Shown: one piece after another, positions 1 through 64,000 of the stretch
Layout of the letters: the number at the start of each line of letters is the position of its first letter
Position numbering within the stretch: the stretch's first letter is position 1
Source of the DNA: Polytrichum commune
Taxonomy: Eukaryota; Streptophyta; Polytrichopsida; Polytrichales; Polytrichaceae
NCBI GenBank assembly: GCA_950295325.1
Contig: OX485803.1
Coordinates: 16,492,001 to 16,556,000, forward strand
DNA: 64,000 nucleotides
Direction of reading: 5' to 3'
Program-made: the position numbers and the translations under genes
Notes under the pieces: model-generated
Database searches by the model: none
Seen by the model: the letters and a program-made list of their open reading frames with translations, nothing else
Told to the model about the DNA's origin: nothing

Positions 1-344
1 TGATTAGGACGGAACCAATAATGCAATGACACATGTCCTAGTTTTGAGTGCTAGAGTGAGGAGGAATGAGTGATTGAAACGAGCAATCACGGTTTCCTCT
101 AGACATTGATAATATGTTCATGCCAACTTTGGCTTCAAAAATTCACAATATTTTTCATTCAAGGAATAAAATTACTAAAGAAGATTGTAGTCCTCTCGAT
201 TCCTATCTTCCTACACATGGAAATTTTACACTATCTTATACTTCTCAAGATCTGGCGTAGAATCTATTAAGTGATCGGTAATGGGCATAGAATCTCTTAA
301 TTGTGAGGGTCCTTAACTCTCATCCAAAAGCCATACCAATTGTT

Positions 345-545
345 TAATTGACACGGTATGTCGGAATTTGCATCATGCCTACCCCTTGGAGGTGGACTTG
401 ATGAAAATTCCAGTAGACCACGAAACATTATTTATAAATTGCCATGTAGGATTTCATCTAGGTGAATTTATACATGCCCTTGGGCCTTCACCTTCTAGTG
501 TGAAGTGAACTTGGACCGCATCCTCCTTTCCAACCAATGAGAAAT
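345..545 (-). repeat. Diverged reverse fragment of a GGGCCACTTC-family element
   Basis: GGGCCTTCACCTTCTAGTGTGAAGTGAACTTGGACCGC...CCAACCAATGAGA is the reverse-strand counterpart of the family's GGTCCAAGTTCGCTTCACAC block. GCCTACCCCTTGGAGGTGG matches an internal block. It opposes the fragment at 770-960. Confidence 0.5.
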
Positions 546-560
546 CTTAGAACTGTTTTG

Positions 561-586
561 AATATATATATATATATATATATATA
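561..586. repeat. (AT)n microsatellite
   Basis: Uninterrupted AT dinucleotides, about 13 units. Confidence 0.95.
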
Positions 587-769
587 ACGTGGTTGCTATA
601 TGGATGGATAAACAAGTTATAGAATTTCTAATTTCGCTCAATCGAAGGTATTTTGCATGGGTAAAGAGACAACCTATTTGCAAAACGCAAATTAAATTGC
701 ACATAGTGGCGTACACATGTCACAAGTTGTCATGGCATCTCAATGGGAGATACGAGTACTTCGACATCA

Positions 770-960
770 GGGCCACTTTACACTGAAGCTTGAGGGCCCT
801 TGACCCATGGTATACAAATTATGTGATTGGTTGGAAAGTTGGAGACGGTCCAAGTTCACTTTCCACTGATCTTAGAGGTCACGAAGGACCCAAAGAAATT
901 TGAATGATTGAAAATTTTATGTAGTGTTCCTCATGGGAATGAGTGGATTCTATTTCGTGG
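770..960 (+). repeat. Diverged left part of a GGGCCACTTC-family element
   Basis: GGGCCACTTTACACTGAAGC...GAGGGCCCTTGACC...GGAGACGGTCCAAGTTCACTT matches the first ~200 bp of the intact copies with many substitutions. Confidence 0.6.
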
Positions 961-1086
961 TCTACCATATATTGTGTTAGGTCCAGCTAGGAACTTGTAT
1001 AGTGTGTCACTATAGTGTCCATCCTCGAAAGGGGAGAGTAGTATTTGTCCCAATGTCCCCTTGTCCAGTGGGCATCGGGTCATTGG

Positions 1087-1150
1087 CATTACGAACGGAC
1101 ATTTTATTCACGCCGGCCCCTTGCTTGAAAGGGGTTGGAGTTTCTATCTA
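1087..1150 (+). repeat. Isolated terminus related to the Rep-type element
   Basis: TTACGAACGGACATTTTATTCACGCCGGCCCC...GGGGTTGGAGTTTCT parallels the 45723-45800 terminus. The sequence between the conserved blocks differs, but a hairpin is still possible (CCCCTT pairs with AAGGGG, extendable by wobble pairs). No Rep remnant or partner terminus was seen nearby. Confidence 0.5.
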
Positions 1151-1662
1151 TCTGTTAGGTCCATCACAAAGAAGTGGGTTTGATGCAAAACTAGAGCAAG
1201 ATGATACATATGTCACAAGTCATAATGACATCTCAACTGGAAATCAAACTTCTTTGTATAAGCTTAGGTACCAAAAATCACGTTATTTTCAAACCCGACA
1301 AAAGGTCCTTACCAATGTTGGTGAATGCATGGAGTATCAATAATCCACATCAACAATGGTACAAAGAACCCACACATGGGTATCAAACTTGTAATAGTAG
1401 TCGAGTATTGTTGTTTGGTGGGTAAGGGGCAAGTATGTAAGGGTGAGAGAATATTTGTTTATATGAGGATACTTGACTTTTAGCATTAGCTAAGGATACA
1501 CGACTGACCCTGTTTTTGGGCTATATAGCTAACGACCTATGAGAGGATGAGTTAAGTTAGATTAGAATGCATTGTCTATGGCATTTATTCATAGTATTTA
1601 GTATCACTTTTTGAAGTTACATGATGCTATAAAACACTACATACATGCATCCATAAATTAAT

Positions 1663-1772
1663 TGTATGTATGTGTGTGTGTGTGTGTGTGTATTTATGTA
1701 TGTATACATGGATGGATGCATGGATGTATGGATGTGTGTATGTATGCATGGATGGATGGATGGATGGATGAT
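1663..1772 (+). repeat. Compound microsatellite (TATG/TG)n to (GGAT)n
   Basis: TG repeats pass into TATG and then GGAT units (GGATGGATGGATGGATGGAT near the right end). Low complexity, no coding potential. Confidence 0.9.
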
Positions 1773-2105
1773 ACAAGAGGTTATCATTCTAACGAGATCA
1801 TGTAGCTCTTATAGTATATTAATGTGTTAAATCTGGACACTTTTTAATGTTATGGATGTAACATGTTATTGATAATATGGATGTTAAAATTTAATTTCAT
1901 GCAAACTCTTGTTCACAATCAATGAAATCATGAACAATTTGAGGGTTGTCATAACTGTGCACTTTGTGATAAGAAATTGAGTTTCATTCCAATGGCAAAG
2001 CACTCCCTAAAGTTCCGGGTGTAGGCAGGGCTTTGGAACTTCACATCAGCTCACCCACTTCTTCTTTTGTTACACGATTGACTTGTTAGTACACTAACTA
2101 TTGTA

Positions 2106-2425
2106 TTTTGTGTCACCAATTTCATTTGTCTTGCTCAACACTAATTGTAAACCAAACATTATTTACCATTCCTTATTAAAAACAATTGGGCATTATAAAG
2201 CTACAATGTTGCAAATATTGTCACTTACTAAGTGTTTCTTCATCCAAACTTCAATCATCTATGACAATATTTCATTACAAAAATGTTAGGATATAGAATA
2301 CACCAAAAGTCTATAATTTAAAAGTAATTTAGGATGACAATATTTGTAAACTTTTCATAAGAAGTGTCATTAGAAAAGTTATCATAGTGACATAAAGTAC
2401 CACATGACACTAAATACAATACTTA
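2106..2425 (+). repeat. Dispersed repeat B, copy 1
   Basis: Shares ordered blocks with 42436-42780: GTCTTGCTCAACACTAATTG, TTGTCACTTACTAAGTG, CATCCAAACTTCAATCA, then CATAAGAAGTGTCATTAGAAAAG and CATGACACTAAA. Type unknown, non-coding. Confidence 0.65.
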
Positions 2426-2944
2426 GTGTAGACACGAAGCTATAAAATGCTAAAATTTGCTGCTTGTGTATGGAAACCACACCACGCATACTTACAAATT
2501 GGTCCATGTGCATTTCTTGCAACTTTGACGTGTCAAATCTTTGAAGTCCATGGATCACTAATTGCAGCAAAACAAATTAGCACAATTATTGTATGGGATC
2601 TCATTAGTAGTTAACCCCTAAAGTGTTTAGTAAAATCACCTTGAAATCGTCTAAAATAGTTCAATCCAATGGAAAAATCCATTAATTGAACTATTACTTC
2701 TTATGGTAGCTCTAACCATATGGATGGAGGCTTCGTAGAATTAGGATCGTTCACATATATTTTCAGGTGTCTATGTGTCCATAATCATAAGATGAACATA
2801 CATGTACATATTGGTATTGTTGGGCAACGGTGATTGCATGGACAAACACATCCGTCTCGGTCTTCAAGGGTCAACACACATAATCTGAGTGATTTTGAAA
2901 TCATTATATTGACTTGAGTAAATTAAGGCTCTAAAACCCGAAAT

Positions 2945-3080
2945 AACATGAAATAACATTATGATTGCTTTGATAAGACTTATCTATGACACCTAGATGT
3001 TATACAAATCACCTTTTAAGTCTTCCTTGATTGTTTCACTGGGTTTTATCGTTTCCAAAACCCTAACTACATGTTGCTAA
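2945..3080 (+). repeat. Dispersed repeat C, copy 1
   Basis: GACACCTAGATGTTATACAAATCACCTTTTAAGTCTTC...CCCTAACTACATGTT matches 7060-7200. It ends about 100 bp before the recombinase remnant, so it may be part of that element's flank. Confidence 0.65.
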
Positions 3081-3179
3081 AGAGATGCACATCTATAAAT
3101 AAATTTAAAAAATAAAAATAAAAGTTTGAGCTAGTGCATAACGGCCTAGGCCATGTGCTCCGATACTTGCCGGGTCTTA

Positions 3180-3840
3180 GTAAGAAGTAGAAGGTTGATG
3201 TCCTACATTGCAAGGATAATAATTTCATTAAGGTTGTCGATTGTTGCAGATGTGATCAACATCTACCAGTATATGATGGTTCATTGTCCACAATGGACAA
3301 CCCTTGACTAGAAACCTCACCCTCTCTTCCTCACTGCATTGTCAAAGTGGAAGCTTAATGAAGCCATATGGTAATCCAAAGGGCATGTGGGAAGAAATAC
3401 CCTTGTAGCAATAACCAACAAGATGTGCAACATAGTGCCATGTTTAGACAATAAGAGATTAACGAACAAGATTGGCCGCTCTATATATATACATGGACGC
3501 AAAAAAACATTTGTGTCAATTTGTTGTGGCATGAAGCTCACTCGCCACAAAGTCTCTAAGAGCTATAAAAATTACAACCGAATAGAGAAGATGATTGTGG
3601 ATTGTGTTGCACAACAAATAATTGATGGTCAGCGCCACCCTGGTGGAAAACTCTATGTGTATGCAGTGGTTTATGAAGAACAAAAGCACAAATTTGTGCT
3701 TGCTCAAAATCCTTAATTGGCTACAAACCTTCTTGCAATGTTTGAGGTTCTTGGAGAAGTTTCTCTAAATGCAATTATTCCATCCCCCTTTGGCAAGGGT
3801 AGTAGTGCAATGGTCACTATGTGAGGGGGGGGGGGGGGGA
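3180..3840 (+). pseudogene. Crypton-type tyrosine recombinase, C-terminal catalytic remnant
   Basis: The translation at 3330-3716 follows the C-terminal half of the tyrosine recombinases found in Crypton transposons and their domesticated relatives (DUF3504-like). A block PLFLTALSKWKLNEAIW is followed by HVGRNTLVAITNKMC, then LTNKIGR where the family has (F/L)TNHSxR, then MKLTRH where it has TGH, then SYKNYNR with the nucleophilic Tyr nine residues after that His, the expected spacing. The catalytic Arg (codon 3477-3479), His (3546-3548) and Tyr (3573-3575) survive; the His of HxxR is replaced by Lys and the Gly of GH by Arg. Stops interrupt the frame near 3309 and 3367 and after QNP (3714-3716), beyond which similar sequence runs on to 3822. 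It is dead. The family match comes from memory of motif spacing, so DIRS-type recombinases remain an alternative. Confidence 0.6.
3825..3839 (+). repeat. Poly-G run, 15 nt
   Basis: Fifteen consecutive G directly after the recombinase remnant. Length may be unreliable in the assembly. Confidence 0.9.
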
Positions 3841-4079
3841 AACTATGTGCTAAGTTGAGTGGTTCTTCAAGGTGTTCTCGTTTCATCAAATGTTGTTGAA
3901 CTAAAACCTTATTCAAGCCATGGGGGTCAAAACTTGAACAACCTTCACAATTGTCAAATTGTCACAATCTTCATTTATAAAACTTGTGAGTTTGTTCCGT
4001 TGTTGCGAACAACATTGAACAACAAGGACAAGGTGTAGGTTTGGTGAATTGTGACAAAAGCTTTTCAAGCATCGATTGA

Positions 4080-4375
4080 GGGTATGATTTGTTTTTGTGT
4101 ATGTTCATGCTCCTAGAGATCGAGTGCACCCCATATGGCTTTGTTGGTGACTTTTGTTAGTGTCAACTGCTTCCTCCTCCTCGGAAATGCGGTTGCACTA
4201 ATTCAACCGGTGGTCACATTAACATCGATTGTGATGAAGTGGTGGTTGAAATGGAGATGTTGTAGAAGGATTGGGACTCTCTTGCACATGGAGTTTTTTT
4301 GGTTCATGAAGAGACAAATGCAAATTCCATCTCATATTGGTTAAACATTGAAAGTCAAGTGGTGTAGGATGGATT
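4080..4375 (+). other. Coding-like fragment, possibly the far C-terminus of the 3.2-kb recombinase remnant
   Basis: One + frame reads as ordinary protein for about 80 residues with one stop, including PPPRKCGCTNSTGGHINIDC and a following acidic stretch. No family recognised. It is on the same strand 250 bp after the recombinase remnant and could be its tail, but could equally be chance. Confidence 0.2.
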
Positions 4376-4389
4376 GTAATTTCATGTAG

Positions 4390-7055
4390 TTGCAAGTAAC
4401 ATCATTGTAGAAAGTTTTAGCCTTATGTATCCTAATTCTTGCACCATAGTTGTAGCATTCTTCGCCATAGCCATCTTATGTACCTTTTCCATTTCTAATT
4501 AAAACAATGAAAATCAATTATTTTTCTCTTTCTTGTGAGAAGAAATTGTTGTCTTCCGGAATAATTGGACAAATAACAACAAAGGATTATTTTAATATAT
4601 ATATATTGAATATGAATATAATTTCATACACAATCCAAATTTTGTGAAGAAAATGATTGTGGCTTTTGACTTGGACTTGCTCTTCATCTCACACCAATTG
4701 CATGTTTCATATCCTAGGAGAAGGAGGTGCAAGGCTAAAAACGTCGAGTTTAGGCCTGGTCGCCTTACTACATGGCGAGCCTCCATTTCTCCACCCAATG
4801 CTAAGAGGCTTAGCATTTGTGCAAGTTGTGTAAATTGATCCATTTTAAACCCACCCCATACTGTAGGTTTATGGTTGATTCATCCCAAATTAGTTTCTTG
4901 AAACCAAATCAAAGTCTCTGATGTTGGTTATGTGAGCGAATGTGTTAAAAAGAGAATAAAAACCCCAAGCTACCAGGGATTCTCAATGTTTTCACCTTCA
5001 AGATACATGTTGCTACAAATCATTCGCTATAGTGTCGTGTTTGCAAATCTCTACATGTAAATTAGAAACTAAACTAAAATTACATGTATTCATATATAAT
5101 ATGCATTGTACACAAATACATCTCACACTTCAAAATATATAATTGCAAAATGCAATTAGTTAATCACTAATAAAAATTTAATACATGTTAGTTATAAACT
5201 ATCAATGTTTTAAAACCACTTTTGTGAAATTTGTAGTAATATATGGTAGTTTATTTATATTATACTTTACTTGGCTGTAGTGCTATTAATGTACCCAACC
5301 CATGTATTCAAGCTTACTCCAAATACATCATGTGGACATATATATACGTATCATATATTTGGTGATGTAGACTTGGCCAATAAATTCCATGTAAGTTGGA
5401 GGTGAAAATGTTAGTAGAACATGTATATATAAATGGTTTCCCAACATTCAAGAATTTCAACTCATTGTATGAGACAAGTTTAGACCTGTGTCATTATGGT
5501 TTGTCGTAGTTGCACCTATGCGTATGTATTATGAATCACCCTAACATGGTGCCCAATGGTCCAAAGCTCCACCTCACCATTCAGTCCACCATTCTTGGTA
5601 TGATTAGTAATTGTGGGGTGATGGCCTCACCACCACCATGTTGTTCATTCTACTAAATAGATATATGAGGGTGTCCATATGGTTGGCATGTACAACCATC
5701 TTTGTTAATACAAATGTTCCTAAATAACCTAAAACCAACATTATTTACTATAATCTTACATCTATAGCCCCAAATGTACGACCATGCTACATGAAATCAT
5801 GGATTGATCCTCATTTATAGTAATTTACCCTAGTTGAGGTGACTAGTGGCCATGTCCTTTGTAATAAGGAGTGATTTTTTAGCCGATCTTCTGCATAAAG
5901 CACTTTGTATCAGTTTATGACACTACTTGAAAGTATAGTGATGTTTATTAATCTCTATGGTTGAGACTATGGTCCATGTGATTGTTGAAAAGTTTGTAAG
6001 TGGTAGTCATGGGAGAGGAAATTCATTACTCGATCAATGTTCAAAGAGAGATTCGATTTGACTAAGAATAATCCACTAAGTTGTTAGGGTGAGAATATTG
6101 CCTCCCATGCAATGTGAGTGATTCACATAACCAATTATTATATGTTATCTTGGAAAACTCTATGATGGAGTTATTTGGATAAAAGTTCAATTGTGAAAGA
6201 ATTACTTTGTTGGAGAGGAAAATTCAATCAATATTTTAAGTTAAAATGAAATCATAACGAGGATAGAGATGTGATTTCCTAAAATTGTGATAGACTATTG
6301 AGAACTACCAAAGTTGTTTGAGATAAACAATTGCCTACTACATAAAGTGAGGATGTTTTTGGCTAACAAGTTGATATTCAAATGAAAGAGATCACGTGAT
6401 ATAAGAGAACCCAATGAGGACTATAATGGATTAGGGAGAATAACTCAAATTAATTGTTTGAGAGAAGTATAGAGAATTGATTACAAGATTTAAAATTGCC
6501 TCAAGTATCTAATTTTGAATGATCTCACAAGATTATGTAATTGATGAGATTAATCCTAGCCCCTCAGTAATATCCTAAAAGGGCAGCATTCGATGCTTAA
6601 GGATGAGATCTTGAGAAAGATTCTCATCTAAGTGTGTTCATACATTCTCAAGAGAACTATTTTTCATGGTGTGTCGTTTTAGTATAAATGCACATTATAA
6701 GTGTTTGTCACAAATGGAGCCCCTTGAACATAGTAATGAGAGGTCAATAGTCTTTGGAAGGACAAGAGGTACCCACGAGAGACTATGGACTATGGAGGGT
6801 TACTGAGAAGTCCAAGAGGTGGAGAGGATCGTGCCAAAGCAAGTCATAAAACTGACTAAGTGATTTTTTTAATGTAGTTGCAAGGTTAATTTAATCCACC
6901 AAACTATTGTCTAGAGAGTTGATAGTGAGAGGAAATCATAAATGAATGATAACTCAAGACCATTGTTTGACAATAAAATAAAATAAAAAATAGAATAAAA
7001 AGAATATTGACAATCTTGTTAGGATGAATGCATAGTCATTTCAAGTTACAACCAA
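4390..7055. other. AT-rich intergenic, nothing recognised
   Basis: No frame of note, no clear repeat partner elsewhere in the window and no structured element detected by eye. Confidence 0.6.
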
Positions 7056-7059
7056 AATA

Positions 7060-7200
7060 ACATGATATATTCCTAAGTTTGTCCTAATAACACTTATTTA
7101 AGACACCTAGATGATATACATATTACCTTTTAAGTCTTCTTTTAGTGTTTCCCTAGTTTTTGTCTTATCCAAATCCCTAACTACAACATGTTCAGGTTGT
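7060..7200 (+). repeat. Dispersed repeat C, copy 2
   Basis: GACACCTAGATGATATACATATTACCTTTTAAGTCTTC...CCCTAACTACAACATGTT matches 2945-3080. No recombinase remnant follows this copy. Confidence 0.65.
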
Positions 7201-7727
7201 TTGTGCACAAAAGCGTGTTTGAGCTATATGATTTTGTTCTTAGTCACTTGCATAAAAAATGGCCCTACCTAAAATCAACTATTTTTTCTAGCGCACCTTT
7301 CAAATTGGTTTAAAATTTGAATGACTTGGGTTAAAATGCACAACACACATGCGGTTAGATGCAAATACATACTTAGTATTTTAACCATACATGTATGTGC
7401 AAGTAAGTGTAATCTTATTTTTTCCTTGACATAAGATAATGTACAAAATAAAGCACAAATTTACGCAAAAACATACAAGATCTTTTATTTTATTGACTTG
7501 GTTAGGCTTTTACAAATTGTGTATTTTAAAGGAGAATTATGCCCGTCCAATAGTCCCGTTGAATGCAACCAAGGAGTTGATTATTGTTACGGACTTCCAT
7601 AAGATACAAGGCAAATAACTATGGACAAGGTTAGCTTGAAAAGGTAGATGGATCTTAAGTGGCTCGTTTTCTTAATCGGACCCCTATATTTGATTGGTGT
7701 GTGGTTCGGTGAGGATAAAGCGCAAAC

Positions 7728-7990
7728 ATCATAAAGGCACATTTTGAAAAGAGATCGGACTATGTCTTCAAGTACTAATAATTGTTTTGTACTCAATAGT
7801 GATCACAATTGGGTGGACCCATGTGTCTAGTTAAGAAATCGACAAACATACACTTCCAATAACCATACCCAAATCAAGGGAAATCCAATTTTCAATCTAG
7901 TATTTGCAGATGTTTCATCGTAGATTTGCTAATATAACACGAGTTTCGTTGTGTAAATCTAATCGGTAAATCTTGAGAACATGAAAACGG
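7728..7990 (+). repeat. Dispersed repeat D, copy 1
   Basis: GGACTATGTCTTCAA, CACAATTGGG, CATCGTAGATTTG, GTGTAAATCTAATCGGTA and GAACATGAAAA occur in the same order at 44700-44970. Confidence 0.6.
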
Positions 7991-9112
7991 AACCAAATAA
8001 CACTCACGTACCTTATGTTAATCATCTCCCACAAATTACATGGTTTATATCCTACAAGAAGTGGGTGTAGAAAAAGAGCGTCCAAATAACACACGTCTTC
8101 CTTACCAAATACAATTCCATGAGCTCATTCACTATCATTTCAGATTCCACTATGATAAAATGAAGTTGTCTAGTAAAAAACGAGGGCAAGGTTTAGAAGT
8201 GATGGGAATATTCTATCTCCCAGTTATTTAAGCCTAGACTACATGCAATGTAACTTCAAGCCCTGCAATGGGCAGCAAATGGTGGCCCCAGTGTAGGGAT
8301 TTCCCCATAACTTAAGGTATATGAGCCTAAAATGGACATTTGTCTTAAACGTCACAAATGTACAAAACTCGTAGATTTGGCCACGCTAGACACCCACCTC
8401 TTTGATATGGGTTTCACCGATATTACTTATCCAAGGTGCAAACGTAGCAAATGCAATTATAATATGAAATATTGTGTTTTAAGAATATTTGAAATAGGAA
8501 TTGACATTAGGAGTATCAACCACAAACCAATCAAGGGCAATAGTGGTGGGGGTGCGAACTCGACATGCATCTAGCTCTCTAGCCTCTGGATTTGCATTCT
8601 AAAATGAAGAGATTTGTTGGCTCTGTCTGTAGGATAGAGACTATGCATCAACTTCTTCGTTTCAAGAGCAAATTTCCTAACCACTTTGTGTTCACACTTG
8701 GACGTTTCTTGTTCTTGTTGTTTTTGGTCCACTTTATGTAATGTGGATGTTAACTATAGTTTTTACATATATATACAAGTGCTCCCTAAAATGCATCAAA
8801 AGAAATCTAGTTAACTATAGTTATTTCGGCATTTCTTGATTATTTATTTTAAAAATTTCGGGTGATAAATGAGTAGCTTCAATCCTTGACCCGTATTTGA
8901 GAAGAAGGTGCACAAAATCCAAGAAAGGTTTAGTATAGTGAATAGCCATGGATTGGCATGAGCAAAGTAATTAGCTACAATTATAGTCTTTCATAGCAAA
9001 GGACAGAGCCTCACGGTTCTACCGTTTTCTTGTTTCATTCTAAAAGACTCTGATCACTTTATAAATGGTGTGTGCTCTAAACTCGCCTTAAGGACTTTGT
9101 GCGAGTTGGCAC
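7991..9112. other. Intergenic, nothing recognised
   Basis: Short frames at 8040-8231 and 8332-8574 lack family features. The copia 5' LTR begins at the right edge. Confidence 0.55.
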
Positions 9113-9402
9113 TGTTAAGACACCATTGTCAATGAGCGATTGGGTGTCAGTAGATCCATCTTCATCATCATATGTTGTTATCTTGGACCTATGGTTATTA
9201 TATATTGGAAGTATAGTAATGTTATCTTGGAATTGTAGTTACTAACGAGGCATGTTACCTTGAAGGCATCAATGCTTCTATATATACCACGAGTAGAAGG
9301 TTAATAAATAAGAAGTGACCTCTCATTCTCGTGCTCTCTTGCTCATAGAGTTTCACCCATCGTTATTCTCTCTCTTGTCTCATCTCATAATTTTTTGTAA
9401 CA
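9113..9402 (+). repeat. 5' LTR of the copia element
   Basis: Pairs with 12587-12886 from TGTTAAGACACCATTG to TTTTTTGTAACA, with 5-bp terminal inverted repeats TGTTA/TAACA. It carries a TATATATA promoter-like box near 9279-9286. Directly downstream, TTTTATCAACACGAAGC lies where the primer-binding site should be; I could not assign its tRNA. Confidence 0.9.
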
Positions 9403-9702
9403 TTTTATCAACACGAAGCTTTAACGAGTTTTGTTGTTGTTGGTCTAATGGATTTCGGTAAGACTGGTTTATTGTTTAGTTGTTATGAGGTGAAAGATAG
9501 AAAGGTGTAGTGATTGTGTGGTATGGTGTAGCAATGTGTAGTGCATGCGGTGTTTTTTGTGGCACGGAATTTGTTGCATTAAGTTAGTATCAGTATTGGT
9601 GCTTATTAGGGGCCATTAGTGATTTTGGGTGAAGATAAATTACTTAAGAGGGTGGTACACATTATAGGATATGGGTTTCACGACGAGTTTTTCCTCCCCT
9701 CG

Positions 9703-10522
9703 TAGCTGACAGGGAAAAATACTTAATTTTGGTCCTCGATGCCAAATTGCATCTACAAGCGCATGGTTTTGCTCATAAAAATTGAAGAATCATCTTTAGA
9801 AATTCCTATAGATAATTTCAACGCCTAAGCACTTGTTTTCATGCAACATCACCTCGACCCAACATTGTAGTTGCAATACCTCACCATGACGTCAACTCGT
9901 GTTTTGTGGGAACACTTTAAAATCGGTTAAATCACCAACAAACAATATTTCTTCTTAAGACTTGCTATAATTGGATACATCTTCGAGTACAAGATTATCC
10001 ACCCATAGCCAAGTATAATACTAAGATGCTCAAGATAACTTCTCAGTTATCTATGTGTGGTATACCAATTGATGATGCGCTACTAATAGAGAAAACTCTA
10101 TCTATGTTTCATGTTGCCGATATTATATTGGCTCAGTAATATCGAACATGTGTTATATAACATGACCTCATGTCAATGCTATTATTAGCTGATAACCATA
10201 ATGAGCTATTGTTGAAGAACCATGGAGAATGACCTACATGAATGATTCTCATGTAGAGTCATGCAACATGGTTGTCGACAACGCGATTCATATCTCAATG
10301 ATCTAGAAAAACAGTCGAACACCAATGCAAAGGGAACCTCGACAATCACGTAAGTGTCACACTCCACAATTTTCACATAATGATTTTTTTGGGGGGCCTT
10401 CACCCACACAAGATACAAATGTAGAAATTTGTACTTATTTCAAATGTAGGACCAAGGGTCATATTGTCAAGAATTGTAGGACAACTTCTCACTTTGTAAA
10501 ATTTTTACAAGGTACATGGTGA
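9703..10522 (+). pseudogene. copia gag remnant with altered zinc knuckle
   Basis: Across shifted frames the translation follows plant copia Gag (UBN2 family): YLILVLDAKLHLQAHG near the start, NWIHLRVQDYPPIAKYN, MLKITSQLSMCGIPIDDALL, TLSMFHVADIILAQ, then LLLADNHNELLLKNHG. A zinc knuckle follows at about 10427-10477. The family pattern is C-x2-C-x4-H-x4-C; here the first Cys position is Tyr (TAT, one transition from TGT), giving YFKCRTKGHIVKNC. Stops interrupt it repeatedly. Normally it would be the capsid and RNA-binding protein of the retrotransposon particle. Confidence 0.8.
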
Positions 10523-10559
10523 TTAACACGACACCCATGTCACACATATGGAGCACCGG

Positions 10560-11960
10560 GAGATACCATTTAATAAATTGACTACAAGCCCATTTGGAGA
10601 TATGGAATCTCATACCACCTTTATTGACATTGAATATGATACTTTGTATGTTTCATTGTTTTGAGAGAGTGTTACCCACTGACACTATTACTCATGATAA
10701 TATATATTTTATTCTCTAGGTCCTATGATGACAAAGCATATTACTACCATAACTACAGTAGTAGTGTTTGGTATCATATTAGATTGGAGAAACTTATCTC
10801 ATTATACCTAGAGGTACATGTAGACATGTTTCTAGAGTTGTTTGTTCACCAATGCCTATTAGAAACCTATCGAGTTTTCAAGATGGTCGAGGCAACAAGT
10901 TTTACCTTTGCACGGTTGAAGACAATTATCAATAGTTGTTGCAAAATTTGGATCGTGATAAATGCCCACTCAAAGACATTCCAACATACATCTTGGGCCT
11001 ATACAATGTTTACCCAAAAGGGAGATTGCAATATTTTGTGTGAATAGATGACATGAACAAATGGGACACCCGGAAGTTTCGGCAACGAGACAAATTATTT
11101 CATGTACAAAAAAGCATAAACTTCGAGCCTCAAAATTATTAAAATGTATGAAACCTTGCGAATTTTGTGCTTTGGAAAAAAACCATCACTCGATGTCACA
11201 TGAACTCCCATTTATATTTCAAAGGGTTCAAAGGGATATTCACGGTCTATAAGATCTACCATGCATAATGTTTCGATATTTCTTTGCTATGATCAATGCA
11301 TCCACAAGATGGTCATATGTTTTTCTTATACTTAGTAAGAATATAATTTTTTCTAGATTGTTGGCACAAATTATACAACTTCGAGCATGTTCTATGATCA
11401 TCCAATTTAGTCCATACGTTTAGATGGTGCAAGAGAATTTAAGTCTTGAGCATTCAAGACATATTGTGAGTTAATTGGAATATAATTATAATACTCATTG
11501 TCATATGAACACGAGACAAATGGTCTAACATAATCTTTCATTAATATATTATAGTTAATTAGTGCACCATTACTTTTGAGATCCAACTTTCCTACTTTAA
11601 TATAGGGTTATGCTATCCTTCATGCAATAATATTGATATGTTTGAGACTATGCATGTTAGAATCCATTACACCTTCATAATTAGTGTTTGGTCAAGTACC
11701 TTGTGTAAACATCTAAGCATTTTTAGTTGTAAGGTGCTAGTACCCATTCCTTCCCCACACCTATAACCAAGATGGGCCCTCAAAGGAGGGAGGGGATACG
11801 TTGGCTGTGAATCACCTAGCATTATTATTTATTTAGATCCTCCAATTGGAAACCTATTGTGTGGATGGTTTGCATATTGTTTCTTTGATGCATATTTTTG
11901 TCTATGTTTGCTAGGACAACCAAATCCATGTGGAGATTTGAATTTCAATGCTTCATATTC
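10560..11960 (+). pseudogene. copia pol remnant: GAG-pre-integrase and integrase core
   Basis: An open stretch at 11061-11252 carries GHP, then CEFCALEKNHHSM (GAG-pre-integrase zinc region) and RDIHGL, the start of the integrase core with its first catalytic Asp. Downstream fragments match the core in order: MFRYFFAMINASTRWSYVF, then LLAQIIQLRA, then RLDGAREF near 11418 (second catalytic Asp). The helix that should hold the catalytic Glu is interrupted by a stop near 11530. Later blocks YAILHA, LQLVFGQVP and IYLDPPIGNLL reach about 11960. At least six stops; non-functional. Confidence 0.8.
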
Positions 11961-12155
11961 TCCAAACATTTTTTCAAATTCTCGCAGTCACAAATGCAAA
12001 ATGCAATATGCAAAAAAACACATTTTGCATTTGAATTGGTTAGCATATTGACTACTTGATTCAATTAATTAACAAATGTGACTTAGTCACATATACATGC
12101 TACCAATGCTCATGTTTGTCAAAGATCTTCAACTACACAAATGACTTACCTAAGT

Positions 12156-12420
12156 AGAGTTATGTGTTGCACATGAGGATGTGCTTCCAAATATTGAGAT
12201 GAATGACTATGAAAGAGAAACACCGATTGATTCATTGAGAGGTTGCATTCAACCTTGTGAAGATATGAAATATCTTCAAACCCACAATCAATGTATCCAA
12301 TGAGAGGTATGTGCAACACACAAAGGGTGTGCTTCCAAGCATTGACCGGAATGACTTTCAAAAAAAAAAACATTGGTTGATTCAACATATATTGCAATCA
12401 ACTTTGTGAATACATGAAAG
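12156..12420 (+). repeat. Diverged direct duplication, ~148-bp period, inside the copia element
   Basis: GTGTTGCACATGAGGATGTG...CGATTGATTCATTGAGAGG (from about 12156) recurs from about 12303 as GTGCAACACACAAAGGGTGTG...GGTTGATTCAACATATA. The pair fills the space where pol should continue, next to the 3' LTR. Confidence 0.6.
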
Positions 12421-12586
12421 TTATGGGACCATATGCAAGTAAACCTAGATGATACCTTTTGTTCCCATGTATCACAACACTCAGGCGATGATTGTAATTT
12501 GATAACTATAGCGGGGGCTCATAGTCAAGTCATCATGAGGGAAGGTAATGTGGTGTCTAAAATCATAGTCATTGTGTCTAGGGGAG

Positions 12587-12886
12587 TGTTAAGACACCAC
12601 CGTCAATGGCGAATGGGTGTCATTGGACCCAACTTCGACATCATATGTTGTTATCTTGGACCTTTAGTCATGATATCTTGGGACTATAATAATGTTATTT
12701 TGGAACTCTAGTTATTGACAAGACGTGTTACCTCAAATGTATCAAACCCCTCCATATACACCTTGAGTAGAAGGTTAATAACTAAGAAATAACCTCTCAC
12801 TCTTGTGCTCTCTTGCTCTTAAAGTTTCCACCGTCGCTTCTCTCTCTGTCTCTCTCATATCTTATCTCATCAAAAATTTTGTAACA
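12587..12886 (+). repeat. 3' LTR of the copia element
   Basis: 300 bp, aligns over its whole length with 9113-9402; shared blocks include CATATGTTGTTATCTTGGACC and GAGTAGAAGGTTAATAA. It directly follows the polypurine tract AGGGGAG. Confidence 0.9.
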
Positions 12887-15397
12887 TGACCATTCCTTGT
12901 ATGCAATGGAAGTGTGGAATCACGTCTATATCAAATTTTTATGTGAGTTTGTATAATTCAACACACATTGTCTAAAATTACTGCAATTCATTTGCCATTT
13001 AAATGCAAGGAAAATAAAGTTCTGTAACCTAAAGTTCTGTTGTTTTGATTCAATGCGAGAAATTCATTTAAATCCACACTTGAATATGCCAACATGGAGT
13101 TCACAAAGTCGTTTGAAGACACCAACTAGGCGAATATGATACATAAGTCAATACCAACAACTTGCTTCACTTGTTTTTTTGACTTTCTAAATAAGCTTAT
13201 TTTACTAATTGAACATCTTGTGTTGTTACGTGAAAAAATTCTTTAGGTTGGATCAATGAAGTTTATATTTTGTGACTACTATTACTCTACCATGAACCTA
13301 GAAGTCCCTGGATCAATGAGATTGAATTGAGATGCAAAAATCACAAACTTGCAATGGGGCATGTTTTCAACAAAAACCCCTAGTATGGATTTTGGTTCGT
13401 AACACGTACCACAGGGGTTGCAATAAAAACATGCCCCTAAGCTTGATATTAATTCATTCCAATTAAATCCCACTAAACTATATCATAATCTCTTATCTCA
13501 GTTTATGGATTAGCTCACCCAAAGTATGCATATTTGGGCTTTACATTGTTTCTATGTGTTTGCACCGTCCCCCACGATGAGTATAACTCATTTTAATATA
13601 AAATTGGACCAAAACCAATACCTCCCAATTTCATGCTTGACTTGGAAAAAAACATCTTCCAATGGAATTGCACATGCATGTATGACCCAAGGTTGAATTT
13701 GATATGTATACCAAATGTTGTGATAAATTTCCATTGTTTATCAATTGAATATATAGATTTAGCATTCAAAACTAGCACATTGTTTTTTTCATGATACTTC
13801 AAATATAAGACATTTGACTAATCACTCGAGATTCACACATCCCTTATGAAATTTAAGTATGTTGGAATCGAATCCGCCCACATATTTGAGTTAACCAAAA
13901 AGTGAATATTTTGAAACGATGACCACATTTACTTTAAATAAGGGTTGTTGCACAAAACTTTACTCGCCTAACATGCTTGCCACACGGGTAGATCACTCCA
14001 TTGTCAAGTTGAACACCACGTGCGACCAAAAAAAATCTTCTTTTGGTAAGTTGCACCACCAAAATGGGTCAAAAATTTATCAATTTTTTTTCATGAGTAG
14101 ATATACATAGTACCTATGACATAGTTAAAAATGGTAACTAAAATTGATGATTTGTTTTTTTCATAAAACATACCATTTCTAACTAGAATGACACAAAATT
14201 GAACTAAAACAATTACTAAAAAAATAAAGATGACTAAAAATTTCAAAATAGTATACAAAAGATACTATCAATGGTTATATATATGTAGAAAAAATACCAT
14301 AAATTTTAAAATTATATATGGCATGTAATATAGGGGTAGCAAACTTTGTCCGCACGTGGTGTCAACTGGACAATGAAGTGACCTCCCCGTGGCTTGCCAT
14401 AAATTCCAAGCCTCGCATTATGACCATACATGAAAGATGGAGATATCAATGTTAAGACTTGCTTTGTAGTGCCCGAATTCGAGAGTTGTGTTGTCAAAGT
14501 ACTCGTACCATAGTACCATTTGAGGTCCAACACTTTGAGTGTCAAATCTTGATTTTGTTTTGCACACATCAACTTTACTGCAATTTTGGGAGAATACTTT
14601 TGTGACACGTGGCACAATACTACATTATCCAAGCATCTTGGAAGAAAAACACATGCCACAAGAAATAGGTTGGGATGTTTGTCCATTTTTTGCGTTGTCA
14701 TTGCTTTCAATGTTGTTTTCAAATAGAATCACCTCGAAGAATCCAATTACCAATAGTTCCAAACAAAACATTCAGTCTATTTGGAATTTACCTACATATT
14801 TTGAGCGTACGAGTCCTACGCAACTGACATGCACCACTAGAAACTTGTCCCACGTCACTAATAAAGCCGCAAATCTATCACAGTGGTAGATGTGCATTAT
14901 TCTTTCAACTATGTAGAATGAGTGCCTAAGACTTGTATGCTTGTAGTGATTAAACCTTGCAATCACTACAAGCATACCTATGACTCATGGGCAATTGTCT
15001 TGCGTCACTGGAAACTCTACGTATCTACCACACTAGTAGATTAACTTTGTCCTTCCACCGACGCATGACCATTGCCTAGGACTCATGTGTTGATAGTGAA
15101 TGAGGATAATGTAGTGTCATGGCAAGTCATTTACACATGACATCACATGGCAAATCATAGTGATGTTTGGTGCCATGTCAACCTTACAACGGGTTCGGTC
15201 AATGGTTTTGTGACACGTGTCTCAGTGTTCCTTCAAAAACAAATCAATTGAAGGGGAAGTTTCATAGTAGTTGCAGTATGTACAACTCCTTGCTGCCTTG
15301 TTTCTTACTTTGTGAATACTGTAAGTATATTGTGCACAATTTGTGTCTATGATTTGCTGCTTGAAGATGGGTGTAAAACTATGGCTGGGGACAACCG
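12887..15397. other. AT-rich intergenic with one unrecognised minus-strand frame
   Basis: A 136-codon minus-strand frame (14312-14722) has plausible composition but no motif I know; minus-strand frames at 13282-13473 and 13593-13802 might be further pieces of the same decayed gene. Otherwise only the hairpin at 14935-14977. Confidence 0.4.
14935..14977. repeat. 17-bp inverted repeat (hairpin)
   Basis: GTATGCTTGTAGTGATT and its perfect complement AATCACTACAAGCATAC are separated by 9 nt. Intergenic, no further context. Confidence 0.8.
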
Positions 15398-15556
15398 GCG
15401 GTTAGTTACAGATGAACCGGTTGAGTTTGAGAAATAACCGGTTAAAGTTGGAGACTTCAAGAGAACGACCGGTCGTTTTAGAGGAATCTATGGAATATAC
15501 CTCGAATGAATGAAAGCAAAACCGGAAGATGTCAACATGTAACCGGCTGGATTTAG
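15398..15556 (+). repeat. ACCGGTT-rich dispersed repeat, copy 1
   Basis: TTAGTTACAGATGAACCGGTTGAG...CGTTTTAGAGGAATCTATGGAA...AAGATGTCAACATGTAACCGG. It has several AACCGGTT-like motifs and is followed by a TATA-like GGTATAAAAGATG (about 15582-15594). Related copies occur at 18,316 (inverted) and 52,820. Confidence 0.75.
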
Positions 15557-18315
15557 AATCACTAGGATCTTGACTGGGCACTGGTATAAAAGATGAAAAA
15601 TACAAGGAAGGTTTTAAATGCACCGTCAATTGGCTCTTGTAGTCTTGGTCTTCCAATCAAAGAATGTTGCCATTTATGATGTGCCATTAAATCTTACCTG
15701 CTAGAATTTCCCATGTCGGATAGGTACTTTAGTGCAAAAGTTCATGTCCGTTTCCTTTTGAAGATGCGAAATCCCTTACCATGGCCTACAAATTCTCTTT
15801 GTGGGTTTGATTTCATGATACCTACCGCGGGGGGGTAATAGGTTAACTTGCCCCTTATGAATTGGTTGTTGATTTGGCCCAATTTTGACTTACTATAATA
15901 ATTTGGAGTCTATGAGTATGATTTAGGGACAAGACTCTCTACGAGTAGCAACTTATGGGTCATATCATAGTAATTTGTGGTTTCACCCCCCCCCCCCATT
16001 CTTCCTTTGCCTTCAGTAGGTGTTATATGAATATTCACCCATTGTTTTGTTTGTTTGAGAAGAGAAGAAACGTTGACCATGTGATCAACGTGATTGAAAT
16101 GCCCGTTCTACCCACCCTTGGAATTGTTTTGTTTTGTTTTGACATAATATGTAGCAACAAAATGTATATTTCACAAGTGAGAGCTCCTTGCATGCTCCCA
16201 ACTATTGTGAACTTATATGGTGGCTTTATGCTAGGGTCCAAGACCAAAGAAAATATGAAATTGAGTGATCATATTGGTTCATAGTATAAGTTTGGACCCC
16301 ATGAGTTTTCACTGGGGTTCAAGTCTTGGGTGTGATACAAATTAACTCGCACTAATGTGGTATAGTTTTCCCATCAATTTCGGACAACCCCCACTCAAGG
16401 AATACTTTCTCTTGGTTTGACAAACCAATCTTCAAACGTACATCCGATCTTGAGTCCAAAAGTATGTCCACTAATGGGTGCTTAAGAACCCAATGTTGTC
16501 AGTAAAGGTTCACAACACCTTCCGAGTGGGAGGGTAAAAACAATGATTACTATGTAGAGCATTGTATTTACTAAAGTGAAATCAACCCCATAATTAGGAC
16601 CCAAAATCCTAAATTAGTTATATTGGGATGATTAAGCAACAACATGTTGGGGGTTTGTTCTGACCACCCTTCCCTCCTTGGTAGTTGTTGGCCTTTTACC
16701 ACATTTTAGATTTAGTTTCACTTCCCAATGAACAAGTTATTCTCATCCATAGCATGTAACTCAATGATTGTATTGGACGGACAAAGACAAGAGCATAATA
16801 ACTTAGCCATGATCCAAAGAGTGTAACTCGAGGAAGCCTACGAGCCCTTCAAGAGCTTACAACTTGTAAAAACCAATAACCTAAATGCAAACCCTAACAA
16901 GAATAGACATGGTAATCGTGGAGGACTATGACTATGTGACAACAATGGAAGAAAACATGGATTGGATGAAAATAATCCATCCATTGTAATTTTCTTTCTT
17001 CAAACCTAGGGCCCCCTTTTGTACACCTGCTTTTTTAGCATAAATTTCAATAGCCTATTCAAATGTACACACTAGAGAGAATAATAAGTCTCCCTTATGT
17101 ATACTATGTATGTTAATGCCTCAAATAATACCCCTTCTTATACTCACGTTAGTTTGTATATGGTAGGAAGAGTTTACCCCCAAGGGAGGTGAAAAACACA
17201 TAGAAACAAGGTATCCTCCAACAACTTATTAATAGTTTTAGTCGACTCAAAAGATGGGATCAAAGGACCCCACTTAGTCTAGTGGAACCCAGTTGAGATT
17301 AATTAAAGACAAACTTAAGATGTACGCTTGGACTTTGCGCCCATGGCAAATAGACGGGTGTATGTGTAGGTCGGTATGAGTATGGCCATGGGGATGAACA
17401 ATTTCATGTCGAATCATACTTTTCACAAAGAGACCTCGTATGTCTTATATAGCCCTATGTCATATGTATTTTCTTAGTACTTCCCTACTTCAAGCAACTT
17501 TCCTTGAAAACAAGTGAGTCCCCATGGTAGAGACCGCATTCATATGATGAGAGGGCTCTAGTAAAAACAAGCCCCGTTGTTAATATGTCGAGCGAAAATT
17601 GTCACATATGAATGTACCTTGCATCAATCCAACATGAAATTTTGATCCCTTGTGGATTTGTGGTTGATTCATTTCAATTGACTTCTATCATACGAATTCG
17701 GGGTCTTTGAAGCCGATTTAGGTGTCTATTAACCAAGGTAACTAAACTATGGAGTTTATTATTATTAAAGAATGTTATGTTAGATATATAAAATGTTCAC
17801 CCATATGTGATGATCTAGTTAAATGTTCACAACACCTATTGAAGGGGGGGGGGGGAGGATGAATTAGGAGAGGGGAGGATGAAAAGGATGATTAGGTATT
17901 GTTGTAGAGCCCGAGGTCATTATTTACATCTAAATAGCCCCTAGACCATGGCCATAGAACCCAAATTAGCCCAAGGATTTGAAATTGGGATAAACCATTA
18001 GCCAACATATAGAGACCATGTTTATACTATTACCCCTTTGGTAGGTGTTGAGATACCAAATTGTGGAAACTCCTCTCTTGTCACTCATTATGGGCTTCTC
18101 TTCATCAAAACTCCTTCATGCACAACGGGTGAATTTACATAGACACCACAAACTTGAAGAGAGAACATTATGACATCGATTCGACTAAAAACATAGCACC
18201 CGAGCCGCATATTATTCAAGGGATGACAGAGACGTAGATACTCTTGCTTGTAACAAGTTCATTCCCTCAAGTGTCCAGGGGGATTTTTGGGCACAATTAG
18301 TTGACACCCTATTGT
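15557..18315. other. Intergenic between inverted ACCGGTT repeats, nothing recognised
   Basis: Includes a C run near 15987 and an 11-nt G run near 17847. The 109-codon frame at 15955-16284 is not convincing. Confidence 0.5.
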
Positions 18316-18470
18316 TTCCAGGTCCGGTTACATGTTGACATCTTTTGGTTTTTCTTATTAATTAGAGATATGTTCCATAGATTCTTCTAAAACGACAGGC
18401 ACATAATTTTCCCAAAGTCTTGAGCTTCAACCAACTTATTTCTCAAACTCAACCGGTTCATCTTGTAATA
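18316..18470 (-). repeat. ACCGGTT-rich dispersed repeat, copy 2, inverted
   Basis: Reverse complement aligns with 15398-15556, sharing GATGAACCGGTTGAGTTTGA, GTTTTAGAAGAATCTATGGAA and GATGTCAACATGTAACCGG. With copy 1 it encloses 2.76 kb. Confidence 0.75.
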
Positions 18471-18728
18471 ACTAGCATTCGGGGTTCCCCATGCATTGAT
18501 CCCCCTCGCTCTCTACGAAGCTCCCAACACGAGAAAGGCGTTGAAAAAAGCGGCGTTAAGTTATCCATGTAAGCTGGTCCCGGTTGGTTGGTCCCATAGT
18601 TTGAAAACCCCGACCATCACCCTAGGGTACTCCACTTTCCCTACGTAGCTTACATCTACCCCTCTCCCAGTTACCAAACGGAATAAGTTAAAGGTTCCAT
18701 GATACAGGAAGAGGGGGAAGGTAAGTAC

Positions 18729-18737
18729 TATATATAA
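18729..18737 (+). promoter_or_regulatory. TATA-like box upstream of the myosin gene
   Basis: TATATATAA lies about 945 bp before the ATG, at the left edge of the GC-rich flank. If used, it implies a 5' UTR of over 900 nt, which is long, so a TATA-less start nearer the GA-rich tract is equally possible. Confidence 0.25.
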
Positions 18738-18975
18738 GTTCCAAGCGACTTTATCTGGGGGGCAGTAGTAACTTTATGTCTACAGCAGGTAAGTACCGGA
18801 GGCCCCCAGTAGGGTAGAGTAGAGTAGACTCCTTTCCTTACACACACTCAACTGGACTATTTGAAAACCAGCCAACCCGAGCGCAGCCCGGGAGGCCGCG
18901 TCAATCACGGGCCACCCGGCCCGCGGTCTCGGGACTCCCGGCGTCAGGGTTCCCGCCCCCCCAAGCCAAAGCGAA

Positions 18976-19014
18976 GGGGAAGGGGGGAGGGGGAAGGGGG
19001 GAGGGGGAAGGGGG
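18976..19014 (+). repeat. G-run tandem repeat, G-quadruplex-prone
   Basis: Runs of 4-6 G are separated by single A or AA; the unit GGGGGGAGGGGGAA occurs about two and a half times. Six separate G runs on one strand satisfy the usual quadruplex pattern. It lies about 670 bp before the myosin ATG. Confidence 0.8.
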
Positions 19015-19680
19015 CGAGCAGGCGGAAGGAAACCCGGCCCGTCATTCCATCCCATCGCTTGCTCGCCCTGTCTGTCTGCCTCCCTGCCTTTGCTCACATC
19101 CCATCCCCCATTCATCGCCATCGCCCCGCCAGGCTGCTGCGATCGGCACGACCGCTTCCTCCCTCCGCCTCGCCGCCCGCATCGCATCACGCAGATCTGT
19201 TGCCCCTCGCATGGTGCGCGCTCTCTGCCGTCGCTACATTTTGAGCCCGAGCTGTTCAGAATCCGCTCACGGGCGACCATTTGGCGTTCGGATAGGTATA
19301 ATCGATCGCACGGGGAGGCCGCGGGGGCGCAAGGGTTTGGTTGCACCAGGATGAGGTTTCGGATTTTGAGGTCGTAGGGGAAGGAAGGCAGCGGCGGTGT
19401 GGTGAGGAAGGTTGAGTCGAGTTGATTTGAGGGTGTGGTATGGTGTGTTGTGGTGGCGTGACGCGATCGCGAAGGGAGGGAGGGAGGAGTGAAGGTGGCG
19501 GTAGGGTTGAGTGGATCTGTGGATCGAGTGAAAGAGAGAGAGAGGGAGACAGAGAGAGAGTGTGAAAGTGGCGAGTGACGAGGTTGCGACGACTCTCTAC
19601 CGTCATTCTGCGGATAGCGTGGCGATGCGAATGTTGATTTGATCGGAGGAGGCTGCCCCGGTCCCGTCCCGTCCTCCATC

Positions 19681-22600
19681 ATGGTACGTTGTGGCGCTTG
19701 CCCGTTGCCTTTGCGTTAGGGTTTCTTGCTCCTCCTATTTCTTGCTCCCGGTGGAGCTCAGGGCCGGTCCGCTGAGGTGCTCACGGAGGGGTCTGTGAAC
19801 AGAAGTTCTGTGAGGGCAATATAGGGTAAGGAAAGAGACATAATGTGCCGGGATCTTGCACAGCTCTAGAAGCCAGGGGTGTGTACCGAAAGGTTCAGTA
19901 GGGATTGCCAGGATGCGAGGCTGGCCGTGCTCAAATGACTCGTGAGTAGTGTTGTTTGAGAAATGTAAGCACGCTCACCGCATTTGTGCCCTGCTGCCAT
20001 AGCTATTTATTGCTGCCGTGGTGCATTTCTTGTACGGAATTTTTTTTCTCTTCCAAGAAACGCGGTTGAGGAGAATGTGTGAAATCGAATGATCTCATTG
20101 GGAGATGTGGTACAGTTCATGGGCCCAGGCATTATCTACTCTTTCTATGGCATCTTCCCATTCAAAATTCAGGATCTCAGTATATTAGGGCATGGCGAAC
20201 AATCGTGACACAATATAATTAGTGGGAAATGGTTACGAGCGTATGTTAGGGCATGGATCTTGTCACACAGACATAGACTACTCGGTTCGGTGCATGTAGA
20301 ACTGATGATTTGGAAAATTAGAGTTGCAGAGGTAGCATGCATCACGGTGGAATACGAGTGTGGGGTGAAATTTCTGAATTTTGAAAATGTAGGAGAATTG
20401 ATAACCTTCCAGTGACCTTTTATTTCGAATTTTTCTTACCATGAATTTTGTACCAGAGACCATACCTCCTTCAATCCCTTTAAAATGCTGTCCAAGCACT
20501 CAGATTTATGATGTGTTTGTCACTGGATGCCCTAGTCTGTCTTTACTAGTTTCATGTACCTAGTTATATCTAATTAGGGCTACATTGAGGTCCCAACGAT
20601 CATTTTGCTGCAGAAGACGAGAGCTAGGAAGTTAATACCGTCAAAATATAAAGCTAGGATCGTTTGTAGTGGTTTTGAGTGGGCCACATCGTGTGTCAAA
20701 GTTTGTATCTTTCGGTTTTCCAGCCTACGTTTTGATGGCTGTAAATTGGTGTATCTTGCAAAAATATGCCATGAAGAATAAATTTATTATGATGGGCTGA
20801 TTCTACTGAGTGCAATTTCATAGGTTCTTCCTGGATTTGTGTAACTTGCATCAGGTGCAGCAAGGATGCAGACTATTTCTGTATTGTTCGGGCTCTGATT
20901 CTTTCGTTCTTATTTCGTTAGTTATGTAGTATTTTGTGTTTTTCTACAGTTGTGATAATATTCAATTCAGGGCCGTTGGACTTGCACTGTCGTTCTTGTA
21001 GTGTCGTTTTTTGTAATCATAGTTATGGCAGGATGACTTCGCCTGACTAGTGAACGTTATTTGGTGGCTTTGTGTGCAGTCGACTGCAATGAATATTGCA
21101 GTGGGGGCCCAAGTCTGGGTTGAGGACCCAGAATTGGCCTGGTGTGAGGCAGAGGTCTATGAAATCAACGGCAAGAAGGTCAAAGCCCGAAGCATCAAAG
21201 GACAAGAGGTATATTGATTAACTTTCTGCTCTGGGAAAAGGGTGTGGCACTGGCTAATACTTATGGAATTGGACATCAGACATCTGCCAGAGTGTTTCTT
21301 GTGTGGAATTTGGTCGGTAATTGGCATTCCTTAACTGACTTATGAGTTCAGGGGGTTGATAAGAAAAAAATATCGCTGCACATTACAGCTCAAATTGCAA
21401 GAAATATCAGCTTGAAATAGAATTCGGTTTCAAATGTTGGAATGAGGAAAACAATGCATCTGAAAAATGTGACTAATCGTCCAAATTGAACGGTGGCATC
21501 AATTTGGCTTGTGGATGGGACTATATTCAACCTGTGGTTTGGGTGTCATGAAATAATGTGGAATAGATTGAGGATTCTGTTTGATTCTATCCTTGTATCA
21601 TGAATTATTAGTCTTATATTGAACTTTTTTATGTGCAGGTCACCTCTTTAATCTCAAATGTGCACTCAAAAGATCCAGATGCACAACCTGGAGGTGTGGA
21701 TGATATGACAAAATTGGCTTATCTCCATGAGCCAGGGGTGTTGTACAATCTTGCAAGTAGATATGAACTGGATGAAATATATGTAAGTTGAACTTGCACA
21801 TGGACCGATGCAGAAATTATTTTGGGTATTGTAGTATATATGTGGCAGCTTTTAAACTTGAATGGTCTTGGATATCTTGTCATTTTAACTTTTGACTGTA
21901 TGTTGGTGGTTGTGTGAGACAGACATACACAGGCAACATATTGATTGCAGTAAATCCTTTCATCAAGCTTCCCCATTTGTACAATAACCACATGATGGAG
22001 CAGTATAGGGGTGCACCACTTGGAGAATTGAGTCCTCATGTCTTTGCAGTTGCTGATGCTTCTTACAGGTGCACATTTCATTTTTTTTTAATCTTCATAG
22101 ATTCTGGTCTCAGAGGGGCACTTGATCTCTTTTATGTCTTTTTGCAATAGCAGTTATTTAGTCACTCAAGGTTTTACTTAGTTTCAATTTTGACTATGAA
22201 GGAGTACTTCTTCTAGCATTGAAATTTCTGAATGTTGAGTATTGTCAGATCACAAAATGGTTTGCTTGTGTAAGTAAAGTGATTCTCATATGGGACTCTT
22301 GACATGGCAATGTGTAATTCAATTCAGGGCTATGGTAAATGAGAAAAGAAGTCAAGCTATACTTGTCAGTGGAGAGAGTGGAGCTGGAAAGACAGAGACA
22401 ACAAAGTTGATTATGCAGTACCTGGCTTACATGGGGGGAAGGGCTAATACAGATGGTCGAACTGTTGAGCAACAAGTGCTTGAGGTTTAGAGCTTATTCC
22501 CATGATATATGCACAAAAATGACTAGTTGTGGAGTGCTAATCACTTCTATGTGAAAATATTGTTTCCACTTCATTTTTTGTCAATGCATAAATTTACTAA

Positions 22601-25600
22601 GGACTATACTTCACCCTACCTGTGGATTCATGCAATGGTACATCGGATGCTTACTTGTTTTATGCTCATGCTTCTAGTTTACATGACATCTTGCTTTCCG
22701 TCCATTTACTCGTCACCCAAGCTTGGCTTCATTACAGATGTGTCCTGCAATTGAAAACTGAGTTGAACTATAAGTAATATACCACAATGTTACACTTGTA
22801 TCAGATGTTTTCAAGATTTAAAATATCTGTTCTAGCAGATTCTAGCTAAACAAGAGATTTAATCAACACCATGGATGGTATTGGCAGCAGAGAATTCAGG
22901 ACAAGTATTTGTAGCATAATTCAACATATTCATATCCAGTAAACATGTCGTCTATGGTTTGATTGAGATGTAATCAGGAAGCTATTTGTGATGAACTTCC
23001 ATCAGAGAGGTGAAGATTTTAACAGTGGAAAGAGCATTGGGCCAGCCCAAAAATGCTCCATAATATACACAGTTGAGGGCCTCCTACTACCTGGACATAA
23101 TTATCAATAAATATAAAGTGAAGGGCGCCATAATTTCTCACCACCACATTATTAATCTAATAAATAAAATGAGCTTTGGTTTAAGAACTTTTGAGTTGGA
23201 TTATAACTTCTAACGTACAAAATGCCTCTAACTTCTGTAGTCTGCAAGGGAATAGGACAAACTAAAGTGTGTGCCATGATTTCTCTTAATTGCAGTCCAA
23301 TCCCCTTCTTGAAGCTTTTGGTAATGCCAAGACAGTGCGCAATGACAATTCTAGGTGTGTCTCTATCTTATTTGATCTTGATATGAAGGCATTTAAGCAG
23401 ATAATCAGTTGTGCATTCTGGATATTTTATCATGTTTTCATGTGGCTCTTTTAAACCACAAGAGGATCCTGTGGTGATTCTGAGTATTGACTACTTGTAT
23501 TTTTCCTGAACCTCAGTCGATTTGGTAAATTCGTGGAGATCCAGTTTGATAGGAGTGGACGAATATCAGGTGCTGCTGTGCGTACATATCTACTGGAGAG
23601 ATCTCGAGTCGTTCAGATTGCTGATCCTGAAAGGAACTACCATTGCTTTTATCAGTTGTGTGCCTCTCCAGAGGTACAGTCATGACATTTATCTCATGGC
23701 AGAGAGGAACATGTTTTCACTTCCCACAATGTCTTTCTTTTGCCTTGAAATACACATGGATTCTGTCTTCTGCCTGCCCTTGTTACAATGAGAAATCGGA
23801 CAGTGGAGCAACAAGATTGACAGTGTTGAAATGTATTCAGCTAGTCACAGTATGTACTAGATCTTGTGAATGTCCCTGGGTTTAGAAGATTCTGGCGTTC
23901 TGCTGGTGATCTGTCTGTTTGACTATGAGTTCTAATTGGATTTGTTTGTATTGTCTCAGGATTGTGAGAGGTACAAACTGGGGGATATGAAGAGTTTCCA
24001 TTACTTGAATCAAAGTGATTGTTACGAATTGAACAACGTGAGCAATGGACGTGAATATGTGAAAACACGAAGGGCTATGGATGTTGTTGGTATCAACCCA
24101 GATGATCAGGTAATTAGAAGATCTTGCTGGCATCTTTTTAAAACAATTTTGGCTGCTATTTCTTTTTGAATGAAAGCTTCATGTTGAGAATCATTTCAGA
24201 GCTTAGCCCAGAGATTTTTATCACCTGAATTACACCTTGGTAGTAATAAACAGTTAATGCGTCACTACTTGTTTTTTATGTTGCACTACTCATTCGTGGC
24301 TTCTGACTCTCAAAATTTGGGCCTCCTATTTAGTATTTTGTTCTGAAATGTTTTGTTGCTGGCTTAATTTTCCAGGTTTTAACAAATGAAATAAAAGGCT
24401 ACATTACCCTTCACCTAACAAGAAGTGCTAAACAATGACTTGAAATTACTTGCTTGAAATACAGGAAGCAATTTTCCGTGTAGTTGCATCAGTGTTGCAT
24501 CTGGGAAATATTGATTTTGTACAAGGAGCTGATTCGGACTCTTCAAAGCTCAAGGATGAGAGTTCTAAGTTTCACCTTGATGCTGCTGCAGAGCTACTCC
24601 GGTGGGTAATGCTTTGCATGTGTAGTTGAGCCTGTGTTTAGCAGGTTGGCTGGATTTGAATTTTGTGTACAATATGGATGTTGGAGGAAGTCTGTCAGGA
24701 ATCAGATATGAACATAATAGTTGTTGTATTCATCTGTGGATCTTGCTGCTGACCTGGTTTTCTGGCCTAATAGATCTCTTGATTTCTCTGCTTATGTCCA
24801 GGTGCGAATCAAAGGGCCTGTTGGACTCATTGTGCACGCGTGTTCTTGTGACACGGGATGGCAACATTACAATGACTCTAAATGTGGAGCAAGCCACCAT
24901 CAACCGTGATACATTGGCAAAGACAATCTACTCCCGGTTGTTTGATTGGTAAAAGATCTTTACTTGATTGCTCCAGGAAATACTTGTAGGGTAAATAGAT
25001 GATCTTGTTTCTGTTGTGAGCATTAAGGCTAAAAGCAACATAACATGGTCGGACAGTGTACTGCATGCTATTTACAGATTGCTCTTTTGTTGGCTTGTAT
25101 CCAGGTTGGTGGAAAAGGTCAACAGATCTATTGGCCAAGACCCTGATTCTCCATTTCTGGTTGGTGTTCTGGATATTTATGGGTTCGAAAGTTTCAAGTT
25201 CAACAGGTAAATGTCTCACCTCTTTGTCTTAAAGACTAGGTTTCCATTGTAATGTAATTTGTGCTTTGGTGGATTATGACATGTTGACTTCAAAAGCATT
25301 CTAGAATTACAGAATTTGTGAGCAAAGAACTCAGTTAATCAAAGCACTGTTGGATTGTTTAGTTTCTGATGAAAATGTGTGGCTATGGATGCAGTTTTGA
25401 ACAATTTTGCATAAATCTTGCAAATGAAAAGCTTCAACAGCATTTTAACCAGGTTAGTTTTGCTGCCACATGTGTAGTTTTATTTTTATTTTTATTTTTT
25501 TAAAAATCACTTTTGTTGATATTAGCAGGCACAAATTCTGGAAGCATGACAATGGGCTTTAATTTGGGCCAATACTGTTGAAAGTGCACTGTGTAAGGTT

Positions 25601-28600
25601 TTGTTGCTGATGTTGGTTTATTTATACTTTGCAGCATGTCTTCAAAATGGAACAAGAAGAATATACCAAGGAGGCCATCAACTGGAGTTACATTGACTTT
25701 GTTGATAACCAAGATGTCTTGGATCTCATTGAGAAGGTGCATATGGGAACTTGTTTTTACCCTTTATTCTGTATTTTTGAGAAGGCTGCACTGAATATTT
25801 GATATGGTGATATCGAACGTAGCCCTGTGCTAAGGTTTGTTGGATGTAGAAGTTTGTGGTTCTATGAGCGTTGGTTGTTTCTAGTAGATTGCATGTGTGA
25901 AGATGTAACAACCTTACTCAATTTGGTGTTCTGTGTGCAGAAACCTTCTGGTATCATTGCCCTTCTTGATGAAGCCTGGTATGTATACATCTCTGTGGGA
26001 TGGGACATTGCTTTGAATTGCTATTGAACATATTTTAAGTCCTTCTAGCATGTAATCAAATAAATTCTGTCAGTGGTAGAGATTGTGCTTCAAGTTAAAG
26101 CCTTCAACATTTGTGAGGAATTATATATCTATTGAATCAGCAGGGATTTATTTAAGGATCTTAATGCATTTTGTGGATTTGCAGCATGTTCCCTAAGTCT
26201 ACAAATGAAACCTTTGCAACAAAGCTGTTTCAACAATACAGAAACCACAAACGTCTAAGCAAGCCAAAGCTTGCTCGTACTGACTTCACTATAAGTCATT
26301 ATGCTGGTGATGTAAGCATTGCCACTAAACCTGCATTCCATGTAGGAATGGTTCCCCGAACTAGTATGGTTTGAATCTCTGTACACTGTGCTAAGGAAAA
26401 TCTATCACCTTTCCTGGATGGCTCTTTGTACATATTATCCTTGTCTGTCTGAATAACTTGGCAGCTTTCAGTAGTGATACTTATTGTGAGATGCATTTTC
26501 TCTGTCCAGGTCACATATCAAACGGAGCTATTTCTTGATAAGAACAAGGATTATGTTGTTGCTGAGCACCAGTCGTTGTTAGGATCTTCAACATGCCCTT
26601 TTGTTGCAAGCCTTTTCCCCAAATCTGCTGATGAAGGCTCTAAGTCTTCATACAAGTTCTCTTCCATTGGTACTCGCTTCAAGGTATGTCTATTTTACCA
26701 GCTGATTGCAAGATCATTGTTTCAAGTGTGTGCTGTGTTTTTGCCTAGAGGATGCATCAGTGGAAAGTGATTGATAATGGCCTTCTTCTATGTGCTGAGT
26801 GAAACGTACATTATTTTGACTTTAAAACCATTGTAAGGTTCTTCATTTTTGTCCATATATAGTTATCTTATTCTGAATGAATGTGTGTGCAGCAACAATT
26901 GCAAGCATTGATGGAGACACTTAACACAACAGAGCCTCATTATATCCGCTGTGTGAAGCCCAACATGCTGAACAAGCCTGGTCGATTTGAAAACCAGAAC
27001 GTCATTCAGCAGCTTCGATGTGGTGTAAGTTTTATCAATTTAATGAGGTTATTTGTTTTTTCTCAATTGAGCAATGTAGTAGTCACTTACTAAGATTTCA
27101 CGTCGACCTTGTGTTCAATACATCACCCAGTCCACTGATCACCACATATTCACTATGAGCTTAAAATCCCAACTGATTTCATGTGTTTGTGCAGGGTGTG
27201 TTGGAGGCTATTAGAATCAGCTGTGCAGGTTATCCAACAAGGAGGACATTCTACGAGTTTCTTGATCGGTTTGGCTTTCTTGCTCCGGAAGTTCTTGAGG
27301 GCAAGTGAGTAACAACATGCAGCGGATGAGCTAGCTTCCATATAGTTTTGAATGCCTGATGCGGTCACATTATATATGTATGTGTGTACTTTGTGGAGTG
27401 GCTTAGATTAATCAACTTGATCAGGTTTGTGAGCAGTTTCAAAAGTAAGAGGCTCTTTTTCCAATGACTGTAAATTTTATCGCATTGCTTTTAATCAATT
27501 GTGAAACCGTTCTTACAAATTTTCGAATTTCATTTGGGTGTTTGTAGTATGCAAAACAATTTGAACTGAATGATATGTTGGATTTTTTGTTCTGATGTCG
27601 CAAGTTTTGGTGTTTTGTCAGCTATGATGAGAAGGTTGCTACTGAGACTCTTCTGAAGAAGATGGATCTTAAGAATTACCAGGTGCATACATCTTGTTGT
27701 CTTTTATTTTGCAGGAAGTTAGTGAAATTACTGCCTGCTCTTTAGATACATAATAGTGATGAGATTTACTATCATACAGATTGTAATGATGAAGCAATGT
27801 GCACTTCTGGATGCAGCTTGGTCAAACCAAGGTATTCTTGAGAGCTGGTCAAATGGCAGAACTTGATGCAAAGAGAGCTGAGATGTTGAGTAATGCTGCA
27901 AAGAAGATTCAACGGCAGGTTCGGACCTTCCTTGCAAGAAGGCATTTGATTGCCATGCGTAAAGCTGCTGTCACGATTCAGAAATACTGGCGAGGTATGA
28001 ATCTTGTGTTCAACATCATGATCACTTTGACAGGAATTGTATGAATGTTGAATGTCCTTGTATTATGGGCACACTTTTTCTGAATTTCTTGGTTTCACCC
28101 TCAACAGGAAGGCTTGCACGCAAGCGGTATCAGAAAATGCGTCAAGAGGCTGCAGCAATTTGCATCCAGAAGAATGTCCGTATGTGGCTTGCCAGGAAGA
28201 AGTATATTGAGACAAAAGAAGCTGCCATCAAAATCCAGTCTGGATACCGAGGTATGGCTGCACGCAAGGAGCACCGCTTCAGACGTCAGACAAAGGCTGT
28301 CATCATTATGCAGGTGAGTGAGCAACATTCATTGAAAAGGTTAACCCTTGTTTCAGCATTATTTGAGAATTTACTATATTTAGCTTTCAATTTCAGGATG
28401 TGGTACCCAGTAGTAAGAAATTGGAGATTAATGTCTGTTGTTGCTGCCTAAGATTTCTAGTCCAGGATTGGTTTGTCTGAAGACAAAAGAGTTTATTTTG
28501 GAGGAGGATCTATTCTTGTAGACTAATGTTCATTACTTGGACTTGATTGCAGGCAAGGTGGCGTGGGTATAAGGCTCGTTCGCAATTCAGGAAATTGGTT

Positions 28601-31600
28601 AAAGCTGCGCTTACGTTTCAGTGTGCTTGGCGGGGCCGTGTTGCCAGACAGGAGCTTAAGCAGCTTAAATCTGTGAGTGCTTCTATGCTTGCTAAACATA
28701 TCACACTCAATAATCTCTGGTCAGGTTTTCGATTGATGCCCTCTTTATATCTGGTATTGCTGGGCTTAGGTGTGCTTTGCAGCATCTATGTATGAGAAAA
28801 ATGTGCTATATACATCAAGGCTGTCCTATGATTAACCACACTATTTGTTTGTTGTTCAATGGCGCCTTTTTTAATCACTATTCTGGCTTGTCTAGGCTGC
28901 AAAAGAAACTGGTGCACTCCAGGAAGCTAAGACCAAATTGGAGAAACGATGTGAGGAGCTCACATGGCGTCTGCAGCTTGAGAAGCGCATGCGGGTATGT
29001 CTAATTCATTGCCGTACTTCAATCAGGTGTATGATCGTCATTCTGAATTTGATTTTGTAACTTTGTTGTAGATATGATATAGTTAGTTATTCCAAGGTGA
29101 TCTGAGGGAGATTTTCATGTTTCTGCTCTGACACTTTGTATATCAAGCTTTACATGTGTATTTTATACTCTATGACCTAACATATGATGTTATTAAGTTC
29201 TCCATATGATGTATTGTGGATTCTACAGACGGACATGGAGGAAGCCAAGAATCAGGAGATTACAAAGCTGCAAACAGCACTACAAGATCAGCAAACAAAA
29301 GCCCAGGCAGCAAATTCACAGCTGACAAAAGAGCTTGAGGACAACAAGCTAGCTTTAGGTCAAGCTGCCCAAGCTGTGAAAGAAGTGCCTGCTGTTGAAG
29401 TGTTCGATGCTAAGGTGGAGAAGTTAACAAATGAAAATGAAAAACTTCAGGTACTTGTGTGTTGTACAACTTCCCCATAGTCTTTTTGATGCATTGGATA
29501 TTAGCTTCTGATTGCAGCTGATTCTGGATTCTGGATTCATATACCAATCATATTCTGCATGTCAGACCATAATTACCGGCTTTTGAAATGTGCAGTCTCT
29601 ACTGGAGGCTCTGAAGGAAAGAGCCGCAGAAGCTGAAGAGGCATTTGCACAAGCTAAGAGAGAAAGTGAGGCAAGACTAAAAAGAGCTGAGGAAGCAGAA
29701 TCCAAGATTATGGAAACTCAGGAGGCTCTTCAGAGGTTAGTTTTGCAATTCATTTTTGTTTTAATGTTTTGTTGTAAGTTTTGTGTATGGACGTTTGTTT
29801 TATCAACATGTATTAGTGATGTATTTTTGAGTTTGAAGTATTAAACACAACCTGCTAAATAGTGCAGTCATTTGAACACAAAATGTAGCTGGAGTGACCT
29901 AATTCCATTGCTCTGGACAGATTGGAAGAAAAACTCTCAAATATGGAATCAGAAAACCAAGTTCTTCGCCAACAGACTCTTGTATTATCTCCAACTAAAG
30001 GGCTTTCTAATCGGTTCAAAAGCACTGTCTTTCAGGTAGGAGAGACTACACTGGATGCTTATGTCTTTTCAAGGGCATGTCTTTTATTCAGTGTAGAGAG
30101 ACACTTTATTTGTGCAAGAGGGCGGGTATTGTGGGATGTCTCATAAAAACTCTTTTTTGGTGACTGAGAGTTGTCAAAATGGAAAGAATCTATTGCCATG
30201 GTTAGATAGGTTTGTGAGAACTTCCTGATATTGTTCATTTTGTCTCTTGTAAATTTCAGAGAACTCCAGATAATGCATACCATGCAAATGGTGACTCGCA
30301 CAAGGAGACTCGCACTGTGCCTGTAAGTAGTTCTTGACTGAACCTTTATGTTCTGAAATTGGATACCCTGTCTGCATGTCCCAGTTTTTCACTTGGCTTG
30401 GACAGGTGTTATTAAAGTCTTCAAGACAGCCATCAATTTGAAGACAATCAACAAATGAGGCTGTCTTGAAGATTTGAAGATTTGGACATTGATCTGGCTG
30501 GAACCTACTGATCTAGAAATTCCAATACCTTCTCATTCAACACAGATGGAGTTTGCTTATGCTTTTGTCAATGCAACACTTAAATTCAGTTTGTTCCTGC
30601 TTGATTTACAGGACTCACCAAACACAGCCCAAATTGAGAAGGAGCATACTGAGGCTGAACAGAGGCGTCAGAAGTTGTTGATTGATCGGCAACAGGTAAG
30701 ATCTGGCCACTCATAACTTTTCAAATAAGAGTGGAATCTGAATTATTTCTATGGATCTGTTATGAAGATGTAAATGCCCTGAAATTCCTTCTTTCTATCT
30801 GCTTAGTAATCTTCTGGCATCTCTATACAGAGGTTGGTAGTTTGTTTGCTACAATAAGATCTGGTAGGCAGAGGAAGAATGTGTTGTTTTGTGAATTGGG
30901 TGCTGGGTGTTGTCTTGGCCACAATATGCATGATATATTACCTTGAATTACCTAAATGGTAATTGCTCTGTGACATACTGGAGTCATGGTGGGTGGAAAA
31001 GAGATTGTGTTGACTTGTATATTATGATTTGTTATACTTGCCTCAAATGCTGAAGGAAAACTTGTGATTTCAGGAGAATCAAGATGCTTTGCTTCAATGT
31101 GTCATGCATGACGTAGGCTTCAGTCATGACCGTCCTATTGCTGCTTGTATCTTGTACAAGTCTTTGCTTCAATGGCGCTCATTTGAGGCAGAGAGGACAA
31201 ATGTTTTTGATCGGATCATTCAAACAATTGGTACAGCTATAGAGGTACGTTTTGCATCATCAGATAGCATAAACAAATTTCTATTTCAGTTATTCCAATT
31301 GTCTGTTGAGCTCGTATTATTTTTTATCATATTCTATTGTAGAATACTATATCTATGTTTAGTAAAAAAATTTAGCCTTGGTACCTCCACATTTTAGTCT
31401 TACTAATTGATTGTTGTATATTGTATCTGCAGAGTCAAGATAACAATGATGTTCTGGGATATTGGCTCTCCAATACTTCAACTCTGCTCTTCCTTTTGCA
31501 ACGAACTCTTAAAGCTAGTGGAGCTGCAGGGGGTGCTCCCCAAAAGCGTCGTTCCAACTCTGTTACATTGTTTGGAAGGATGACACAAGTACGGTGCTAA

Positions 31601-34577
31601 ACCTTGTCATAGCTGAGAATGTGATAGTGATCTATAGACCTGGTGTAGCTTCGTAATAATAAATATAGATGATCCAAATCCTCACTATGTGTTGCTTTTT
31701 TTGTGCATTTTGAAAGTGTGGTCCTAATCCTGGTTGACTGCAACAGGGCTTCCGTGCATCACCAACACCTGGGGCTGTCACATTTGGTAATGGAGGGATC
31801 ATGGGTGGACTAAATATGTCCCGGCAAGTAGAAGCCAAATACCCTGCATTGCTCTTTAAGCAGCAACTCACTGCTTATGTGGAGAAGATATATGGCATGG
31901 TTCGCGACAACCTGAAGAAGGAGATCTCACCCTTGCTTGGGCTTTGCATCCAGGTGTGTTGTTAACTTCAGGTCTTGTTTCAGGCTCTGTAAATTGGTCT
32001 GCCAATTAGGCATACTATTTCCTCTCAGTTTTTGAATCTGACGCAGACATGCTGAGTGCCTTCAGAGCTGTTTAGCATTCTTTTGAAACAGACACTTAAG
32101 CCAATTACACTATCAAGCCTAGGCGCATTACATTACTTTCATGCCTTTGACATTCCTGTGAGCTTTATTGAAGTTTACATCTGAACTTCCTACAGGCCCC
32201 AAGAACTTCAAGGGCAAGTTTAGGAAAGGTTTCACGTTCCCCAAGTTCAAGCGTGAGTGCACAGCAGACATTGAGCAGCCACTGGCACAGCATCATCTCC
32301 AGCCTCAGTGCTTTACTTAGCACTATGCGAGCCAATCATGTGAATTTTCTGGACTTACTACTTTCCTAGGTTCAGTGACATTGAGTAGGCTTTTCTTTCA
32401 GACCAAATACTTTATAGGAAGATCGTTCTAAATTTCTCTGGCTGTTTCAGGTGCCTCCATTCCTGGTCCGCAAGCTCTTCACTCAAATATTTTCATTCAT
32501 CAATGTACAGCTATTTAACAGGTTGGTTTTCCTGAGCACATTTCTGATGATGTGATGAGGCTGTTTGATTCTGAAGAAATGCAAGTAGTGGCAGGCTCTC
32601 ACAATTGAGGGATAAAATGTATTTTGTGTCTAGCTCTTTCCCTTTTTCCTTTCTAAGTAGGCCTGCTCTCCTCAGTTTAATGCCAGTCAGTCCAATATGC
32701 TTCCAGTGGTCTCTCTTAAATGTATGAAACCTCTCAATATAGCAGCCATCCTTGTCCTGAAGATACAATTTCCCTCATCATGTATACTGTTCTCCATCCA
32801 TTGTTTCACTGACTGGTGTATGATGTGAATTATCTCAGTCTGCTATTGCGACGAGAGTGTTGCTCATTCAGCAACGGAGAGTATGTGAAAGCTGGGCTTG
32901 CAGAGCTTGAGCATTGGATATATGAAGCTGGGGAGGAGGTAGGGTTCTTTACTGTTCCTAGAGATTCTAAAGCCATGCATGCTAATGTACTCGTTAATTA
33001 TTGCAAATTTAGGGTTTCTATATTTGATTATTTGAATGACATATAGGTAGTTAAATATCTTGTGAACAGCTCTAACTAGGATCTTTACTTGTACAGTATG
33101 CTGGCGCATCATGGGATGAGCTCAAGTATATCCGCCAAGCAGTGGGATTCTTGGTATGTTTCTTCTTCCCTACACATTACACAGTTTCATATACATTGCC
33201 TTGCCTTCTAGAGTTTTAGTAGCTTGTCTTACTGTTCATCGTCTGGTAAACAAATTGCACAGCTCAATTAATTATGAAAGAGGAAGTGTAAATACTTGTC
33301 ATATACTGCATAATAGAGATGTAATACCAATGTCTATGCTTGAACCAAGAGTTTGATGTATAACTTTGGCTGGTAGTGCTCCTATTTAGTGAATGCGCAC
33401 CACTGATTATGTTTCGACTACAATTGTGCAGGTGATCCATCAAAAGCCCAAGAAGTCTCTCGATGAGATCACGCATGATCTTTGCCCGGTACACTATTTG
33501 GATAACTTAAAATTTATTTTGTGTACTTACATTTGTTTCTATTGTGCATCTTTCTTGCAACCTTGTTAAGAAACTAAATTGGTGTCTTGGTTACTGAAGG
33601 CTTTAAGGTGATTCTTATGCAGGTATTAAGTGTACAGCAGCTATATCGTATCAGTACTATGTACTGGGATGATAAGTATGGCACACATAGCGTATCACCT
33701 GAGGTATGTGTACTCATTTGCACCTAGTCATTATTTCTACAAGATGCACAGCCTTTCATGACTTCTTTCAAGGAATTTGTATATTATGGCATGATCTGAT
33801 TGGTTGGCTGAACTTAATAAATACCAGGTGATTGCAAACATGAGAGTTTTGATGACGGAGGATTCCAACAGTGCCGTCAGCAACTCTTTCTTGTTGGATG
33901 ATGATTCTAGGTATGTCACTCGTCTTTCTTTTTCCATAAATGTGTGTATTTCTGTACGCATGCTACTGACAAGCAGTACAAGATTTGCAGATTATGTAAC
34001 TAAGGGCCACTTTTACACAAAAAGTTAGAATAAAGAAAGGGTTTTGAGATTATTGAAGTGTCATGGTCTATCAATTTTGTGTTGAACCCACCTCTTTGAG
34101 GTAGGCTTGTCACAAAATCCGGAACATCATGAAACATTATCCATCCCATGCCATCCGGGTCTCGATTTAGGTATTTCATCCATTCAAACTTGGTCCACTT
34201 CAGCCCTCAAGCTCTAGTGTAAAGTGAAGTGGGATGGACTTGGCATTGTCCTTCAGTGAGAGATATAAGGCTTCATTCATCACAGCCCTTCAATTCTAAA
34301 ATCTTATTTAAAGTTCTACATTTGAAAATCTAATTTAAAGCGCTTTTGGAAATTTTAAGAATCTCCCCTACATTTTATTTTGTTACGCATTTGTATTTGC
34401 TGCATTTGAATTGCGGTGTCTTACAGGTTGTGTTGTGTTGTGTGTTGCAGTATTCCGTTCTCAGTAGATGATATTTCGAAGTCAATGCCTGAAGTTGACA
34501 TGGCAGAAGTGGAGCCGCCACCCTTGCTGAAGGATAACACTGCCTTCCATTTCTTGCAACCACAACCAGAAGCATAA
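19681..34577 (+). CDS. myoXI: Myosin XI heavy chain (plant organelle-transport motor), complete, 39 coding exons
   Basis: Actin-based motor that drives organelle and vesicle transport and, in mosses, tip growth. Exons: 19681-19683, 21080-21208, 21639-21782, 21923-22068, 22328-22484, 23296-23354, 23517-23673, 23960-24109, 24465-24601, 24802-24948, 25105-25206, 25395-25452, 25635-25736, 25941-25978, 26185-26311, 26510-26683, 26893-27024, 27195-27304, 27622-27682, 27817-27994, 28108-28313, 28553-28672, 28896-28994, 29229-29450, 29596-29735, 29921-30035, 30260-30322, 30612-30695, 31074-31244, 31433-31588, 31747-31953, 32196-32339, 32451-32521, 32839-32938, 33097-33153, 33432-33488, 33623-33703, 33828-33910, 34451-34577. 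All introns are GT-AG; the sum is 4,614 nt, 1,537 aa plus stop, normal for the family. Domains: SH3-like N-terminus; motor with P-loop GESGAGKT (156-163), switch I NDNSSRFGK (209-217), switch II DIYGFE (433-438); six IQ motifs (about 738-877) for calmodulin-like light chains; coiled coil (about 880-1070) for dimerisation; globular tail (about 1120-1500) with the DIL/dilute domain for cargo binding. The start follows the ATG-only first exon; an in-frame Met four codons into exon 2 is the alternative. No break or missing catalytic residue was found. Confidence 0.97.
19684..21079 (+). other. Myosin XI intron 1, directly after the ATG
   Basis: At 1,396 nt this is the gene's longest intron. The donor GTACGT abuts the start codon, so exon 1 contributes only Met; the acceptor is TTTGTGTGCAG. 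The exon 2 frame opens with Ser-Thr-Ala-Met. I recall an ATG-only first exon in other plant myosin XI genes, but cannot check it here. Long 5'-proximal introns often carry expression-enhancing sequence; that role is inferred. Confidence 0.8.
30418..30472 (+). repeat. Hairpin in myosin intron 27
   Basis: TCTTCAAGACAGCC (30418-30431) is perfectly complementary to GGCTGTCTTGAAGA (30459-30472), a 14-bp stem with a 27-nt loop. No function is evident. Confidence 0.6.
34083..34275. repeat. Degenerate fragment of the GGGCCACTTC TIR-element family in myosin intron 38
   Basis: Contains diverged blocks of the ~500-bp family: ACCTCTTTGAGGTAGGC...CACAAAATCCGG, and CCCTCAAGCTCTAGTGTAAAGTGAA followed by a TTGGCA/TCAGTGAGAG block. 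The two blocks match opposite strands of the intact copies, so this looks rearranged. It sits in one of the larger introns (33911-34450), and the splice sites are unaffected. Confidence 0.45.
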
Positions 34578-34930
34578 TCTGGTTCTGTGTTCTCAGTAGA
34601 TTCTATGTTACAGGTTAGACTGTAGTTTAAGGAAACGTGTGGCGCATATTTTGCATGGACTCGATTGTCCACCCTCTGTAATTTCCACCCCGACAGCTCT
34701 CCCAGTCGCCATATAGCAGCAGTTGCTGGTTTACAGTATAGTACAGGAAAAATTAATGTGCCGGGTGAGCTATATTTTGCATTCCCTTTACCAAGTTTCA
34801 AGTGCTCTGATTCTTTCAGTGAGTCTGCAGTATATTAAACCAAAATTGGTCACTGTATTTGTCAACCCATTGATCACTTTTTGATATCAACATGATGTAC
34901 TTTGCGTTGTAAATGTTATGGCATTTGTTG
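34578..34930 (+). other. Probable 3' UTR of the myosin gene
   Basis: Begins at the TAA stop (34575-34577). T-rich and TG-rich stretches (TGTAAATGTTATGG, then TTGTTGTTTGTTG near 34906-34940) resemble plant far-upstream polyadenylation elements. No clear AATAAA is seen, so the right limit is a guess. Confidence 0.35.
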
Positions 34931-36790
34931 TTGTTTGTTGAAATCTACAACGCACAGCATTCTTGGCTGGTATGTAAGTTGCAGTGGGTCACTTTGGACT
35001 GCTTAGACCAACAAACGAAGTACTTCATTTTATTTGTTCCGTCGGTGTATCTGGACATGCAAGCTCCGATCACCATAGACAGACTTGATTTCATCTCAAA
35101 TGCCTTGTTTAGGATTGAAACATTTTAGGCGAGAAATGTTTTGATTTTATTGTGAATAATTGATAAGAAGGGTGAAAAGAAAGGAATGTAGAAAGATGTG
35201 CACTGTAATAATGGATCCGAGCAAGAGTAAAGAGGTTGGAGATTCCACCATGTATTCCTGCGAACTGGATGATTGAATAATTTGCGAGGAAACAATCATT
35301 TCCTTTTTGAGGACTTTTCATCATGTCTTGCCTAAAAAGTTATTAAGCGGTCGTCATTGGGTTGGAAAGTTGGTACAAAAGTTAGGCACATGACTTTCAA
35401 GTAAAGAAATGACTTTCACTATATTACTTCATCAACACAGATTTGCAATTTTTCCTTGTATACAATTGAAGTGGCTGATAATTGACACTTAGGATTACCT
35501 GACTTGTTGTAGCTTGTTATAACAAGCATTTATCCCTTGCCAACTCTCATAAGCTCAACGATGTAGATTTAACATTCTATTCTTGATAGAACAATTTTCT
35601 TATCTTCATCACATACTTCTCTAATTCCGCTCTACCAGAAAGGTTGTGTTTTGCAATGCTCTTCTTGGTGCTCGGGCTTTGAAGGATGAGATATATCAAG
35701 GAGGTCACATAAGCAGTACTCGTAGTCTAGGTGATGAAGTCTTTGGGCATTTGCCATTACCAAGTTTGTTTGGTTTAAGTATAGCATAAAGAGGCAATGC
35801 CAACAAATTAGATTGGCCCCTTCTAGGCATTTGAGGTAATTCTATTTGTTTTGGGTATTTTATTAAACAACCAAAAATGGGGAAAGCATTGTGGGAAATT
35901 GCATGTCTCACAACACTTTGGGACCGATTAAGGAGGTCATTCCTATAGTGCCAATGATGATTTTGGGAAACATCACATCTGAGTTATTCTTTAAGTCTTT
36001 GAAAAACTCATGTTTTGGTAGGCAGGTTTTGTCCCATTTTTGAAACTTTATATTGTTTAGGATTATTCGAGTGGTGTCAGAACACCCTATTTTGATGTAC
36101 TATGGTGCGGATGTTTGACTTTGCCCAAAAGATAACTCCATTATATAAAAATGTATTTCATGGCGAACTTGTGAAAGCACCTGAATTGGTGCTCTTGAAA
36201 GGTTGACAAGAAGTATCTTAGCCAAATCAAACACCTATGTTTTAGTTCACCACTTAAATGCTCCTCATACATTACAATTGTCAACATTCCCTACCAAAAA
36301 ATATGACTTTGTAAGAGACTTCGAGGAACCCCATTGAGGAAAAACACAAGAGAGAGGAACCGCATTTGGGCATCACAAAACCTATAGAAAGCACTACAAA
36401 ATGAATAGGAAAATTAAATCGGATCCAAAGCTATTTTCCTTGTAAATTGGGAGGTTATATTTACTATCAAAATGACTATTCCCTTCTTATTAAGTGATAT
36501 ATAAGTCTCCCCAATTGTATTGTTTGTGGAACATAGTATAGTTCACAAAGTTTGAACATATAATCTAATATCTCTTAAACAAATGTATTTTAGTATCCGT
36601 TCTTAGCTCCACCCCTCCCCACACACCATTCCAGTTCTTAGGTTCATGATCAAGATAAGTGACCACATCACTCTATGTGATGCCATTAGTCACATCATAA
36701 TATCCTCTTACTAGGTTCTCGGTCATAAGGTGGACAACCAATTACCACACGAGCTTTGATGATCTAAGCTCTTGAAAAATCGTGATCTTA
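34931..36790. other. Intergenic downstream of the myosin, nothing recognised
   Basis: AT-rich, with no protein-like frame and no repeat partner in the window. Confidence 0.55.
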
Positions 36791-37169
36791 GGGCCACTTC
36801 ACAGATGAGACTGAATGCCCGTGACCGTTCCACTTCAAGCACTCTCATTCGTGGAAAAGGTGGAGCCGGTCCAAGTTCGTTTCACACTACAATTGAGGGA
36901 CCAACGGAGTATGTGAATGCAAGATGGATGTAAAGTGTACATGGATTCTTACACAACATTGAATGGATCGTGTTTCATGGTCACTTGGACTATTTTCAAA
37001 AACCACCTTTTGGAGGTAGGCCTAGCACAAAACCGGGAGACCACAACACTCTGAACGTTCATTATCATTGATTTATTCTAATTTATCATGTGTGAGGACC
37101 CACATGAATAGAAATTCATTGAAATAGCATTTGGTTGAAGGCCTGATCACATGTGACTTCACACATGTT
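36791..37169 (+). mobile_element. TIR element, GGGCCACTTC family, right end missing
   Basis: Follows TTA (36788-36790), starts GGGCCACTTCACAGATGAGAC and aligns with the family up to GCCTGATCACATGTGACTTCACAC, where similarity stops about 120 bp short of the expected end. Confidence 0.8.
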
Positions 37170-40100
37170 AAACTTGGCTGAAGCATTATCACCAAATATT
37201 GTTAGAATAAAACAGTTGATAACAACTAATTTATGTTATATCCCTAGACACTGAAAGAACTCTAGTAAAACCAAACCTACTCTAGTTGGAGATTGGCTAT
37301 AAGTGCGAATACCTTATTCTATACAAGTCCTCCCTAGGAGATACCTAGAAGTGTAAGATTGACTTTTGAGATCAATTCAATGCAACGCTTGACTATCATG
37401 TAGTAGTGTACGTATCAAGTACTTCGTACAAGTACCGGCCTAGTAACATATGGGCATATGAACCGTGTATGAGAATTGTACATAATAGTAGGACCATACC
37501 GGGACCATACCTTTAGAGACAAGGTACATAGTGACCTATGCAATGTATGAGTGTATCAAAGCAATACGGTGTATTAAATGTATGTGTGTGGCAAAGCCAA
37601 GACGTAGAAGAGTACATGTGATGTTGTTCATTCATTTGTCATCATGGTGATGATTGAAATAGCATCAAGTTTATAACTCACCATGCTCAAAGCGCCGAAT
37701 GATTAGGCCGAGTGCTTCAATACTACTACCATGATCTCGAGTGCAAATTTTGAAGCATGTCGTTCTATCATCATTCATCATCCACCCAACATTGTCCTTC
37801 CGATGCAAGGAACTACGATTGAGGGAGTGAAAGAAAGATAAGTAGGGCCCTCACCAAAGGGTTTCCTTGTTTTCGTACGAATACTACAAAGCATATGAGT
37901 CTTGAGCAATTGAGCTACCTCGTTGAAATTTTTTAAGTTCTATTCTACCAGTAAATCAACGTATTCATTGTGCTAATAAATTTGTGTATTTCTCTCACCG
38001 ACATAGGATGGTTTGTAAAGAACTCATATGCTTGTAGTGGAAGGTGGGTGTAGAAATCGGGCTTCAAAAACCTAATGTGAAGTTGAGTCTCTTGTCTTGA
38101 AGATTGTCATCGTACTTGCATGTGGAGGGACTCCCTAGTTATAGGCTAGACATCCGATCCCATGTTGGTTCAGAATTACCAAGTGAGGATGTAGTATGTT
38201 GGTTTGTGTGAAATATATGTTGAAGTTTCTGAGAAGTTGGGTATGATGAAGATTGTATGGACAACGAGCTTTGAAAGCACACAAATTTGATGAAGCTCGA
38301 TTGGCAAACACATATCTTTTCTTTTGGAGATGGCCTATCCTTAGTTTATCGACATTGTCATTATAGTGCATGACATGAAGTGGAAGTCCGAGATGAAAAA
38401 GTCAAACATCTTCTTAATTTGCCGACCTCTATAGTTTTATGCACAGAGTTTCAATGTCAAATTGACATTTTAAATGGCCAATTAATATCAAACTACACCA
38501 ATTTGTTCTTTTATTCAAACACGCCCATGTTATTTCTCCATGGACAAAATGCACCCTTGAATTGCATTAGTACGTTTTTCGCCTACTCAATCAAATGCGA
38601 ATCTCGGACTTTGAACAACCTATTGTGTTTATTTTCCTACCACAACCCAAGAGAATCAACATGGGCTCAATCATATTTCTACTTCTACGATGAGTGGGGT
38701 TTGACTGCAAGTCCTTTATTGCTTGGGTAGAGGCCAAGAAACCAAAGTCAAGTTGTGTTTGGAAACTTGGAAATGAGCTTGACATTATTGTATTATTTTC
38801 CCAACGATTGAAAATGAGGGAGACTCAACTACTTCCACATCTAATGCTACTCCTTCCATTTCTATTATAGGATATGTTGATGGATCCGCATCCACACAAT
38901 TTTACAGTGTTCTAGCTTTATGCATAAGTCCACATATATTTTTTGCTCGATTTGGTGACTATTAATTCTCAAATCATTGGAACATTATCATACTAACCAC
39001 AAATCCACACTAATTATATCTATTTGGTGATTCTATGATCAATAATTATTAAACGCGATCGTATTGACAACACAACATCCACACATCATTTGTCATCAGG
39101 CTTGCAAAGAGCGTGGTAAAAAGTTTGTATTGCCAAATTATTTGCAAAGCACACGAAATAGCATGTTTTGTGTGGATTCCTTAACCTTCTAATGTCCCCA
39201 TGTGTATTCCAATGAACTTGGAACTTTCATACCACCATGGGAGTCAAAGGCAATTCTATTCACTATCACCAACTTATTATATGATCGACAACTTGTATGT
39301 GAAAATGAACACCATGGTGAATATCTTGGGAAAAAACTTGCTTTGTGTTCAACAAAATTTGAGAAGATTTGGCGGTTGCAAAATGGAAGTTTCCAAGATG
39401 GGCTAGCTAGTGATTTTTTTTGGTTTTTTTGTTTTAATAATAAATTGATGACGGGATGGATGAGGACATTCAACAATTATAAAGGATTGTATATATTCAA
39501 AATACACATATCCTTTTGCTTCCTTCTTCAAGTCTCAGTGGCCTTCTACGAGCTTCCAAAAAAGATTCAGAGCATTGTTTTCCTTCAAATTGCATGAATT
39601 CAAAGGAGACATGCACCTATGTAATCTTGAAACATTAAAGAATCTCCATGCCAAGTGGCGGACTCAGATGAAGACATGATGTGCCTTCAAAATGGCTTTT
39701 TTTAGAGAGATCTCAGGGATAATAAGGTCTAAACATATCGAATAAGTGTTAATGCTCTACCCAACTTATATCGCACTATTCATAGCAACGTCTCATGTAT
39801 TATTTGTTAAATACATGATTAAACTACATAATGATTTGTGTGATTGGACCAATATTGGAATGATATAGGCAAATGTGCAGGATGAATGCATAATATGAAG
39901 ATGAGTAACGATGACTATTATCAAAGTTGTAATATCATCATTCAAATATATTTGATACGTAATGGTTATAACCAATAAAATTAATCTTCCTATACCCTCT
40001 ATAGCTTAATGGTCAATTCATCCCAAAATTACATCACACTAGACAATCAAAAATGCAAACTTCAAGAGAAGATAATATAACCCTAATGGACAAGGTGGAT

Positions 40101-41616
40101 GCCGTTTTTTCCCTTCCTTTCCAAGTAATCACCTTTGCCCTGCCATACTAGTGTGCATGCTTAGCTTATAATCTTATGATTTTGGACACATGGCCTACTA
40201 AACATTTATGTGAACAATCCTGCCTTCACAAAGATGCCATTTGTATGGTCAGATCTACTAACAAAGATGCCCGCATTTGATAATAAGTTGTTGAATTAAA
40301 CTAAACTACACTAGACAATTATGGGTTCAAGTTCTAACGGTTCATCTTCAATACAAAAAATAGTTCATCACATTTTCACCTACCGGATTGATGAATTTAC
40401 ATGGCCTATGGGCTCTTGGTTGGGCTAAGAACTTTACTCAACCGTGTCATTTAGGTCCAAGAGCAAGGGACAAACATTTGAGTTGAAGGCTCGCGTGGCC
40501 CAAGGAGAGGGGGTGGCAAGTTGGGATGAGGACTACAAGTCTTGCTCTATGAGTTGGGCCCCCACCAAAATTATTTTACCAACGTAAAGGAGGTCTATTA
40601 GAAACATGTCCTTTTTAGGTTTGTCATGATTTCCTTCCATTGAATTGGGTCCGTCTACTATGATTTGAGGTCTTTGATGTTACTTCTAAAGATGAAGTTA
40701 GTTTTAAGTATAAAAATATGAGTTATATTGTAACTTACTACATTTTCACCTTAGGGGAGATTGGGGGTTCCAAGTCAAAGAGCATTTATTGTAACCTTGC
40801 CCGAGCCTGTACACATATTTTATTGAGATACAAACCTTTTTCACTACCCACTTTTGGGTGTTAAATGGTTTGCTACCCCCCCCCCAAGCGAATACTAGTT
40901 ACACTATTTTAAGGATCAAGACAACATCATTTATTGGGATACTCAAAAGAGAACACTTAGTCAACTACATTAAATAGTCCTATACCTGTGGACCACAATA
41001 GTTCTTTAGAGCCCACACTAATTTTTTATAATAACAATTAAAATGGGTCATTGGAATTTTCAACCCACGCTAAATTTTTAGTAGAAATTAATGTGGGTCG
41101 TATTAATTGTTTTTTCGAAAAAAATAATGGGGATGATTATTTTAGTCGTAAACTTTTTATTTAATATGTTGGTCATAAGTCTTCATGAAGAGTTAGGGGA
41201 AGACCCTGGGGTCTGGATGTTAATTCCCACTTGACTAGGAAATTAGTGTGGCCCACACTAATTATTTCTGCATTAATCATTAACAACACTAAGAGGATTA
41301 TTTAGTTTACTTTTTCTTAACCAATTAGGAAGAATATGCATTTTCTCTTTAAAAAGTGATCACTAGTTGACATTTGGCCACCTTGATTTAAATTATGGTA
41401 GTGAATATGTACTAGATTTTCTAATCATTTGGTTTTTTTGTTTGAAAAAGAGTCTAAACATCCTAGAAGTAACCGTAATAGGTTTGTGTACCTTGTAATG
41501 GAGGCCAAACTTTATGCTCACTACCCAAGGGATCTGAAATAATAATAATAATAAAAATACCACTTTGCGGATCACCCCAAGCTATAAGCTCAATCTCTAA
41601 GCTCAACCTCATCCAA
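37170..41616. other. Intergenic, two unrecognised open frames
   Basis: Frames at 38380-38730 (116 codons) and 39202-39597 (131 codons) are the longest; neither shows a known motif and both have overlapping shadows. A cluster of CCCACRCTAAT motifs in both orientations lies at 41011-41262. Confidence 0.45.
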
Positions 41617-42113
41617 GGGTCACTTCACACGCGAGACTGAGAGCCCGTGACCATTACACTTCAAGCACTTTCATTGGTGGAAATGGTGGAGCTGGTCCAA
41701 GTTCGCTTCACACTATGCTTGAGGCATCAACAGAGTGCGTGAATGCAAGATGGATGTGAAGTCTACATGGATTCTTACATGGCATCCGTGTTTCATGTTC
41801 ACTTGGACTCTTTACAAAAAAAAAACCACCTCTTGGAGGTAGGCCTAACACAAAATCATTGGGAGACCATGGCATTCTGAACGCTCACAACTGTTAATTT
41901 ATTATATTTTATTATGTGTGAGAACCTGCATGAATAGAAATCCATTGAAATAGCATTTGGTTGAGGGCCCGGTCACATATAGCTTCACACTACACTTGAA
42001 AGTCCGTGACCACACCACATGATTTTGAAGGTGTGTTGCGGCAGCCTTTGGACACTTTCTTTTGGGCTCTCACAATTTCATGGTCACGGCTCTTGGCTCA
42101 TGTGTGAAGTGCC
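41617..42113 (+). mobile_element. 497-bp TIR element, GGGCCACTTC family, near full length
   Basis: Starts GGGTCACTTCACACGCGAGAC and ends CTCATGTGTGAAGTGCCAC. Flanks are CAA and TAA, one mismatch from a 3-bp duplication. The interior aligns with the other copies, including GGAGGTAGGCCTAACACAAAA and GCATTTGGTTGAGGGCC. Non-coding. Confidence 0.85.
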
Positions 42114-42435
42114 ACTAAGGGGCTTGCCGCACCTTCGGCTTTGCTTTGTAACTGGAGTTTGTGCATGTCATTAAAGGTGGGTCTCGGCCCATTGATCCCA
42201 CTAAGGTCAGTGTTTCTTCTCTTCTCTCTAGATCTCGGCGCCGGAGGCTAATTGTGGGCCGTTATTTTAGGTTTGGTGCTTGTGTAAAGCCAATAATCCC
42301 ACGCTACATGTCAATGAGAGTCCAACTATGGCCATGCTCCCAGAGTTTGTCATTGAGGCCTCATCAACTTGGCTCTCGAAGTTCTCAACTTTCAAACATA
42401 AGCCACACAAAAAAGGCTATTTAGTGCCACCATTT

Positions 42436-42780
42436 CTAGTTGTCTTGCTCAATACTAATTGTAAACCGTGGTATAGTGTCACTAAATGTTAACCCATCCA
42501 CATTTGTCATTCCTCGTAAAGTTTTTGGGTGGTTATAAATTTATAGTGTTGCAATTACTGTCACTTACCAAGTGGATTTATTCATCCAAATTTCAATCAC
42601 CCATGACAACATTTCATCACAAGTTGTTGACAAAGAGAAGATAGGGTTTTGGCCAATGGATGAACTCATCCATCATCAATGACAGTATTTGTTCACTTAT
42701 TCATAAGAAGTGTCATCCAAAAAGTCACCGTAGTGACACCAAATACCATATGACACTAAACATGATTGAAATGTTGAAAA
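42436..42780 (+). repeat. Dispersed repeat B, copy 2
   Basis: Ordered similarity to 2106-2425, with local insertions of 20-60 bp. Non-coding; type unknown. Confidence 0.65.
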
Positions 42781-45722
42781 CAATCACAATGACCTCATTG
42801 TGCCTACTTTGATCCACCAAAGACAGAGCTAGTTCTCTAAACCACCAAACTCTTGTGGCTCCGCAACTATAAAATGCAAAGCAATTTCAAAACCAACCAA
42901 ACATGCCCATCATTGACACTCCTAAACTTGGATTTACCTGCACCCAGATCTATATACTATAAACCCAATTATGCCCAAAGCCAACCACAAATCCCACTCA
43001 CACAATCCCGAAGCCTCATTGCTTCGTGCATCAAGCAAAGCATAAATTCAAACAACCTCATCGGCCCGAAATTTGAACATTAATTATCATGTCATGGCTC
43101 ACTTTACAACACCTTCCGTTTTGAAGAGTGGTGCTTTTTAAAAGTGAAGCTCTAATTAATTATGCATCCATGTTGAAATTCATACGCTTGTTTTTTTGTA
43201 CGTGTTTGTGTAAATATCAAAGGCATTGTGGACAACCTTATGCACATGTAGTTTTGGGTGAGGCATTCAAGCTAACCTTTCCACAACTGTTTCAAGATCA
43301 TTATTCTCTCACAAAGTGTTGAATGATGTCTTCACCAAAAAAAACTTGCATCACAAGCTCGAAGACTCTTAATTTTGGATAAAAGTTCTTTTGCTGTGAT
43401 ATTTCTCCCACTTAGAGGAGCACAAGGACATGTTTTGCACCTCCAATGTAGGGGACGAATTGTGTTTGCGCAACATCATAGACTACCACTACTTGGGCGT
43501 CAAAGTGTTCAACACACGGCAGTGGATATTCTACCACTCATCAACATGCACCTATTATATGACCAAGGACCCAATTGCACTAACTTGAGGTTGTTGATGT
43601 TGCGGTTCAATGATGTGTACAAGCTTCAATCCAGTCCAAACATCCTACTCATGCTTCAAAAGATAGAGGTTTGCTTGTCTTTCTCAATCTTGCAACTGAC
43701 CACATTGCACTTTGCACACACAAATGAAGGAAACACAATGTGACTTTCCACCAATTGATTATGGATATGGGGGTTTAGGATGAAGAGTATAGAGTTGAGG
43801 AGTTGGCAAGAGGAAGATGTTGACCGTGAGCACAAGAATCTCGATTTGTTCCAAGAAATGAGAGAACAATTGAACGAAGGGAGATGTCATGCCATCTAAC
43901 TTATGGGTACAACGGTGAGTGCATCGAACCACAATGTACTTTATTCTTTGGTCGAGTATTAATGAACACATAAATGTACTTAACTCTCATAGCACTATGG
44001 ACTAAGGTATGTTGTCCTATTACCGAGGGGGTATCCTTTCACCGAGTTCTAGGGAACAATTCCAAGAATAAGGTCCTAGGACTCCCACACTTCCCAATGC
44101 AATGAACTAATGAGGGAGGGGAGGTGTCAAAAAGTGACGTGGGGCCTGAAGGAAATTTGAAGCACTTACATGTGAGAGGCAAGTACTGAAAATAAGAACA
44201 CAATCTCTCTAATTATGATAAAGGTAAGGATGATTTCAAGGACAAGAATTTTCCTTCCTTTTCCTTTGCTATGATTGGTTGGCCAAGGTGCCATATTCAA
44301 GACCCATGGTGAGGGCATGTAGAGCCAACTTAGTGTGTAATTAGCTCATTGGGTGACAATTCCAAAACATATGATGAGTGTGTAAAGAAAAACTTAGAGG
44401 TAATAAGTAAACAACATTTGATTCTATGGTAGGAATTGTTTAGTAATAAAATGTGACCTTCTGAAATCTATCATGGCACTCTCTAGAAAAATGTTTTTAA
44501 CTCATAACTAATTTGAAAATCATAAATTAAAATCAAGAAAATTATGACATATTTTCATTCATTTCCTCTACGAAGGAAAATAAATTCATGCCAAATGCCA
44601 ATGTACATGAATAACCAAAATCGTTAAAGAGTTAGTTCTCCATACGAGAACAACATACCTTAATATGATATTTTAATGTGTAGCTACATGTGTACAAGAG
44701 AATGGACTATGTCTTCAAATTGAAGTATTCCACGCTCAATAATGAACACAATTGGGAGGATCTATGTATTTTCAATTTAGAAACCAAGAATCATGCACTT
44801 TTTGTAACCATAAGCAAATCATGAGAGGTTTGAATCTAAATCCGATTTTTTGTTGATGCTTCATCATAGATTTGTTATTGAAACAAAAGGTTTGTGGTGT
44901 AAATCTAATCAGTAGAAGTTGAAGAACATGAAAATAATAATAACAAATAACAACCGCATACGTTATATAGGTGAATCTGGGTATAAATAATCAACATCAA
45001 TGATGGTATGAATGAATCTAACTATGGGTGTCAATAATCAACATCAATAATGGTATGAATGAATCCAACCATGAGTATCAAAATTGTGATACTCGTCAAA
45101 CATTGCTATTTGGTGTGTATATCAAGGTGAGAGAACATTTATGTACATTAGTTATAATTTGAGTCGATGTCATTCTAAACTATATTCATACTAGGGGAAT
45201 TTTACTCAGGTATGGAGGTTCTTTCATGCTAGACATGCATGAACAATATCTTAAACAAAAACATCATCAAATATCCATACCCTACCGATATTTCAAAATG
45301 TGAAATCCTTATTATAGATACCCAATATGGATAATTATTAACCAATAATTATAGTTATTGTCAATAATTATAATTATAATATCATGTAATTATAAATCAT
45401 TATAGTTATAGTTATAGTTATAATTAATATTGATATTGATAATGATGAACTATGGTATTATTATAGATACCATAATTCTTGGGTAGCAATGATGAACTTG
45501 GGACCATGTGTTCACTCGCTACTCAACCCTTAATACGTGATCCATGTTCAGTTGCATTAGCAAGGGGAAAGGGGGGGCGGGGGGGGCCGAGAGCCAACAA
45601 TCGGATTGACTGAGGGAAGGGGCTAGTCAAGTTGTTTGGTCTTCCATGGTGGCAATGGGTCATGCATTTGCAGGAGCGGTGAGTTTGCATGCTCATTGAG
45701 TGATGTGTGCAGGGAAGGGTGT
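42781..45722. other. Intergenic with a possible decayed coding fragment near 43.4 kb
   Basis: The 122-codon frame at 43375-43743 and an overlapping frame (EEHKDMFCTSNVGDELCLRN at its start) are both mildly protein-like; neither matches a family I know. AT-rich simple sequence near 45360-45450, and a G-rich run near 45568-45588. Confidence 0.4.
44700..45140 (+). repeat. Dispersed repeat D, copy 2, with a 47-bp tandem duplication
   Basis: 44700-44970 matches 7728-7990. From 44986 the unit AATAATCAACATCAATGATGG...AATGAATC repeats with a 47-bp period. 45033-45140 also resembles 1330-1460 (TATCAATAATCCACATCAACAATGG...GGTGAGAGAA). Confidence 0.6.
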
Positions 45723-45800
45723 GGCCAAGGATGTTCTACGAACAGACACTCTATTCACTCCAGCCTCCTCCGGAGACTGGAGTTTTTCTTCTCCTTCTTC
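45723..45800 (+). repeat. Left terminal inverted repeat of the Rep-type element, with hairpin
   Basis: Reverse-complement match to 47325-47400 over about 75 bp, with a small gap near the outer end and a few substitutions. The internal hairpin ACTCCAG (45757-45763) pairs with CTGGAGT (45777-45783) around a 13-nt loop that itself contains CTCCGGAG. Confidence 0.85.
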
Positions 45801-46049
45801 TGTGTGCAGGGCACGTTGACTCTGGGGACGGGGGAGCACATTGTTTTCTTATGGAAATGGAAGACAACATTCATCCGATGTTGTCTGAAATCCTTTGATC
45901 TCGTAGGCAAGTGCCAAGGTAGTGTGCCTACATCATTGTAGTGTTGTTTCTCAGCTCTCATGAGTACACAATGTTTTTCCATTATAACGGTGTTGAAAAA
46001 ACATTCATTAAGAGTTTTTTTAATTTAAGAATAAATCAATCTGTCGTTG

Positions 46050-47368
46050 GCACATTGTGTGTGATGTCACCTAGGATGCAAACTCGCACTTGTCTTTAGT
46101 ACATTGAGGCTTTTGTGACAATTGTTGTGGGTGGAATGGATGTGGACATTGTGCTTCTTGTGAATTTGAGGAGGTTTATCAAGGATCATTGTATTGCCGG
46201 ATGGTGCTCCATGGAGAGGGGGCTGGGCGTTGACCTACAAGCATTTCCAAATGGTGGTCAAGCAGAGTTTTTCTAGTTTTCCAGTGTTGAAAAAGAATAT
46301 CAGGGTGTGTTTGGGATAGGATGAGAGTCCTTTGACAAGGCATGTTGTCTCATGCAAGAAGTTGAGGGATGAAGGTTCACCTACCTTCAAGGGCATGATC
46401 GGGTATTGTATGAAGGACAATAATGGATAGGAGAAATTCGAGTTTGTTCATCACAATGTATCAACCAAGGACACAAATGACAACAAAATGAATTAAGGTA
46501 GAGGGGCACATTCCCGCTCGGGTCCTTAAACCGCTCACTAGACCTATCCAAACAAGAGGTACATTATAGCTTCGTACCTCAAATTTCTATGTAATCATGG
46601 TGTACATTTTCGGGGTGAGTGGTTTTGGGTACCCCTATGAGTTCTCCTTCCAAAATTCATAACTAATTCAATATTAATCCAAAATTAATTATTCCAATTG
46701 GTCCAATTTCCAATGTACTTTGCACATCTTCCAAGATTGATTCCCCCTTAATAACTCCCCAATGAACATGCCAATCTGAAATTCGAGCGGGAATGTGCCC
46801 CTCTACCTTACACGAAGTTTGGGCAGGTGGGTTTTTGCAATCATGCGAGCATTTCTCATAGCCACATTTCACAAACGGCTCATCAACGGGCACAATATCA
46901 TATGAAGAAGCACTTACGTGCTAGTCTCACCAACGATCCATTTCATAGGTGCAAAAAACGGACAACTTTACCCAAATCCGACTTGGGTCATTCCATTCAA
47001 GTCGGCTGGCATAGTAGATGTGAGGCGAGTTGCTTCCATATGGAAAAATCATGATGAATCCTCATGATATTCTAATGGAAGACATCTCCGATGTTTGCTT
47101 TGATCCAATCACGGGGGTGTCCAACATGAGGTACTTCAACACACAACAAATTGCACTTGACCATCACGTGGAGGGAAGGCAAATGAATCCTAGTGTACAA
47201 GAGGCCGCCCGTGTTGGGATCGATGATGATGATGCCCCGGACCTTACCTTTGCAAATGTGTGTGAACGGCCAAGGATATATATCAATGGTGCAAGTGGAT
47301 GTTATGGTGTCGATCGACCTCATAGAAGAAGAAGAACTCCGGTCTCCGGAGGAGGCCGGAGTGAATAA
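46050..47368 (+). pseudogene. Rep-like HUH endonuclease, broken by frameshifts, stops and a nested insertion
   Basis: Reading + across frames gives FVTIVVGGMDVDIVLL and WCSMERG, then, one base shifted inside a G run near 46218, TYKHFQMVVKQSF, then FKGMIGYCMKD and EKFEFVHHNVSTKD. Past the insertion come KFGQVGFCNH, SHSHISQTAHQRAQYHMKKH, GQLYPNPTWVIPFKSAG, DVRRVASIWK and MMNPHDILMEDISDVCFDP. E-R-G then H-F-Q (46242-46250) fits Rep motif II (H-hydrophobic-Q); G-Y-C-M-K-D (Tyr 46404-46406, Lys 46413-46415) fits motif III (catalytic Tyr, Y-x-x-K), in the same frame. Two in-frame TAG codons (46317-46319, 46428-46430) and at least two further frame shifts break it. Expected role: nick and join single strands to mobilise the element. 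No helicase domain is visible. Family assignment rests on motifs and remembered homologues. Confidence 0.6.
46496..46808. mobile_element. 313-bp TA-flanked TIR element (MITE) inserted in the Rep-like gene
   Basis: Ends AGGTAGAGGGGCACATTCCC and its reverse complement agree without mismatch for about 25 bp. TA flanks both sides (46494-46495, 46809-46810). Rep-like protein similarity stops at the left edge (DTNDNKMN) and resumes at the right edge (TKFGQVG); excising the element with one TA leaves the frame continuous, which supports a TA target duplication as in Tc1/mariner-type elements. The interior is non-coding. Confidence 0.75.
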
Positions 47369-47400
47369 AGTGTTTGTTCGTAGAACATCCTAGCTAGGCC
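47325..47400 (-). repeat. Right terminal inverted repeat of the Rep-type element, with hairpin
   Basis: Inverted copy of 45723-45800. The hairpin ACTCCGG (47336-47342) pairs with CCGGAGT (47356-47362). The central stem pair is G-C here and A-T at the left end, a compensatory change that keeps the stem. Confidence 0.85.
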
Positions 47401-47620
47401 ATGCCTTACGGCAGTGGCGTTAGATGTAAAACTACCCGACCTCATTATGTAATGTTATGGCCACTTTGCATGCTCAAAGGAAGAGGCGGCGTTTGGCCTC
47501 TAAGTTATATGTAGACACAAACATAGGAACTCCTCCCACAGTCGGCCGTCACTGGGGGCCGTCAGCCATTGGCCCAAACTGCAACGGCAGTGGTAAGGGA
47601 CTTGTGAGAGGGCAAGCTTA

Positions 47621-48093
47621 GGGCCACTTCCCACACGAGACTGAGGGCCCGTGACCATTGCACTTCAAGCACTCTCATTGGTGGAAAAGGCGGAGCCGCT
47701 CCAAGTTCGCTTCACACTACGCTTGAGGGACCAACGGAGTATGTGAATGCAAGATGGATGTAAAGTCTACATGGATTCCTACATGGCATCCAATGGATCA
47801 TGTTTCATGGTCACTTGGACTATTTTCAAAAACCATTTCTTGGAGGTAGGTCTGACACAAAACCATCGGGAGACCATGGCCTTCTGAACGCTCACAACCG
47901 TTGGTTTATTTTATTTTATCATGTGTGAGGACCCACATGAATAAAAATTCATTGGAATGGCATTCGGTTGAGGGAATTCATAATGAATTCGGTTGAGGGA
48001 ATTCCAATGAATAAAAATTCATTGGAATGGCATTCGGTTGAGGGAATTCGTTGGCATTTGGACACTTGCTTTTGGGCTCTCACAATTTCATGG
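47621..48093 (+). mobile_element. TIR element, GGGCCACTTC family, right end missing, internal duplication
   Basis: Follows TTA (47618-47620), starts GGGCCACTTCCCACACGAGAC and runs through the family sequence to CACAATTTCATGG. A segment AATGGCATTCGGTTGAGGG with flanks is duplicated in direct orientation (about 47940-47980 and 48008-48050) with an extra partial copy between. Confidence 0.8.
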
Positions 48094-51000
48094 CCTTTTA
48101 TTTTGGTTTTTTTTCTTTCACAACCAGCTACTGTATTATTACTTATATCGTTATATGAGTAAGATGACATTGCACTGTGTAAAGAAGAGTAATAGCACGC
48201 ACTAAATGGGATAATCACTGTAGCTACATGTCGGTCACTATTACATGTGGGATTCTTATAACCTATAATTCGTAAAGCTTGAATTTAGACAATCCTAGAG
48301 CTTACATGCTTACTTTGCCTTTGGTCGAATATTATTCTCACAGTGGGTTTTCTTCATCACCTTGTGCAGAAGGAAATCGTTTGTGTAGCTACAAGCTTCC
48401 TCTCGAGTTATTGTTTACAAAGTGGCTTCTCCTAGGATATGAAACACATGATTAGTTTGAGATAGTTAGCAAAATCCAAATCAAGGCCGTGGCCACTTTC
48501 CTCATAGATTTTGGATCTCAGATTCATATCTTATTCATAACAAAGCAAGGATTCTTGTTCTCATTAAATAATCAGACATTTATTTTTAAACATGTGTCTT
48601 TTTGATAATCCGTTCTCGCAACCAAACCTACTCACATTCCACTCATATGTAGTTGTCCAATCAAAGTAAGCAACCATATGGGGCACTTCTAACTTAAGTT
48701 AGTGCAAAGTTTTCATTAGGATCCGAGTGCAAAAAAGTTGGGTTCCAAAACACTCCTTGTTGGGCCAACATTTGGATACTAAAATGTTATTAACAATGTT
48801 GGGGGTTGACCCTTACACAAATATTTTGGATCGGAAGGTAAAGTTGTTTTGGGACTTGTGATTCTAAAGAAATTACCATATTGACTCACGATATCATGGA
48901 GACTAGAACTTGGACTAGTTTCTAGCTTGAATCAAGCAAGCAATGGTTCTATATTGTAGATATGGTCAAGATTTATTCAAAGAGCCCTCACTCATCATCA
49001 TCATCATCCATTCAATTGTTTGAGCACAATGATCCCTCAAAGTTTGTATTCTTGTGACATTCAAATCATGCTCGAACTTGTCCAAAGGGAGTTTATATTG
49101 GCACGCCTTCTCACAAGCTTCCAATGAGCTATCACCATCTAATTATAGTGAGGCCACAAAAAAGTACACACATGCATTGTGATGAATGTTGCTTATATCT
49201 TCCTCAACTCTTGCTCGAGTCTTGGTCAAATGTCGCAAATGAAGGAGTTTGTCTTGCTTGCCTAGTCAATAGTTTTTTCAAAACAAGCTCTCATTCATCA
49301 TTGGATTTGTCACACATGAACTTGCAATGATGGATTGAAGATGATTCTTGAAAAGCGGTTGAGAATCATTGATGAGATTGGTGGCCATAATGTAGGTGAT
49401 ACTATATTATGGCTTTGACATCGGTCTTGACTTTGAAGTTTCGTTTTCCAAACCAAGTGAAACATTGTCTTGAGTTGAGACTACGACAAATTTGTGCAAC
49501 GTTGTTTTGCGAGTTTTTGGACTCAACCCCTCATGTAAACATCTTCAATCTAATTCTTAGCTCAATCAATACCATGTGGATGTCGCCCCCTAGTTTAGTG
49601 GCTCTTGAGCAATGGAGCACAAGTCTCATTTCAACACCACGTACCATTATTATTACCATTACTGCTTCAAATTATGACGATAGTTGGAATGGCAATAATC
49701 ATCGGAGACATTAAGCCACTTATGGATGATAATGGGATTCTCATTTTAAGGTAGATACATTCATCTAGTTTTTGCAATTTCATCCATTGTTAAGATTTTT
49801 TGGGATGTTTGTGGCAAATTCGTCCATGGAAAAATGAAAACATTCAGTTTTGTATTCTTGGAACTGTAATTTGGCTTAAGAGTATTGGATTGCCACGTAC
49901 CCAATATTTTGCTACAAGTTTTCAACGAGCCCATGTTTTCATTCTAATGAAGGTTGAAGTATTGTGCATGGTTGATTTAATGGTGGGACATTTATACATA
50001 GTTCATCCCATGTAAACATTAAAAAATGTATTGAATATATGCAACAAAAAAAGAAGTCTACACCATGTACATATATAGAGAGAGAGACTCAAAGTCAATC
50101 TTGCAAGAAGTCAACACGATACAGCTTTTTACCCGCTTGTTATAGACTTGCATTGCCTCCAAAATTGTACTAGGACTTTGCTTTGTTGATTATTTTTATG
50201 TGTAGGCATTGTGGTACTTGCTATTTTTCAATCATCATCGTCATAAAGTAGTGTGTGTGTGTGAGTGTCCAATTTTGATGTGAATTTGTTTGTACAAGTT
50301 AGTAGCTTTTCTTATTGGAGGGAATATGTCAATGAAAGGTTTACGGTGAGTCCCACTTTTGCTTTGAGCTTATCCGCATTGTTGGAGGTAACTTTTTGAG
50401 GCATCGATACGTATTTGAAAATGTGCATGTGAGCATTGAGCATTGGCTATATTTATTCATGTTTTACATCAAATGGGGAAAAAACGTTATTTGATAATAA
50501 TCATTAAAATACCTCACATTACACTAGCAAACTATCTTCACAAGGTAACCACAAACCAAATGCCAATTTTGAACTTTTGAAGGTTTATAGGACCTTCTAA
50601 CTTACTTTGTTTCTTCATTAATTATTGATGTTTTAATGATGGAGTTAGACCCCAACTAAACAAAGTTGGTCCAATGAACGCCAAGTTTCATCTTCGCTTT
50701 ATCGCAAACCCATGATCTAGTAACAGGGTGTAAACATGGTAAAGTGGACCAAAATAGTGCTCCAGTATACTAAAACCATTATTTATTTGGTCAAAGGTCT
50801 CAAAGTAGTAGTAAAGTGTTGTTCAAATTGGAATTTCTTTTATGATGACCTCTGTTGTTGTGTTAAATACTCAAATGTAGAATATCAAGTTGAGATCTTC
50901 AATACTTATCATTAAACGTGATGCTCAAAAGAAAATAGTTGAGTCTGGTTTTGGACGTAGACTTCATGACCTTAACTATTTTAAAGTTGGAATTTTTTCA

Positions 51001-51356
51001 TATTCCTTGAATTCATTATGTACTTGAGGGCATCATCACAAAAGTTTGTAGAAAACCATTAATGTAATGTAATTTTAATGTATTTTAACAAAAAATTAGG
51101 CAATCACTTGTTCAATATGACCTACTTGCACATCGCTCGCACCGTGTTCTAAAATATGTAGACTTTTCTTGGATTTTTTCCTATCATCAAAAATTGCTTG
51201 GCTTTGTTGATCAATACCATTTTAAAACGTCTATGATCTTTTTCTTCACAAAATTCAAAGTCAGTATATAAAATTGAATCATTTTCACTTAACACTAGGC
51301 ATGGATCATGAGTGGTCCACTTTATTGTGCTTGCACCCAAGTTCGACAATACAAAT

Positions 51357-51431
51357 ACAAGAATAACATCTTAACGACATTGATTGGAACATATGATGTT
51401 CCAATCAATGTCGTTAAGATGTTATTTTTGT
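51357..51431. repeat. Perfect 31-bp palindrome with a 3-nt centre
   Basis: 51362-51392 is the exact reverse complement of 51396-51426, separated by ATG. One mismatch outward, the arms match four more bases. No TIR-like ends, coding sequence or target duplication. As RNA it would form a very stable hairpin, but the loop is too small for a typical plant microRNA precursor. Confidence 0.9.
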
Positions 51432-51666
51432 TCCTTAGTTTTATCCTACAATGTGTTAGAATATAGTACTACAAATCTCGCGTGTGTGTGTGCATATAAC
51501 CTATGTTGTAAGATAAATGACATTATCTACCACTAGACGAAATTCTTGAACGTTACAATCCCACTATAAACCACCCTTTGGAAAAACAAAAACATTGTAA
51601 TCTTTGTATAATGAAGTATGTTGAATCCCCTAACTAACACATCAAACCACCCATGCACATGTGCAG

Positions 51667-51690
51667 AATATATATATATATATATATATC
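51667..51690. repeat. (AT)n microsatellite
   Basis: About 11 uninterrupted AT units. Confidence 0.95.
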
Positions 51691-52242
51691 CATGTTTGAC
51701 TAACTCCATTGACCATGTACTCCCATGCTAGCATAGATAACATAAAGTTAGAGATGCCTCCAAGATAACATGAAACATTGATTTTTTTTGAGTGGTGTAA
51801 CGGATAGGCACCACTCTACAACCGGGCAATTGTACGTGTTGTCCACCATTTTATTTTATTTTATTTTATTTTTGGCTATGTAGAGGTTTCTTTGGACGTT
51901 GTTTTTCACGCGCATTGTGCTACACTATTTATGGTATTACTATCCGCATCATGCTGTGACTTTGTAAGTACATTTTCATTGTCATATACTAACATGAAGT
52001 ACATACATGTATTGTAAAATATTGCACAACATAATTTACTTCGATTTGAATACAATAAAACAAAACCTTTGCACAATGTGCAACTCCAAATAGTAAGTGA
52101 CACCAAATACTAGGAACAGTCTGCCTTGTACCCAAGTACACACACTTAAATCACCATTTGTTTTGCAGCCTTTTGTTGCATAAAGTGGGTTTCCACTTCT
52201 AATATAGGTCATAGTTGTAGAAACTCCTATATAATAATGCAT

Positions 52243-52281
<39 letters not shown>
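52243..52281. repeat. (GT)n(AT)n compound microsatellite
   Basis: Nine GT units pass into ten TA units, 30 bp left of the 504-bp TIR element. Confidence 0.95.
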
Positions 52282-52312
52282 CGCGCAACGAACGTGGAGA
52301 ACTGGCCGTTTA

Positions 52313-52816
52313 GGGCCACTTCACACATAAGCCAAGAGCTTTGACTATGAAATTGTGAGAGCCCAAAAGAAAGTGTCCAAAGACTGTCCCAACACACCTC
52401 CAACATCATGTAGAGTGGTCACATACCCTCAAGTGTAGTGTGAAGTCATTTGTGACCAGGCCCTCAACCAAATGCTATTTCATTGAATTTCTATTCCTGC
52501 GGATCCTCACACCATGTTAAAATAGGATAAATCAACGGTTGTGAGTGTTCAGAATACCGTGGTCTCCCGGTTTTATGTTAGGCCTACCTCCAAGAAGTGG
52601 TTTTTGAAAATAGTTTAAGTAACCATGAAGCATGATCCATTCAATGCCATGTAAGAATCCATGTGGACTTTACATCCATCTTGCATTCACTTTCTTACTC
52701 CTTCGGTCCCTCAAGCGTAGTGTGAAGCGAACTTGGACCGGCTCCGTCTTTTCCACCAATGAGAGTGCTTGAAGTGTACTGGTCATGGGCTCTCAGTCTT
52801 GTGTGTGAAGTGGCTC
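52313..52816 (-). mobile_element. 504-bp TIR element (GGGCCACTTC family), complete copy with TTA duplication
   Basis: Ends GGGCCACTTCACACATAAGC and GTGTGAAGTGGCTC form imperfect TIRs of about 36 bp, flanked by TTA at 52310-52312 and 52817-52819. It interrupts an ACCGGTT-rich repeat whose uninterrupted relative at 15,398 reads GGTTAGTTACAGATGAACCGG across the junction. A 3-bp TTA duplication with GGG-starting TIRs fits PIF/Harbinger (Tourist) non-autonomous elements. No transposase frame. Confidence 0.85.
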
Positions 52817-52819
52817 TTA

Positions 52820-52990
52820 GTTACGGATGAACCGGTTGAGTTCGAGAATTAAGCGGTCCAAGTTCATGACTTTAGGGAATTTACTCATTGTTTTGGAGGA
52901 ATATATGGAATATACCTTGGAGCAATGAAAGCAATAAAGAAATGAAAGCTTCACTTTAAACCATTCTTGGGCATGACCGGGATCGATTCC
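52820..52990 (+). repeat. ACCGGTT-rich dispersed repeat, copy 3, interrupted at its left edge
   Basis: GTTACGGATGAACCGGTTGAGTTCGAGAATTAAG...GTTTTGGAGGAATATATGGAATATACC matches copy 1. Its left continuation (GAACTGGCCGTTTA, about 52299-52312) lies on the far side of the 504-bp TIR element. Confidence 0.7.
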
Positions 52991-55900
52991 CATCAAAGTA
53001 CAACACACAAATCACACTCTACTAATAGTTTCAAGTATAAGGTAGCCGTGAATATTTTTCTCTCTGCCCACTTCTCATTCATTATTAAACACACAATTAG
53101 TGCGAGATATTTAGCAAATGTGAATCATGCCCATAGCCATTTATCTCATAGTTCTAAAAGTTGGTATAAATATTGTACTCATTATCTAAGTAAATGTTTC
53201 TCGTGAGCAACAAGTTGTCATATAGGTGTCCTCAATTATGTTGAATATTGAATCTAGAATGGTTAGTATAATCCCTACGCATAGTGTGATATCTTTCAAA
53301 CACGTGTTTTTTTTATGTGTGTTTTTAGATCCACACCTAACCACATACCCAATTTATATATAGGTGTCCAAATTATTGTTGGGTTGGATTTGGGCACATC
53401 TACCTTACTGATGGAACTATAAAGAGATATGTGGTGGAAAAAATTGAATGTTCATGAGATTCATGAAATGATATGGCATTCATGAATTGATTGTACAATC
53501 AAAATGGTAGGCCAATGACGTCTTGGAATTTGAATGTTTAAGTGAACGATGAATATCAAACTCCAACATTTTAATCAAGCTTTGTGATCACTGGTCATAT
53601 TGTGGGTGCTTTTCACTCCACAAACATTTCTAAACATGGGGCCGGCTTGGGAAATGTCTCGTCAAGTGATCATTGCAAATTACATAGATCATCATGTCAG
53701 TTCTCTTAAATGGAATAGAGATGCATGAAACATTAAAAAAACCATATTAGAAATTATTTTCCTCTTTTAATGGTCACGTAGCCCCTTCCCAACTGTGTTC
53801 AACTTAAGACTTAAAACAATCGATTCTTTTTATTGTTTTTAAGAACTACTCCAATTTCATCAACATTCATGTCTTTCCGGTGTCCAATCTTGACTCCAAG
53901 TTGTATTAGTTACCACTGTCATCTATCTAGGTACCATAGAGGACTCTCTATTCCAAAAAAATATCATTTTTTAATAAAATTTTTTGCCACTTGTCAATCC
54001 TACATTGGTTGGGGCATTTGAATCCGGTTTTGGAAACTACATTCCAGCACTAGTAAAAATGAAATAGGGCGCCCTCTACAATACCGGATCAAGAAGCGTG
54101 ACCATGTAAGATCCACATTCTAACCTTATGTCTTGGTAGCATTCCTTATTGAAATGAAATCATCAAGACTCGAGTCTCTCATGTTTCCATGCTAAAAAGT
54201 CTTTGTAGAGGACGAGCATGCAATTCGAAGGGGAAGTTCCCTTTTTTAACCTCGTCAAAGTGTAATTCGAGTGTCATGTACTACATGCTCCCTTTGTTCC
54301 CTATGCCATTGCCATGCATTAAATGTTAAAGTTTGCAATGATAACCTTTGGTGTTGACTAAAGCCCAAAGGGTACTTCCTTACGCTCTTGTGTTTACTCA
54401 ACAATATATTGTACATAGTGAAGTAGAAAGGTGGGTGGGTGATGCATGAAGGGTTTCAATAGTGGATGACCGCATGTGAGACTTGTGCATGTCATGTGCT
54501 TAAAACCGGCCAAAATTTGTCCCTCACACATCCTTTCATGGTTGAGATAGTTTAATGTATTATCCCAATGGTACATGTCCTCGAGAGGGTTCTTTGTAAT
54601 CCATGACATTGAGGCGAGAAGTAATTGTGAGTATTTAGGCACCTCTCATCCATCTATGTTATAAACTTGATGTCTACTATGAGGTTATGGTTTATTAGTT
54701 TTATGTGTCTTGCTAGATCAACTCCTAAATTTGATTCCTTTACATTTTATAGCATGTATTATACTTTGGGTTTAGTGTATGTAGGCCATTTGAAGTTTGT
54801 GAACTCATTGGGTTTGAGTGTTGATTTCTACAAATGGTCATTGAGATATTACAAAGTGCATTTCCCTTAGCACATAATTTAGTTGAACGCCGCGCTTACA
54901 CCATGATTTTTCTTATTTATTTTCTTTGTTACCATGTTGATGTCCAATTTCTACAATAGATTGCACTATGTATTAATTACAATTAATTGCACTATATATA
55001 GAGTACAAGGGATAATGACAATATACGTTTTTGACAACTACATTGGGGTACACACTTTGGGCATTGGGTATAAAAATTACCCCTCATTATGGGTCCTAAT
55101 GTACAAAAGTCTCTTTGACATCACTACAAAGGGAAGGCATATCTTGCACCAATAGGAGCACACATAGGTACTTTTGGCAGTTAGATGCTATTTTGTTTTG
55201 ACCCTCTCATTTTGGTTGAACTCCAAGGTTATTTAGGATTGTGACCACCAAATTTCCCTTTGTCTACAAGTCGAACACATATATGCAAAAGACTCAACAA
55301 CAAAACACAACAATGTGTAGGAACCCCCTACCATGTTTAGTCAAGCTTGAGCTTTTAATAAAAATTGAGCAACACCAATGTTTTATTTTTTACTCCAAAA
55401 TTGAGTTTACACACACATCTGAATTCCAACCCTACATGTGGCTTTTGATGAACTTAGTCCCCAAATTTGAGTTGGCTACCTAAACTTTGTTGGACCAAAT
55501 GATGCCAAACATTCTCCCCTCACTATGCCTTCAACCTAGCCTCTTAGCTCCCATATGTAATGTTTGCCATACTCTTACATCTTACTGATTTTTGTAACTC
55601 TAAAATCGTCATGCCACTCTAAAGGCCATGTAAAACTCCTATGAGAAAACAATAATTCTTTCAACATACCTCTTCTTAATCCACACCTCCCCTTGATTCA
55701 ATCCAAACTCCTCCGATTTAGCACACAAACCTTGCCTTCACATGTGTTGTGTTGTGTCCGTATTGCGCGATCTAGCTCACAACTACTTCATTATAGGCTG
55801 ATGTAGGTCACATTTGGGAACACCTAGAGAACTCTTGGTAATGCCCACAATGAATCCAAATGCCTCAACACTCGTGCTCTTTATTGCTAAGCCATGGCCA

Positions 55901-56295
55901 TGTGTACTTTCAAGTGCATTCGTGTCTACAAATTTAGGGATAGCCAGATGTTGCATGGAACCAAATGTTGCCGTGCGCGGAGAGATCACTGTCAATATTT
56001 GAGAAAACTACATGGTTAAAATTTAGGATTCATTTAATTTGAAGGGGAGAAATTATATGTAATTTTTAGGGCTACTGTAGGGTACATGAAACGATACATA
56101 ATCTATTATATATAAAGTAGGCTATGTGTAGTATTGATTCTTATTATTAAGTGAGCCTTGACAAATAAGGGGTGTGATTTTTTTTCTTTTCTTAGTAGGG
56201 TGAGTTAGTTGCTAAATGATAATATCTTATAGATGAAAAATTGTGACGTCGTTGCTATTTTCTAGGATGAAGGGTGGATGACAAGGGTTTTCTCC
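52991..56295. other. AT-rich intergenic, nothing recognised
   Basis: No frame with family features and no clear repeat partner. The Tourist-like MITE begins at its right edge. Confidence 0.55.
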
Positions 56296-56298
56296 TTA

Positions 56299-56618
56299 GG
56301 GCATCGCCAGTGGATCTAGGTAAAGCTCACTGTAAACCAAAACCTATCTTTTGACTGAACTAAATTTGGAGGGAGTGTGGGAGGATCTTTCCATTTTTAA
56401 GCAAGATTTGGTGCACTCCCTCTAAATTTTGAAAATGTGGTGTTTTCAATGAGGGATTTCACCTACGTCAAATTTTTACAATTCTTTTTTCTTGAGAAAT
56501 ATCTCACGTTTATTTAGGTGTGCTTCTAATGATGGTAATTTCAGTTTCTAATTTTAGTTCAGTCAAAAGATAGGTTTTGGTTTGCAGTGAGCTTTACCTA
56601 GATCCACTGGCGATGCCC
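56299..56618. mobile_element. 320-bp Tourist-like MITE, TTA duplication, ~66-bp near-perfect TIRs
   Basis: Begins GGGCATCGCCAGTGGATCTA and ends with its reverse complement. The inverted match runs about 66 bp with one mismatch (position 35 of the arm). TTA flanks it exactly (56296-56298, 56619-56621). The interior is AT-rich and non-coding. GGGCAT-type ends and TTA duplications are typical of PIF/Harbinger-derived MITEs. Near-identical arms suggest a young insertion. Confidence 0.92.
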
Positions 56619-56879
56619 TTAGCCTTGCATTCTGTGAGCCCAATTATGTGCCCACATGTCAACTTAAACTTTAAAAATATCAAAATCATTAGGAGTGGCA
56701 TGTACTTGGAGCTAGTTGAAAGTTAGAAAGGATTGAAGTTTCAATGTTTAGAGTGAGTTAAGTTAAAGGGCAACACTAGGAGTAATTAAGGGTAAAAGGC
56801 ATAAAGTAATTAAGTGTTTCATTTTAGGGGTCAAAGTAGTCTAGAGGCCAAGGGTGCAAGTGGCCAAGGAAACTCTCGG

Positions 56880-59800
56880 GAGGAGCCAACTAAAATAAAA
56901 GAGGTCAGCTGAAAAACCGTTGAGCAGGGAGGGGTCCCGAGAGCTCTTGGGATAAGCTGTCATTCGGTGTGAGGTCAAGCAAAAGAAGAGCTGGTAGCCA
57001 GGGCGCGGCGAAGCCCTGCTAAGAGAGGGTTTTTTCCTCCTGGGTGGATGCGGCATGATGCTGTCATCGAAGCAACTTGAATGTTACTCAATGATAGACC
57101 TTGCTGGTAAGGCGACTGGTGAGTGGATGCTAGTTAGGGAGAGCGCTGGAATCAGATGGGGAGAGAACATGGGACGGTGGAGTTCGGCAAGCCTAGAGCG
57201 GAGTGCGAAGAAGGAATTGGCATCAGTCGGGCGTTTGCTACAGGGGTCCTATTTGGGCAGTGACCAAGCTCTTATTCGGCGAAGGGGGCAGATATTTACA
57301 TGTCTGCCGGTGCTTTGCAATGCCGAGTGCAATGCCGCAGAGGCCGCTCAATGCCAACCGCTCAGCTTGTGGGTCGGAGAAGAATTGTGGGAATCCGCAT
57401 TGGCTGATGTGGGCAACTCCGTCATCTTCACTCAAGATTCACTGATGCCTGGAAGAGATGAGGCCACTGGGAGGCAGCTGGGTGGATCTCTCAATGGGAT
57501 GAATGCTCAACAGTAAACTAAGGACCTGTGAAAACTGCACGGAGCAAGAGAGGAGGATTTGGAAGGAGTGCCGCAAATTGCAGTCTATGGCAAGGAGAAA
57601 TTGAGGCGTCATGGAAGTTGGTTGCTGACCGAAGTGGTGGACGACTCCTCACTACTTTGCACCAGTACTTCGGCAGACATTTGAATTGGGAATTGATAAG
57701 TCTGCCCCGCCTCCTCGGGTGGCATAGGGTGTATAGTTGTGGCAAGGGCGTTGGGATTGCTTAGTTGGTCTGAGGTGCTCAAGGGTGAGAAGCAGTTGGG
57801 TACATGTTCATATGCACAGCTCAGTTGTCGAACTCAGTGGTTGGCATTCCGGCGAGCTATCTTGGCTTGGAGCTCAAGACTGGGTAATATGTGGTGAGAT
57901 TTAGTCTTGTATTCGGACATCTGGGAGCAAGGTCAAGTACATGAGTGCTAAGAAGGAGATTAGTGGGTGTAGAGTGAGTAATTGTTTGATTGAAGGGTTG
58001 AGCATAGGCAACCAACTGTACAAGTTGGTGTTGCCTCGATGCCAACATGAATTAACTTAGGTTAGTGAGTAAGGCCCAAGTGGGAGGTTGAACATCGATG
58101 AGTAACAGTGTGGCAAACACAACGGGTGACCTTGGTGTGGCTAGTGACCCACATTTAGGGTAGCTCATTGTAGGGGGTTTGAAGGCGTGAGTGTGGTATG
58201 TGAAATTTGAATGCGTAAGAGTGTTGGCAACACTCACAAGGGAGAAGAGCATTTCTAAATGCTTGCAACCTTATTTCCTTTTGAGTAAAGTTGTGTGTGC
58301 GTTATTCGTCTTGTTGGCATGTTGGGTGCCGAGTCCCAATAGTGAAGTGAGATGATTTGAGTGCATGTAAGCCATAGGCCGCCACCCGGACTACGATGCA
58401 TAAGGGTGGAGGTTTAAGGCTCACACATTCTCTTTGCTCAAATGAAAGACATGTTTGAGGGTTTTGCATACCTTCATTCCCATGCGGCCATGGTTAGAGA
58501 AGGCTTTGGTCTAGATCATTTACAAATCTCGTCCATTTCAGGTTGTGTGTAGCTAGGGATGGATTGGGCATTGCAATTATCCTTTGCAACTTACCTTTGC
58601 GTAGTGAGCTGGTGATCTATGTTAGTTGCGTGGGGGTAGGTTTTAGCTTCGGCCTTTAATTTATTCTTTGCAACTTACCTTGGGCCAGTTTTTTGTTGAT
58701 GTTGTTTGGGGTTAGGGTTTGGCTTGGGCCTTTCATTTGTTTTTGTAACTTACCTTGGGCCGGTGATCTAATGTTGTTGCGTGCAGCTAGAGTTTGGTTT
58801 GGGCCTTGCATTTCTTCTTTGTAGCTTACCTTTGCTCTTCTTAGGCAAAGATTATGTGGTTGTTGCGTGAACACTTGTAGATCTCATCAGCCGTCAATCT
58901 ACAAATGCGTTTTATGTTTTTGGTTTGTATTTATGTTCTTGAACATTGGTGATTTAGGGTATAGGGTGCGTAATGTTATTGAATGTTAAAGTCTTCTCGT
59001 TAGAGCACAAATGGAGCAATTTGGAGATGATTGGCCGATTATTGCAAAGAAGGCCGAGTCTTACGCCGACCTCAAACTCAAGTTGGAAGACGATGGCGTT
59101 GTAGATTGGTTGTTCCTATTTTGGATTCTAGAAGACAAAGTTAGGATTAATGTGATGCTTAAGAAACTTAACACCATCTTGCCAGAGATGCACATTATTC
59201 ATGTGGGCGGTTTATATTGGTGAGGGGACAACATGATGAGAGTTTGACGTCATTGGAGTTGTGCGGGCGATGTCGGTGGATCCATCCCGATGAGTTCATG
59301 CGGCACCATTTCCTTGCCAACTTTTGTTACCTCAACCACAGTTGGATGACCCCACATCCCATCTTTACCTTGTGATATCGCATTGCGCCACTCAAGGACT
59401 TCTCAGAGTTGGAGTTGGAGATTTTGGTGGACTTGTTCATTCGCAACACCACCATGGAGATAGACTTTGCGTGCATGTGAGCCCAAAATAAAGGCCCACA
59501 TGTGTTTTTAAGCCTTGAAGTTATACAAACGTGGGCTTGGATCTCCTATTAAATGTTCAAAACATAAAAAGAGTGTTAAATTGAATTTTAAGGTAGGATA
59601 AGCTGTAGACTAGATTGTTAGTATGTTAGTATTAATGTGTGAGGTTGAGATTTTAGGAATTAGTTAGTCGGGTTAATAAGGTTGGGACCTTGAGGCTCGA
59701 TGAGCCGAGTGGATTGGGTTAATATGGGCATTGTTAGTGTTCGTTTTAGGGGGGTCCACTGGACCCTAACATTTTCTGGATCCAGGGACTATGGGGTGGT

Positions 59801-61110
59801 TGAGGCAAGCTTCGGAGCTCTCTAGGACTCTCTCAATGAACAGAGCCGTCGGGCTGCTGGCCTCGGAGGGGCGGGGAGCAGAGTGGGTAACGATTCTCGG
59901 CCCGCGGAGGTGAGGGATGATTGATGGGTAGCGGGGAGGTGCGCACAGAGGCAGAGGTGGCTTGAGCTACCAAGGGCATCCTAAACCAACAGCACGGTGG
60001 GATTAGAGGTTGGAGCGGTGTGGGTAGGCCGCCAGGGCTTCAAGGGGAATTGGGTCCACTGGCTTAATCCAGCGGCATTGAGTCGGCTGCACCAACAATG
60101 TAGCAGGGATTCAGGTAGGATTATGCTCACTTCAATTGGATGATTTCCCAGGTGCGGCCATGGCCATGAAGTCAGGCAAGGTTGAAGGTCCTGGTTGAGA
60201 ACGGCGAAAGGCGGCATTGTTCGGACAAGGGCCCTGGGTGGAATTTGAGTTGTGAGGAGGGTGCCTCATTGAAGCCCAAGTTGGATTCATGGGCATGAGG
60301 ATGTTCAATCTGGATTGGTGTTAATGCCCACATTGGCTGGCATCGAATCTAAGAATGAGAAGGGAAAACCAAAGGTTTAGGAACGCCTCGTAACTGCATC
60401 CACGTAGAACTGCAATGGCGGGGAGTTGTGTCCGAGAGCTGGGTCAGCTCGGATCCTAGATGGGTGAATCTGCTGGGGATTAAGGAGCTGGGGTTAGTTC
60501 AGGAGGAGAAATGGCAGGAACTGCAGATTAATCTGCACCGAGTAGACTCAATCCACGGTGAAGCAGCAAGCGTTCGAAACCAGGGCCAACGGTTGGAGGG
60601 GCATGTAGGGAGTATGGATACTGGCTAAGGGCCTGTAATGAGGTGCCAGGGCCGGCAACTGATTGTAACCAGGAAGGGGAAGTTTTCACCGAGGCACCCA
60701 AACTCTCAAAACCAACAGACCAATCGAACAGAGCTTTAGTTAGTGCTCACTAGTGGGAGGGGAGATTTAGGGATTGACCTAAGTCATACACATGTGGCCC
60801 AACAGTTAACAAGGGCCAAGTATGGACTTACCTTAGGATTGATGTGGTACATAGATAGTTAAGGGGTTAGTGCCAATGATAGATTAGGGATAATAATGTG
60901 AATGTGTGGTGATAATTATGGGGGAGGAGTATTTGTGAGTACTCCAAGCCTAGTGGCTTTTAAATACAAGTGTGGTTGTTTTGATTGTTATTATCTGAAT
61001 ACTGGTGGCTGGGCTATATCGGACAAGAGGGTTGGTGAATGTATGTGAGCTATGAGCTCCCACCTGGACTACGACGCTTAAGGGTGGGGGTTTGTGGCTG
61101 ACAGTGCACG
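56880..61110 (+). other. GC-richer block, unrecognised, possibly decayed non-coding retroelement sequence
   Basis: Clearly richer in G+C than its flanks, and G-rich on this strand. A 153-codon open frame (57055-57516) and a shorter one at 59011-59223 (MEQFGDDWPIIAKKAESYAD at its start) resemble no family I know. Downstream of the latter, shifted frames still read as protein-like (CGRCRWIHPDEF, FSELELEILVDLFIRN) to about 59480, so it may be a decayed gene fragment. A ~55-bp block (CCACCCGGACTACGATGCATAAGGGTGG and relatives) occurs at 58371-58425 and 61049-61103 in direct orientation, suggesting two related elements or LTR-like ends. Function unknown. Confidence 0.35.
58540..58850 (+). repeat. 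Degenerate minisatellite, about four copies of a ~85-bp unit
   Basis: The string TTTGCAACTTACCTT(G/T)G with variants recurs at about 58583, 58668, 58745 and 58820. It is preceded by GGCTTGGGCCTTTCATTT-like and followed by GGCCGGTGATCTATGTTG-like segments. Copies are diverged. Confidence 0.7.
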
Positions 61111-61571
61111 CGGTTGTTATTGGGTGATCCCTTCATGTTGTTGACACTTTTGTTTGTTTAGCTTCTCGTCATCGATGTCAATGTTTCCTAAACACTACTT
61201 GGGTTATTTTTATTTATTTATTATTATAATTATTCAAATTTTAAGGCCCATCATGGCACATTGTAAACGGATAGATAGACAACAATATATAAGGTTCATG
61301 TTTTGATGATTTCCTTGTTCTTGATCTTATGTTGATTGTCATTTCTTTTAGTGTTTTTCATAGTTTGAACATCATGAGTTTGCTTGCGGCCATTATTTCC
61401 AGTTGGTCCTTGTTTTTCACATAGTCGCTATTGATCATTTGTCATCATGCATTGTTGTTCTTGGTATGCCACAACTCAATCGTTGACATTTAAAACACCA
61501 TGGTTGAATTGCAACTAGTTAGTTTCATATGCACAACTATGTTGCAATTAACAATTTCAACTAATTGAGCT

Positions 61572-61612
61572 TGGAAGAAGAAGAAGAAGAAGAAGAAGAA
61601 GAAGAAGAAGGA
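61572..61612 (+). repeat. (GAA)n microsatellite
   Basis: About 12 GAA units then GGAGAGGG. No reading frame of note spans it. Confidence 0.95.
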
Positions 61613-63575
61613 GAGGGAAAAAAAAACAAAAAAAACTTAAGAAGCTCCCCGATGTTTAAACAAGCAAAAATAATTTTCCGTATTTATCAACATTGGCTTT
61701 AAGTTTGCATGGGTTAAAACACATTATGGAAAACTTAATTTAAGATATTCTCTTAAGTTACGTTGTGGTTTTTTAGAAGATAATTAGTGTAATATATCCA
61801 CCCACCTATCTATAATCTATTTAGGGGTTACATAATGAGAATTTATAATCACGGGCTACATGGGCTACACGGGATGGAAAGCAAAGGTTAGCAAGTAGCA
61901 TTCTTGCAATTCAACATACACATGTATAAAGTTGGAACCTCCATTAATCCACTCTCCTTAATGAATAATTTGCACAACTTTCTACGTGTGTTAATACATA
62001 CTCAAAAATATCATAGAATATTGCAAAAACGAATGATAGGGCACAAAGGTTAATTAATGACTATGGCTCCATCTACTACTATATACATTAAACAACAATA
62101 TTATTATTACTTACTCATGAGAGGGAAGGGCTACCCACTACGGAAGCATTTCTCACCCACCAACAAGGCACATTGGCTCTAAGGTAGTTGAACCCAAAAG
62201 CGACACTTTCATAAACATTTTCTATTTAGGCAAGTTCAAAAACTTGGGTTTTTCAAATGAAATCTAGACTTGCAAACCTATACAAAGTCTACATTTTTTT
62301 TTCATATACAATGTACAAAATTCTACAAAGAACATGATGTTTGTGAAAACGTAACATGGCACGTACAAATGTCATATATGTCGTTTTCTCAAATGCAAGG
62401 AAGGCCAGTTTGAATTAGTCTTTGGAGGCAACTTTTGCCAACTACATAAGTTTTGCAAACTACAACTCTTTCCAAAGTTTGAGTGCACTCCACAAGATGA
62501 GAAATTGAGTCGGCTTCAAAAAAGAAGAAGTTCACATGTGAATGCGACGTTTTCACAAATACTAGGTTAAAATTGTTTTCTAGAAACGGGTTTTTTACTC
62601 TCCACTAGGGGGTCCATTGATGTTGGATTGTTAGGTGAGAATCACCACAAAATCAACCTTATTGCTGGTGAGAGTTTACTATTGAATGAATGTGTTATCC
62701 GCCTTTTGTGGATAGATCCTTGATTAGCCCTTGTGATTGGCGAAATTTGGTGTTTTTTTTTAAGTGTTATTGTATCCTTCTTACACCGTCACTATGAATG
62801 GCCAAAGTGGTGCTACTTTGTACCTAATGCTGCACATGATTAATTGCTTCAAGCAATGACTTACTCAATGGCACCGTTGCACTCACATGTTGACAACTTA
62901 AGGATGAAACATAGGTATTGCCAAAAGAAAATGTTACTTTAAGGCATTTCTACCTTAGAACTTGGCCATACCCATTTCTTCATCGACACCCCATAGTTGC
63001 CGTCACTTGCCAAGGGCCGTTCCCCAACGGCACAAGACCACGAAGGGTGACAACCTTAAATCCACTTTCATTTATATATGGATTATTAGGAAGGGGCATC
63101 ACAGCTTGTAATCGAGGGATCATGATTCATCAACTAAAATCTAGACATGTTTTCAAAATATGGATTTTTGGGTTGCTATATTTCAATCGGTGGATCCGTC
63201 GATATACTTTGGATATACCAAAATGTTGTGGAAGATACACGAATCCTTAGTGATTACTTGCATGTTATGCTATTAATATATGATTAAAAAACTCAGATGT
63301 TTATTTTTAATGTAAAATATACTTGAATAAATGTTGAATAGTCAAAATACAATCAAAACAACTTTTATAAAGTTATTATAATCAATTATGCATATTCTAT
63401 TGGAAGATCTTACCATACAATCTTATTGTAAGATCTTATGATGAAAACCAACATGTTCTAATTTTGGACTTGGACTTAGTGCAAAGTTCAAAATATGAGT
63501 TGTTCTCTCATATAATATTCTTAAAAGAAACCATGATATCTCATATCCCTATCCATGTAGTTCGGTGAGATGTCA

Positions 63576-63593
63576 TTATATATATATATATAT
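63576..63593. repeat. (AT)n microsatellite
   Basis: Short uninterrupted AT run in AT-rich sequence. Confidence 0.9.
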
Positions 63594-64000
63594 CCTATAG
63601 GCTTTGCTTGGTATCTAGTACAAAGTTCTTCCCCACTATAGTAGTGAGCAGAACACGTTTATTTGGTCAAATCAAAATTACATTAGGTTGGAATATGGTG
63701 TCACAACATTCTTCAATAACTCAACAACCCACACATTCTAGCTTAGTCCTCGTTTATATCATGTTTTAACGAGTCGTTGCTAAGGGGCTAATTACTCCAT
63801 CCATTATGGCACCATCCGTCAACATCTATGGTTGTAATAGTGTGAAAAGCGGTGGGTTGACATTTATTTCTAAACATAATCCCCAACAATTTCACTACTG
63901 GAATCGGATGGAAAGTTTGGTGGGATCGAGGCATGAGCAGGAGTTGAGAGCCACTGTTGGAAAATCTACGAGTTCATCGTTTGTAGGGGTTGATTGGTTG

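Follow-up and report, generated by a model that had tools for sequence, protein, structure and literature searches.

A decayed Replitron-type Rep gene probably flanked by two separately inserted LINE fragments

Features of the locus

The window, by which we mean the whole 64-kb stretch of DNA that was analysed, contains a Rep-like gene at 46064 to about 47260 that lies between two inverted repeats. These repeats (45728–45795 and 47324–47391) are 68 nt long, 91% complementary and 1528 nt apart (BLAST E = 9.5e-22), a similarity far beyond chance, and they enclose the gene as the initial annotation had described. What that annotation overlooked are the TTC-rich tails of the repeats with their own duplications, a MITE nested in the gene, and the dispersed nature of the repeat arms. 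The features are listed below, with the evidence for their assignment in brackets.

45704–45714, no strand: first copy of the target-site duplication that flanks the left LINE piece, TGTGTGCAGGG (boundary-adjacent duplication)
45715–45800, plus strand: left arm, 5'-truncated LINE 3' end with TTC-rich tail (genome copies, truncation series, alignment to LINE copy L048)
45801–45811, no strand: second copy of the target-site duplication that flanks the left LINE piece, TGTGTGCAGGG (boundary-adjacent duplication)
46064–47260, plus strand: decayed Replitron Rep gene (tblastn with the 289-aa protein of relative L003; frameshifts, stops, interruption by the MITE)
46239–46481, plus strand: Replitron_HUH domain segment with H-F-Q and Y-C-M-K and two internal TAG codons (PF21859, 36.2 bits)
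46494–46810, no strand: nested MITE of 317 bp with perfect 27-bp inverted ends, young (inverted repeat; genome copies)
47315–47323, no strand: first copy of the target-site duplication that flanks the right LINE piece, CGACCTCAT (ATGAGGTCG on the minus strand)
47324–47436, minus strand: right arm, 5'-truncated LINE 3' end in the opposite orientation, with TTC tail (alignment to L048)
47437–47445, no strand: second copy of the target-site duplication that flanks the right LINE piece, CGACCTCAT (boundary-adjacent duplication)

A search of the window against Rfam at gathering thresholds gave no match.

The Rep-like gene and its relatives

The gene begins with an ATG codon at 46064–46066, which aligns with the start codons of other copies and opens the peptide M-S-P-R-M. 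When the 289-aa protein of the better-kept relative L003 was used as a tblastn query, it aligned to the window in five segments (46115–46246, 46206–46490, 46785–46973, 46942–47046 and 47045–47260) with 43–66% identity, across frameshifts and stops. Reading the three frames in turn yields M-S-P-R-M, VTIVVGGMDVDIVLLVNLRRFIKDHC, ALTYKHFQMVVK, GYCMKDNNG and YPNPTWVIPFKSAG. The initial annotation had placed the Rep motifs in one frame; this holds for H-F-Q and G-Y-C-M-K-D, which are both in frame +2 and are separated by a TAG (46317–46319), but not for E-R-G, which is in frame +1.

HUH endonucleases are recognized by an H-U-H/Q motif and a Tyr-x-x-Lys motif, and the window copy has kept the corresponding residues (H, Q, Y and K). 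In a whole-genome profile search, the Pfam model Replitron_HUH (PF21859) matched at 46239–46481 with 36.2 bits, against a curated cut-off of 28.5. Among seven window pieces compared with Pfam, a single one, a 36-aa segment with the YCMK motif, hit a Rep model, and the one family that this segment matched was Replitron_HUH (PF21859, E = 0.0039). The C-terminal model Replitron_C (PF21860) gave 61 matches in the genome at E ≤ 1, and the frameshifted window copy is absent from these, though tblastn does align its Replitron_C region. Given the frameshifts, the stops and the insertion inside the gene, the window copy cannot function and is dead. The proposal of a decayed Rep/HUH gene from a small transposon is thus borne out by the Replitron_HUH score, and by the additional Replitron_C match of L003. 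No helicase domain was found in the window pieces and the 289-aa frame of L003 that were scanned against Pfam.

The profile search of the 408-Mb genome with PF21859 gave 109 matches at E ≤ 1, the window copy among them, and no match in any of 14 control genomes. The 15 best other loci were retrieved together with flanks of about 1.5 kb; all 15 matched the DNA of the window gene, at about 72–81% in the main stretches, and the closest relatives found for the window copy have 77% identity (about 390 bp aligned) and 81% identity (312 bp aligned). L003 carries both domains in a single frame of 289 aa (Replitron_HUH, 2e-15; Replitron_C, 1.6e-8), and a PDB sequence search with its protein returned no chains. 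The H, Q, Y and K residues are all retained in 11 of 19 tabulated loci, including the window. Differences from L003 in the best aligned stretch of 18 loci number 822, 661 and 1557 at codon positions 1, 2 and 3, and this excess at the third position indicates that most of the divergence among the lineages dates from a time when they still coded for protein. Between L003 and L043, the closest pair, the differences are spread evenly over the three positions (65, 63 and 64), as expected of dead copies.

Since H-U-Q and Y-x-x-K motifs are common to several Rep groups, the gene might be regarded as an insertion of a Helitron, geminivirus-like or other CRESS Rep rather than of a Replitron. The only Rep model that matched any of the seven window pieces is Replitron_HUH, however, and within Pfam the 289-aa frame of L003 matched Replitron_HUH and Replitron_C and no Helitron or other Rep model at E ≤ 1, which makes such an origin very unlikely. 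Helitrons resemble the Replitron assigned here in being transposons driven by an HUH endonuclease, as stated in PMC10741241 and PMC13231165, and differ in that no Helitron Rep/helicase domain occurs in the 289-aa frame of L003.

The termini of the Replitrons were not located in DNA searches with two window stretches, L002, L003 and L043 (40 candidates scored per search), in which homology ended at or near the ORF; nor were a target-site duplication and direct terminal repeats of the window Replitron itself found. The exception is the pair L003 and L043, which have about 330 bp in common upstream of the start codon, and in L003 this stretch adjoins a repeat with many near-identical copies. The copies compared share little beyond the ORF, and the Rep lineage of this genome might be a Replitron variant whose ends differ from those described, though they would not be the inverted repeats of the window; this appears unlikely to us. 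The repeat of about 380 bp that adjoins L003 (positions 700–1081 of that locus; G000:C1:54374045-54374426) is 96–100% identical across 38 scored places and was found three times as a pair about 7.35 kb apart; it may represent the LTR of an LTR retrotransposon that was active recently.

The inverted repeats as LINE 3' ends

A genome search with the left arm, in which 40 of 783 first-look candidates were scored, yielded 41 matches, one of them the window itself. The best 24 other matches were retrieved with flanks of about 1.5 kb at both ends. By the left-arm search, the repeat occurs once in 23 of these loci and twice, in the same orientation, in the remaining one (L040); in all 24 it runs into a TTC-rich tail. 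The 5' starts of the pieces vary, giving a series of nested truncations with measured lengths from 83 to about 1000 nt, and a variable 5' start combined with a fixed TTC-rich 3' tail is the form of 5'-truncated LINEs. Long copies carry an open frame upstream of the tail, which in L048 is an ORF of 1788 aa with RVT_1 (4.3e-25) and RNase_H (3.5e-11) domains. In the stretches upstream of the LINE in L041 and L042, all open frames are 143 aa or shorter.

Both arms of the window align to the 3' end of L048 just before its tail (84% and 80%), and compared with four genome copies the left arm is 89–94% and the right arm 84–91% identical. The two arms are 3' ends of an abundant LINE, each truncated on its 5' side and inserted on its own, and not the ends of a Rep transposon. 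They share with LINE retrotransposons that encode reverse transcriptase and RNase H the 5' truncation, the TTC-rich tails and the target-site duplications, and as LINE sequence they are unrelated to the Rep gene. The abundance of the family is illustrated by a C-terminal piece of its protein, which gave 4797 first-look candidates, 150 of which were scored.

The ORF of the long LINE copy (L048:865-6228; G000:C6:28567300-28574600) also contains a PCIF1_WW domain (E = 6.2e-10); PCIF1 is a cap methyltransferase. A literature search on PCIF1 and retrotransposons returned no such element by title. The C-terminal pattern PD...IEFTY...K..KY in this ORF resembles a restriction-like endonuclease. A 258-aa C-terminal piece from copy L038 had no Pfam match, and the PDB sequence search with the LINE piece returned two chains only, with E of about 0.7.

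Target-site duplications

The two arms have separate flanking duplications, which lie within one base of the judged edges and measure 11 nt for the left arm and 9 nt for the right, whereas the outer flanks of the two arms have at most 6 nt in common. Distinct duplications, with none in common outside both arms, point to two separate insertions. To put this in proportion, 26 LINE pieces (from the 24 other loci, plus both arms of the window) were compared with 650 mismatched pairs as a control. A duplication was counted as boundary-adjacent if the copy on the tail side started no more than 6 nt ahead of the tail end and no more than 4 nt past it, and if the copy on the 5' side ended no more than 12 nt ahead of the judged 5' start and no more than 8 nt past it. 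Of the 26 pieces, 7, both arms included, had such a duplication of 9 nt or longer, against none of the 650 controls; for at least 7 nt the figures are 11 of 26 and 2 of 650. The 15 pieces in which no boundary-adjacent duplication of at least 7 nt was found may be old copies or may have misjudged 5' edges.

A looser test, based on the longest string shared by the two flanks at any position close to the edges, gave at least 9 nt in 9 of 26 pieces and in 5 of 650 controls. It picked another 9-mer for the right arm and is superseded by the boundary-adjacent test. The flanks of the right LINE piece (47290–47460) hold, besides the target-site duplication, a second common 9-mer (CCATAACAT on the minus strand).

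Association of the gene with the arms

According to the initial annotation, the locus is a TIR-bounded Rep transposon, in which the inverted repeats of 68–75 bp are the termini and the Rep gene encodes the transposase. The geometry agrees with this, as the arms lie around the gene in inverted orientation and are 91% complementary. If it were correct, gene and repeats should travel together, a test that the annotation itself had named, and they do not: none of the 15 other Replitron loci has an inverted pair that encloses the HUH gene (E ≤ 1e-4, within about 1.5 kb to either side), and a tblastn match to the Replitron protein (E ≤ 1e-3, same distance) is lacking at all 24 further loci with the LINE tail. 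The alignment of the arms to the 3' end of a reverse-transcriptase element also speaks against termini of a Rep element, as do the separate duplications. With these duplications and without co-travel, the TIR-bounded element was rejected, and we consider it highly improbable. Near one of the fetched Replitron loci, L004, there is a LINE tail, just one, at a distance of about 1.2 kb. Two LINE tails in all turned up across the 64-kb window and both flank the Rep gene, which is a striking coincidence, at a locus that was picked for that look.

It could also be envisaged that the LINE tails served as surrogate ends and mobilized the enclosed segment as a composite, as the arms are inverted, 91% complementary and have their tails facing inward. 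The stretches between arms and gene (45812–46073 and 47205–47316) were matched at the window only, among 40 scored places per search (out of 89 and 98 candidates, respectively), which argues against such a composite. Moreover, LINE mobilization starts from the 3' end of a single RNA, with no role for paired inverted ends. A composite of this kind is extremely unlikely.

Once the arms are seen as LINE pieces, the window element is left without TIRs, which agrees with the Replitrons. According to PMC10741241, these have no TIRs, short direct terminal repeats of 5–11 bp and a target-site duplication of 2–8 bp. The same lack of enclosing inverted repeats was seen within about 1.5 kb at all 15 other Replitron loci. 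Further agreement lies in the match of the HUH Rep gene to the Pfam Replitron model PF21859 and in the presence of Replitron_C (PF21860) in its relative L003; no difference has been shown, and the window copy is dead. From these profile matches and alignments, the window Rep gene belongs, in all likelihood, to a known group of transposons, as an ordinary copy that is now dead. In PMC10741241, Replitrons are reported from mosses, liverworts, lycophytes and ferns and are said to be lacking in seed plants. The genome thus fits a seedless plant, in line with the earlier impression of a bryophyte-like genome, but the view that a Rep element in such a genome would be little described was too strong, since moss and liverwort Replitrons are in print (PMC10741241, citing Craig 2023). 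With its 109 HUH matches, a plant-like genome with many decayed Replitron genes is added to those described. The removal of a false lead also counts, in that nothing found at this locus supports a new class of TIR-bounded Rep transposon. Replitrons were reportedly discovered in the work of Craig 2023 (PNAS).

A history of layered insertions

The MITE inside the Rep gene has perfect inverted ends of 27 bp (46494–46520 and 46784–46810), and 39 other scored copies are 97–100% identical to it (40 of 222 candidates scored). This high identity among the copies indicates that the MITE is probably the youngest layer of the locus.

We are highly confident that a Replitron inserted and decayed here, that two LINE pieces arrived separately on either side of it, and that the MITE landed inside the gene. 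The Replitron would have brought in the gene for an HUH endonuclease (Rep). By analogy with other HUH systems, this enzyme, while the element was alive, would have nicked DNA and become covalently joined to one strand through its catalytic tyrosine; PMC13231165 likewise describes HUH endonucleases as cutting one strand and remaining tyrosine-joined to it. Nicking would have been followed by transfer or replication of a single strand, via a single-strand intermediate. After the Replitron copy had died, two 5'-truncated LINE copies would have inserted on the two sides of the gene, in opposite orientation and each with its own target-site duplication. Target-primed reverse transcription is the mechanism by which LINEs insert, and the two arms may be supposed to have arrived in the same way. 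Insertion of the cut-and-paste MITE inside the gene would be the most recent event. The identities of each to its other copies suggest that the Replitron came first, then the LINE pieces and last the MITE, with the reservation that the families need not have aged alike.

The inverted repeats would then be a mere consequence of two LINE tails in opposite orientation. Such tails can mimic transposon ends, a trap for repeat annotation that is exposed by the separate target-site duplications.

Elsewhere in the window, an open frame of 162 aa at 27963–28451 shows, by eye from its translation, IQ-motif-like repeats, and it is perhaps an exon of a calmodulin-binding protein.
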